Translations under genes and position numbers: made by a program | DNA from: an uncultured Intestinimonas sp. | GTDB taxonomy: Bacteria; Bacillota; Clostridia; Oscillospirales; Oscillospiraceae | Direction of reading: 5' to 3' | Assembly (NCBI RefSeq): GCF_944387245.1 | Contig: NZ_CALXEE010000007.1 | Location: 1 to 41,248, forward strand | Length of the DNA: 41,248 nucleotides | Notes under the pieces: model-generated | The model's database searches: none | What the model was told of the DNA's origin: nothing | Seen by the model: the letters and a program-made list of their open reading frames with translations, nothing else | Shown here: piece after piece, positions 1 to 41,248 of the stretch | How the letters are laid out: each line of letters starts with the position of its first letter | Numbering within the stretch: position 1 is the stretch's first letter

Positions 1-12
1 AGGAGGAGCGCT

Positions 13-636
13 ATGGATTACGAGACCCAAAGACGGCTCATGTGCGAGCTGGGCCGCAGACTGTGGGAACGGGGCTGGGTGGCCGCCAACGACGGCAACT
101 TCAGCCGGAGACTGGGAGAGGGCCTCTTTTTGGTGACCCCCGCCGGGGTGAGCAAGGGCTTCCTCACCACCGACATGCTTCTGGTGGTGGACAGCCAGGG
201 CCGGATGACCAGTCCGTCCTCCTACCGCCCCTCCTCGGAGACCCCCCTGCACCTGGCCTGCTACCGGGTCCGCCCCGATGTGGGCGGCGTGTGCCACGCC
301 CATCCCCCCGCCGCCACCGCCTTCGCCTGCGCTCACATGGGCCTGGAGGAGCCCCTGCTGGGGGAGGCCGTCATGTCTCTGGGACCGGTCCCCTGCGCCC
401 CCTACGGCCGCACCGGCACCGCTGAGCTGCCCGCCGCCGCCGCGCCCCTCATGGCCGACCACGACGCCATCCTCCTGGCCAACCACGGCGCCCTCACCAT
501 GGGTCCCGACCTGGAGCGGGCCTACTGGCGGATGGAGACCCTGGAACACACCGCCCAGATCCACCTCAACGTCCGTCTGCTGGGCGGAGGCGTGCCCCTG
601 ACCCAGGAGCAGGCCTCCGCTCTGAGAGGGGGCTGA
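13..636 (+). CDS. Class II aldolase (L-fuculose-phosphate aldolase-like)
   Basis: A 207-residue cytoplasmic zinc aldolase of the FucA/AraD (aldolase class II/adducin) family. Family members cleave sugar 1-phosphates such as L-fuculose-1-P to dihydroxyacetone phosphate and an aldehyde, or epimerise L-ribulose-5-P. The sequence shows the glutamate of SSETPLH (residue 76), the zinc ligands of CHAHPP (His95, His97) and the third ligand in ANHGA (His158); these match FucA Glu73/His92/His94/His155 with a constant offset of three. The N-terminal NDGNFS and TPAGVSKG segments form the phosphate-binding face. The ribosome binding site AGGAGGA lies at the very start of the window, eight bases before the ATG. 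The next gene begins five bases after the stop, so they are probably co-transcribed. The true sugar substrate cannot be told from the sequence. Confidence 0.85.
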   Translation: MDYETQRRLMCELGRRLWERGWVAANDGNFSRRLGEGLFLVTPAGVSKGFLTTDMLLVVDSQGRMTSPSSYRPSSETPLHLACYRVRPDVGGVCHAHPPAATAFACAHMGLEEPLLGEAVMSLGPVPCAPYGRTGTAELPAAAAPLMADHDAILLANHGALTMGPDLERAYWRMETLEHTAQIHLNVRLLGGGVPLTQEQASALRGG

Positions 637-641
637 CAACC

Positions 642-1214
642 ATGGAACCGCTCTTTCAGGTGGAGACCGCCCACGACGCCGATGCCTACGGCAACATGGT
701 GACCGTCCACTACATGCTCCATCAGAAAAACCCCATCTGGGCCCTGTATATCCTGGCCGTGGTGGTGGCCGCCGCCATTTGGTGGCTGGCCGCCGCCGGG
801 AACTACACCAACCTGGGCGCCCTGGGCACCGGCATCTTCTGCCTGGCTTTCTTCCTGCTGGGAGTGCCCTATGTGGACCGCTTCGCCGCCCAGCGGGTGT
901 GCCGGCGGATGGAAAAGCAGGTGGTGAAGGCCGCCCGGAAAAACGGCGCCTACGGCAAGCCCATCCGCTACCGCTTCTTCGACGACCACCTGGACGCCGC
1001 CGACTCCTCCGGTTCCACGGAGACCCCCTACGACCAGATCACCGACCTGGTGGAGACCGCTGGCTACCTGCTGGTCTTTCTCAAGAGCGGCCAGTGCATC
1101 CTGGCCCGGAAAAAGGACTTCACCCTGGGAGACCCCGCCGCCCTCTTCCCCCTGCTCTCCCAGCGCAGCGGCAAGTCCCCCCGGACCTTCCAGATGCCGG
1201 AGAAGCGCCGGTGA
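642..1214 (+). CDS. YcxB-like membrane protein
   Basis: A 190-residue protein with two adjacent hydrophobic segments (roughly residues 30-55 and 60-80) followed by a soluble cytoplasmic part. The C-terminal half (RYRFFDDHLDAAD...YDQITDLVETAGYLLVFLKSGQCILARKKDF) has the beta-rich pattern of the YcxB-like domain, a PH-like fold of unknown function found on small Firmicute membrane proteins. It starts five bases after the aldolase stop with GGGGGC as a modest ribosome binding site inside the end of the aldolase gene, so it is likely translationally coupled. I see no catalytic motif and assign no biochemical role. Confidence 0.65.
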   Translation: MEPLFQVETAHDADAYGNMVTVHYMLHQKNPIWALYILAVVVAAAIWWLAAAGNYTNLGALGTGIFCLAFFLLGVPYVDRFAAQRVCRRMEKQVVKAARKNGAYGKPIRYRFFDDHLDAADSSGSTETPYDQITDLVETAGYLLVFLKSGQCILARKKDFTLGDPAALFPLLSQRSGKSPRTFQMPEKRR

Positions 1215-1226
1215 AAAAATCCCCTC

Positions 1227-1255
1227 TTGCATGACGGGCGGGTTTCTGTTATACT
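1227..1255 (+). promoter_or_regulatory. Sigma-A promoter for leader RNA / tlyC
   Basis: TTGCAT at 1227-1232, a 17-base spacer, and TATACT at 1250-1255. A transcript should start near 1262, about 200 bases upstream of the tlyC start. Confidence 0.7.
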
Positions 1256-1261
1256 GGTCCC

Positions 1262-1374
1262 ATTCTATGGAAAGAAGGGTCTGGTGAGTCCCTGTGGACC
1301 AACCTCCGCCTAGTCAGTGTATGATATGTCTTTTTAAGGGCAGCCTTAGCCGCAGGGCATAGGGCTGTCCTTTT
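1262..1374 (+). ncRNA. Unassigned leader or small RNA with its own terminator
   Basis: Between a strong promoter and the tlyC-like gene there is about 113 nt that ends in a hairpin (1338-1348 pairing with 1360-1370, two G-T pairs) followed by TTTT at 1371-1374. An upstream element GGTC...GACC (about 1279-1300) can form a second stem. The layout is that of a riboswitch or attenuator with an expression-platform terminator, or of a free-standing small RNA. I compared it by eye with the M-box, fluoride, manganese, ZTP, guanidine and cobalamin consensus cores and none fits convincingly, so I leave it unassigned. Confidence 0.45.
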
Positions 1375-1458
1375 GCGCGCAATTTTCCCCTTCCGCACCT
1401 CCCCGTCCCCCTTTCCTGGAACTACATTTAATTAAAGAAAGTTGAGTTGATCGTCCTT

Positions 1459-2727
1459 ATGGACCCCCAAAGTATCACAATGATCGCGGTCTTGTTCCTG
1501 ATGGTGGCTTTTTCCGCCTACTTCTCCGCCACGGAGACCGCCTTCACCTCCCTCAACCGCATCCGCCTGAAGAGTAAGGCCGACGCCGGCGACCGCCGGG
1601 CCGCCCGCACCCTGGCCCTGGCGGAGGACTATGACCGGCTTCTGTCCACCATCCTCATCGGCAACAACATCGTGAACATCTCGGCCTCCACCCTGGGCAC
1701 CGTCCTCTTCACCAAGCACGTGGGCACGGCCTACGGCCCCGCGGTGTCCACCATCGTGCTCACCGTGGTCATCCTGATCTTTGGCGAGATCTCCCCCAAG
1801 AGTCTGGCCAAGGAGCAGCCCGAGGCCTTTGCCATGTTCTCCGCCCCCATCCTGCGGCTGCTGATGCTCATTCTCCGCCCCCTGAACTTCCTCTTCGCCC
1901 AGTGGAAGCGGCTGCTCAGCCTGGTCTTCCGCCACAGCTCGGACAGCGGCATCACCGAGGAGGAGCTCATCACCATGGTGGACCAGGCCGAGACCGAGGG
2001 CGGTCTGGACCAGGACGAGAGCCAGCTCATCCGCTCCGCCATCGAGTTCGGCGACCTGGAGGTGGACGAGATCCTCACCCCCCGGGTGGACATCGTGGCG
2101 GTGGAGGACACCGATACCATGGACGACATCGCCAAGGCCTTCGCCGAGAGCGGCTACTCCCGGCTGCCGGTCTACCATGAGGATATCGACAACATCGTGG
2201 GCGTCATCCACGAGAAGGACTTCCACGCCGCCCGCTACCACGGCCACGACGACGTCTCCGCCATCGTCTCCACCGTGCTCTACACCACCGCCAACACCAA
2301 GATCTCCGACCTGCTGCGCATCCTCCAGAAGGCCAAGGCCCACATGGTCATCGTGGTGGACGAGTACGGCGGCACCGAGGGCCTGTGCACCATGGAGGAC
2401 ATCGTGGAGGAGCTGGTGGGCGAGATCTGGGATGAGCACGATGAGGTCATCGAGGAGTTCAAAAAGCAGCCCGACGGCAGCTACCTCATCTCCTGCAACG
2501 CCAACCTCACCGATCTCTACGACCTCTTCTCCATCAAGGGGGAGAGCGATTCCACCACCGTTTCCGGCTGGGTCATGGAGGAGGTAGGCCGGGTGCCCGA
2601 GGAGGGCGACCACTTTGTCTACGAAAACCTGGACGTCACCGTCACCAAGGTGGACCACCGCCGGGTGCTGGAGATCCGGGTGGTGGTGCTGGAACAGCCC
2701 CGGGACGAGGAAAAACCCGAAAAGTAA
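1459..2727 (+). CDS. Hemolysin C/CorC (TlyC) family CBS membrane protein
   Basis: A 422-residue inner-membrane protein. The N-terminal 190 residues are a CNNM (DUF21) transmembrane domain, including [15 protein letters not shown] and the conserved EISPKSLA segment; a CBS pair follows ([28 protein letters not shown], then [27 protein letters not shown] in pieces), and the C-terminal 80 residues are a CorC_HlyC accessory domain ([17 protein letters not shown]). The family is linked to magnesium/cobalt or sodium-coupled ion efflux; the hemolysin name is historical. I chose the ATG at 1459 because [11 protein letters not shown] matches the usual family start; an in-frame TTG at 1447 is possible and neither has a strong ribosome binding site. 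The gene lies downstream of a leader RNA with a terminator, so it may be under attenuation control. Confidence 0.85.
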
Positions 2728-2733
2728 AACGAA

Positions 2734-2764
2734 CCCCCGGCGGTCTCAGACCGCCGGGGGTTTT
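2734..2764 (+). terminator. Bidirectional terminator between tlyC and pyrG
   Basis: A long GC stem (2734-2746 with 2749-2760) separated by a tiny loop and followed by TTTT. It serves tlyC on the plus strand; on the minus strand, upstream A residues give a short U-run for the convergent pyrG. Confidence 0.85.
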
Positions 2765-2771
2765 GTGCTTC

Positions 2772-4382
2772 TTATGCCTTTGCCTGCGTCTTTGCCGCCG
2801 CCACGAAGGCCCGGAAGAGGGGGTGGGCCTTGTTGGGCCGGGACTTGAACTCGGGGTGGAACTGCACGCCCACAAACCAGGGGTGGTCGGGGAGCTCCAC
2901 CGCCTCCACCAGCCGGCCGTCCGGGGAGAGGCCGGCCAGCACCAGTCCCTTGGAGGTGAGGGCCTCCCGGTAGTCGTTGTTGAACTCGTAGCGGTGCCGG
3001 TGCCGCTCGGAGATGTCCTGGACCCCGTAGGCCCGCTGGCAGGGGCCGCCCGGCGTGGTGAGGTGGCAGGGGTAGGCCCCCAGGCGCATGGTGCCGCCCT
3101 TGGCGGTGACTCCCACCTGGTCGGGCATGAGGGCAATGACGGGATAGGGGGTCTCCGGGTCCAGCTCGCTGGAGTGGGCGCCGGCAAGGCCGGCGGCGTG
3201 GCGGGCGAACTCCACCACCGCCATCTGCATGCCCAGGCAGATGCCAAAATAGGGTACCTTATTCTCCCGGGCGTACTTCACGGCGGCGAGCATGCCGTCG
3301 ATGCCCCGGCTGCCGAAGCCGCCGGGTACCAGCACCCCGTGGCAGCCCTCCAGCGCCTGGGCGGCGTTGTCGTCGGTGAGGGTCTCGGAGTCCACCCAGC
3401 GGATGTCCACCTTCACGTCGTTGATGATGCCGGCGTGGGCCAGGGACTCCACCACGGAGAGGTAGGCGTCGTGGAGGCCCACGTACTTGCCCACCAGGGC
3501 GATCTCCACATGCTCCCTGGCCGCCTTCTCCCGCTCCACCAGGGCGGTCCACTCGATGAGGTCGGGGGGCGTGGCGGTGAGGCCCAGACGGCGGCACACC
3601 GCTCTGGCCAGTCCCGCCTCCTCCAGCATCAGGGGGACCTCGTAGAGAGAGGAGGCGGTCAGGTTCTCGATGACGTTCTCCGGGGGAATGTTGCAGAAGA
3701 GGGAGATCTTCTTCCGGATGTCGTCGGGGATGGGATACTCGGAGCGGCAGACGATGACGTCGGGCTGAATGCCCAGGCCCAGCAGCTCCTTGGCCGAGTG
3801 CTGGGTGGGCTTGCTCTTGAGCTCGTCGGAGCCGGGGACGGCCACGATGAGGGAGACGTGGAGGTACATGACGTCCTGCCGCCCCACCTCGGCAGCCACC
3901 TGCCGGATGGCCTCCAGGAAGGGCTGGGACTCGATGTCGCCCACGGTACCGCCGATCTCGGTGATGACCACGTCCACGTCGCCCCGGCGGCCCACCCGGT
4001 AGATCCGGTCCTTGATCTCATCGGTGATGTGGGGGATGACCTGGACGGTTCCGCCCAGATAGCCGCCCTCCCGCTCCCGGTTGAGGACGGTCCAGTAGAC
4101 CTTGCCCGAGGTCACCGAGGAGTCCACCGTCAGATCCTCGTCGGTGAAGCGCTCATAGTGGCCCAGATCCAGATCGGTCTCGGCGCCGTCGTCGGTGACA
4201 AAGACCTCGCCGTGCTGAAAGGGATTCATGGTCCCCGGGTCCACGTTCAGGTAGGGGTCGAACTTCTGGAGGGCCACCTTCAGCCCCCGCTGCTTCAGAA
4301 GCCGCCCCAGAGAGGCCGCCGTGATGCCCTTGCCCAGGCCGGAGACCACGCCGCCGGTAACGAAAATATACTTGACCGCCAT
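2772..4382 (-). CDS. pyrG: CTP synthase
   Basis: A 536-residue cytoplasmic enzyme that makes CTP from UTP, ATP and glutamine, the last step of pyrimidine nucleotide synthesis. The N-terminal synthase domain starts with the family signature [13 protein letters not shown] and contains the substrate site [19 protein letters not shown] and [12 protein letters not shown]. The C-terminal class I glutamine amidotransferase domain has the nucleophile in GICLGMQ (about residue 380) and the partner His-Glu in [13 protein letters not shown] near the end. Length is normal for the family. The start ATG has GGGAGG eight to ten bases upstream. It is monocistronic, from its own promoter at 4455-4483 to the shared terminator at 2734-2764. 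The leader can fold so that the ribosome binding site is paired. Confidence 0.97.
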
Positions 4383-4396
4383 ATTACATTCCTCCC

Positions 4397-4412
4397 ATCG
4401 TTTGATGGGACG
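4397..4412 (-). promoter_or_regulatory. Hairpin over the pyrG ribosome binding site
   Basis: On the minus strand CCCATC-AAAC-GATGGG forms a compact hairpin whose 3' arm overlaps the Shine-Dalgarno GGGAGG of pyrG. The leader between the promoter and this hairpin also contains several GGGG/CCCGGGG runs. This could limit translation; whether it responds to CTP is unknown. Confidence 0.4.
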
Positions 4413-4454
4413 CCATTGCCCCGGGACCCCGTTGCCCCATAAAAAATCCTTTCT

Positions 4455-4483
4455 ATTTTATGCGCCTAAAGGGCCATCGTCAA
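4455..4483 (-). promoter_or_regulatory. pyrG promoter
   Basis: Read on the minus strand: TTGACG (4483-4478), 17-base spacer, TAAAAT (4460-4455). It places the start of transcription about 65 bases before the pyrG ATG. Confidence 0.7.
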
Positions 4484-4517
4484 GGGGTCGGGAGGAAAAA
4501 AACAGCGGTGTTTTTTC

Positions 4518-7139
4518 TCAGCCCGCCAGATCGGGGAAGGCAATCCGGCCCCAGTCGTCCACCTGCCAGCCGCCGCTGCCGTCGGGGATGAGCCAGAACA
4601 CGTAGGTCCCCTCCCCCTGGGGGGCGTCCGCCGAAAAGTCGGCGTAGAGGACCAGCACGTCGGCCCGGTCAAGGCCGCTCCCCTGCCCCTTGCCATTTTC
4701 CAGATAGGTCTGGACGTGGTAGCGGGCGTAGAGGGGCAGATACTGGGGAGAGCCCTCCAGGGGCGTCCCCCAGCCCTGCCCTTCCAGCCAGGCGGACAGG
4801 GCGTCCATGCCGGCGTCTACCTGCTCCCAAGTGAAGGGGTCCTCCTCCTGGGCCAGGGCGGAGCAGTAGTCCATCATCCTGTCATAGGGGCTCGTCTGAT
4901 AGGCATAGGCAGGACGGTACCAGAAAACCTCACCCTCGATGGTGATGCGCAGAAGGCCGTCCTCCTCCAGGAAGAGGAGCTCGTCGCCGCTCTCTGTCTG
5001 ATAGCGCACCGCCTCACCCTCGATGGTCTCCGGCCCTTGGCCCTCCATCCACACGAAGGTTTGGAGGTACCAACGCACCTCACCCGACAGGAACTCCGGG
5101 TTGTGGAAGGCCAGCCTGCCCTCGCTGCTGCCCGGGTCGCCGTCCAGATAGAAGAGGCTCTCCAGCGTGCCGGCCTGGCCCGCCACCTGCCCGATGGTGC
5201 TCCACAGGTCCCCGGCGGGCACCCCCTCCAGGAGGGTGAAGGTGAGGCCCTCCAGGGTCTCGGCGTCGTACTTCTCCTGGTACCACTCCATGGCCGCCTG
5301 GACCGGGTCCAGGAGCCCGGGCCGGTGACCCTGGTCCACCTGGGCCTGGAGGTCGGCGTAGTACTCCGCCGCCGTCACCTGGATGCCGTAGGGCAGCTCC
5401 CTGCCCCAGCCGCCGTAGTTGTTGTCAAAGCTGCCCTCCACGCACCAGATGCCGCCGCTGCCCTGGGTGACAGGCTGGGAGAGGAGGAGGGTCAGGGAGA
5501 CGGCGTAGTCGGCGCTGTGGACCTCCACATAGCGGTGCTCTCCCGTCCACAGGAAGGGCCGGTTCAGCTCCGCCCCGCTGTAGGGGGTGAGGCCGTTGCG
5601 TACGATGAAGTCGGCCTGGATGTCGGGGATGCGGGAGCAGACATACTCCCAGCGCCGGTAGTCCGCGCTGTCGGTGTCCTGGTCACCGTCTGCGGTGAAA
5701 AACTGCACATCGGTGGGGTACGCCATGCCGTAGTACCACTCGCCATCCCGGGCAAAGATGGTCTGGCCCGCCCCTCCGTCCACGGCCAGGTAGTTCTGCT
5801 CGTACTCCACCTGGTCATAGCGGAAGAAGGAGAACAAAAAGCCCATGGGGGCGTCGAAGTCCTCTATGCCGGCCTCATAGCTGGAGCGGTGGTAGACCCT
5901 GGGGAACACCGGCTCCGAACCGTCTCCCAGATCCTCGTCAAAGAGGACCATGGTGTCCTCCACAATGTCGGTGGGGATGGCCAGGGTGAGCCCGCCCCCC
6001 AGGTCATAGAGGGCAGCGTCGGTAAAGAGGGCGTCCGGGGCCACCGTGGGCGCCTGGGTTTCGGCGGGGGCCGACACCTCCGAGTCAGGGGGCACGGTGG
6101 CTGTGCCGCCGATCAGGGAACAGCTCCCCAGCAGCAGGGCCACACACAGGGTCAGCGCCAGGGCGGCAGGGCCTCGTTTTGTGCCGTTCACCAGATCCAC
6201 CAGCCTTTCCTTCAGATGCTCCTTTTCCTCGCACAGGGTGGTGACCACCAGCCCCTTGGGAGGCTCCGCCGCCAGGGAGAGCAGTGTCTCCCCGTACCTC
6301 CGTCGCTCCGGGTCGGACAGCGCCCCCGCCGCCGCCTCGTCACAGGAGAGCTCGCACCGCCGGGCCATCTCCCGGCGGAACACCGGCATAAGCGGGTTAA
6401 ACCAGTGGAGGCTGGTCACCACCGCCGCACACCACTTATAGAGGAGGTCGTGGCGGCGCAGGTGGGTGAGCTCATGGCGGAGGATGTCCTCCAGCCGCCC
6501 CCGGTCCTCCACCCCCTCGGGCAGAAACACGGTGGGCCGCAGCAGCCCCAGGGCCATGGGACAGGGGATATCGGGGCACACCGCCAGGGCGATCTTCCCG
6601 CCGGGGTCCAGCTCCTTCAGCACCTCCAGCGCCACCGGACCGGGGGCGTGGCTCCCCCGCCGGACCAGCCTGGCAAAGCGATGGTAACTCCGGCCGTACC
6701 GGCCCAGGCTGAGGGCAAAGCCCAGGACCCACACTGTGAACCACAGGGCGGGCGAGGTGAGGACGTCCCCCCAGTCCACCGCCGGGGCGGCGGAAGTTAC
6801 CGTCATTCCTCCCCCATCGGGGACCGACGGCCCACCGCCTGAGCTTGGGGACTGCCCCCCTTGATCTGTGGGCGGAAACAGAACGGTGGTCCCGCCGGTC
6901 CAGCCGCCGGCCGGGTTGGTCATCACCACACCGGTAACGGTGGTGGAATACGAATAGACGGGGACGGGCAGATCCACCCACACCGGCACACACAGCCGCA
7001 GCAGCACCAGCAGCCACAGGTAGTAGCCCGCCGCCCGGCTGATGCGGCGGCCCAGCAGGTGGAGCGCCCCCATGAGGACCACCCCCAGCACCGAGCCCAG
7101 CAGGCTCAGCCGCAGCAGGGTGAGGAGAAAACCGGTCAT
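4518..7139 (-). CDS. M56 (BlaR1/MecR1-type) membrane sensor metalloprotease
   Basis: An 873-residue protein. The N-terminal ~330 residues form the M56 peptidase: transmembrane helices (GFLLTLLRLSLLGSVLGVVL; YYLWLLVLLRLCVPVWV; a third near LTSPALWFTVWVLGFALSL), the zinc motif HELTHLRRHD, a downstream segment ELSCDEAAAG with the third ligand, and a final helix ALALTLCVALLLGSC. The remaining ~530 residues should lie outside the membrane and are acidic and Trp/Tyr-rich. I do not recognise them; they do not look like the penicillin-binding transpeptidase domain of classical BlaR1, so the signal may not be a beta-lactam. The start ATG overlaps the BlaI stop (ATGA) with GGGGGAGGA upstream, so the pair is translationally coupled. 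The expected role, inferred from the family, is to sense a signal and trigger cleavage of the BlaI repressor. Confidence 0.85.
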   Translation of the reverse strand: MTGFLLTLLRLSLLGSVLGVVLMGALHLLGRRISRAAGYYLWLLVLLRLCVPVWVDLPVPVYSYSTTVTGVVMTNPAGGWTGGTTVLFPPTDQGGQSPSSGGGPSVPDGGGMTVTSAAPAVDWGDVLTSPALWFTVWVLGFALSLGRYGRSYHRFARLVRRGSHAPGPVALEVLKELDPGGKIALAVCPDIPCPMALGLLRPTVFLPEGVEDRGRLEDILRHELTHLRRHDLLYKWCAAVVTSLHWFNPLMPVFRREMARRCELSCDEAAAGALSDPERRRYGETLLSLAAEPPKGLVVTTLCEEKEHLKERLVDLVNGTKRGPAALALTLCVALLLGSCSLIGGTATVPPDSEVSAPAETQAPTVAPDALFTDAALYDLGGGLTLAIPTDIVEDTMVLFDEDLGDGSEPVFPRVYHRSSYEAGIEDFDAPMGFLFSFFRYDQVEYEQNYLAVDGGAGQTIFARDGEWYYGMAYPTDVQFFTADGDQDTDSADYRRWEYVCSRIPDIQADFIVRNGLTPYSGAELNRPFLWTGEHRYVEVHSADYAVSLTLLLSQPVTQGSGGIWCVEGSFDNNYGGWGRELPYGIQVTAAEYYADLQAQVDQGHRPGLLDPVQAAMEWYQEKYDAETLEGLTFTLLEGVPAGDLWSTIGQVAGQAGTLESLFYLDGDPGSSEGRLAFHNPEFLSGEVRWYLQTFVWMEGQGPETIEGEAVRYQTESGDELLFLEEDGLLRITIEGEVFWYRPAYAYQTSPYDRMMDYCSALAQEEDPFTWEQVDAGMDALSAWLEGQGWGTPLEGSPQYLPLYARYHVQTYLENGKGQGSGLDRADVLVLYADFSADAPQGEGTYVFWLIPDGSGGWQVDDWGRIAFPDLAG

Positions 7140-7528
7140 GCGTCCTCCCCCCTCTCCTCCCACAGCCTGTCGAAGAGATCCCTGAGCTCGGCCACATCCT
7201 CCCGGTCCAGCTGCCGCCGCTCCACCAGGGCGGCCACCAGATCCTTGGCCTTGCCATCGTAGAGCTTTTCAATGAGGGTGCGGGTCTTGTAGTCCCCCAG
7301 CTCCTCCCGGCTCACCAGGGGGCGGTAGTGGTACACCCCCCGCTTCTCCTGGGCCACCGCTCCCTTCTCCAGCAGCCGCCTGAGAAGGGTTTTTACCGTG
7401 TCGCCGCTCCAGCCCTTCCGGGCGGTGACGCCCTCCTTCACCTGGGCCAGGGTCAGGTCCTCACCCTGCCACAGCACCTCCATCACCTCCAGCTCTGCGT
7501 CGGTGATCTTCGCCTCCCGCTCCCACAT
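7136..7528 (-). CDS. BlaI/MecI/CopY family transcriptional repressor
   Basis: A 130-residue dimeric winged-helix repressor. It begins ITDAELEVMEVLW, the hallmark of the family, continues with the recognition region GWSGDTVKTLLRRLLEKGAV and the wing RGVYHYRPLVSREE, and ends with a helical dimerisation tail. Family members bind TACA-N2-TGTA operators and are inactivated by proteolysis through the partner M56 protease, which is encoded directly downstream with a 4-base overlap. AAAGGGGG stands upstream of the ATG. The promoter carries two TACAgtTGTA-type sites within a perfect inverted repeat, so autoregulation is strongly suggested. No beta-lactamase or other target gene is adjacent; the next gene upstream has its own terminator. 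Confidence 0.93.
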   Translation of the reverse strand: MWEREAKITDAELEVMEVLWQGEDLTLAQVKEGVTARKGWSGDTVKTLLRRLLEKGAVAQEKRGVYHYRPLVSREELGDYKTRTLIEKLYDGKAKDLVAALVERRQLDREDVAELRDLFDRLWEERGEDA

Positions 7529-7550
7529 ACGGGTATCCCCCTTTCATGTA

Positions 7551-7609
7551 AACGAGGTTACAGTTGTACCCTTTGTGTGTAGGGTACAACTGTAACCTCG
7601 TTTTGTCAA
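7551..7609 (-). promoter_or_regulatory. BlaI promoter with perfect inverted-repeat operator
   Basis: A 22-bp arm (7551-7572) is repeated perfectly in inverse (7581-7602) around an 8-bp spacer. Each arm contains GTTACAGTTGTACC, which fits the TACA-N2-TGTA core of BlaI/MecI operators. On the minus strand TTGACA (7609-7604), a 17-base spacer and TACCCT (7586-7581) form the promoter, so one operator fills the spacer and -10 while the other covers the start of transcription. Confidence 0.85.
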
Positions 7610-7637
7610 GGTAGGATGGGTAACAATTTGGCGTCAG

Positions 7638-7669
7638 AAAAGCGCCCCAGACTTGAGGTCCGGGGCGCT
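7638..7669 (-). terminator. Terminator after the DUF1846 gene
   Basis: Stem AGCGCCCC (7641-7648) with GGGGCGCT (7662-7669), extended by GAC/GTC pairs; followed on the minus strand by TTTTCT. Confidence 0.85.
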
Positions 7670-7685
7670 GCGGCGGCAGAGGGAT

Positions 7686-9170
7686 TTATCTGTGATAGAG
7701 CTTATTGGTCTCATAGGTGGGCTCGCAGGTGAGGCGCATGCCCAGCTTGGCGTAGGTGCCCGAGTCGGGGGCGGAGAGGATGACCGAGGCGTGGGCCTCG
7801 CAGTCCCGGAGCTGCTCCAGGCAGTCCAGGGCCTGCCGGGCCAGGGGGTTGGTGGTGGCGGAGATGGCCAGGGCGATGAGGACCTCGTCGGAGTGGAGCC
7901 GGGGGTTGGCGCTGCCCAAGTGCTTGACCTTCACGGTCTGGATGGGCTCGATGGCCTCCCGGGAGATGAGGTGGTGCTCATGGCCGATGCCGGCCAGGCG
8001 CTTGAGGGCGTTGAGAAGGGTAGTGGAGGAGGCGCCCATGAGGTCGGTGGTCTTGCCGGTGACCACCTCGCCGTCGGGGAGCTCGATGGCGGCGGCGGGC
8101 TTGCCCGTCTCCTCGGCCACGGCCAGGGCGGCGCCCACCACCGGGCGGAGGGAGGCGTCGGCCTTCACCTGCTGCATGAGGAGCTCCAGCTTGTAGACCG
8201 GCTCGTCCCCGCAGCGGCCCTGCCGGCGGTCGCACAGGGCGGCATAGTACCGGCGGACAATCTCCTGCCGGGCGGCCTCGCACACCACGTCGTCGTCCAC
8301 GATGCAGTTGCCCACCATGTTGACCCCCATGTCGGTGGGGGACTTATAGGGACACTCGCCGGTGATCTTCTCAAAGATGGCGGAGAGGACGGGGAAGATC
8401 TCCACGTCCCGGTTGTAGTTCACCGTGGTCTTTCCATAGGCGGCCAGGTGGAAGGGGTCGATCATGTTCACGTCGTTGAGGTCGGCGGTGGCCGCCTCGT
8501 AGGCCAGGTTCACCGGGTGCTGGAGGGGCAGGTTCCAGATGGGGAAGGTCTCGAACTTGGCGTAGCCCGCCTTGACCCCCCGCTTGTACTCGTGGTAGAG
8601 CTGGGAGAGGCAGGTGGCCATCTTACCGCTGCCGGGGCCGGGGGCGGTGACCACCACCAGGGGGCGGGAGGTCTCGATATAGTCGTTCTTGCCATAGCCC
8701 TCGTCGCTGACGATGAGGGAGACGTTGTTGGGGTAGCCGGCGATGGGGTAGTGGAGGAAAACCTTCATGCCCAGGTCCTCCAACCGCTTCTTGAAGGCGT
8801 CGGCAGCGGGCTGGCGGTCGTACTGGGTGACCACTACGCTGCCCACGTACAGGCCCTGGGCCCGGAAGGCGTCGATGAGCCGGAGCACGTCCACGTCGTA
8901 GGTGATGCCCAGGTCGCCCCGAATCTTGTTCTTCTCGATGTCGCTGGCGCAGATGGAGATGACCATTTCCACGTCGTCCTTGAGCTCCAGCAACATGCGG
9001 ATCTTGCTGTCGGGCGCGAAGCCGGGCAGCACTCGCGAGGCGTGGTAGTCGTCAAAAAGCTTGCCGCCAAACTCCAGGTAGAGCTTGTCCCCGAACTGGG
9101 CGATGCGGTTCTTGATGTGGGCCGACTGGGTCTCCAGGTATTTTGCGTTGTCAAAGCCGATTTTTTTCAT
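7686..9170 (-). CDS. DUF1846 family protein
   Basis: A 494-residue protein of the DUF1846 family, cytoplasmic, with no signal peptide or membrane helix. The start MKKIGFDNAKYLETQSAHIKNRI, split here as MKKIGFDNAKYLE and TQSAHIKNRI, and the glycine-rich loop VVVTAPGPGSGKMATCLSQLYHE (central part TAPGPGSGKMAT, about residue 205) are typical; the latter looks like a phosphate-binding loop. Structures of the family exist but, to my knowledge, no reaction has been firmly established. I prefer the ATG at 9170 over a GTG two codons earlier because GGAGG lies seven bases before it. It is flanked by terminators on both sides and so is monocistronic. Confidence 0.88.
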   Translation of the reverse strand: MKKIGFDNAKYLETQSAHIKNRIAQFGDKLYLEFGGKLFDDYHASRVLPGFAPDSKIRMLLELKDDVEMVISICASDIEKNKIRGDLGITYDVDVLRLIDAFRAQGLYVGSVVVTQYDRQPAADAFKKRLEDLGMKVFLHYPIAGYPNNVSLIVSDEGYGKNDYIETSRPLVVVTAPGPGSGKMATCLSQLYHEYKRGVKAGYAKFETFPIWNLPLQHPVNLAYEAATADLNDVNMIDPFHLAAYGKTTVNYNRDVEIFPVLSAIFEKITGECPYKSPTDMGVNMVGNCIVDDDVVCEAARQEIVRRYYAALCDRRQGRCGDEPVYKLELLMQQVKADASLRPVVGAALAVAEETGKPAAAIELPDGEVVTGKTTDLMGASSTTLLNALKRLAGIGHEHHLISREAIEPIQTVKVKHLGSANPRLHSDEVLIALAISATTNPLARQALDCLEQLRDCEAHASVILSAPDSGTYAKLGMRLTCEPTYETNKLYHR

Positions 9171-9263
9171 CTGCACCCCTCCATGCCGTATTTATTACAT
9201 AATCGTTTTATTTTACCCTCTTTCCGCCCCCGCCGTCAAGGAATTCTGTTTATCGCCGCAAAA

Positions 9264-9300
9264 AAGCGGTCTCCGGAAGATCAGATTCCGGAGACCGCTT
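9264..9300 (-). terminator. Terminator after the stalk-domain gene
   Basis: A perfect 15-bp stem (9264-9278 with 9286-9300) with a 7-base loop, followed on the minus strand by a T-run. Confidence 0.9.
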
Positions 9301-9318
9301 ATATAAGGGCGGATGAAA

Positions 9319-10518
9319 TCAGGCGGGATAGTCGATGATGATGGTGTCGATGCTCTGCCAACCCTCGTCATCGGCGCCGAAGGAGCCGTTGGCGTCCTTG
9401 GAGACGGTCAGGGTAACGGTCTGGTCGGCCAGATAGCCCACATTGTCCATCTGGGCCTGCACCAGGTCGATAATCATGTTGGCATACTCGATGCTGTAAG
9501 CGTCATACTCGGCGTCGGTCATACTGGCCAGCGCCTCGCCGTCATACTTGGCGCTGAAGTCGTTCAGAGGAGCGTAAGTACCGGACTCATAGACCTCCAC
9601 GGCGCGAGTGACCACGTCGATGGGGCTGACAGTGACGTCCACGGTGTAGCTGCCGTCGGCCTGCTCCACAGGGGTACCCACGGTGTACTTGGAGTGGGTG
9701 TAGATCTCGGTGATGAGGTCGATGATCTCATTCTTCACGGTGGTGTCCAGGGTGTCGAAGCTCTCGTCGTTCTCAGGCATCACGATGCCCCAATACAGAG
9801 AGAAGTACTCAGACTCGGCCAGAATGTTCTGGAGATGGCCAGCCTCGGCCTCGTCGGCGGTGATACCCACCAGAGACAGATAGGACTCGCCGTACTTACC
9901 CAGGTAGAGCTCGTCCAGGTTGCCCTGCACCAGAGCCTGGGCCTCCTCACCGGTGATGGTGAAGGGGATGGAGGAGAGGACCACGGTGCTCGTCTCGCTG
10001 TCCCAGCCCACCTCAAGACCAAGGGCAGTGGACACGGCGCGCACGGGCAGATAGGTGGTGCCATCCACGGCAAAGGGCTCCACCGCCTTACCGTTGGCGT
10101 CGGTGAGGGTGAGCAGGGTGCCATCCAGGCTCACCTTGATGTCGGCGTAGTCCGCCTGGAGGGTCATGCCGATGGTGCGGCCCTTGGCAGGGATATCAGT
10201 GGTCTGGGTGGTGACCTCGCCGCCGCTGGTGAGGGCCACGGTGCTGGTGTCGGCATGCCACTCCACGTTCAGACCCAGGGCGCCGGCCACGGCACGCACG
10301 GGCAGGTAGGTGGTACCGGCCACGGCGAAGGGCTCCACCTTCTCGCCGTTGGCGTCGGTGAGCACCAGGTAGGACCCGTCCAGCATCACCTTAATATCGG
10401 TGAAATCGGCCTGAATGGGCTGAGAGCCGGTGAGGGCCAGAGCATTGCCGGCCAGGCCGGCAGTGAGTGCCAGAGTGAGCAGCCCGCAGGTCAGGCCGTG
10501 CATGGGTTTGTTGTGCAT
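9319..10518 (-). CDS. Exported protein with two copper-amine-oxidase-N-like (stalk) repeats
   Basis: A 399-residue secreted or surface protein. Residues 1-29 are a signal peptide (CGLLTLALTAGLAGNALA). Two tandem repeats follow, each with the pattern I(Q/T)ADxxDIKVxLDG...LTDANGxxVEPFAV-GTTYLPVRAV...ALGLxVxW, the motif called copper amine oxidase N-terminal domain or stalk domain; it is not an enzyme domain. The second copy is about 100 residues after the first. The C-terminal ~220 residues (from FTITGEEAQALVQGNLDELYLGKY in two parts, FTITGEEAQALVQG and NLDELYLGKY) resemble DUF5105-type lipoprotein/exported domains of Clostridia with no known role. AAAGGAG precedes the ATG. The repeat surface may bind cell-wall material, which is inference from related proteins. 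Confidence 0.8.
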   Translation of the reverse strand: MHNKPMHGLTCGLLTLALTAGLAGNALALTGSQPIQADFTDIKVMLDGSYLVLTDANGEKVEPFAVAGTTYLPVRAVAGALGLNVEWHADTSTVALTSGGEVTTQTTDIPAKGRTIGMTLQADYADIKVSLDGTLLTLTDANGKAVEPFAVDGTTYLPVRAVSTALGLEVGWDSETSTVVLSSIPFTITGEEAQALVQGNLDELYLGKYGESYLSLVGITADEAEAGHLQNILAESEYFSLYWGIVMPENDESFDTLDTTVKNEIIDLITEIYTHSKYTVGTPVEQADGSYTVDVTVSPIDVVTRAVEVYESGTYAPLNDFSAKYDGEALASMTDAEYDAYSIEYANMIIDLVQAQMDNVGYLADQTVTLTVSKDANGSFGADDEGWQSIDTIIIDYPA

Positions 10519-10555
10519 TGGGTAGGACTCCTTTCCATTCTCAAAATACCACCTT

Positions 10556-10584
10556 ATTTTAGTTCCCGCGCAGCCGCTTGTAAA
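10556..10584 (-). promoter_or_regulatory. Promoter of the stalk-domain gene
   Basis: On the minus strand: TTTACA (10584-10579), a 17-base spacer, TAAAAT (10561-10556), about 35 bases before the start codon. Confidence 0.7.
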
Positions 10585-10669
10585 GCCCGCAGCCTGAAAT
10601 TGTTACTTTTCTTTCCAAGCCAAATACCATTTTCCAGTCCAGTATTATGTTACCCATTTCCGTTTGTAC

Positions 10670-10698
10670 TGGACATTTGACCCCATCCGGCGTACAAT
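10670..10698 (+). promoter_or_regulatory. tex promoter
   Basis: TGGACA (10670-10675), 17-base spacer, TACAAT (10693-10698). The -35 box lies in the right arm of an 8-bp inverted repeat GTCCAGTA...TACTGGAC (about 10637 and 10667). Confidence 0.6.
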
Positions 10699-10769
10699 AT
10701 GCATCATTGGATATGCCGGACCTATCTACCCCGGCAGCCATGCCAAAGTGCTGAAAAAAGGAGCCAATT

Positions 10770-12938
<2,169 letters not shown>

Positions 12939-12950
12939 GGAGGTTCTGTC

Positions 12951-13334
12951 ATGAGCATGCTCGGCTTCGATGAGGTGGGCCTTCTGCTGGACGACATGGC
13001 CGAGGAATTCCCGCCGGAGTTCTTTGACGAGCTCAACGGCGGGGTGGCCCTGCTGCCCGAATCCAAGGCCGACCCGGAGTTTCCGCCGGGGGAAATGTAT
13101 ATTCTGGGCGAATACTGCAACGACATGATGGGCCGGCACATCAACCTCTACTACGGCTCCTTCGCCGCCCTGGCGGAACTGGAGCACTGGACGGAGGAGG
13201 ATTGGGAGGATGAGCTGTGGGACACCTTCTCCCACGAGTTCACCCACCACATCGAAGGTCTGGCCGGAGAGCGTGGCCTGGAGATCAAGGACGAGGCCTA
13301 TCTGGAGGAACAGCGGTCCCTGCAGGACCAGTGA
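12951..13334 (+). CDS. Small metallopeptidase (zincin) family protein
   Basis: A 127-residue protein with the zinc-protease motif HEFTHHIE (about residue 95), followed by GLEIKDEAYLEE, whose acidic residue may be the third ligand. It fits the short 'metallopeptidase family' (MPN/zincin-like, PF06262-type) proteins, which often sit beside tex or tRNA/translation genes in Clostridia. There is no signal peptide, so it should act in the cytoplasm. AAGGAGG lies just upstream, 12 bases after the tex stop, and a strong terminator follows. Its substrate is unknown. Confidence 0.85.
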   Translation: MSMLGFDEVGLLLDDMAEEFPPEFFDELNGGVALLPESKADPEFPPGEMYILGEYCNDMMGRHINLYYGSFAALAELEHWTEEDWEDELWDTFSHEFTHHIEGLAGERGLEIKDEAYLEEQRSLQDQ

Positions 13335-13348
13335 CCTTTGGAACAGAA

Positions 13349-13383
13349 ACAGCGGCGTTGGAATCCTCCAACGCCGCTGTTTT
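13349..13383 (+). terminator. Bidirectional terminator after tex operon
   Basis: A perfect 14-bp stem (13349-13362 with 13367-13380), 4-base loop, flanked by AAA and TTT. It serves the tex operon and overlaps the stop of the convergent HTH gene. Confidence 0.9.
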
Positions 13384-13591
13384 AATCCTGTTGTTCCGGA
13401 ACATAGGCCACTACATCCTCGATCCGGCAGTTGAAGAGCCGGCACAAAGCCTCCAAGGTGTTGGTGGAAACCGACTCCCCCGCCTTCAGCCGCCGGACGG
13501 TGGAGCTGCTGATCCCCCCCTTGACCTGTAAGGTATAGGTGGAGGCGCTCCGCTGCCGCATCAGTTCCCACAAAGGCTCATAGGAGATCAT
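13382..13591 (-). CDS. Small Xre-type HTH regulator
   Basis: A 69-residue protein that consists only of a Cro/C1-type helix-turn-helix: WELMRQRSASTYTLQVKGGI, then the recognition part SSSTVRRLKAGESVSTNTLEALCRLFNCRIEDVVAYVPE (shortened here as SSSTVRRLKAGESVSTNT and LEALCRLFNCRIEDV). Such stand-alone YozG/HTH_26 proteins are DNA-binding dimers. GGGAGG precedes the ATG by six bases. It is transcribed away from the PH-like gene at 13734, and the region between them holds near-perfect palindromes that are the obvious candidate operators. Its stop codon runs into the shared terminator. Confidence 0.88.
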   Translation of the reverse strand: MISYEPLWELMRQRSASTYTLQVKGGISSSTVRRLKAGESVSTNTLEALCRLFNCRIEDVVAYVPEQQD

Positions 13592-13616
13592 GGTCCACCT
13601 CCCTGGCAGTTTCTCC

Positions 13617-13644
13617 TTGACATATAACCATTATTGCCTATAAT
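13617..13644 (+). promoter_or_regulatory. Strong promoter of the PH-like gene
   Basis: TTGACA (13617-13622), 16-base spacer, TATAAT (13639-13644): both boxes are consensus. The first operator half-site TATTGCCTAT (13632-13641) overlaps the -10 box. Confidence 0.75.
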
Positions 13645-13713
13645 AGTATGAAAGCGTGATAGGCAATATTGGCTATCATCCCAATAGAAAATGAGAGACA
13701 GGTGGACCTGTCT
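13632..13713. promoter_or_regulatory. Operator palindromes between the HTH and PH-like genes
   Basis: Three dyads: TATTGCCTAT (13632-13641) repeated in inverse as ATAGGCAATA (13659-13668); a 22-bp nearly perfect palindrome at 13657-13678, TGATAG-g-CAATATTG-g-CTATCA, with two central-arm mismatches; and AGACAGGT-gg-ACCTGTCT at 13696-13713. All lie between the -10 box and the PH-like gene, where a bound repressor would block transcription. Confidence 0.65.
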
Positions 13714-13733
13714 GAGGAAGGAGTTATGGAGTG

Positions 13734-14081
13734 ATGAGTAAATCCAGCGATATTTTGGAGTTTCAGCCCGGCGAGCAGGAGCTCAAGCGAATCAAGGGCG
13801 ATTTTTGGGGCACCAGCGCCGGCAGGGCCCAGGTCCCCGGCACCTACATCTTTACGGACCGCCGCATCCTGTTCCGGGGCAACGGCCTGGTGGAGGCCCT
13901 GCGGGTGGTCTTTTCCCTTCCTTACAGCGCCATTGTGTCCATGGAGCCCTACAATGTTTCCCTCTTCATCCCCACGGGCATCCGGGTCAACACCCAGGAC
14001 GGCAAGACCTTCCGTGTCTCCGTCCTCAAGCGCAAGGAGATCATTGCCTTCATTGAGGAGCAGCGGCAGAAGCAGGGCTGA
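13734..14081 (+). CDS. PH/GRAM-like domain protein
   Basis: A 115-residue soluble protein. From ILEFQPGEQELKRIKGDF through GTYIFTDRRILFRG, LPYSAIVSMEPYNVSLFIP and IRVNTQDGKTFRVSVLKRKE it has the strand pattern of a bacterial PH or GRAM-like domain (bPH family, compare YvbH/YxxF types); a short C-terminal helix ends it. Such proteins occur in Firmicutes with unknown function, sometimes under stress control. The ATG at 13734 or the GTG at 13731 may be used; AAGGAG lies 7-10 bases upstream. It has a very strong promoter overlapped by operators and stands divergent from a small HTH gene, so the two likely form a regulated pair. Confidence 0.7.
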   Translation: MSKSSDILEFQPGEQELKRIKGDFWGTSAGRAQVPGTYIFTDRRILFRGNGLVEALRVVFSLPYSAIVSMEPYNVSLFIPTGIRVNTQDGKTFRVSVLKRKEIIAFIEEQRQKQG

Positions 14082-14114
14082 CGGTACTTCTCCCGCCATT
14101 TTCAACTGCATATA

Positions 14115-14160
14115 ATGAAACTACCGGTGTGTGAGCATGCTCACACACCGGTAGTTTCAT
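14115..14160. terminator. 46-bp perfect palindrome between convergent genes
   Basis: Bases 14115-14137 are the exact reverse complement of 14138-14160, centred on GCATGC. It overlaps the eutQ stop codon (14157-14159) and lies 33 bases after the PH-like gene, so it most likely ends transcription from both sides, although the T-runs are short (TTTCATTT). Confidence 0.7.
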
Positions 14161-14612
14161 TTCTGCCAGTCGGCGGGATAGACGAAGTAGAGGAAGCGGA
14201 CCTTCCCCCTGGCGGAGAACTGGATCTCGCTGCCCCGGGGAATATGAATCACCTCGCCGGGGCCGGCGGACACCGTCTCCCCCGCCACCAGGATGTCCAG
14301 CCGCCCGTCAATGACATAGTCCATCTCGTCGTAGGTGAGCTTCCAGGGGAAGGTGGTCTGCTCCATGACCATGAGTCCGCAGCCCAGCCGGGGCGCCTCC
14401 TCCAGGGAGAAGAGGTCCCGGGTCCACACCCGGTCCCCATTCTTCCCCGTGTCCAGCCGGTCGGCCTCCCGGACCTCCAGCCGGGGCACCGCCACCGCGC
14501 GCACCCCGTGGGCGGCGGGGCGCTCCGGCGCCGGGGTGCCCCCCAGCTTCTCCAGCAGCACCTGGCGCACCAGCTTTTCCAGGGCTGACTTGTCCACATC
14601 TGCCATGTTCAT
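14157..14612 (-). CDS. eutQ: Ethanolamine utilization cupin protein EutQ
   Basis: A 151-residue protein. After a ~50-residue tail (KSALEKLVRQVLLEKLGG, an amphipathic helix followed by a linker) comes a single cupin domain: CGLMVMEQTTFPWKLTYDEMDYVIDG (in parts: EQTTFPWKLTYDEMDYVI), then HIPRGSEIQFSARGKVRFLYF. EutQ from Salmonella has been described as an acetate kinase that can make ATP from acetyl phosphate; the Firmicute form is shorter and its activity is less certain. The N-terminal helix resembles an encapsulation peptide that targets cargo to the microcompartment. The ATG overlaps the eutH stop (ATGA) with AAAGGAG upstream, and the gene is last in the operon, running into the 46-bp palindrome. 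Confidence 0.9.
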   Translation of the reverse strand: MNMADVDKSALEKLVRQVLLEKLGGTPAPERPAAHGVRAVAVPRLEVREADRLDTGKNGDRVWTRDLFSLEEAPRLGCGLMVMEQTTFPWKLTYDEMDYVIDGRLDILVAGETVSAGPGEVIHIPRGSEIQFSARGKVRFLYFVYPADWQK

Positions 14613-15685
14613 CTCTCCTTTCGGGTGAGGAGCATGGCCACCGCCACAGCGGTGATGCCCCCCGTCAGCTTGGCCACGATCATGGGGAGGATCATGGCCT
14701 CGTCAAAGCCCGCCGTAAAGCCCAGGTGGTCCCCAAAGACGAAGGCCGCCGACACGGCAAAGGCCACGTTGACCACCTTGCCCCGGCGGTCCATGGCGGC
14801 CACCATGCCGAACATGGGGATGTTGTTGGCCAGGGTGGCCACCAGCCCCGCCGCCGCCACATCGTTGACCCCCAGCAGCCGCCCCAGCTTCAGCAGGGGC
14901 TTTTGAAAAACCTTGGTGATGGCAAAGACCAGGGGGAAGGCCCCGGCCAGGACGATGGCGATGTGCCCCACCACCTCGAAGCCCTCCCCGATGGGGGCAA
15001 GGCCGGGGATGAGGACCAGGCCGGTGAGGGACTCCACGATGGCGGCGGCCAGGCCCACGGTGATAACGGCCACCACCACCCTGCCGAAGATGGCAAAGCC
15101 CTTTACCATGGCGCTGGGGATCTTCCACAGCCCCAGGGCCAGGAGGAGGGCGATGAGGACGATGGGGATGAGGTTCCGGAGCACCATGCCCACCGGGAAG
15201 CCGGCGGTCAGGCCGCCCAGGAAGGCCCCCAGGGGGATGGTAACCACGCCGCAGAGCACCCCCCGGGCCAGGGGCTCCAGGTCCTCCTGCTTCAGGATGC
15301 CCAGGGCCACCGGGATGGTAAAGACGATGGTGGGGCCCAGCATGGCCCCCACGATGAGGCCGCCGAACTGCCCCGCCTCCGGCGTGAGAGCCAGCTCCCG
15401 GGCCAGGGCGGCGCCTCCCATGTCATTGGCCAGGATGGTGCCGGCGAACATGGCGGGGTCAGCCCCCAGGAAGGTGTAGACCGGCACCACCACCGGCCGC
15501 AGCAGGTCGGAGAGGACGGGTGCCAGGCAGAGGATGCCGATCATGGCCAGGGCCAGAGAGCCCATGGCCAGAATGCCCTCCTCGAACTTCTCCCCCAGGC
15601 CGAAGCGGTTCCCCGCGATGCGGTCCAGGGCACCCAGCACCAGAAAGACGGCCATGAGGCCGATGATGATCTCGTTGACGGACAA
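14609..15685 (-). CDS. eutH: Ethanolamine transporter EutH
   Basis: A 358-residue integral membrane protein with about ten hydrophobic segments, thought to carry ethanolamine into the cell. Family marks include IIIGLMAVFLVLGALDRIAG at the start, TILANDMGGAALARELA (about residue 85), GAMLGPTIVFTIPVALGI, and near the C-terminus ATLANNIPMFGMV and FGDHLGFTAGFDEAM. It starts with TTG at 15685: GAGGAGGGG lies 6-8 bases upstream, 16 bases after the eutN stop, and the first residues MSVNEIIIG match the family. It overlaps eutQ by four bases. Confidence 0.95.
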   Translation of the reverse strand: MSVNEIIIGLMAVFLVLGALDRIAGNRFGLGEKFEEGILAMGSLALAMIGILCLAPVLSDLLRPVVVPVYTFLGADPAMFAGTILANDMGGAALARELALTPEAGQFGGLIVGAMLGPTIVFTIPVALGILKQEDLEPLARGVLCGVVTIPLGAFLGGLTAGFPVGMVLRNLIPIVLIALLLALGLWKIPSAMVKGFAIFGRVVVAVITVGLAAAIVESLTGLVLIPGLAPIGEGFEVVGHIAIVLAGAFPLVFAITKVFQKPLLKLGRLLGVNDVAAAGLVATLANNIPMFGMVAAMDRRGKVVNVAFAVSAAFVFGDHLGFTAGFDEAMILPMIVAKLTGGITAVAVAMLLTRKER

Positions 15686-15700
15686 TGGGCTCCCCTCCTC

Positions 15701-15949
15701 TCAGGACTCCACCCGGTCCACGATGCCCACGATGGCGGCGTCCACGGGGAGGTTCTCCCCCGCCGCCTTCCGGGCGCCGCTCCCCCCGGTGACCAGCACC
15801 CTGTCCCCCGGTCCCGCCCCCGCCTGGTCCGCGCACACCAGGGCGGGGCCCTGGTGGCCCTCCGGGGACACCAGCAAAAAGGTCTGGCCGGTCAGCGCCT
15901 CCGCCTTTCGGGTGCACCACACGCTACCGACGACGATCCCTAACAACAC
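15701..15949 (-). CDS. eutN: Microcompartment vertex protein EutN
   Basis: An 82-residue protein of the EutN/CcmL family whose pentamers close the corners of the microcompartment shell. Visible signature: LGIVVGSVWCTRKAEALTGQ, ADQAGAGPGDRVLVTGGSGA and the C-terminal VDAAIVGIVDRV. It is slightly shorter than the usual 90-95 residues. The best start is GTG at 15949 (or TTG at 15946), which makes it overlap the previous gene by 26 bases in another frame, so its translation is probably coupled to that gene. GAGGAGGGG for eutH lies just after the stop. Confidence 0.9.
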   Translation of the reverse strand: MLLGIVVGSVWCTRKAEALTGQTFLLVSPEGHQGPALVCADQAGAGPGDRVLVTGGSGARKAAGENLPVDAAIVGIVDRVES

Positions 15950-16196
15950 AAATGCCCATCTCCCGCAGCCCCCGTTCCAGGGCCATGAATTTTTGATAGA
16001 TGCCCAAGGGGGCACACTTGCGATAGTCCTTGTACTCCAGCCCCGACTCCAGGACCTGGACCTTTTTCCCCTCCAGCAGGGCCCGGAGCACCGCCCCTTC
16101 CCCGTCGGTGAGGACCAGCCCCAGGGACAGCGAGCCCATCTGCTCCACCGGCAGCCGGGTGATGACCAGGGCCCCGTCCCGCGTCTCCAGTTCCAT
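15924..16196 (-). CDS. TIGR02536-like ethanolamine utilization protein
   Basis: A 90-residue soluble protein found, in related forms, between eutT and eutN in Firmicute eut operons. The stretch AVLRALLEGKKVQVLESGLE, followed by YKDYRKCAPLGIYQKFMALE and REMGICVV, fits my memory of the TIGR02536 family; the residues before it (TRLPVEQMGSLSLGLVLT) form a small beta domain. No function is established. It has GAGGAGG seven bases before its ATG, starts 12 bases after the eutT stop, and its end overlaps eutN by 26 bases. It is shorter than the TIGR02536 members I recall, so it may be a reduced version. Confidence 0.6.
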   Translation of the reverse strand: MELETRDGALVITRLPVEQMGSLSLGLVLTDGEGAVLRALLEGKKVQVLESGLEYKDYRKCAPLGIYQKFMALERGLREMGICVVRDRRR

Positions 16197-16208
16197 GGGA
16201 ACACCTCC

Positions 16209-16937
16209 TCAGCCCGTCTGGTATTTGCCCGCCTTCAGCTGGATCATCATGATCCACATCAGGGAGGAGAGCCGGTTGAGGCCCAGGATGATGTCCTCCC
16301 GGGTCACCCCGCCGTTCTCGTCCCGGAAGGCCCGGTAGGCGGCAAGTTCCGTCTGCCGGGCCACCGCGCGCACCTTGTTCACCGCCAGGATGGCGGGAGA
16401 GTCGGTGTATCGGATGAGGAAGTGGCCCTGGCCGTAATATTTTTCCGGGTAGTGGGACCGCTCCCGCAGCTCCGCCGGGGTCAGGCCGCAGAGCTTGACC
16501 TCCCCCACCGGCTCCTCCAGCACGTCGAAGCGGATGAAGCGCCGGACAAAGTCCAGCACCTCCTCCAGCTCCTCCGCCAGGGCGGGCACCCCTTCCCGGA
16601 CGCACACCTGCTGGCACAGGGCGATCTCCCCCTCCAGCAGGTCGATCATCCCCCGGAAGGCGATGCGGGGGTGGTCCTTGAAGACCAGGATGTTGCCCTT
16701 CAGATGGGTCATGTGCTCCGGTTTCTCCGTCAGCACGGCCCCGAAGAGGGTACGGTACTTCCCCGCCCCCTCCTGGTCCTCCTCCCCCTTGCCCTGGGGG
16801 TAGACCACCTCCACCCGGTGCTCCCGGAGGAAGGACCGGGCGGAGGGGGTGAGGACGTCCCCCCGGGCCACCACCACCGGCCCCCGGGTGCCGTTGTCCG
16901 ACATCTGCCGGACCCGCGCCTCCGTCAAGAGGGCCAC
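16209..16937 (-). CDS. eutT: Corrinoid adenosyltransferase EutT
   Basis: A 242-residue enzyme that uses ATP to adenosylate cob(I)alamin, giving the adenosylcobalamin cofactor of EutBC. It has an N-terminal ~50-residue region (VVVARGDVLTPSARSFLREH, a merR-like/EutT N-part) and a helical core with HMTHLKGNILVFKDHPRIAF, the paired cysteines of ALCQQVC, and the C-terminal helix EDIILGLNRLSSLMWIMMIQ. These match EutT rather than the PduO or CobA types. The start is GTG at 16937, with GGGAGGG seven bases upstream, overlapping the end of eutM. It stands between shell genes, which fits cofactor supply within the microcompartment pathway. Confidence 0.9.
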   Translation of the reverse strand: MALLTEARVRQMSDNGTRGPVVVARGDVLTPSARSFLREHRVEVVYPQGKGEEDQEGAGKYRTLFGAVLTEKPEHMTHLKGNILVFKDHPRIAFRGMIDLLEGEIALCQQVCVREGVPALAEELEEVLDFVRRFIRFDVLEEPVGEVKLCGLTPAELRERSHYPEKYYGQGHFLIRYTDSPAILAVNKVRAVARQTELAAYRAFRDENGGVTREDIILGLNRLSSLMWIMMIQLKAGKYQTG

Positions 16938-16940
16938 GGC

Positions 16941-17543
16941 TTAACCCTCCCGGTCGAATTCCCCGGCCTTGTGGGGCAGGATGCCGTCCACCTCGGCGTG
17001 GGGGCGGGGAATGACGTGGACGGAGATGAGCTCCCCCACCTTCTCGGCGGCGGCGGCGCCGGCGTCGGTGGCCGCCTTCACGGCGCCCACATCCCCCCGG
17101 ACCATGACGGTCACCAGACCGCCGCCCACCTGCTCCTTGCCCACCAGCTGGACGTTGGCCGCCTTCACCATGGCGTCTGCCGCCTCAATGGCCCCCACCA
17201 GTCCCTTGGTCTCCACCATACCCAGTGCGTTTGTGTTTGCCATTTGCTTTGTACTCCTTTCCTGTTGGGGCTGTTCCCCCCTGTCCGCTGTCTGCTTCGC
17301 TGTCCCGCCGCCCTTGACGGCGGCGGCCAGGCTGGTCAGCTCCTCCTTGGCCGGGGCTTTCTGCCTCCGTGCCCCGGAGGGCTTCTTTTCCTCTTTGTCC
17401 GCCCCCTTGGCGGCCACCGCCGCCTCCCGCAGGAGGTCGGCGGCGGGATCATACATGATCCCCTCGGTCTGGACCCGGTCCTGGAGGTCCTCCCCCGGCT
17501 GGGGGACGGGCAGCTCCGGGCCTTCGGTATTTTTTGCTCTCAT
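16941..17543 (-). CDS. eutM: Microcompartment shell protein EutM with in-frame N-terminal extension
   Basis: The last 100 residues (from ATG 17243: [20 protein letters not shown]) are a standard hexameric BMC-domain shell protein of EutM type ([52 protein letters not shown]). Unusually, the frame stays open for 100 residues upstream to an ATG at 17543, one base after the eutE stop and 10 bases from AGGAGG. This extension is Lys/Pro/Ala-rich, with two short amphipathic helices ([15 protein letters not shown] and [11 protein letters not shown]) joined by likely disordered linkers, like encapsulation peptides of cargo proteins. The 100-residue form also has its own ribosome binding site, so two products may be made. 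I am sure of the BMC domain; whether the extension is translated, or is a separate gene that lost its stop codon, is open. Confidence 0.85.
17241..17263 (-). promoter_or_regulatory. Internal ribosome binding site and start of short EutM
   Basis: On the minus strand GGAAAGGAG (about 17262-17254) stands 10 bases before the ATG at 17243-17241, in frame with the longer reading frame. It supports a 100-residue EutM made in addition to the extended form. Confidence 0.7.
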
Positions 17544-17544
17544 C

Positions 17545-19026
17545 TCATGTCAGCCTCCTGACGATCTGGTCCACCAGCTCCCGGAGGAGGGCGTCGTCCA
17601 CCGCCGGCCGCCCGGCGCTCTGCCATGGGGCGGCGGCAGCGCCGCCCCGCAGCTCCTCCAGCTCCTTCACGCCCCAGGCCACCCGCTTGATGTTGATGAG
17701 GTCCAGAGGGCCGATGTTGTTGGAGGAGGAGGAGCCCCCCACCGCGCCGCACCCCAGGGTGAGGGCGGGGAAGAGGCAGGTGGTGGCGCCGATGCCGCCC
17801 AGGGCGGAGGGGGTGTTCACCAGCACCCGGCTGGCGGGGACGGCCTGGGCAAAGCGTTTGACCACAGCCTCGTCCTCGGCGTGGATGGAGAAGGTGTGGC
17901 CCGCACCCTCCCACTCCAGAATCTCCACGCAGCGCCGGAGGACGGCCTCCTCATCCTGCTCCACGTAATAGGCCAGGATGAGGCCCAGCTTCTCGCTGGA
18001 GTAGGGGTAGCCGGGGCCCACCCCCGTCTCCCGGGCCACCAGCACCCGGGCGGTGGCCGGCACCTTGTCCAGCCCGGCCAGCTTGGCCACCGTCTCCACG
18101 CTCTTGCCCACGATGGCCGGGTTCATGGTGCCGTTGGCGCGCAGGATAAACTTGGAGAGCTTTTTGTGCTCCTCGTCGCTGAGGAGGTAGGCTCCCTGGC
18201 GTCTGAGCTCCTCCGACACCGCCCCCTCCATGGCCCGTGTGGTGACGATGGACTGCTCGCTGGCGCAGATGGTGCCGTTGTCAAAGGTCTTGGAGTCCAA
18301 GATCCGCTTCACCGCCTGGGCGACGTTTGCGGTATGGTGGATATAGGCCGGACCGTTGCCCGCCCCCACGCCGATGGCCGGGGTGCCGGAGGAGTAGGCC
18401 GCCTTGACCATGGCGGCGCCGCCGGTGGCCAGGATGAGCCGGGTGTGGTCGTGCTTCATGAGGGCGCTGGTGGCCTCCAGGGTGGGGGTGGCAATGCAGG
18501 CGATGGCCCCCTCGGGAGCCCCCGCCTGCCGGGCGGCTTCGGAGACCACCTTCACCGTCTCGCCGATGCACTTGATGGCGCTGGGGTGGGGGGAGAAGAT
18601 GATGGGGTTGCCCGCCTTTATACAGATCATGGCCTTGTAGATGACGGTGGAGGTGGGGTTGGTGGAGGGCACCAGCCCCGCCACGACCCCCACGGGCACC
18701 CCGATGTCGATGGTCCGCTTCTCCCGATCCTGGGCCAGGATGCCGTGGGTCTTTTCCTCCTTGATGGCGTCGTAGAGGGTGAGGGCGGCAAATCGGTTCT
18801 TGATCTCCTTGTCCTCCGCCTTGCCGTAGCCCGTCTCCTCCACCGCCATCTGGGCAAGCCGCCGGGCGTGCTCCGCCCCGGCCTTGGAGATGGCCGCCGT
18901 GATGCGGTCCAAATCCGCCTGGCTCATGGCCGCCAGGGCCCGCTGGGCTTCCCTGGCCTTGCCCACCAGGTCCCGGACCTCCTGGATGGAGCGCAGGTCC
19001 TTGTCCAGTTTCATGGGTTCTGTCAT
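17545..19026 (-). CDS. eutE: CoA-acylating acetaldehyde dehydrogenase EutE
   Basis: A 493-residue enzyme that converts acetaldehyde, CoA and NAD to acetyl-CoA inside the microcompartment. It shows the aldehyde dehydrogenase fold: [16 protein letters not shown] (about residue 118), the nucleotide loop [27 protein letters not shown], and the catalytic cysteine in [10 protein letters not shown] (Cys254). The last 30 residues ([20 protein letters not shown] after an Ala/Gly linker) form an amphipathic helix of the kind that targets cargo to shells; in many homologues this signal is N-terminal, where here a short helix [16 protein letters not shown] also occurs. The ATG at 19026 is set by GGGAGG, which lies within a leftover eutL 3' end directly upstream. 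Confidence 0.95.
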
Positions 19027-19028
19027 AT

Positions 19029-19088
19029 TCACACCTCCCTGGGTTGTCCGGCCACATTCAGCACCGCCTGGGCGAATGCCTCGCATGC
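19029..19088 (-). pseudogene. Second, diverged copy of the eutL 3' end
   Basis: The peptide ACEAFAQAVLNVAGQPREV plus a stop codon repeats the true EutL end ACEAFAAAVLDVAGCPREV located at 19254-19310. By hand count 16 of 19 residues and 43 of 57 bases agree; most differences are synonymous. It stands two bases before the eutE ATG and contains the GGGAGG used by eutE. Upstream it continues in frame through the repeat-rich spacer to an ATG at 19250, giving a possible 73-residue chimeric product with its own GGGAGG, the one at the true eutL end. Confidence 0.8.
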
Positions 19089-19253
19089 AACCCACCGGAT
19101 GTTCCATCCGGTGGGGACCCGGTCCTCTTTACATGCTCGGGGCAAATGAATTGCCCCTGCGCCAAGGTTTTGGGCCACGGGCCCAAAACGCTTGTGCGCG
19201 CCTTCGGCGCGGCTCGCTTCCGCTCGCAGGCCGCCTGTTCTTTTCTCCATGCC
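19089..19253. repeat. Palindromic spacer between eutL and the eutL-tail remnant
   Basis: Three consecutive hairpins: CCCACCGGATG (19091-19101) with CATCCGGTGGG (19105-19115); GGGGCAA (19139-19145) with TTGCCCC (19151-19157); TTTTGGGCC (19168-19176) with GGCCCAAAA (19180-19188). The GGGGCAA...TTGCCCC unit with its AATTCATT loop resembles dispersed palindromic repeats of Oscillospiraceae genomes (from memory). No gene is convincing here. Confidence 0.6.
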
Positions 19254-19907
19254 TCAGACCTCCCTCGGACACCCGGCTACATCCAGCACCGCCGCCGCGA
19301 ACGCCTCACAGGCGGCCTTGCAGGCACTCTGGGTGCCGGTGAGGAGCCCGCCGCCGAAGTTGGTCTCGCTGGGGGGCTCAAAGAGGGCGGCCAGGGTCAC
19401 ATCGGCCGCCTTCATGGCCTCGTCCAGCCCCACCACCGCCTCCAGGGGCGGCGCGATGAGGTAGGCCAGGGCCTCCCCCTCCCGCACCCCGGCGGTCTTG
19501 GAGAGGTAGCTCCCTGTCCGGGATACGGTGTGGGCGAAGTAGACGATGGAGTCGTCGGCGTTGGCGGAGCGGAAGCCCACCCCGCTCTCGAAAAATTCCA
19601 CCGCCGCTCTGAGCCCGCTCTTCACCTCGGAGGGGTTGGGCCCGGCCAGGATGCCGATGACCTCCCCCGCCAGCTTGGTGTTGGCGTTGGCCGCGCCTGC
19701 GTAAAGGCTCCGGCCATAGACCACCTCCACGGCGGCGGCCTTGGTGGCCTCGTCCAGGGCGCAGTAGGTCACGTCGTCGCTGTCGGCGGTGAGGATGCCG
19801 ATGGACCGGAACTCCGGCCTTAAACCCAGCTTTTCCGCCAGGGAATCGGATACATTGGCGATGGTGCGGGTGGCCAGGGCGTTGCATTTGAGAAGGTCTC
19901 CCGTCAT
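19254..19907 (-). CDS. eutL: Microcompartment shell protein EutL
   Basis: A 217-residue trimeric shell protein with two tandem BMC domains (permuted type). Recognisable parts: RSIGILTADSDDVTYCALDE, EVVYGRSLYAGAANANTKLAG, ILAGPNPSEVKSGLRAAVEF, and in the second half EGEALAYLIAPPLEAVVGLD and SETNFGGGLLTGTQSACKA. EutL trimers form a large gated pore and bind ethanolamine. The ATG overlaps the stop of a leftover eutC tail (ATGA) and uses AGAGGAG inside that tail. A diverged second copy of its own last 19 codons follows about 165 bases downstream. Confidence 0.96.
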   Translation of the reverse strand: MTGDLLKCNALATRTIANVSDSLAEKLGLRPEFRSIGILTADSDDVTYCALDEATKAAAVEVVYGRSLYAGAANANTKLAGEVIGILAGPNPSEVKSGLRAAVEFFESGVGFRSANADDSIVYFAHTVSRTGSYLSKTAGVREGEALAYLIAPPLEAVVGLDEAMKAADVTLAALFEPPSETNFGGGLLTGTQSACKAACEAFAAAVLDVAGCPREV

Positions 19908-19993
19908 GCCCCCACTCCTCTCGCCAGTTCGATGCCGGAGGCCTTTTTCTCCAGCATGGTTTTTACCAATTCCGCAATATGAGCACCCGCCAT
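19904..19993 (-). pseudogene. Second, diverged copy of the eutC 3' end
   Basis: The peptide [20 protein letters not shown](EL) at 19925-19990 repeats the true EutC end [20 protein letters not shown](DL). By hand count 19 of 22 residues and 47 of 66 bases agree; all three changes are conservative (I/V, R/K, D/E). After six more codons it ends in a stop that overlaps the eutL ATG by four bases, and its last codons contain AGAGGAG, the eutL ribosome binding site. The frame is open upstream through the spacer into the end of eutC. Confidence 0.8.
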
Positions 19994-20078
19994 TCCCCGC
20001 CCGTCGGAAATGAATTCCGCCGGGCTCCGGCGCATCCGCGCCGCCCCGCTGTGCGGGGCCCCGTGGAGGCCGGTCTTG
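19994..20078. repeat. Palindromic spacer between eutC and the eutC-tail remnant
   Basis: An ~85-base insert with GCCCCGC (20043-20049) pairing with GCGGGGC (20053-20059) and a GGAATTCATTTCC-type unit (about 20004-20018) similar to the AATTCATTT hairpin in the eutL/eutE spacer. No gene is visible. Confidence 0.5.
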
Positions 20079-20963
20079 TCAGCGCAGATCAATACCGCTC
20101 GCCTTCCTTTCCAGCATGGTCTTAATTAACTCGGCGATATGTGCCCCGGCCTCCACCGCCGTTGTCCCCTGACTGTGGATATTGGAGATGACGGTCCGCT
20201 TGGATTCCGGGATACCGATGTGGGCGCCGTAGGTGAGGTAGGCCGACATGGACTCCGCCGTCACCAGGCCGGGCCGCTCCCCCACCAGCATGCACACCAC
20301 CTCCGCCCCGGTGAGCTCACCGATGTGGTCGGAGGCGCCCACCCGGCAGTACTTTACAAAGAGGGTGGGGCCGGGGTCGATGCCGTAGCTCTTCAGACCC
20401 GCCCGGATGGCCTCCATACAGTCGGCGGCGTTGGCCTCAATGGCGGCGGAACTGAGGCCGTCCCCCACCACCAGGGCCACCTTGGGGGCATGGCCCAGGG
20501 TCTTCCGGATAAGGGCCTGCTGCTCGTCGTCAAAGCGGCGGCCCTTGTCGGGCCGGGTCAGGTACTCGTCCTTGTCTTTGCACAGGGTGTGGAGAGGCAC
20601 ATAGCCCTGGGCCTTCACAAAGTCCTCGCTGACGTGGGAGAAAACCGAGTCCTGGGCGGCGGCGTGGTCGCACCGCATGCGGAGCATGGTCTCGGTTTTG
20701 TACCGTGCCCCCGCCCGGCCCATGCCCAGCCGGGCGGGAGTCTTGGCCTTCAGCTCCAGGAAGGCGGGGCCGTTTTTCGGATTCTGGACCAGGTAGAGCC
20801 GCCGCAGGTCGATGGCGGCGATGTCCTGGAGCTCCCCGCCCTCGACTGCCGGACCGGGCTCCATGGGGTGATAGTCGGCCCCCTTCACCTGGGGGGTGGG
20901 TGCCTGACCCATCAGGTCGGCTACCATCCGCTCTACCAGGGCCCGCAGTTCTTTGTCATTCAA
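20079..20963 (-). CDS. eutC: Ethanolamine ammonia-lyase small subunit
   Basis: A 294-residue subunit that, with EutB, splits ethanolamine to acetaldehyde and ammonia using adenosylcobalamin, which it helps to bind. Typical segments are [20 protein letters not shown] (about residue 75), [72 protein letters not shown] and the C-terminal [19 protein letters not shown]. The start is TTG at 20963, seven bases after AAGGAGG; the nearby ATG is out of frame. The first ~20 residues ([16 protein letters not shown]) are a helix seen in other EutC proteins and proposed to target the enzyme to the shell. A repeat element separates it from eutB, and a diverged copy of its own 3' end follows. Confidence 0.97.
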
Positions 20964-20981
20964 AGTTGAAACCTCCTTATA

Positions 20982-21030
20982 GGCTTCCCCTGGGGGAAGC
21001 TGGCAGCCCGCAGGGCTGACTGATGAGGGG
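20982..21030. repeat. Palindromic intergenic repeat between eutB and eutC
   Basis: GGCTTCCCC-tg-GGGGAAGC (20982-21000) followed by TGGCAGCCCGCAGGGCTGAC (21001-21020) and TGATGAGGGG. Two hairpins (GCTTCCCC/GGGGAAGC; CAGCCCGCAGGGCTG) and the CCTCATCAGTC end on the minus strand match, as I remember it, a very common dispersed repeat of Oscillospiraceae/Ruminococcaceae genomes. Confidence 0.65.
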
Positions 21031-21073
21031 AAAGGCCCCAGTCCGGCTTAGCTTCGGGCGGCTGCTCGCCGCC

Positions 21074-22438
21074 TCATGCCAGCAGAACCGAGCCGTCCCC
21101 CGCCAGGGGGGTGAGCTTTCCGTTCTCCACAAAGCCCATCCTCTCCAGCCAGTCCTGGAAGGGCCTGATGGCGGTGAGACCGAAGAGCTCCCGGAGGGCG
21201 GCGGTCTCATGGTAGCCGGTGGTCTGGTAGTTGAGCATCACGTCGTCGCCGTGGGGGATGCCCATGAAATAGTTGCACCCGGCGGCGGTGAGGAGGACGG
21301 CCAGGTCCTCGATGTCGTTCTGGTCGGCCTTCATGTGGTTGGTGTAGCAGGCGTCACAGCCCATGGGGACGCCGGTGAGCTTGCCCATGAAGTGGTCCTC
21401 CAGCCCCGCCCGGATGACCTGCTTGGAGTTGTAGAGGTATTCCGGGCCGATGAAGCCCACCACGGTGTTGACCAGGAAGGGCGCAAAGTGCCGGGCAAAG
21501 CCGTAGCACCGGGCCTCCATGGTCACCTGGTCCCAGCCGTTGTGGGCCTCGCTGGAGAGCTCCGAGCCCTGGCCGGTCTCGAAGTAGAGGACGTTGGGAC
21601 CGGTGGCGGTTCCCTCCTTCAGGGCCAGGGCCCGGGCCTCGGCGATGGTGTCGGCATTGAATCCGAAGGCCTCGTTGCCCTTCTGGCTCCCGGCGATGGA
21701 CTGGAAGATGAGGTCGGTGGGAGCGCCCCGGCGGATGCACTCCATCTGGGTGGTGACGTGGGCCAGCACGCAGGTCTGGGTGGGGATGGCCCAGCGCTCC
21801 TTCACCTCCTGGAATCGCTCCAGCACCCGGGTGACGCTCTCCACCGAGTCGTCCACCGGGTTGAGGCCCAGCACCGCGTCCCCCACCCCGAAGGTGAGGC
21901 CCTCCAGCAACGAGGCCAGGATGCCGTCCGGGTCGTCGGTGGGGTGGTTGGGCTGGAGCCGGGCCGACAGAGTCCCCGGCTCCCCGATGGTGGTGTTGCA
22001 GGTGGCGGTGACCCGGATTTTCTTGGCGGCGTAGATGAGGTCCAGGTTGCTCATGAGCTTGGCCACCGCCGCCACCATCTCGCTGGTAAAGCCGTGGGAG
22101 AGCCGCCGGATAGCCGCTCCGTCGTTCTTTTCATCCAGCAGCCACTCCCGCAGCTCCCCCACCGTCCAGTTCCGGATTTCTGCAAAAATCTTCTCGTTGA
22201 TACCGTCCTGGATGATGCGGGTCACCTCGTCCTGTTCATAGGGGACGGCAGGCTCGTTCCGCAGATCGGCCAGGGTGAGGTTGGCGAGCACCACCTTGGC
22301 CGCCACCCGCTCCTCGGCGTTCTCGGCGGCGATGCCCGCCAGCCGGTCCCCCGACTTTTCCTCGTTGGCCTTGGCCATGACCTCCCGGATGGTATGGAAG
22401 TCATAGACATGGCCCAGCAGCTTGGTCTTTAAATTCAT
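21074..22438 (-). CDS. eutB: Ethanolamine ammonia-lyase large subunit
   Basis: A 454-residue TIM-barrel subunit carrying the active site of the B12-dependent ammonia-lyase. Typical segments are [79 protein letters not shown], the active-site stretch [18 protein letters not shown] (about residue 283), and [20 protein letters not shown]. Length is normal. The ATG at 22438 overlaps the eutA stop (ATGA) with GGAGGAA just upstream. It is the most conserved gene of the operon and the best evidence for ethanolamine rather than propanediol as substrate. Confidence 0.98.
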
Positions 22439-23817
22439 AGGTTCCTCCTCTCCCGGCGTTCCCCGCCGGGCACACTGTTTGAAAAGGCCAGGGTCTTGAC
22501 CACCACCGGCAGCACGCTGCCCCCGGCCACGGGGGCGCCGATGTCCAGATAGTCCCCCTCCCGGACGCTCACGCCGTCCAGGCACAGCAGGGGGCTGCCC
22601 CCCATGGCCTGGCCCAGGACCTTGGCCATATCCCGCTCCACCACCACCACGGGGAAGTACCCCGCCGTATACATAGGCTCCAGCCCTGCCCGCAGGCCCC
22701 GGGCCAGTTCGGCCACCCGCCGATAGGGGGGTGACACCTCGCCGGTGAGGGCCAGGGCCACCTGGCATAACCCCTCCTGGTCGGCGTACCGCTTGAGCCT
22801 TCGCTCCACCGCCGCCGCCAGGGCCTCGGCGTCCCCCTGTTCCTCCCCTTCTGTGAGCCGGAGGACGGGGAGGTTTTTCAGGGGGAAGGCCACCTCCCGG
22901 CAGTGGATGGTGGAGCCGGAGACCTCCACCGAGTGAGCCCCCGCCCCCACCACCGTGGCCCGGATGGTCTCGGCGCCCCGGACCAGTTCATAGCCCGCCC
23001 CCTCCAGACGCCGCCGGAGGGCAGGACCCAGCAGCGGTCCCATGTCCCCAAAGGCCCGCCAATCTGGCGGTGGGGCCCACATGCAGTCGGCCACGCCTCC
23101 TGAAAAAGAGAGGACCTGGACGTCCTTGGGAATGGCCTTTTCCAGGACTTCCGTCATGGCATCGATAAGGGGGGCCAGCCCGGCGGCCTCCACCCGCTGT
23201 CCCAACGCCGGCACTAAGCTGGACCATGGTTCCAAAACCGGGGAACGGTAGATCACCCGGCCCTCCCGGTCCAGCTTCAAAAGCCGCCCGCCGATGTCCA
23301 GGCAGTCGGTATCCAGGAGGCTCCCACAGTCGTAGAGGGCCAGGTTGGAGGTCCCGCCGCCGATATCAAAGTGTAATACTTTGCACCGATGTTCCCTGGA
23401 GTATTCATCCGCCCCCCCTCCCCGGGCGGCCAGGATGGACTCCAGGTCGGGGCCGGCGGTGGCCACCACGAAGTCCCCGGCAAACTCCGAGAGGGCGGCC
23501 AGGACCGCTCGGGCGTTCTCCTTCCGGGCAGTCTCTCCGGTGATGATGACCGCCCCCGTCTCCACCTCCTCCCGGCGGAGCCCCGCCTTTTGGTACTCCG
23601 ACCCCACGATGGACCGGACGCCGTCGGCGTCGATGACGGTGTCCGAGAGGAGGGGCGTAAAGTGGATGGCGCTGCGGTAGACGATCTCCCGCTCCGTGAT
23701 GGCCACCCGGGGCACTGTGAAGGGGCTGGCCCGGTTTTCCAGGGTCAGGTGGGAAATCACCAGTTGGGTCGTACTTGTACCAATATCGATGCCCACCGAT
23801 TTCAGGATCTCCCTCAC
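22435..23817 (-). CDS. eutA: Ethanolamine ammonia-lyase reactivase EutA
   Basis: A 460-residue ATPase of the actin/Hsp70-like (EutA) family that exchanges damaged cobalamin in EutBC for fresh adenosylcobalamin. The start [19 protein letters not shown] is the phosphate-1 motif, [20 protein letters not shown] (seen as [18 protein letters not shown], about residue 145) is the second, and [13 protein letters not shown] follows the third. I chose the GTG at 23817 because the protein then begins directly at the family start and overlaps the previous stop by four bases (GTGA). The open frame extends much further upstream but that part is antisense-like, repetitive and not EutA. Confidence 0.95.
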
Positions 23818-24890
23818 GGCCGTCCCCCCAGTCCTCCGGCCCGGGAGAGCAGATCTTTGATCTCCGCTGCCGTCAGGGGGATGGGATTGGCCGCCATACA
23901 GCCGTCGGCCAGGGCGGCGGCGGACAGGTCGTCCAGGGTGGCCTTCAGTTCCTCCGGCTCCACCGGCAGCCGGTCGGGGAGGCCGAGGGCGGCACGCAAT
24001 CGGGCCAGAGCGGCGGAGAGGGCCCTGGGGGTGCCCGCCAGGCCGCAGGCCTTGGCCAGGGCGGCGTACCGGGCCGCCGCCCGGCGGTCCCCGGCGTTGC
24101 GGAGGACCACAGAGGGCAGCAGCACGGCGTTGAGCCGGCCATGGGGCAGGTGGAACCGCCCTCCCAGGGCGTGGGCCATGGCGTGGCAGGCCCCCAGCCC
24201 GGCGGCGTTGAAGGCCATGCCCGCCATGCAGGAACACAAAAGCATGTCTCCCTTGGCTCCCAGGTCTCCGACAAAGGCGGCGGGCAGCCGCTCATAGGCC
24301 AGGGCAAAGGCTTTCTCGGCCAGGGCGTCGGAGAAGGGGCTGCTCCCTTTTGCCACATAGGCCTCTGCTGCGTGGGTCAGGACGTCCATACCGGTATCGG
24401 CGGTGACCTTGGGCGGCACCCCTTCCAGGAGGCTGGGGTCCAGGATGGCCGTCTCCGGCAGAAGCCCCTCCTCCACCAGGGGGTATTTGACGCCCCGCTC
24501 GGTGTCGGTGAGGACGGCGAAGGCCGTCACCTCGCTGCCTGTGCCCGCCGTGGTGGGGATGCACCACAGGGGCGGGCGGCCCTTGGAGAACCAGCACATG
24601 GCCTTGGCGCAGTCCATAGGGGAGCCACCGCCGAAGGCCACCACCGCGTCGGGACCAAAGCCCTCCAGGGCAGCCACTCCCTCGGCCACCAGCTTCAGAG
24701 AGGGGTCGGGCTCCACCTTGTCAAAAATCTCCACCGGCCCGGTGAGCCGCTCGGCGGCCCTCTTTGCCAGGCCGGAGGAGGAGAGAAAGCCGTCGGTGAC
24801 CAGCAGCACCCGCTTCCCCGCCAGCCGTTCCAGGGCGCCCAGCGCCCCCGGGCCGAACCAGATCTCCGGCCGGATCGCAAATCGTTCCAT
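23814..24890 (-). CDS. eutG: Iron-containing alcohol dehydrogenase (EutG/PduQ type)
   Basis: A 358-residue enzyme that reduces acetaldehyde to ethanol with NADH, regenerating NAD for EutE within the microcompartment. It begins with [20 protein letters not shown], carries the NAD-binding [20 protein letters not shown], the [17 protein letters not shown] segment, and the metal-ligand pattern [20 protein letters not shown] (about residue 245). The ATG at 24890 has AGAGGA upstream; longer N-termini lack a family match. Firmicute eut loci often carry such a gene; EutG and PduQ are close relatives and the name rests on context. It is the first gene of the operon, 58 bases after a terminator-like hairpin, and its stop overlaps eutA. 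Confidence 0.85.
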
Positions 24891-24948
24891 ACCCGTCCTC
24901 TTTTCTTGCCTTGATGGGGTTAGTATGGCAAAAGAAAGCAAAAATATA

Positions 24949-24973
24949 GGCCCCGGATAAAAAATCCGGGGCC
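24949..24973 (-). terminator. Terminator-like hairpin just upstream of the eut operon
   Basis: GGCCCCGGAT / ATCCGGGGCC (10-bp perfect stem, five-base loop), followed on the minus strand by TATATTTTTG. It lies only six bases beyond the phoR terminator and 58 bases before eutG, so it is either a back-up terminator or an attenuator of the eut operon. I do not see the paired-hairpin ANTAR (EutV) target clearly. Confidence 0.6.
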
Positions 24974-24979
24974 CACGGC

Positions 24980-25019
24980 AAAAAAGACCCCGCAGGAACG
25001 GTGCGTTCCTGCGGGGTCT
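24980..25019 (-). terminator. Terminator after phoR
   Basis: A perfect 16-bp stem (24985-25000 with 25004-25019) with a three-base loop and a six-base T-run on the minus strand, 13 bases after the phoR stop. Confidence 0.92.
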
Positions 25020-25031
25020 GCTTCTTTGGAT

Positions 25032-26315
25032 TTACTGGGCCGCCTTGGCGCTCTCCTCGGCGGGACGGAAGGTCATGGTAAAAGTGCTCCCCTTACCGGG
25101 CGTGCTCTCCAGGGAGATGGTGCCGCCGTAGAGGAGGACGATGTGCTTGACAATAGCCAGGCCCAGACCGGTGCCGCCGGTCTTGCGGGTCCGTCCCTTG
25201 TCCACCCGGTAGAACCGCTCAAAGACCCGCTCCTGGCTCTCCTTGGGGATGCCGATGCCGGTGTCCTTGACCACGATGTCCACCTTGTCCGCCTCCCGCT
25301 TCACGGTGACGTCCACCCGGCCGCCGGGCTCGTTGTACTTGATGCCGTTCTCCATCAGGTTGGTGAGGAGCTCCCGGAGCCGGCTGGGGGCCATGGCCAC
25401 CTGGGCGTCGTCGCCGGAGATGTTCACGGTGATCTTGCCGTCCTGGGCCGCCTGCTCCAGGGCGGTCCTGCACTCCTCCGCCACGTCCAGCACGTCGGCC
25501 CGGTCGTCAGGCTGGGGCATGACCACCGACTCCAGCTCGGAGATCTTCAAAACGTCGTTGATGAGTTCGATGAGCCGGTCCACCTCCACGCCGATCATGG
25601 AGATGAAGCGCTTCTGGTCCTCCGGGTCCTTCACCATGCCCGAGTTCATCATGTCGGTGAATCCCTTGATGCTGGTGAGGGGGGTCTTGAGCTCGTGGGA
25701 GACGTTGGCGGCGAACTCGCTGCGGACGATCTGGAGCTTCTCTCCCTCCTGCTCCAGGGCCTCTTCCTTCTCCTCCAGGGGCTGGGCCGTCTTCTGGGCC
25801 AGCTTCCGGGCCAGGAGCAGGGTGAGGACCAGGGCCACCGCGGCGGCCACCAGGAAGCCCACCAGGCCCTGGAAGAAGAGGGCGTTGATGGAGGAGATGG
25901 GCATGGAGATGCGGCCGATGTTGCCGTCGGTGAACTGCTTGGCCTCGTAGAGCAGGGTCTCGCCGGTGGTCTCGCTCTTCCGCTCGGCCTCGCCCCAGCC
26001 GGTCTCCAGGGCAGAGATGACCTCGGGCCGATCGGCGTGGTTTTCGGTGACCTCACCGTAGGTGTCGGAGAGGACGGTGCCGTCGGGGGCGATGATGGTG
26101 AGGCGCTTGTCGGGTGCGGCCTCCTGGAGCTGGACGGCCCAGGCCTCAGGATCGGTGTAGTAGTTCTGGGCGTCCATCAGGTCCAGCAGTTCCACCAGGG
26201 TCTGCCGGGCCGCCGAGATCTCCCGGTCCCGGTAGGCCCACACCCCAAAGAGGCTGGAGAGGGCGATGCCCAGGGCCGCAATGAGGAAAAAGTAAGTAGT
26301 CAGACGTCTTTTCAT
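25032..26315 (-). CDS. phoR: Phosphate-regulon sensor histidine kinase (PhoR-like)
   Basis: A 427-residue membrane kinase. A first helix (YFFLIAALGIALSSLFGVW, residues 8-26), a ~115-residue extracytoplasmic domain, and a second helix (FLVAAAVALVLTLLLA) lead into the HisKA domain with the phospho-acceptor histidine in AANVSHELKTPLTSIKGFTD, then the ATPase domain: N box NLMENGIKYN, G1 DTGIGIPKE, F box ERFYRV, G2 GGTGLGLAIVKHI. There is no clear PAS domain. It follows phoB by 30 bases, at the end of a pst-phoU-phoB-phoR series, which supports phosphate control although the kinase itself could serve another signal. Its gene ends at a strong terminator. Confidence 0.88.
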   Translation of the reverse strand: MKRRLTTYFFLIAALGIALSSLFGVWAYRDREISAARQTLVELLDLMDAQNYYTDPEAWAVQLQEAAPDKRLTIIAPDGTVLSDTYGEVTENHADRPEVISALETGWGEAERKSETTGETLLYEAKQFTDGNIGRISMPISSINALFFQGLVGFLVAAAVALVLTLLLARKLAQKTAQPLEEKEEALEQEGEKLQIVRSEFAANVSHELKTPLTSIKGFTDMMNSGMVKDPEDQKRFISMIGVEVDRLIELINDVLKISELESVVMPQPDDRADVLDVAEECRTALEQAAQDGKITVNISGDDAQVAMAPSRLRELLTNLMENGIKYNEPGGRVDVTVKREADKVDIVVKDTGIGIPKESQERVFERFYRVDKGRTRKTGGTGLGLAIVKHIVLLYGGTISLESTPGKGSTFTMTFRPAEESAKAAQ

Positions 26316-26345
26316 GAAAACCTTCCTCCAAAATCGAGGGTCGGG

Positions 26346-27014
26346 TCAGACCATTTTGTAGCCCACGCCCCGCACCGTCTGGATATAGCCCTCCCCCAGC
26401 TTCTGACGGAGGGTCTTTACGTGCATGTCCACCGTGCGGGTCTCGCCGGCAAAGTCGTAGTCCCACACCGCCTGGAGGATGTCGTCCCGGGTGAGCACCA
26501 TGCCCCGGTGGGCGCACAGCAGCCGCAGCAGCTCGAACTCCTTGTAGGTGAGCTCCACCAGCTGTCCGTTCTTCCGCACCTCCCGGGCGGCGGGGTCGAT
26601 CTCCAGGTCGCCGCAGGTGAGCACGCTCTCCGCCCTGGGGCGGCCGGCCCTGCGCAGCAGGGCCTTCACCCTGGCCTGGAGCTCCATGATGCCGAAGGGC
26701 TTGACCACATAGTCGTCCGCCCCCGTCTCCAGACCCTTTACCTTATCCATCTCGGAGGTGCGGGCGGTGAGCATGAGCACCGGCGTGTCCTCCAGCCGGG
26801 TATCGGTGCGGATGCGCCGGAGGATCTCCAGCCCGTCCATGCCCGGCAGCATGATGTCCAGAATGAAGAGAGAGGGCTTATGGTCCCTGCCCTTTTCAAA
26901 GTACTCCTCCCCGGACTCAAAGCAGGCCACCTCGTAGCCCACGGAATGGAAATAATAGCGCAGCATCTCCCGGATGCTCTCATCGTCCTCGATGATCACG
27001 ATGGTCTCCGCCAT
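26346..27014 (-). CDS. phoB: Response regulator, OmpR/PhoB family
   Basis: A 222-residue two-domain regulator. The receiver domain has the acidic pair EDDE (residues 9-12), the phosphorylation site in LFILDIMLPGMDG (Asp53), Thr83 and Lys105 (YVVKPFG). The C-terminal winged helix shows LTYKEFELLRLLCAHRGMVL, TRDDILQAVWDYDF and the recognition end VDMHVKTLRQKLGEGYIQTV, RGVGYKM. Genome order (pst genes and phoU just upstream, kinase just downstream) makes it the likely PhoB/PhoP of this organism, binding the TTTACA repeats upstream of pstS. It has its own promoter candidate at 27081-27109. Confidence 0.9.
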   Translation of the reverse strand: MAETIVIIEDDESIREMLRYYFHSVGYEVACFESGEEYFEKGRDHKPSLFILDIMLPGMDGLEILRRIRTDTRLEDTPVLMLTARTSEMDKVKGLETGADDYVVKPFGIMELQARVKALLRRAGRPRAESVLTCGDLEIDPAAREVRKNGQLVELTYKEFELLRLLCAHRGMVLTRDDILQAVWDYDFAGETRTVDMHVKTLRQKLGEGYIQTVRGVGYKMV

Positions 27015-27080
27015 GGGGACACCCTCCTGTCGTACTGATGGTGCGGCCTACCGCCGCCCGGGCCCTCATTGCCCAGTCCC

Positions 27081-27109
27081 AGCATATCACCTGGGGACCG
27101 GTCTTGCAA
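27081..27109 (-). promoter_or_regulatory. phoB-phoR promoter candidate
   Basis: On the minus strand TTGCAA (27109-27104), 17-base spacer, TATGCT (27086-27081), in the 111-base gap between phoU and phoB. Confidence 0.6.
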
Positions 27110-27125
27110 GCCCATCCGGTTTGCC

Positions 27126-27764
27126 TTACAGCTCGCCGGTCACGCAGAAGATGGCCCACTGGGCAATGTTCACGGCGTGGTCGGCCACGCGCTCCAGGTA
27201 CTTGGCGATGATGATGAAGTCGATGGAGCTGTCGGCCTCGTCCTTGTTCTCGGCCACCTCCTCGATGAGCTCGCTCTTGATCTGCTGGAAGAGCTCATCC
27301 ACCTCGTCGTCCAGGTTGATAACGGCGTGGGCGGTCTCCAGGTCCCGGCCGGTGTAGGCGCCGATGGCCTGCCGGAGCATGAGCCCCGCCTTGCAGGACA
27401 TGACGCCGATGTCCTTGGGCACCTTTACGTTCCCCTGCTTGGAGAGGAGGAGGGAGATCTCGGCGATGTTGGCGCACTGGTCGCCGATGCGCTGGAGGTC
27501 GGTGACCATCTTCATGGCAGCCGAGATGGCCCGCAGGTCCCGGGCCACCGGCTGCTGCCGCAGCAGGAGCTGGAGGCAGCGGTTCTCAATGTCCCGCTCC
27601 ATCTGGTCCATGGAGGAGGTCATGTCGATGGCCGCCTTGGCGGTGGACTCGTCGTCGCTGGAGAGGCTCTCGGTGACCACGTCGATGGCGTCCTGGGCCA
27701 CCCGGGCCATGACGGTGAGGGATTCGTTGAGCTCCAGGAGCTCCGCGTCAAAGGTCTTTCTCAT
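27126..27764 (-). CDS. phoU: Phosphate transport regulator PhoU
   Basis: A 212-residue helical protein with two PhoU repeats that links the Pst transporter to the PhoR kinase and keeps the Pho response off when phosphate is plentiful. It begins RKTFDAELLELNESLTVMAR; the metal-site motifs appear as ENRCLQLLLRQQPVARDLRA, IGDQCANIAEISL in repeat one and YLERVADHAVNIAQWA in repeat two. I chose the ATG at 27764, one base after the pstB stop, where the family match begins; the frame is open further into pstB in another register but that part is not PhoU. Confidence 0.96.
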   Translation of the reverse strand: MRKTFDAELLELNESLTVMARVAQDAIDVVTESLSSDDESTAKAAIDMTSSMDQMERDIENRCLQLLLRQQPVARDLRAISAAMKMVTDLQRIGDQCANIAEISLLLSKQGNVKVPKDIGVMSCKAGLMLRQAIGAYTGRDLETAHAVINLDDEVDELFQQIKSELIEEVAENKDEADSSIDFIIIAKYLERVADHAVNIAQWAIFCVTGEL

Positions 27765-27765
27765 A

Positions 27766-28521
27766 TCAGCCAAACCTCCCGGTGATGTAGTCTTCGGTGC
27801 GCTGGTCCTTGGGCACGGAGAACATCTGCTCCGTGTCGCCGAACTCGATGAGCTCACCCAGCAGGAAGAAGGCGCACTTGTCCGAGATACGGGTGGCCTG
27901 CTGCATGTTGTGGGTGACGATGACAATGGTGTAGTCGTTCTTCAGATCGGCGATGAGGTCCTCGATCTTGGAGGTGGAGATGGGGTCCAGGGCGGAGGTG
28001 GCCTCGTCCATGAGGAGGACGTCGGGCTCCACAGCCAGGGCCCGGGCGATGCAGATGCGCTGCTGCTGGCCGCCGGAGAGGCCCATGGCCGACTTCTTGA
28101 GCCGGTCCTTCACCTCGTCCCAGATGGCGGCGCCCCGGAGGGACTTTTCCACAATCTCGTCCAGCTTGGCCTTGCTGCGGATGCCGTGGGTGCGGGGGCC
28201 GTAGGCGATGTTGTCGTAGATGGACATGGGGAAGGGATTGGGCTTCTGAAAAACCATGCCGATCTGCTTGCGCAGCCAGGTCACGTCCACGTCGGAGGAG
28301 TAGATCTCCCGGCCGCGGTAGCGGACGCTGCCCTGGATGGTGACCCCGGGGACCAGGTCGTTCATCCGGTCCAGGGTCTTGAGGAAGGTGGATTTGCCGC
28401 AGCCCGAAGGGCCGATGAGGGCGGTGACCCGCCGCTCGGGGATCTCGATGTTCACATGCTTGAGGGCCTGGGTCTGGCCGTAGAAGAGGTCCAGGTCCTT
28501 GGCGGTCAGGATGGGTTCCAT
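27766..28521 (-). CDS. pstB: Phosphate ABC transporter ATPase PstB
   Basis: A 251-residue ATP-binding subunit of the high-affinity phosphate importer. It has Walker [15 protein letters not shown] (about residue 33), the Q-loop [20 protein letters not shown] characteristic of PstB, signature [20 protein letters not shown], Walker [14 protein letters not shown] and the H-loop VTHNMQQA. Length matches the family. It sits 10 bases after pstA and one base before phoU. Confidence 0.98.
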
Positions 28522-28531
28522 ATCGTTTCTC

Positions 28532-29407
28532 CTATCCCCGCGCCTTCTTGAGCTTCCGGCCCAAGAGGTTGGCGGTCAGGTTGATGATGAGGGTGAGGAG
28601 CATGAGGATGGCGGCGATGGCGAATGCCACGTCGAACTCGGCCCGCTCCTTGGCGTAGACATAGAGGGCCACGGTGAGGCTGGCGCCGGAGGAGTGGAGG
28701 AAGTTGTCCATGGAGGAGAAGAAATTGTTGAGGCTCATGCCCATGCCGGCGGTGAAGAGGAGGGCGGCCGACTCGCCCACGATGCGGCCGATGGAGAGGA
28801 TGCATCCGGTGACGATGCCGTCGATGGAGGAGGGCAGCACCACGGTGCGGATCATGTGCCACTTGCCGGCGCCCAGGCCCAGGGCGCCCTCCCGGTAGGA
28901 CTGGGGCACCGTCTTGAGGGCCTCCTGGGTGGTGCGGACGATGGTGGGCAGGGTCATGATGACCAGGGTGAGGGAGCCCGCCAGCAGCGAGGCCTTCAGG
29001 CCCAGGAACTGACAAAAGAAGAGCATGCCCACCAGGCCGAAGATGATGGAGGGAATGCCGGTGAGGGTCTCGGTGGCAAACTCGATAGCGGCCACCAGCC
29101 GGCGGTTGCGGGCGTACTCGGTGAGGTAGACGGCGGCGCCCACGCCCAGGGGCAAAATGAAGATCAGGGTCACCACCACGATATACACCGTGTTGAGGAT
29201 GTTGGGCAGGATGCCGATGGTGTCCTTGATATAGCTGGGCTCGCTGGTGAGGAAGGACCAGGTGATATGGGGCAGGCCCTTGACGAAGATATAGCCGATG
29301 ACGAAGAGCAGCAGGGCGCAGGTGAGCACCGCGCAGAAGTAGAGCAGGAAGCGCAGCACCAGATCATAGAGCTTTCTCCTGCCGGAAAGCGGCTTCATTT
29401 CAGTCAC
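28532..29407 (-). CDS. pstA: Phosphate ABC transporter permease PstA
   Basis: A 291-residue inner-membrane permease with about six helices. Family marks are [18 protein letters not shown], the EAA-like loop [20 protein letters not shown] facing PstB, and [14 protein letters not shown]. It is encoded 6 bases after pstC, within the pstSCAB order. The N-terminal helix is [20 protein letters not shown]. Confidence 0.96.
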
Positions 29408-29413
29408 AGAATA

Positions 29414-30280
29414 TCACCCCTTCTTCCGTTTGAGCAGAGAGTTGAGGACCACGTTGATGAGCATGATGAAGAGGAAGAGCACCAGGGCGATGGAGAAGAG
29501 GGCCTGGCGCTGGAGGCCGGAGGCGTAGCTCATCTCGCTGGCCACGGCGGTGGTGAGGAAACGGACGGAGGAGAAGAGCGTGGGCATATTGGCCACGTTG
29601 CCGGCCACCATGATGACGGCCATGGCCTCGCCGATGGCCCGGCCGATGCCCAGCACGATGGAGGCGGCGATGCCGCTGGAGGCCGCCGGGACGCTGACCC
29701 GGAAGATGGTCTCGATGTGGGTGGCGCCCAGGGCCAGGGAGGCCTCCTCATACTCCTTGGGCACCGCCTTGAGGGCGGTCTCGGACACGGATATGATGGA
29801 GGGCAGGATCATGATGGCCAGGACGATGATGGCACAGAAGAGGCTGGCGCCGTCGGGCAGGTTGAAGAGCTTGCGGACGGCGGGCACCAGCACCATCATG
29901 CCGATGAGGCCGTAGACCACCGAGGGGATACCGGCCAGCAGGTCCACCGCCGTGCGGACGGCAGTGGCCAGCTTCTGGGGCGCCACCTTGGCCAGAAAGA
30001 CCGCCGTCATAAAGCCCACCGGCACGCCCAGCACGATGGCGCCGGCGGTGCCGTAGATGGAGGTGAGGATGAAGGGCAGGATGCCGAAGGAGGGCTCGGC
30101 GGCAGTGGAAGCCCACTTGGTGCCGAAGAGGAACTCCACCAGCCCGATCTCCTTGATGGCGGGCAGGCCGGAGATGATGAGGTAGATGCTGATAAAGAGG
30201 ACGAACACCACGGCGATGAGGCCGCAGAGGAAAAACACCGCGTTCATAAAGACTTCCATGGGGCGCAGCTTCTGTTTCAT
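29414..30280 (-). CDS. pstC: Phosphate ABC transporter permease PstC
   Basis: A 288-residue permease that pairs with PstA to form the phosphate channel. It shows a first helix AVFFLCGLIAVVFVLFISIY, GIPSVVYGLIGMMVLVP, the cytoplasmic loop ALKAVPKEYEEASLALGATH and RAIGEAMAVIMVAGNVANMP. It follows pstS after a 100-base gap that contains a stable hairpin, so it may be expressed below the level of pstS. Confidence 0.96.
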   Translation of the reverse strand: MKQKLRPMEVFMNAVFFLCGLIAVVFVLFISIYLIISGLPAIKEIGLVEFLFGTKWASTAAEPSFGILPFILTSIYGTAGAIVLGVPVGFMTAVFLAKVAPQKLATAVRTAVDLLAGIPSVVYGLIGMMVLVPAVRKLFNLPDGASLFCAIIVLAIMILPSIISVSETALKAVPKEYEEASLALGATHIETIFRVSVPAASSGIAASIVLGIGRAIGEAMAVIMVAGNVANMPTLFSSVRFLTTAVASEMSYASGLQRQALFSIALVLFLFIMLINVVLNSLLKRKKG

Positions 30281-30318
30281 GGGGATATCGGCCTTTCTCT
30301 AGTTTTGGACGTACGGAA

Positions 30319-30347
30319 AGAGCCCCCTCGCGGACCGAGGGGGCTCT
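30319..30347 (-). terminator. Stem-loop between pstS and pstC
   Basis: AGAGCCCCCTCG (30319-30330) with CGAGGGGGCTCT (30336-30347), a perfect 12-bp stem but only a short TTT after it on the minus strand. It probably ends part of the transcripts or protects the pstS mRNA, giving more PstS than PstCAB. Confidence 0.75.
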
Positions 30348-30383
30348 CGTTCAGGCGGTCTCAGTCCGTTCTGAGCGTTCCGT

Positions 30384-31253
30384 TCAGGCCACAGGCACAG
30401 CGCCCGCGCCGGCGATCAGGTCGGAAGCCTCAGTGGAGGTGGCCCAGTCAACGAAGGCCTGGGCGGCATCGGAGAGCTCGGTGCTGTCGCTGAGGATGAA
30501 GTTGAAGTTACGCTGGATGGCATAGGTGCCGTCCAGGACGGTCTCCTCAGAGGGAGCCACACCGCCCACAGTGAGGGCCTTCACGGTGTCGTCCACGGCG
30601 GACAGGGAAGCGTAGCCGATGGCGTTGGGGTTGGAGGCCACGTTGGCGATGACCTCGCCGGTGGAGGTCAGCTCGTTCTGGTACACGCAGGCGTCCTCGG
30701 TGCCGGTGATGGACTCGAAGCCGTCACGGGTGCCGGAGCCGGCCTCACGGCCGATGGGCACGATCTGGCCGTCGCTGCCGCCCAGGTCGGACCAGTTGGT
30801 GATCTCGCCGGTGAAGATCTGGGCGATCTGCTCGATGCTCAGGTCGGCCACGGGGTTCTCAGGGTTGACGATGATGGCGATGCCGTCCTTGGCCACGGTG
30901 ATCTGCTTCACGCCGGTCTCGTCGTCCTTCAGGTCACGGCTGGCCAGACCGATGTCGGCGGTGCCGTCCTGGGCGGAGGTGATGCCGGCGCCGGAGCCGG
31001 AGCCGGTGTACTGGACCTGCACGTCGGGCTGGACCTCCTTGAAGGCCTCGATCAGGGAGCCCATGACGCTCTCCATGGAGGTGGAACCGTTGGTCACCAC
31101 GGTACCGGAGAGCTTGGTCTCCTCAGCGGTCTGAGACTGGGTGGCGGGGGTGGTGGTCTCGGGGGCGGGGGTGCTGGAGGAACCGCCGGAGCAGCCGGCA
31201 AACAGGCTCACACAGAGGGCCGCGGAGAGCAGCATAGCAAGTGTCTTCTTCAT
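30384..31253 (-). CDS. pstS: Phosphate-binding lipoprotein PstS
   Basis: A 289-residue extracellular substrate-binding lipoprotein. The signal peptide KKTLAMLLSAALCVSLFAGC ends in a lipobox with the anchored cysteine, followed by a Ser/Pro/Thr linker. Phosphate-contact motifs are VTNGSTSMESVMGSL, QYTGSGSGAGITSAQDGTAD (split in the family as TGSGSG and DIGLASR), and PIGREAGSGTRDGFESI. I prefer the ATG at 31253, which gives a normal lipoprotein signal; an in-frame ATG at 31271 would add six residues. Pho-box-like repeats lie upstream, so it should be strongly induced by phosphate starvation. Confidence 0.96.
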   Translation of the reverse strand: MKKTLAMLLSAALCVSLFAGCSGGSSSTPAPETTTPATQSQTAEETKLSGTVVTNGSTSMESVMGSLIEAFKEVQPDVQVQYTGSGSGAGITSAQDGTADIGLASRDLKDDETGVKQITVAKDGIAIIVNPENPVADLSIEQIAQIFTGEITNWSDLGGSDGQIVPIGREAGSGTRDGFESITGTEDACVYQNELTSTGEVIANVASNPNAIGYASLSAVDDTVKALTVGGVAPSEETVLDGTYAIQRNFNFILSDSTELSDAAQAFVDWATSTEASDLIAGAGAVPVA

Positions 31254-31321
31254 GATGATCTCATTCTCCAATCCATTTGGTATTTGGGTTTGATCTCTTA
31301 GTTTCCCTTGGAACGGCTATC

Positions 31322-31404
31322 AGTATACCGGCCTTTTGTAAAGTCTGCCTCCCCGGATCTGTAAAGTCTTTGTAAGTCCGTTTTTCCCGCTGTTTTTTTG
31401 TAAA
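31322..31404 (-). promoter_or_regulatory. pstS promoter with Pho-box-like repeats
   Basis: On the minus strand TATACT (31327-31322) is the -10 box. Upstream, TTTACA or CTTACA repeats lie at 31342-31337, 31365-31360, 31376-31371 and 31404-31399. The second and third are spaced by exactly 11 bp, and the first is 23 bp (about two turns) from the second, as in the direct TT(A/T/C)ACA repeats bound by PhoP/PhoB of Firmicutes. No good -35 box is present, which fits activator dependence. Confidence 0.7.
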
Positions 31405-31537
31405 ATCCTTGCGTCGTCTCCGATTTTACATTTCCTCTTTCGTCTATTTTGCCCCGTTTTTCTTCCGGCTATTGGTCACGGGACGGTTTTTTGTTCCTTT
31501 TTTCCACTTTACATTTCTCCCACAGCCGCAAAAAGCA
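31405..31537. other. Gap without visible gene, T-rich
   Basis: A T-rich stretch upstream of the pstS Pho boxes. It contains scattered TTTTACA/TTTACA on the plus strand (about 31426 and 31508) but in no regular spacing, and no credible gene. Confidence 0.4.
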
Positions 31538-31575
31538 GTGTGCGCCGGACCCCCCTTGCCGGGTCCGGCGCACAC
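31531..31575 (-). terminator. Terminator after the HAD gene
   Basis: A perfect 14-bp stem (31538-31551 with 31562-31575) followed on the minus strand by TGCTTTTTG. Confidence 0.85.
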
Positions 31576-31613
31576 AGACTTTACATTCGGTTTTGTATGG
31601 TTCCCGCCCCACT

Positions 31614-32264
31614 TTACAGGCCCAGGAAGGCCCGCAGATCATTGAGGTCGGGGGCGATGTGGACGTGGGGCAGATCCTGAAAGTCCTCCGCCGGGGTGGT
31701 GCCGTTGAGGACGGCGCAGAAGTCGGTCCCCGCCGCCGCGGCGGTCTGGGCGTCGATGACGGTGTCGCCGCAGTAGAGAGCCTCCCCGGGTACCACGCCC
31801 AGCTTCCCCAGGACGGTGTTGAGGCCCTCCGGATCGGGTTTGTTCCGGCTGACCAGGTCGCCCCCCACGATGTAGGCGAACTTCTCCGCCAGACCGTGGC
31901 CGGCGAAGATGTCCCGCAGGGTGCCGGTGTGCTTGGTGCTCACAACGGCGGTGGGGACCCCCGCCTTTTCCAGGGCCAGCAGCAGCTCCTTGGCGCCGGG
32001 GCACAGGGGGGTGCCCGCCGCCTGCATGGGCCGGGCCACCTTGGAGAACTCCGCCCGGAAGGTGTTCCTGCCCTCCTGGCTGTCGTCCCCGGTGAGGAGG
32101 GTGTAGGCGTCCTCCAGCACCATGCCCACGGTGTGCCGGACGGTCTCCCGGTCGGGGATCGGGCGGCCCATGGCGGTCATACCCGCTTTGAAGCCGGCAT
32201 AGATGGCGTCGGTGGCGTCCCCCAGGGTATAGTCAAAGTCAAAGATCACTGCCTTGTAGTCCAT
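31614..32264 (-). CDS. HAD-family phosphatase (phosphoglycolate phosphatase-like)
   Basis: A 216-residue cytoplasmic hydrolase. Motif I is VIFDFDYTLGD with the nucleophile Asp (FDFDYT, residues 8-13), motif II VVSTKH (Thr variant Ser-Thr), motif III Lys in SRNKPDPEG and motif IV YCGDTVIDAQTAAAAG. A helical cap between residues 18 and 85 places it in the C1 subclass with Gph and beta-phosphoglucomutase. The second nucleophile position of motif I is Tyr rather than the common Gly or Met. Substrate is unknown. It is encoded 34 bases after rpoN and may be co-transcribed with it. Confidence 0.9.
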   Translation of the reverse strand: MDYKAVIFDFDYTLGDATDAIYAGFKAGMTAMGRPIPDRETVRHTVGMVLEDAYTLLTGDDSQEGRNTFRAEFSKVARPMQAAGTPLCPGAKELLLALEKAGVPTAVVSTKHTGTLRDIFAGHGLAEKFAYIVGGDLVSRNKPDPEGLNTVLGKLGVVPGEALYCGDTVIDAQTAAAAGTDFCAVLNGTTPAEDFQDLPHVHIAPDLNDLRAFLGL

Positions 32265-32298
32265 GTGTCAAAACGCTCCTTGTGTGTAGGTTCTCCCG

Positions 32299-33663
32299 TC
32301 ACTCGTACTGCTTCCGGCCGGTGGTGCTGGGGATGCCCAGCTCGTCCCGGTACTTGGCCACGGTGCGGCGGGAGAGCTCGCAGCCCTCCCGGCTCATGAG
32401 CTCGCAGAGCTTCTGGTCGGAGAGGGGCTTCTTCTTGTCCTCCCCGGCGATAAGCTTTTTGAGGAGGGCCTTGGCGGCGTCGGGCGAGGAGGCGTCGGCG
32501 CTCCCCCCCAGGCTCCGGGAGAAGAAGTAGCTCAGGGGGTAGACCCCGCTGGCGCACTGGATGTACTTGTCCTTCACCGTCCGGGAGACGGTGGACTCGT
32601 GGACCCCCACCCGCTGGGCGATGTCGGCCAGGGACATGGGCTTGAGGTGGCCGGGCCCGTGGCGGAAGAAGTCCTCCTGGAGCTCCAGGATGTGCTCGGC
32701 GCACTGGAGAAGGGTGGACCGGCGCTGCTCGATGGAGCGCACCACCCACTTGGCCTGCCGCACCTTCCCCATGAGGTAATCCTTCACCTCGCTGTCCTCG
32801 CTGTCCTTGAGCATGCGGCAGTAGTAGCTGCTCACGTTCAGGGATGGGAAGAAATAGTCGTTGGTGAGGATCTCAAAGTGGTCGGGGAAGTTGACTACAA
32901 AGATGTCCGGATTGATATAGGTGAGGTTCTCCCGGGCGGCAAAGCCGCTGCCCGGCCGGGGATTGAGGCTCCGGATGACCTCGCAGGCGGCGTGGACCTC
33001 CTCCTGGGTCACACCCAGTGTCTTGGCGATGAGGCCATACCGGTTCTTGCTCAGGGCCTCCAGGTGGTGCTTGGCGATCCGGATGGCCAGGGCGTTGTCC
33101 TCGTGCCGCCGCTGGAGCTGGAGCACCAGGCACTCGGAGAGGTTCCGGGCGCCCACGCCGGCGGGCTCCAGACTCTGGACCACCGCCAGGGCCTGCTCCA
33201 CCACCTCCATAGGCTGTTCCATTTGCGTGGCCAGGTCCTCCAGAGGCTCGTCCAGCCAGCCGTTCTGGTTGAGGGACTCCACCAGAAAGCGCCCTGCCGC
33301 AAGCACTTCCGGTGGGAGCTCCATGACCTGGAGCTGAGAGAGCACATACAAATAGAGGTTTTCCTCCGTCTCATCGGCGTTGCCGTAGTTGGAGATGGGG
33401 TCCTTCCCATCGTCCTCCGTGTCCTGCTGATGATAGACCCGGTTCTGGGTGTCGGTGGACTCCAGCCACTCCAGCTTCCGCTGGAGCACCGAGGCCTCAT
33501 CCTGACTGCCGTACTTCTCCTCCATCTCCAGCACCGGGTTTTCCTGGACCTGGTTTTCAATGTACTCCAGAAGTTCCTGGGAGCCCATCTGCAGAATCTC
33601 CATCGACTGCATCATCTGCGGTGACAGCGTCTGGGTCTGCTTCATTGACATATTCAGTTCCAC
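32299..33663 (-). CDS. rpoN: RNA polymerase sigma-54 factor
   Basis: A 454-residue sigma factor that recognises -24/-12 promoters and needs an AAA+ activator. Region I is the Gln/Leu-rich start (QTQTLSPQMMQSMEILQMGS), then an acidic region II, the core-binding domain (LEPAGVGARNLSECLVLQLQ; SLNPRPGSGF), and a DNA-binding domain with the helix-turn-helix DIAQRVGVHESTVSRTVKDK and the RpoN box ending SRRTVAKYRDELGIPST. I chose GTG at 33663, seven bases after AGGGGG; ATG at 33651 is also possible. Longer open frame upstream runs into the promoter. No sigma-54 activator gene is in the window. Confidence 0.95.
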   Translation of the reverse strand: MELNMSMKQTQTLSPQMMQSMEILQMGSQELLEYIENQVQENPVLEMEEKYGSQDEASVLQRKLEWLESTDTQNRVYHQQDTEDDGKDPISNYGNADETEENLYLYVLSQLQVMELPPEVLAAGRFLVESLNQNGWLDEPLEDLATQMEQPMEVVEQALAVVQSLEPAGVGARNLSECLVLQLQRRHEDNALAIRIAKHHLEALSKNRYGLIAKTLGVTQEEVHAACEVIRSLNPRPGSGFAARENLTYINPDIFVVNFPDHFEILTNDYFFPSLNVSSYYCRMLKDSEDSEVKDYLMGKVRQAKWVVRSIEQRRSTLLQCAEHILELQEDFFRHGPGHLKPMSLADIAQRVGVHESTVSRTVKDKYIQCASGVYPLSYFFSRSLGGSADASSPDAAKALLKKLIAGEDKKKPLSDQKLCELMSREGCELSRRTVAKYRDELGIPSTTGRKQYE

Positions 33664-33703
33664 ACTTCCGCCCCCTCTTGCATACCAACATACATACTTT
33701 ATC

Positions 33704-33732
33704 AGTATAGCAAATTCGAGCGGAAAAGACAA
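33704..33732 (-). promoter_or_regulatory. rpoN promoter
   Basis: On the minus strand TTGTCT (33732-33727), 17-base spacer, TATACT (33709-33704), about 40 bases before the GTG. Confidence 0.7.
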
Positions 33733-33815
33733 TCTTAGCCCTCGTAGAAAAGGGTAGAAATCCTGTTCCATTTCCTGACTATCATATGCCCGGAGACTGC
33801 TCAGGGCGCCGGCCC

Positions 33816-34169
33816 TCACCCTGCACATTCTGATTTTGGGCGTGCTTCAGGACCTGTCTCTTCCTCCAGCAGCCGCCCGTCGCTGTAACGCAGGCACCGC
33901 CGGAGCCGGGCCTCCCCCCGCTTGATGGTGCGGGAGACGGTGGACTTGTTCACCCCCATCTGCTCGCCGATCTGACGCATATTCAGCCCCTGCCCGTAGT
34001 AGAGCAGCAGGAACTGCCGTTGGCGGTCGGTGACGTCCTGCCGCAGCGCCTTGGCCAGGTTTTCCTTGAGCTTGTCCAGCTGCTGGACGTTGTCGGCCGC
34101 CATCTCTCTGGTATAGACCGCCATGTCGGCGGCATAACTCAGGCCCCGCTTATAACGTGTATTTGCCAT
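33816..34169 (-). CDS. Sigma-70 region-4-like HTH protein
   Basis: A 117-residue basic protein. Its centre, DVTDRQRQFLLLYYGQGLNM RQIGEQMGV (split for length), followed by NKSTVSRTIKRGEARLRRCL, is the helix-turn-helix of sigma factor region 4; there is no region 2, so it is unlikely to be a full sigma factor. Small proteins of this kind are common in Clostridia prophages and integrative elements, where they may control element genes. I start it at ATG 34169 (MANTRYKRGL). It overlaps the gene upstream, and the three small genes at 33816-34567 form one short operon. Confidence 0.75.
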   Translation of the reverse strand: MANTRYKRGLSYAADMAVYTREMAADNVQQLDKLKENLAKALRQDVTDRQRQFLLLYYGQGLNMRQIGEQMGVNKSTVSRTIKRGEARLRRCLRYSDGRLLEEETGPEARPKSECAG

Positions 34170-34380
34170 TGCGGCGATACCCCCTGTCATAGTAGCGTTC
34201 ACACAGGACGGCCAGATCCCTGGCCTCCCGCCACATGACCGTGAGCATGCGGATTCTGCCCTCCATGGTGCTCCTCTGGTCAGGGTCCAGCTCCGGCAGC
34301 TGCGCCTGTAGTTCCCTCAGGCGTTGCCGGAGAACCGTTGCCCGGGCCCGATATTCGATGGAAATCTCAATCAGTGTCAT
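34150..34380 (-). CDS. Small helical protein, unrecognised
   Basis: A 76-residue protein, MTLIEISIEYRARATVLRQR at the start, then LRELQAQLPELDPDQRSTME and GRIRMLTVMWREARDLAVL, a predicted helical hairpin ending in a Tyr/Arg-rich tail. I do not recognise a named family but similar proteins precede sigma-like genes in Clostridia mobile elements. It overlaps both neighbours (14 bases upstream, 20 downstream), which supports translation as part of the three-gene unit. Confidence 0.6.
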   Translation of the reverse strand: MTLIEISIEYRARATVLRQRLRELQAQLPELDPDQRSTMEGRIRMLTVMWREARDLAVLCERYYDRGYRRNGKYTL

Positions 34381-34567
34381 CGTTTGCTCTCTCGTCCTCC
34401 AACCCTTGTTGTTCTGCGGCGCAGGCCGAACACAGGCGGCCGCCGTTCTCCCGGAGAACGGGGTCATACCGGTACAGCTCCCCGCCGCAGCGCCGGCAGT
34501 AGGCCGCCGGCCTTGCGCGCTGGACGTCCCGCAGCGGGTACGCCCGGGTCCTCCCTCTCGTCGTCAT
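34367..34567 (-). CDS. Small zinc-ribbon protein
   Basis: A 66-residue protein with two Cys pairs, AYCRRCGGELYRYDP and LCSACAAEQQG, spaced like a zinc ribbon, and an acidic tail. It begins MTTRGRTRAYPLRDVQRARP. The start at 34567 has GGGGAGGA a few bases upstream. It is first of three overlapping small genes ending with the sigma-region-4 HTH protein. Function unknown; the pattern is that of accessory or phage-derived DNA. Confidence 0.65.
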   Translation of the reverse strand: MTTRGRTRAYPLRDVQRARPAAYCRRCGGELYRYDPVLRENGGRLCSACAAEQQGLEDERANDDTD

Positions 34568-34608
34568 GCTCCTCCCCAAAAAAGTTGCACGTTTTTTTCT
34601 TTTACCTG

Positions 34609-34637
34609 TTGACAATCAGCCTCCTTTCTGCTAGAAT
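34609..34637 (+). promoter_or_regulatory. tRNA operon promoter
   Basis: TTGACA (34609-34614), 17-base spacer, TAGAAT (34632-34637), about 33 bases before tRNA-Thr. Confidence 0.85.
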
Positions 34638-34670
34638 AAACGTCGCTGCGGACGAGCGCACATCTCATCT

Positions 34671-34746
34671 GCTGGTGTAGCTCAGCTGGTAGAGCAGCTG
34701 ATTTGTAATCAGCAGGTCGGGGGTTCGAATCCGTCCACCAGCTCCA
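34671..34746 (+). tRNA. tRNA-Thr (anticodon UGU)
   Basis: Acceptor GCTGGTG pairs with CACCAGC, discriminator T, encoded CCA at 34744-34746. D-arm GCTCAGCTGGTAGAGC, anticodon stem CTGAT/ATCAG with loop TTTGTAA (anticodon TGT), T-arm GGGGGTTCGAATCCGTC. Confidence 0.97.
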
Positions 34747-34757
34747 CAACTTCATAT

Positions 34758-34842
34758 GGAGGAGTTCCCGAGTGGCCAAAGGGGGCAGACTGTAAATCTG
34801 TTGTCGTCGACTTCGGTGGTTCGAATCCACCCTCCTCCACCA
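34758..34842 (+). tRNA. tRNA-Tyr (anticodon GUA)
   Basis: A class II tRNA of 85 nt. Acceptor GGAGGAG pairs with CTCCTCC, discriminator A, encoded CCA at 34840-34842. The anticodon loop is CTGTAAA (anticodon GTA), followed by a long variable arm and T-arm GGTGGTTCGAATCCACC. Confidence 0.97.
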
Positions 34843-34881
34843 GAAAAACGGTAACCCCGTCAGGGGTTGCCGTTTTTCTTT
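34843..34881 (+). terminator. Terminator of the tRNA operon
   Basis: Stem 34843-34858 with 34863-34878, loop GTCA, then CTTT. It starts directly after the CCA of tRNA-Tyr. A nearly identical copy occurs at 35028-35060. Confidence 0.88.
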
Positions 34882-34884
34882 CAC

Positions 34885-34972
34885 GAGGGTGGATTCGAAA
34901 GCCGGCTCTTGGCGGTGCGCCGGTGGCGCGCCGCAACCGGCGTGGCTTTTCCGCAGAAAAGCGAATCCACCC
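34885..34972. repeat. Element bounded by inverted tRNA-Tyr 3' sequence
   Basis: GAGGGTGGATTCGAA at 34885-34899 is the exact reverse complement of tRNA-Tyr bases 34820-34834. At the other end CGAATCCACCC (34962-34972) repeats the same tRNA sequence in direct orientation. The 60 bases between are GC-rich with overlapping dyads (GCCGG, GGCGCGCC). Confidence 0.7.
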
Positions 34973-35027
34973 GACTGCCCCCCGTTTCTATCTTTCTGAC
35001 AAGATGTGTCCTCTCGCTTTCCATTTC

Positions 35028-35060
35028 CGGTGACCCCGTCAGGGGTTGCCGTTTTTCTTT
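35028..35060 (+). repeat. Second copy of the tRNA terminator
   Basis: A 33-base sequence that differs from 34849-34881 at one position only (GGTGACC for GGTAACC). It lies 179 bases downstream with no tRNA in front of it, which suggests that a tRNA-plus-terminator unit was duplicated and lost. Confidence 0.75.
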
Positions 35061-35191
35061 TCCAAATATTTTTCACCTCTCTTTATATAGAACAAATGTT
35101 CTATATTGTGCATGTATCATAGCACCATTTCGATACCACCGTCAATGCAACTTTCCGTTTTTTTCCTCGTTCCCTCCCCGGAAAAGTACGC

Positions 35192-35230
35192 AAAAAAGGA
35201 CCGCCGTTCTCTCGAACAGCGGTCCTTTTT
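35192..35230 (-). terminator. Terminator after rnjA
   Basis: Stem 35192-35209 with 35213-35230 (one mismatch), and a T-run on the minus strand; A/T runs on both sides make it usable in both directions. Confidence 0.88.
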
Positions 35231-35245
35231 CATTTCGATTGGTCC

Positions 35246-36904
35246 TCAGACCTCCATGATAACAGGCAGGATCATGGGGTTGCGCTTGGTCTTCTTGTAG
35301 AGGAAACCGGACAGGTCGCTCTTGATCTCGCCCTTGATGGCGGACCAGTCGGTGGTATGGGTGCGCTCGCAGCGCTCCAGGGCCTCCACGGCCACCCGGC
35401 GCAGCTCCTCCATGAGCCCCTCGGACTCCTTGACATATACAAAGCCACGGGTGATGATGTCGGGGCCGGAGACCACGGCGCCGTTCTCGCCGGACATGGA
35501 GGTGACCACCACGATCATGCCGTCCTCGGCCAGGTGCTTCCGGTCACGGAGGACCACGCTGCCCACGTCACCCACGCCGTAGCCGTCCACAAAGACCTTG
35601 CCGGCAGGGACGGTACCGTTGAGCTTGATGGAGTTCTGGGTGACCTCGATGACCTTGCCGATGTCGCTGATGATGATGCGGCGGGGGTCCATCCCCATCT
35701 CCTGGGCCAGCTTGGCGTGGATCTTCAGGTGGCGCTGCTCACCGTGGACGGGGATGAAGAACTTGGGCTTGACCAGGGCGTGGATGATCTTCAGCTCATC
35801 GGCGCAGGCGTGGCCGGAGACGTGGAGCTCACCGGTCCGCTCGTTGACCACCTCGGCCCCCTTGCGGTAGAGCTCGTTGATGACGTTGCCGATGGAGTTC
35901 TCATTGCCGGGGATGGCGGAGGCGGAGAGGATGACCCGGTCGCCGGCCTGGATGTCCACCTGCTTGTGGGTGGAGAAGGCCATACGGGTGAGGGCGGACA
36001 TGGTCTCGCCCTGACTGCCGGTGGTGATGATACACACCTTGTTCTTGGGCAGGCCCTTGATGTGGTTGACGTCCACCAGGGTGCCCTCGGGGATGTTCAT
36101 ATAGCCCAGCTCGGTGGAGACCCGCAGGGCGTTCTCCATGCTCCGGCCGGTGACGGCCACCTTCCGGCCGTACTTGGCGGCTACCGAGATGACCTGCTGG
36201 ATGCGGTCCACGTTGGAGGCGAAGGTGGTGACGATGATGCGCTGGTCGCAGCCCCGGAAGAGGGCGTCAAAGGAGGCGCCCACGCACCGCTCGCTCTTGG
36301 TGTAGCCGGGGCGCTCCACGTTGGTGGAGTCGCACAGCAGGGCCAGAACCCCCTTCTTGCCCAGCTCGCCCAGCCGGGCCAGGTCGATCATGCCGCCCTG
36401 GATGGGGGTGGAGTCGATCTTGAAGTCGCCGGTGTGGATGACGGTGCCGATGGGGGTCTTGATGGCGAAGGCCACGGCGTCAGCGATGGAGTGGTTGACG
36501 TGGATGAACTCCACCGAGAACTTGCCCGCCTTGACCACCTCGCCGGCCTCGCAGGTGATGAGCTTGGTCTTATCCAGGAGCCGGTGCTCCTCCAGCTTCA
36601 GCTTCACAAGGCCGGCGGTCATACGGGTGGCGTAGATGGGGGCGTTGACGCTGCGCAGCAGATAGGGGATGGAACCGATGTGGTCCTCATGGCCGTGGGT
36701 GAGGAAGATGCCCCGGATCTTGTCCTGGTTCTTGATGAGATAGGTGAAGTCGGGGATGACCACGTCGATGCCGTACATGTCGTCGTCGGGGAAACCCATG
36801 CCCACGTCCACCACGATGATGTCGCCGCCGTACTCATATACCGTCAGGTTCTTGCCAATCTCGTTGAGACCGCCCAGAGAAATGATCTTCAGTTTTTCTG
36901 CCAT
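35246..36904 (-). CDS. rnjA: Ribonuclease J
   Basis: A 552-residue metallo-beta-lactamase/beta-CASP RNase with 5'-3' exonuclease and endonuclease action, central to mRNA decay in Gram-positives. It has the zinc motif LTHGHEDHIG (residues 68-77), VNHSIADAVAF, HTGDFKID with the metal-bridging Asp, the beta-CASP motifs CDSTNVERPG and ATFASNVDRIQQ (seen as TTFASNVDRIQQ), GSQGETMSAL, and HVSGHACADELK with PVHGEQRHL. The C-terminal oligomerisation domain is present and the length is normal. A ribosome binding site GGAGTG lies upstream of the ATG. No partner gene is adjacent. Confidence 0.96.
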   Translation of the reverse strand: MAEKLKIISLGGLNEIGKNLTVYEYGGDIIVVDVGMGFPDDDMYGIDVVIPDFTYLIKNQDKIRGIFLTHGHEDHIGSIPYLLRSVNAPIYATRMTAGLVKLKLEEHRLLDKTKLITCEAGEVVKAGKFSVEFIHVNHSIADAVAFAIKTPIGTVIHTGDFKIDSTPIQGGMIDLARLGELGKKGVLALLCDSTNVERPGYTKSERCVGASFDALFRGCDQRIIVTTFASNVDRIQQVISVAAKYGRKVAVTGRSMENALRVSTELGYMNIPEGTLVDVNHIKGLPKNKVCIITTGSQGETMSALTRMAFSTHKQVDIQAGDRVILSASAIPGNENSIGNVINELYRKGAEVVNERTGELHVSGHACADELKIIHALVKPKFFIPVHGEQRHLKIHAKLAQEMGMDPRRIIISDIGKVIEVTQNSIKLNGTVPAGKVFVDGYGVGDVGSVVLRDRKHLAEDGMIVVVTSMSGENGAVVSGPDIITRGFVYVKESEGLMEELRRVAVEALERCERTHTTDWSAIKGEIKSDLSGFLYKKTKRNPMILPVIMEV

Positions 36905-37221
36905 AAAAGTACGCTTACACTCCTTTTTTCAGTCGATGGATGGAAGGGATGCAGGCACAGGGGCGCAGCAAAACAAAGCCAGAGATCCGCTCCGCGCTTT
37001 CCGGCCCTGCCTCGCCGGAAAAAGAGAGCGCTCCCCCGCTGGAAGCCGCGACGCCCTATCCTGTTTTTGCCTTATAATCAGTGCCGGAGCACATAAAGCC
37101 ATAAAAAGACGGTCCGTCCCCACCGTCGGAGCGGCGGGGGAAAATGACCCATTACGCGTAGTATACCACATCCCACAGGGAAAGTATACAAGAAATTTGT
37201 CCGTTCCCCCATCGGGAAGGA
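36905..37221. other. Intergenic region between rnjA and the B12 riboswitch
   Basis: No gene is convincing here. On the minus strand two TATACT boxes (plus-strand AGTATA at about 37159 and 37182) could start rnjA, giving a leader of about 250 nt, but neither has a clear -35 box. The leader contains short dyads (for example around 37118-37140) and no riboswitch I recognise. Confidence 0.4.
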
Positions 37222-37250
37222 TTGCGCTTCCAGTGGAGATATGCTATACT
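37222..37250 (+). promoter_or_regulatory. Promoter of the B12 uptake operon
   Basis: TTGCGC (37222-37227), 17-base spacer, TATACT (37245-37250), just upstream of the riboswitch. Confidence 0.65.
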
Positions 37251-37267
37251 GGCCGTGCTGAACTGAA

Positions 37268-37514
37268 TATGCTGCGTCTGGTGGAGCAATGCGCTCTGAA
37301 AAGGGAAGCGGGGTGAGAGTCCCCCACAGCTACCACTACTGTGTGAGGCGACAACTGGCCATATGCCACTGTGTAAACGGGAAGGCGGCCACGCGGATGA
37401 ACCGAAAGTCAGGAGACCTGCCAGACTGCAATACGGGGGAGATTTTCCGGGTTAGGGGAAATTGCCTTACTTTCAGGATCTTGCTCTGTATGCAATTCAG
37501 GGCAGGATTTTTTT
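37268..37514 (+). ncRNA. Cobalamin riboswitch with terminator
   Basis: The AdoCbl/cobalamin core is clear: AAGCGGGGTGAGAGTCCCCC and ACAGCTACC (37304-37337), the GCCACTG element (about 37364), GGGAAGGCGGCCACGCGGAT (37380-37398) and the B12 box AGTCAGGAGACCTGCC (37407-37422). The expression platform is a terminator: 37478-37488 pairs with 37498-37508 over 11 bp, followed by seven T residues. B12 binding should stop transcription of the downstream B12 uptake genes. Confidence 0.95.
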
Positions 37515-37548
37515 ATTTCCCATCCGGGAAGAGAAAGGAAGGCATCCC

Positions 37549-38673
37549 ATGAAAAACCTGTGGAAACGCACCGCCTGCGGCCTGTTGGCCGCCCTGATGC
37601 TGCTGGGCGCCGGCTGCTCCGGCCAGCCCGCAGCATCTCCCGCCCCAGCTGAGACCACACCCGTCCCCTCCGAGACGGCGGAACAGGCCAAGACCACCAC
37701 CTTTGTGGACGATCTGGGCCGGGAGCTGGAGCTGGAGCTGCCCATCACCCGGGCCTGTGTCGCCAACCGCTACAACAACGAGCTCATCCGGGCCGTGGGC
37801 GCCGGAGACTGCGTGGTGGGCGTGGACATCTACACCTCCCAGGACAGCGTGTACTGGCCCCAGTTCGGCGAGGACGAGACCTTCGGCAAGGACGAGTACG
37901 ACTATGAGAAGATCGTCTCCCTGGACCCCCAGGTCCTGATCGTGCCCAAAAACGGCAAGGTGGAGGAGTCCATCGAGGCCCTGGAGCCCTTCGGCATCCA
38001 GGTGGTGGTTATCACCGGCTGGGACAACTCCGACGTGCCCAAGCAGATCCGCCTGTGCGGGACCCTGTTCGGCAAGGAGGAGCAGGCCGAGGAGCTGGTG
38101 GACTTCTATCAGGGTCCGGTGGACTACATCAATCAGCAGCTCCAGCAGGTGACGGAGCGCAAGACGGTCTACTGGGAGTACGGCGGCGACTACACCACCT
38201 GCATCCCCGGCACCTCCAATGACGGCTGGCACAACATGATCCTCATGGCCGGCGGCGAGAACATCTTCGGGGACGCCTCTCTGGCCGGCAAGGACATCGA
38301 CCCCGAGCAGATCCTCCTGGCCGATCCCGACCTCATCGTGAAGATCTACGCCGGCGAGGTGGTGGGCAACAGCGGCGTCTTTACCGCCCCGCCTCAGGAG
38401 GAGTTCGCCGCCAAGGCGGAGGAGATGCTCAAGCGGGAGGGCTGGAAGGACCTGACTGCGGTGAAGGAGGGTAATTTCTACCTCAATACCGCCTTTATGA
38501 GCGGCGGCCTGGGCAAGATGATCGGCGCGGCCTACATGGCCAAGTGGCTCTATCCCGACCTAATGACCGAACTGGACCCGGACGCCATCTTCACCCAGTG
38601 GATGGCCTATCAGGGCTTTACCCCCAACGCCCCCCACTACTACCATGTGCCCGCCCAGGATGCCGTCTCCTGA
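37549..38673 (+). CDS. btuF: Cobalamin ABC transporter binding lipoprotein (BtuF-like)
   Basis: A 374-residue lipoprotein: the signal CGLLAALMLLGAGCSG has a lipobox cysteine, a Pro/Thr/Glu linker follows, and then the periplasmic-binding-protein fold of the metal/B12 class (TFVDDLGRELELELPITRAC; YEKIVSLDPQVLIVPKNGKV; AGGENIFGDASLAGKDIDPE). The fold alone would also fit siderophore uptake; the cobalamin riboswitch directly upstream makes B12 or corrinoids the probable ligand. I chose ATG 37549, preceded by AAAGGAAGG. Its end overlaps the permease gene by 29 bases. Confidence 0.85.
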   Translation: MKNLWKRTACGLLAALMLLGAGCSGQPAASPAPAETTPVPSETAEQAKTTTFVDDLGRELELELPITRACVANRYNNELIRAVGAGDCVVGVDIYTSQDSVYWPQFGEDETFGKDEYDYEKIVSLDPQVLIVPKNGKVEESIEALEPFGIQVVVITGWDNSDVPKQIRLCGTLFGKEEQAEELVDFYQGPVDYINQQLQQVTERKTVYWEYGGDYTTCIPGTSNDGWHNMILMAGGENIFGDASLAGKDIDPEQILLADPDLIVKIYAGEVVGNSGVFTAPPQEEFAAKAEEMLKREGWKDLTAVKEGNFYLNTAFMSGGLGKMIGAAYMAKWLYPDLMTELDPDAIFTQWMAYQGFTPNAPHYYHVPAQDAVS

Positions 38674-39748
38674 GCAGAAGGCCCGGACCACGTCGCTGAG
38701 CGGACGCTACCTGGCCCTGCGGGCACGGAAACGGCTGTGGCTGTGCCTGGCAGTCCTGCTGCTCCTGGCCGCCGCCCTGGCCGCCTGCTGCATGGGGGTG
38801 GCCGACCTGACCCCCGGCCGGCTGCTCGCCACCTGGCTGCCGCCCCTGCGCCCCCTTCTGGGGAGCGCCCCCCTCACAGAGACGGAACAAAACGTCCTGC
38901 TGATGCTGCGGCTGCCACGTGTGGCCATGGCGGTGGTGGCCGGGGCCGGATTGGGCTGCACCGGCACCGTGATGCAGGCCATCACGGGAAATGCCATGGC
39001 CAGCCCCTTCACCACCGGCCTCTCCAACGCCGCCGCCCTGGGCGCGGCGCTGGTGGTCCTCTTCGGCGGCTTCCCGGTCTATCTCCAGGAGAGCGCCATG
39101 GTCCTGGCGGCCTTTATCATGACCATGCTGTGCGCCGCGCTGGTCTACGGCATCTCCTCCCTGCGGGGCCTTGGGCCGGAGACCCTGGTCCTCACCGGCA
39201 TCGCCCTCAACTACCTCTTCAGTGCCGTCAACTCCAGCATGCAGTACATCGCCAACGAGCAGCAGCTCCCCGCCATCATCCACTGGACCTTCGGCAGTCT
39301 CACCGGCGGCAGCTGGTGGGACGTCGCCATCATGGCCCTCTTCCTGGCGGCGGTCTACCCTCTCTTCGCCTCCCGGGCCTGGGCCATGAACCTCATGTCC
39401 TCCAACGGCGACGAGAGCGCCGCCGCCCTGGGGGTCCACGTGCGCAACACCCGCCTGGTCCTGGGGGTGGGCATGGCCTTTCTCACCGCCTCCGTGGTCA
39501 GCTTCACCGGCATCATCGGCTTTGTGGGGCTGGTGGCCCCCCATATTGCCCGCTTCCTCATGGGGGGAGACCACCGGTATCTCCTCCCCTTCTCCGCCCT
39601 GTGCGGGTCCATTCTGGTGCTCGTCGCCGACACCGTGGGGCGGGTGGCCTTCTCCCCCACCACCCTGCCGGTGGGGATCGTCGTCTCATACGTGGGGGTT
39701 CCCCTCTTCCTGTACCTCATTCTGAGAGAGAGGTGGGGCAGAGCATGA
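38645..39748 (+). CDS. btuC: Cobalamin ABC transporter permease (BtuC/FecCD family)
   Basis: A 367-residue permease with about ten helices. Family marks: RLPRVAMAVVAGAGLGCTGT, QAITGNAMASPFTTGLSNAA, the coupling loop around ALGVHVRNTRLVLGVGMAFL, and the C-terminal FVGLVAPHIARFLMGGDHRY and LPVGIVVSYVGVPLFLYLIL. The first ATG at 38645 overlaps btuF; an ATG at 38660 is an equally good start. It ends in ATGA, shared with the ATPase gene. Substrate is inferred from the riboswitch. Confidence 0.88.
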   Translation: MCPPRMPSPEQKARTTSLSGRYLALRARKRLWLCLAVLLLLAAALAACCMGVADLTPGRLLATWLPPLRPLLGSAPLTETEQNVLLMLRLPRVAMAVVAGAGLGCTGTVMQAITGNAMASPFTTGLSNAAALGAALVVLFGGFPVYLQESAMVLAAFIMTMLCAALVYGISSLRGLGPETLVLTGIALNYLFSAVNSSMQYIANEQQLPAIIHWTFGSLTGGSWWDVAIMALFLAAVYPLFASRAWAMNLMSSNGDESAAALGVHVRNTRLVLGVGMAFLTASVVSFTGIIGFVGLVAPHIARFLMGGDHRYLLPFSALCGSILVLVADTVGRVAFSPTTLPVGIVVSYVGVPLFLYLILRERWGRA

Positions 39749-40533
39749 GCGCTTTGGAACTCTCCGGGCTCTCCTTCTCTTACCGGCAGCACCCCGTCTT
39801 CCACAGCATCTGTCTTTCTGTGGAGGAGGGCCACTTCTGCGCCCTGCTGGGGTCAAACGGCGCCGGAAAGACCACCCTGCTCAAATGTGTCAACCACCTG
39901 CTCCGGCCAAGCGAAGGCCGGGTGCTGTGGCGCGGGATGGACACCGGCCGTCTCACCATGCGGGAGCGGGCCCGGATCTACGGCTACGTCCCCCAGAACA
40001 CCCAGGCCAGAGCGGGACTCAACGTCTTTGAGACCGTCCTCTCCGGCCGCCTCCCCCACATGGGCCACCGGGCCTCCCCCGCCGACGTGAACGAGGTCTC
40101 CTCCCTGTTGGAGGAGCTGGGTCTGGCAGAGCTGGCCTTCCGCCCCCTCCACCAGCTCAGCGGCGGGGAGCGGCAGCGGGTGCTCATCGCCCGGGCCCTG
40201 GCCCAGGCCCCGGAGGTGCTGCTGCTGGACGAGCCCATCAGCAGTCTGGATCTCCGGTATCAGTACGAGATCATGGACCTGCTGCGCCGGGTCTCCCAGG
40301 AGCGGGGACTCACCGTGGTGGCCGTCCTCCATGACCTGAACATGGCGGTGGAGTACGCCGACGAGCTGGCTCTTCTGAAAGCCGGACAGCTTTACGCCAA
40401 GGGGACGCCCCGACAAGTACTGACGGAACAGGCCGTGGAGGATGTATTCGGCATCCGCATGGAGCTGATGACTATAAAGGGCCGTTCTGTCCTGCTGCCG
40501 GTCCGGGACGCCGTGGCACCCTCTTCCCCGTGA
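39745..40533 (+). CDS. btuD: Cobalamin ABC transporter ATPase (BtuD-like)
   Basis: A 262-residue ATPase of the FepC/BtuD class. Walker A is LGSNGAGKTTLLKCVNHLL (about residue 36), the Q-loop YGYVPQNTQARAGLNVFETV, signature LSGGERQRVLIARALAQAPE, Walker B VLLLDEPISSLDL and the H-loop VAVLHDLNMAVEYAD. It overlaps btuC by four bases (ATGA), so permease and ATPase are translated together. Confidence 0.9.
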   Translation: MSALELSGLSFSYRQHPVFHSICLSVEEGHFCALLGSNGAGKTTLLKCVNHLLRPSEGRVLWRGMDTGRLTMRERARIYGYVPQNTQARAGLNVFETVLSGRLPHMGHRASPADVNEVSSLLEELGLAELAFRPLHQLSGGERQRVLIARALAQAPEVLLLDEPISSLDLRYQYEIMDLLRRVSQERGLTVVAVLHDLNMAVEYADELALLKAGQLYAKGTPRQVLTEQAVEDVFGIRMELMTIKGRSVLLPVRDAVAPSSP

Positions 40534-40541
40534 TCTTCTCC

Positions 40542-40570
40542 TTTTCAAGGGGCACTCCTTATGCTACAAT
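40542..40570 (+). promoter_or_regulatory. Promoter of the DUF1653 gene
   Basis: TTTTCA (40542-40547), 17-base spacer, TACAAT (40565-40570), about 35 bases before the ATG. It follows the btuD stop closely; I see no strong terminator between them. Confidence 0.55.
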
Positions 40571-40607
40571 GGAGGGGCCATTCTGACTTTTGAGAGGAGC
40601 TGTCTGC

Positions 40608-40829
40608 ATGGAGGAGATCCGGCCCGGCCGTTACCGCCACTTCAAGGGGAAGGAGTACCGGGTGCTCTACACCGCCCGCCACTCCGAGACCCTGGAGCCC
40701 ATGGTGGTCTACCAGGCCCTCTACGGGGAGCGGGGCATCTGGATCCGCCCCGCCGCCATGTGGGGGGAGCATGTGGAGCGGGAGGGCTATTCCGGCCCCC
40801 GCTTCACCTATCTGGGCGAGGAGGCGTGA
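40608..40829 (+). CDS. DUF1653 family protein
   Basis: A 73-residue cytoplasmic protein that is a single DUF1653 domain: RPGRYRHFKGKEYRVLYTAR, then HSETLEPMVVYQALYGERGI and WIRPAAMWGEHVE, nearly the whole length. The family is widespread in bacteria, without a known function. The ATG at 40608 has GAGAGGAG upstream. The next gene starts three bases after its stop. Confidence 0.92.
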   Translation: MEEIRPGRYRHFKGKEYRVLYTARHSETLEPMVVYQALYGERGIWIRPAAMWGEHVEREGYSGPRFTYLGEEA

Positions 40830-40832
40830 ATC

Positions 40833-41165
40833 GTGAACATCCAGATCTTTGGCAAAAACAAGTGTTTTGACACCAAGAAGGCCCAGCGGTACTTCAAGGA
40901 GCGGGGCGTGAAATTCCAGGCCATCGACCTTCTGAAGTACGGCATCAGCCGAGGCGAGCTCACCAGCGTGAAGAACGCGGTGGGGCTGGAGGCCCTGCTG
41001 GACCCCAAGGCCGCCGACGCCGCCCTGGTGACCTACCTGGCCTACGACGAGGACAAGCTGGAAAAGCTGCTGGAGGACCCCAAGCTCCTCCGCACCCCCA
41101 TCGTCCGCAACGGGAAGCAGGCCACCGTGGGCTACTGCCCCGAGGTGTGGAAGACCTGGACCTAA
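40833..41165 (+). CDS. ArsC/Spx family thioredoxin-fold protein
   Basis: A 110-residue protein of the ArsC family (arsenate reductase/Spx/YffB type). The N-terminal IFGKNKCFDTKKAQRYFKER holds the single Cys of the family, followed by GVKFQAIDLLKYGISRGELT; RTPIVRNGKQATVGYCPEVW is the usual end. There is no second N-terminal Cys, so it is not a CXXC Spx redox switch, and true arsenate reduction cannot be assumed. It starts with GTG at 40833, coupled to the DUF1653 gene, whose GAGGAGG end supplies the ribosome binding site. Confidence 0.88.
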   Translation: MNIQIFGKNKCFDTKKAQRYFKERGVKFQAIDLLKYGISRGELTSVKNAVGLEALLDPKAADAALVTYLAYDEDKLEKLLEDPKLLRTPIVRNGKQATVGYCPEVWKTWT

Positions 41166-41177
41166 CGCCGCCGCACC

Positions 41178-41248
41178 AGTGAATTGTCAAACTAAGTGCA
41201 ACAGGAATTGAGCTCGAAGTCCCATAATTCCTGAGCAGAATGGAAGTT
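41178..41248. mobile_element. Possible insertion-sequence end
   Basis: After the ArsC stop the sequence changes abruptly to a lower-GC stretch beginning GAATTGTCAAACTAAGTGCA. On the other strand this reads GTTGCACTTAGTTTGACAAT, which resembles terminal repeats of IS30-family elements as I remember them. The window ends before any transposase could be seen. Confidence 0.3.

Follow-up and report, generated by a model that had tools for sequence, protein, structure and literature searches.

Organization of the eutC and eutL junctions

The analyzed DNA, a stretch of 41,248 nucleotides hereafter called the window, carries eutC, eutL and eutE on its minus strand, as are all features of the eut junctions. 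The body of eutC (20152..20963, Pfam EutC), called A below, runs up to an insertion point, p, located between 20152 and 20151 by comparing occupied and empty relatives; p was placed by eye in both eut gene bodies. Beyond p lies the copy of the gene end now in use, T1 (20085..20151), whose frame ends with CGC and a TGA stop at 20079-20081 and which encodes the same 23 residues followed by a stop in the five occupied genomes. It is followed by a short stretch, X' (CCGGCCTCCAC, 20063..20073), which is the reverse complement of GTGGA/GGCCGG spanning p (slash), and by a degenerate hairpin element (19992..20062, 28.7 bits) that, compared by eye with those of G009, G005, G006 and G002, is devoid of the terminal hairpin hpE. 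Then come the displaced resident tail, T2 (19925..19991), and the remainder of this tail (19904..19924), which holds the ribosome binding site (RBS) and the ATGA overlap with the eutL start. The second unit has the same organization: eutL body (19314..19907, BMC domain family), T1 with its stop (19254..19313, 46/60 bases identical to T2), X' (ACAGGCGGCCT, 19228..19238, reverse complement of AGGCC/GCCTGT spanning p), a full-length element with hairpins hpA to hpE (19091..19227, covariance model R1, 112.6 bits, E 1.8e-24) and a displaced T2 including a stop and the eutE RBS (19029..19088), the eutE ATG being at 19026.

A first-pass annotation of this DNA had described second copies of the gene ends at both junctions, 22 codons long for eutC (47/66 identical bases) and 19 for eutL (43/57). 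Our analysis recovered these values, the residue identities (19/22 and 16/19, by hand count of matched peptides), the terminal ATGA overlap of the displaced eutC tail with eutL and the GGGAGG ahead of the eutE ATG. The local alignments of the tail copies score 43 (eutC) and 50 (eutL); shuffling each of them 2000 times by mononucleotides gave at most 32. The two sites are occupied in some relatives and empty in others: among 10 genomes, eutC is occupied in five and eutL in six, always at the same sites. Tandem eutC or eutL paralogues, which the annotation had named as evidence against its reading, were found at these junctions in none of the 10 genomes. The window's eutC T2 differs from the single tail of the relative G001 at only 4/66 positions, compared to 17/66 for T1; the contrast is smaller in the other four occupied genomes (11-14/66 for T2, 14-19/66 for T1). 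G003 carries a single eutC tail of the T1 type, which could represent a donor-like allele or, alternatively, a scar.

A family of five-hairpin elements flanked by gene tails

The palindromic DNA separating the tail copies belongs to a multi-copy family of structured repeats. This short non-coding element is widespread in one family of gut bacteria: the covariance model found at least 38 matches below E 1e-10 in the window's genome, and 82 of 250 genomes sampled from the bacterial family are positive. It consists of five hairpins over about 140 nt, has no ORF of its own and shows a conserved fold with covariation; no terminal inverted repeats were seen by eye in alignment A1. Among 17 loci compared, the distance between the tail copies is 104-172 bp in 16 and 210 bp in the remaining one, a tandem. 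An Rfam scan of window positions 16000-23000 and of 10 loci matched no family, its single hit being a chance lncRNA (E 0.63) outside the finding, and a known RNA family was therefore rejected for the scanned stretches. With one blastn query, plasmids gave no element match and phages only partial matches in two unannotated faecal records; a search of viral contigs with the strict pattern found none.

We analyzed 178 copies, the best-scoring among the matches listed and retrieved, which do not make up the complete set of the genomes concerned. A second copy of the end of the adjoining gene (score ≥45) follows the element in 149 of the 174 testable copies of this best-scoring set, the null from mismatched loci having a median of 20 and a 95% value of 27 (its 99% value, 95, is inflated by same-gene pairs). 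The 25 negatives include the degenerate eutC copy of the window, which scores only 28 (29/39 bases) and whose tail copy is supported by direct alignment, shuffles and comparison with relatives. Junctions with palindromic DNA and a diverged copy of the gene's own end are thus numerous in the window's genome and related ones, their absence elsewhere having been another point that the annotation had named as evidence against its reading. The alternative suggested in the annotation, that of a repeat element entering gene ends and restoring them as integrative elements do, has good support. The pattern is found in single-contig genomes (13/15 copies in G008; 13 of the best-scoring 15 of 48 in G094, from another genus, with neighbouring elements masked) and in the isolates Flavonifractor sp. 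An92 and Pseudoflavonifractor phocaeensis An507, which rejects an assembly artefact; masked and unmasked runs give the same counts at score 45. In G018, from another family, only 1/15 copies passed.

Each copy carries the tail of its own target gene, and 63 gene groups (38 families and 25 singletons) are hit among 142 loci. In these 142 loci, the tails are 31-151 bp long (median 66); from the modelled end of the element to the start of the second copy, the distance is at most 10 bp for 142 of the 149. The best-scoring frame left of p, for whose assignment the codon usage of 15 ORFs of the window served as training set (7/149 loci scored below 0.1), is sense in 122 loci and antisense in 27. Relative to the tail end, the stop codon is located from -30 to +13 bp in 100/122 sense loci and further downstream in nine; an RBS-preceded start is located from -60 to +10 in 19/27 antisense loci. 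A coding score was obtained for only 8/120 right flanks (90 bp), so that the proposed retention of displaced tails for the translation of the next gene need not be invoked in general.

Differences between the two tails

In 106 loci that align without gaps, have a clear frame and show the second copy no more than 10 bp from the element (1919 codons), 279 of the 351 differences between T1 and T2 are synonymous, the changes at codon positions 1, 2 and 3 number 50, 33 and 268, pS is 0.205 and pN 0.016, and one T2 contains an internal stop. Purifying selection is weaker on the start side (25 synonymous and 22 nonsynonymous differences; 17 loci, 296 codons). This mostly synonymous divergence and the closeness of the eutC T2 to the G001 tail support the earlier view that these are tails of other alleles. 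Among T1/T2 pairs >90% identical, transitions (164) and transversions (64) of every kind occur, which rejects the adenine-directed hypermutation of diversity-generating retroelements.

An ordinary insertion with a very long target-site duplication, i.e., a staggered cut of 31-151 bp leaving identical copies that later drift, would account for the loci where T1 and T2 are identical (77/77, 114/114 and 80/80) and, if copies survive only where the gene stays whole, for the location at gene ends. However, synonymous changes predominate even though T2, located behind a stop, has no start, in the window it is T2 and not T1 that resembles the nearest relative's eutC tail, and the copied stretch ends near the stop in most sense loci rather than anywhere past it. 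These lengths far exceed the target duplications known for bacterial transposons. Since it also leaves X' unexplained, we regard a long duplication as very unlikely.

Divergence between species rises at the insertion point

In 80 same-site species pairs, pS is 0.22-0.31 over 66 body codons, reaches 0.34 in the six codons immediately preceding p and amounts to 0.45-0.66 after it. Synonymous divergence thus roughly doubles at p, the tail (T) exceeding the body in 21 of 22 families (p = 1.1e-5; family 14 shows the opposite), and A and T distances are uncorrelated (rho 0.17); all these comparisons concern same-site stop-side families. The body being ordinary up to p, with only the tail departing, the earlier hypothesis that whole foreign eutC and eutL genes had been inserted finds no support. 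A general rise of pS at gene ends is argued against by comparison, in the same type of families, at matched distances from the stop (A 0.314 and T 0.742 at 17-24 codons; A 0.276 and T 0.536 at 9-16 codons; the 25-32 codon bin, with only 10 sites in T, is uninformative) and by eutB, whose noisy pS (0.08-0.52) does not rise consistently towards its end. The individual eut genes are also noisy: successive bins past p are 0.63, 0.88, 0.29, 0.51 and 0.40 in eutC, compared to mostly 0.18-0.52 before, and 0.62, 0.31, 0.31 and 0.77 in eutL, compared to 0.11-0.51 before.

The same sites are occupied across species, as would be expected from ancient insertions inherited vertically, with gene conversion between T1 and T2 and spread of tails by homologous recombination but no present targeted mobility. 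T1/T2 swaps and mosaics are indeed seen, and in same-site stop-side families pS between T1 and T2 of one genome is 0.23, compared to 0.54-0.56 for T copies between genomes; as the two copies are closer within than between genomes, partner tails also exchange with each other. Such a history would also explain the lack of a mobilising enzyme common to the genomes, reported below. Nevertheless, the ends of imported tracts should be spread over the body, whereas the rise in divergence is located at p. Nor should concerted evolution by itself make neutral divergence twice as high, and the distances of tail and body are uncorrelated. In addition, uvrB tails are hypervariable (0.569, compared to 0.250 upstream) also among four genomes in which the site is empty. 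X' would again be left unexplained. Purely vertical inheritance is thus unlikely in our opinion, but some same-site insertions may be old and inherited by common descent.

A stretch complementary to the insertion point

X', located beside the first hairpin, is in most loci complementary to the target over approximately -5 to +9 relative to p. Among 131 loci free of masked bases next to p, it scores above the null 95th percentile in 91 and above the 99th in 63, leaving 40 that do not exceed the 95th. The Watson-Crick fraction is 0.80-0.95 from -2 to +6 and near background past about -7 and +10, in a profile whose height, but not position, is biased because only the 91 passing loci were used. 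In the window, the eutL X' scores 22 against a maximum of 20 in its null windows (11 against a null 95% value of 9.5 in a second scoring), whereas the eutC X', with 22 against 24, stays within its null. Base preferences at the target are weak (e.g., G at -2 in 56/91) and targets differ between loci, so that there is no short fixed sequence. Where targets differ between species, X' matches its own species in 23 ordered pairs on the A side (5 other, 10 neither) and in 47 on the T side (8 other, 13 neither), these pairs not being independent; a narrower count on already paired segments gave 79 own and 5 other of 90, the A- and T-side counts being fairer. Where T1 and T2 differ, X' follows T1 in 34 cases, T2 in 12 and neither in 15. 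The match of most insertion sites, locus by locus, with a complementary stretch of the element suggests an insertion that is directed by base pairing and potentially reprogrammable.

Complementarity spanning the junction recalls P1/P10 of group I introns. If the element were intron-like, splicing would join A to T2, unspliced messages would use T1, and X' would act as a group I internal guide. The apparent protein-level constraint on both tails and the conserved, covarying fold agree with this; but the 27 antisense copies do not, about 140 nt is very small, T1 should have decayed if splicing worked, and the scan mentioned above matched no Rfam family, including known group I and II intron RNAs. 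An intron-like element therefore appears highly improbable.

A candidate mechanism and the search for an enzyme

We favor as probable that each junction results from the insertion of a mobile gene-tail cassette that swaps the end of the gene. The cassette would comprise, in this order, T1 (coding end and stop of the target gene), X' and the five-hairpin element, and would enter within the gene at p, close to the gene end. T1 would complete the interrupted gene, which would keep working, and the resident T2 would stay untranslated behind the element. X' would pair with the target strand, much like the IS608 guide with its cleavage and target site, and thereby position the insertion on a folded single-stranded molecule; this would direct cassettes to the corresponding gene of other strains. 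The element would then be lost when T1 and T2 recombine, leaving an exchanged tail at a seemingly empty site. That cassettes are addressed by base pairing is, from these complementarities, probable. We put forward more tentatively, as a conjecture that could well fail, the wider picture of a gene-less mobile element whose copies, each with a recoded host gene end and an address of about 14 nt, circulate between species and repeatedly replace the ends of housekeeping genes.

Searches of 18 genomes with the Y1_Tnp (PF01797) and RVT_1 profiles found no consistent mobilising enzyme: each profile matches in eight genomes, which does not support a Y1 transposase or a reverse transcriptase as universal partner. 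PF01797 has no match at E ≤1e-5 in G004 (99% complete, 21 copies) or G105 (97%), and RVT_1 none in G000 (82%); since many carriers are incomplete MAGs, such absences are firm only in near-complete genomes. A variant of the cassette scheme in which a reverse transcriptase copies the element RNA and the message end into the gene at p would fit tails that end near the stop codon and the excess of G-T over A-C cells in the modelled stems (30 and 12). However, the wobble excess of hpE (106 and 19) seems largely due to one conserved purine-T position (column 157), hpA shows none (16 and 25), start-side copies would require antisense RNA, and the patchy presence of RVT_1 speaks against this variant, which we consider very unlikely.

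Comparison with known elements

Prophages and integrative elements inserted in gene ends typically encode an integrase and use one site. The e14 prophage (15 kb) in icd supplies the gene end and displaces a homologous original fragment of 163 bp to its far side, and Rac in ttcA is a 5'-end case with an altered N-terminus (PMC6379469). The cassettes would resemble e14-type elements in that an element-borne end restores the gene and the original end is displaced; they differ by their size of about 140 nt, their lack of an integrase gene and their many target genes. In IS608 (IS200/IS605), the cleavage or target site is base paired by a guide located immediately 5' of the base of a hairpin, and changing this guide redirects integration; the guide is a tetranucleotide and the target TTAC (PMC5934647). 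X' lies beside a hairpin and, given its sequence complementarity to the target site in most loci, may act as a comparable guide, but over about 14 locus-specific nt; IS608 is not known to carry a host coding tail. Contrary to non-autonomous IS200/IS605 elements and REP, the present family has neither a consistent Y1 transposase nor a fixed short target. It is short, non-coding, palindromic and multi-copy, as are REP/BIME, MITEs and small palindromic repeats; their summary descriptions (PMC3733652, PMC2817692, PMC2229807) include neither a copy of the adjacent coding end nor a locus-specific complement of the insertion point. MITEs with a short identical target duplication differ further, as the repeats flanking our elements are long and often diverged. 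In the openly licensed papers of PubMed Central, a scope from which subscription papers are mostly absent, no known mobile element that behaves likewise was found.

If this reading is true, the element would be selfish yet harmless in a new way, by supplying the gene piece that its insertion breaks, and would be an insertion system that is naturally programmable and self-healing. In these bacteria, the final 10-50 codons of uvrB and other housekeeping genes could then differ in history from the gene body, and such tail exchange matters for phylogenies and for annotation, where displaced tails can appear as false short ORFs.

Results

The first-pass annotation had reported diverged second 3′ ends behind eutC and eutL. 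This finding is real and larger than claimed, since it concerns a non-coding element family associated with gene ends that are carried and exchanged. Read along the minus strand, eutC is followed by a spacer, a second eutC tail and eutL, and eutL in turn by a spacer, a second eutL tail and eutE; the Pfam matches are to EutC, to a BMC-domain protein for EutL and to an aldehyde dehydrogenase for EutE. A recount gave exactly the identities first announced for the tail copies (47/66 bases for eutC and 43/57 for eutL), whose alignment scores were 43 and 50 compared to a maximum of 32 among 2000 shuffles. Elsewhere in this genome (G000), contig 20 carries two more eutL-like stretches (74% identity) and a eutE-like one (68%) at L002, L003 and L004, indicating extra ethanolamine-type loci.

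The existence of the element family is well supported. Counting the query itself, 26 sequences in G000 (2.31 Mb in 136 contigs, 82% complete) matched the eutL-eutE spacer at E ≤ 1. The consensus fold of 18 aligned copies showed changes on both sides in 16 of 25 pairs, and the covariance model found 43 matches in G000 at E ≤ 1, of which 38 were below 1e-10. It matched all 11 genomes of the genus (G007 only once) and, in the same draw, neither of two other genomes of the family and one of seven from other families of the order. In a larger draw, where at most 13 candidates per genome were scored, 82 of 250 genomes of the family were positive, in 48 of 106 genera. Among 106 distinct sequences, in an alignment fitted to the model, standard pairs made up 98.5% of pair cells and the covariation score was 0.453 compared to 0.136 in shuffles. 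No Rfam family matched in the stretches scanned. Carriers among titled records include Flavonifractor sp. An92 and Pseudoflavonifractor phocaeensis An507, and tandem units exist (three elements behind secA). At E ≤ 1e-5, 89 matches in a genome from another family of the order (G018; L089, L100 and odd-numbered L281-L305) are to a core closely related to this one, embedded in the two copies inspected in a longer stretch rich in hairpins. Two unannotated faecal phage records (MT838853.1 and MT839134.1) show about 78% identity over 48% and 44% of the spacer query.

The tail copies are equally well supported. We compared 178 non-redundant copies, the better-scoring ones among the matches listed: G000 supplied 40, the ten remaining genomes of the genus 121, titled records 15 and G018 two. 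Among these better-scoring matches, a direct copy of the upstream flank follows the element in 149 of the 174 with usable flanks (33/38 in G000, 13/15 in the single-contig G008, 15/15 in G004, 15/20 in G009, 11/15 in titled records, 0/1 in G007 and 0/2 in G018); the degenerate eutC copy of the window, below threshold, is one of the 25 negatives. The tail copy was also found in 13 of the best 15 copies of the single-contig G094, from another genus, and in one of 15 tested in G018, the other 14 being without it. It begins within 10 bp of the modelled element end in 142 of 149 cases and is 31-151 bp long (median 66). By codon usage, the gene on the left runs towards the element at 122 loci and away from it at 27; 100 of the former have their stop no more than 30 bp before or 13 bp beyond the copy end, and 19 of the latter have a start preceded by a ribosome binding site (RBS) near this end. 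Of 129 left flanks, 86% scored as coding, compared to 6.7% of 120 right flanks. Gene families number 38, plus 25 singletons, for 142 loci; targets in G000 include secA, uvrB, infB, trmFO, ychF, argG, serC and rsfS, names that come from partial proteins (secA, uvrB and infB being below the whole-protein cut-off). Antisense copies at the start of a gene read by eye as sdaAB duplicate its RBS and start codon (L056/L022, L081 and L096), with an element at the same site in G000, G002 and G008. Two very similar elements of G008 (L108 and L116) lie between overlapping genes, phage-tail-like by eye, with a flanking repeat of at most 16/17 bp at one of the two.

Judging from their substitutions, T1 (the gene end now in use) and T2 (the displaced end beyond the element) have each been coding sequence. 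Over 106 stop-side loci (1919 codons), they differ at codon positions 1/2/3 in 50/33/268 cases; synonymous codons account for 279 of the changes and nonsynonymous codons for 72 (pS 0.205, pN 0.016). T2 has an internal stop in only one copy of 106 and keeps the stop at the same place in 79. Since T2 lies behind the stop, simple duplication followed by decay does not predict this pattern. At the 17 start-side loci, the picture is less clear, with 25 synonymous and 22 nonsynonymous changes.

The eutC site is occupied in G000, G009, G005, G006 and G002 and empty in G001, G003, G010, G004 and G008; the eutL site is occupied in G000, G009, G005, G001, G006 and G003 and empty in G002, G010, G004 and G008. 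The search for these sites gave no match in G007. By eye, the eutC element at 19992-20062 of the window has lost the terminal hairpin, unlike its counterparts in G009, G005, G006 and G002, and the CAAG..CTTG hairpin of typical copies is missing from it. All five occupied eutC genes end in GIDLR, and their displaced copies read GIEL plus five to six further residues (e.g., ARGVGA); single-tail ends are of the ARG type in three of five genomes (G001, G010 and G008), G004 having another and G003 DLR. Compared to the single tail of G001, the window's T2 differs at 4/66 bases and T1 at 17/66; T1 therefore looks like the intruder and T2 like the resident, as first proposed, except that the foreign part is the tail only and not a whole gene copy. 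In the other four occupied genomes, displaced tails differ from that of G001 at 11-14/66 bases and working ones at 14-19/66.

A divergence step at the insertion point (p) is likewise well supported. Over 80 same-site species pairs, synonymous divergence per six-codon bin stays at 0.22-0.31 between -72 and -7 codons, reaches 0.34 in the six codons just ahead of p and takes values of 0.45-0.66 past it; the nonsynonymous values are 0.03-0.07 on the near side and 0.04-0.08 on the far side, with 0.14 in the last small bin. In 21 of 22 families (p = 1.1e-5), and likewise in 77 of 80 pairs, tails diverge more than gene bodies upstream of p, and tail and body distances show no correlation (rho 0.17, p = 0.13). 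When codons equally far from the stop are compared, divergence beyond p is about twice that before it (0.742 compared to 0.314, and 0.536 compared to 0.276). Single-gene profiles of eutC and eutL in ten genomes are noisy, with a less clean step. T1 and T2 alleles appear swapped between species (uvrB in G000 and G005), and uvrB tails are hypervariable even among four empty-site genomes (0.569 compared to 0.250 upstream), as though swapped in earlier rounds. Tails could instead be imported through plain homologous recombination, but the imported stretches would then be expected to end at varying positions within the gene body. Over eight gene families, runs of identical codons shared between genomes are longer than in any of 300 column permutations (762 compared to at most 742), an excess to which clustering of conserved codons could add; body and tail give the same nearest neighbour in 8 of 17 cases, compared to a chance expectation of 5.2.

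Adjoining the first hairpin, a stretch (X′) is complementary to the gene sequence surrounding p, the point at which the second copy starts. Among 131 loci, complementarity exceeds the 95th percentile of mismatched locus pairs in 91 and the 99th in 63; in these 91, Watson-Crick pairs make up a fraction of 0.80-0.95 at positions -2 to +6, dropping close to background at about -7 and +10. For eutL, X′ (ACAGGCGGCCT, target AGGCC|GCCTGT) scores 22 compared to a null-window maximum of 20; for eutC (CCGGCCTCCAC, target GTGGA|GGCCGG), 22 compared to 24. At species-variable target positions (ordered pairs), X′ matches its own species, the other or neither in 23, 5 and 10 cases on the body side and in 47, 8 and 13 on the tail side. 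Where T1 and T2 differ, it agrees with T1 at 34 positions, T2 at 12 and neither at 15.

Discussion

A cassette consisting of T1, X′ and hairpins and inserted at p fits three observations: the divergence step there, the presence in eutC of a foreign T1 beside a resident T2, and the matched X′. Such a cassette would enter the gene at p by guided single-strand insertion, which is a reasoned guess, with X′ acting either as RNA or as single-stranded DNA; one guess for the first acquisition of a new gene's tail is that X′ would choose a new upstream cleavage point. The nearest mechanistic precedent is IS608, in which a guide immediately 5′ of a hairpin forms base pairs with the cleavage and target site (PMC5934647). 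The nearest genetic precedent is e14: this element provides icd with its end, and 163 bp of the original are displaced (PMC6379469). The elements cannot be assigned to either type of system: well-assembled carriers such as G004 have no Y1_Tnp, and the element contains no integrase. Reverse transcriptase is not general among carriers either.

In the modelled stems, G-T cells outnumber A-C cells (30 compared to 12), and a purine-T pair is conserved in the terminal hairpin, a hint that this strand of the element folds by itself. At the start of G000 contig 21 (L036:1-362), a 121-bp duplication of a gene start, lepA-like by eye, surrounds hairpin DNA that matches the model at E 0.5 only and is possibly another element type.
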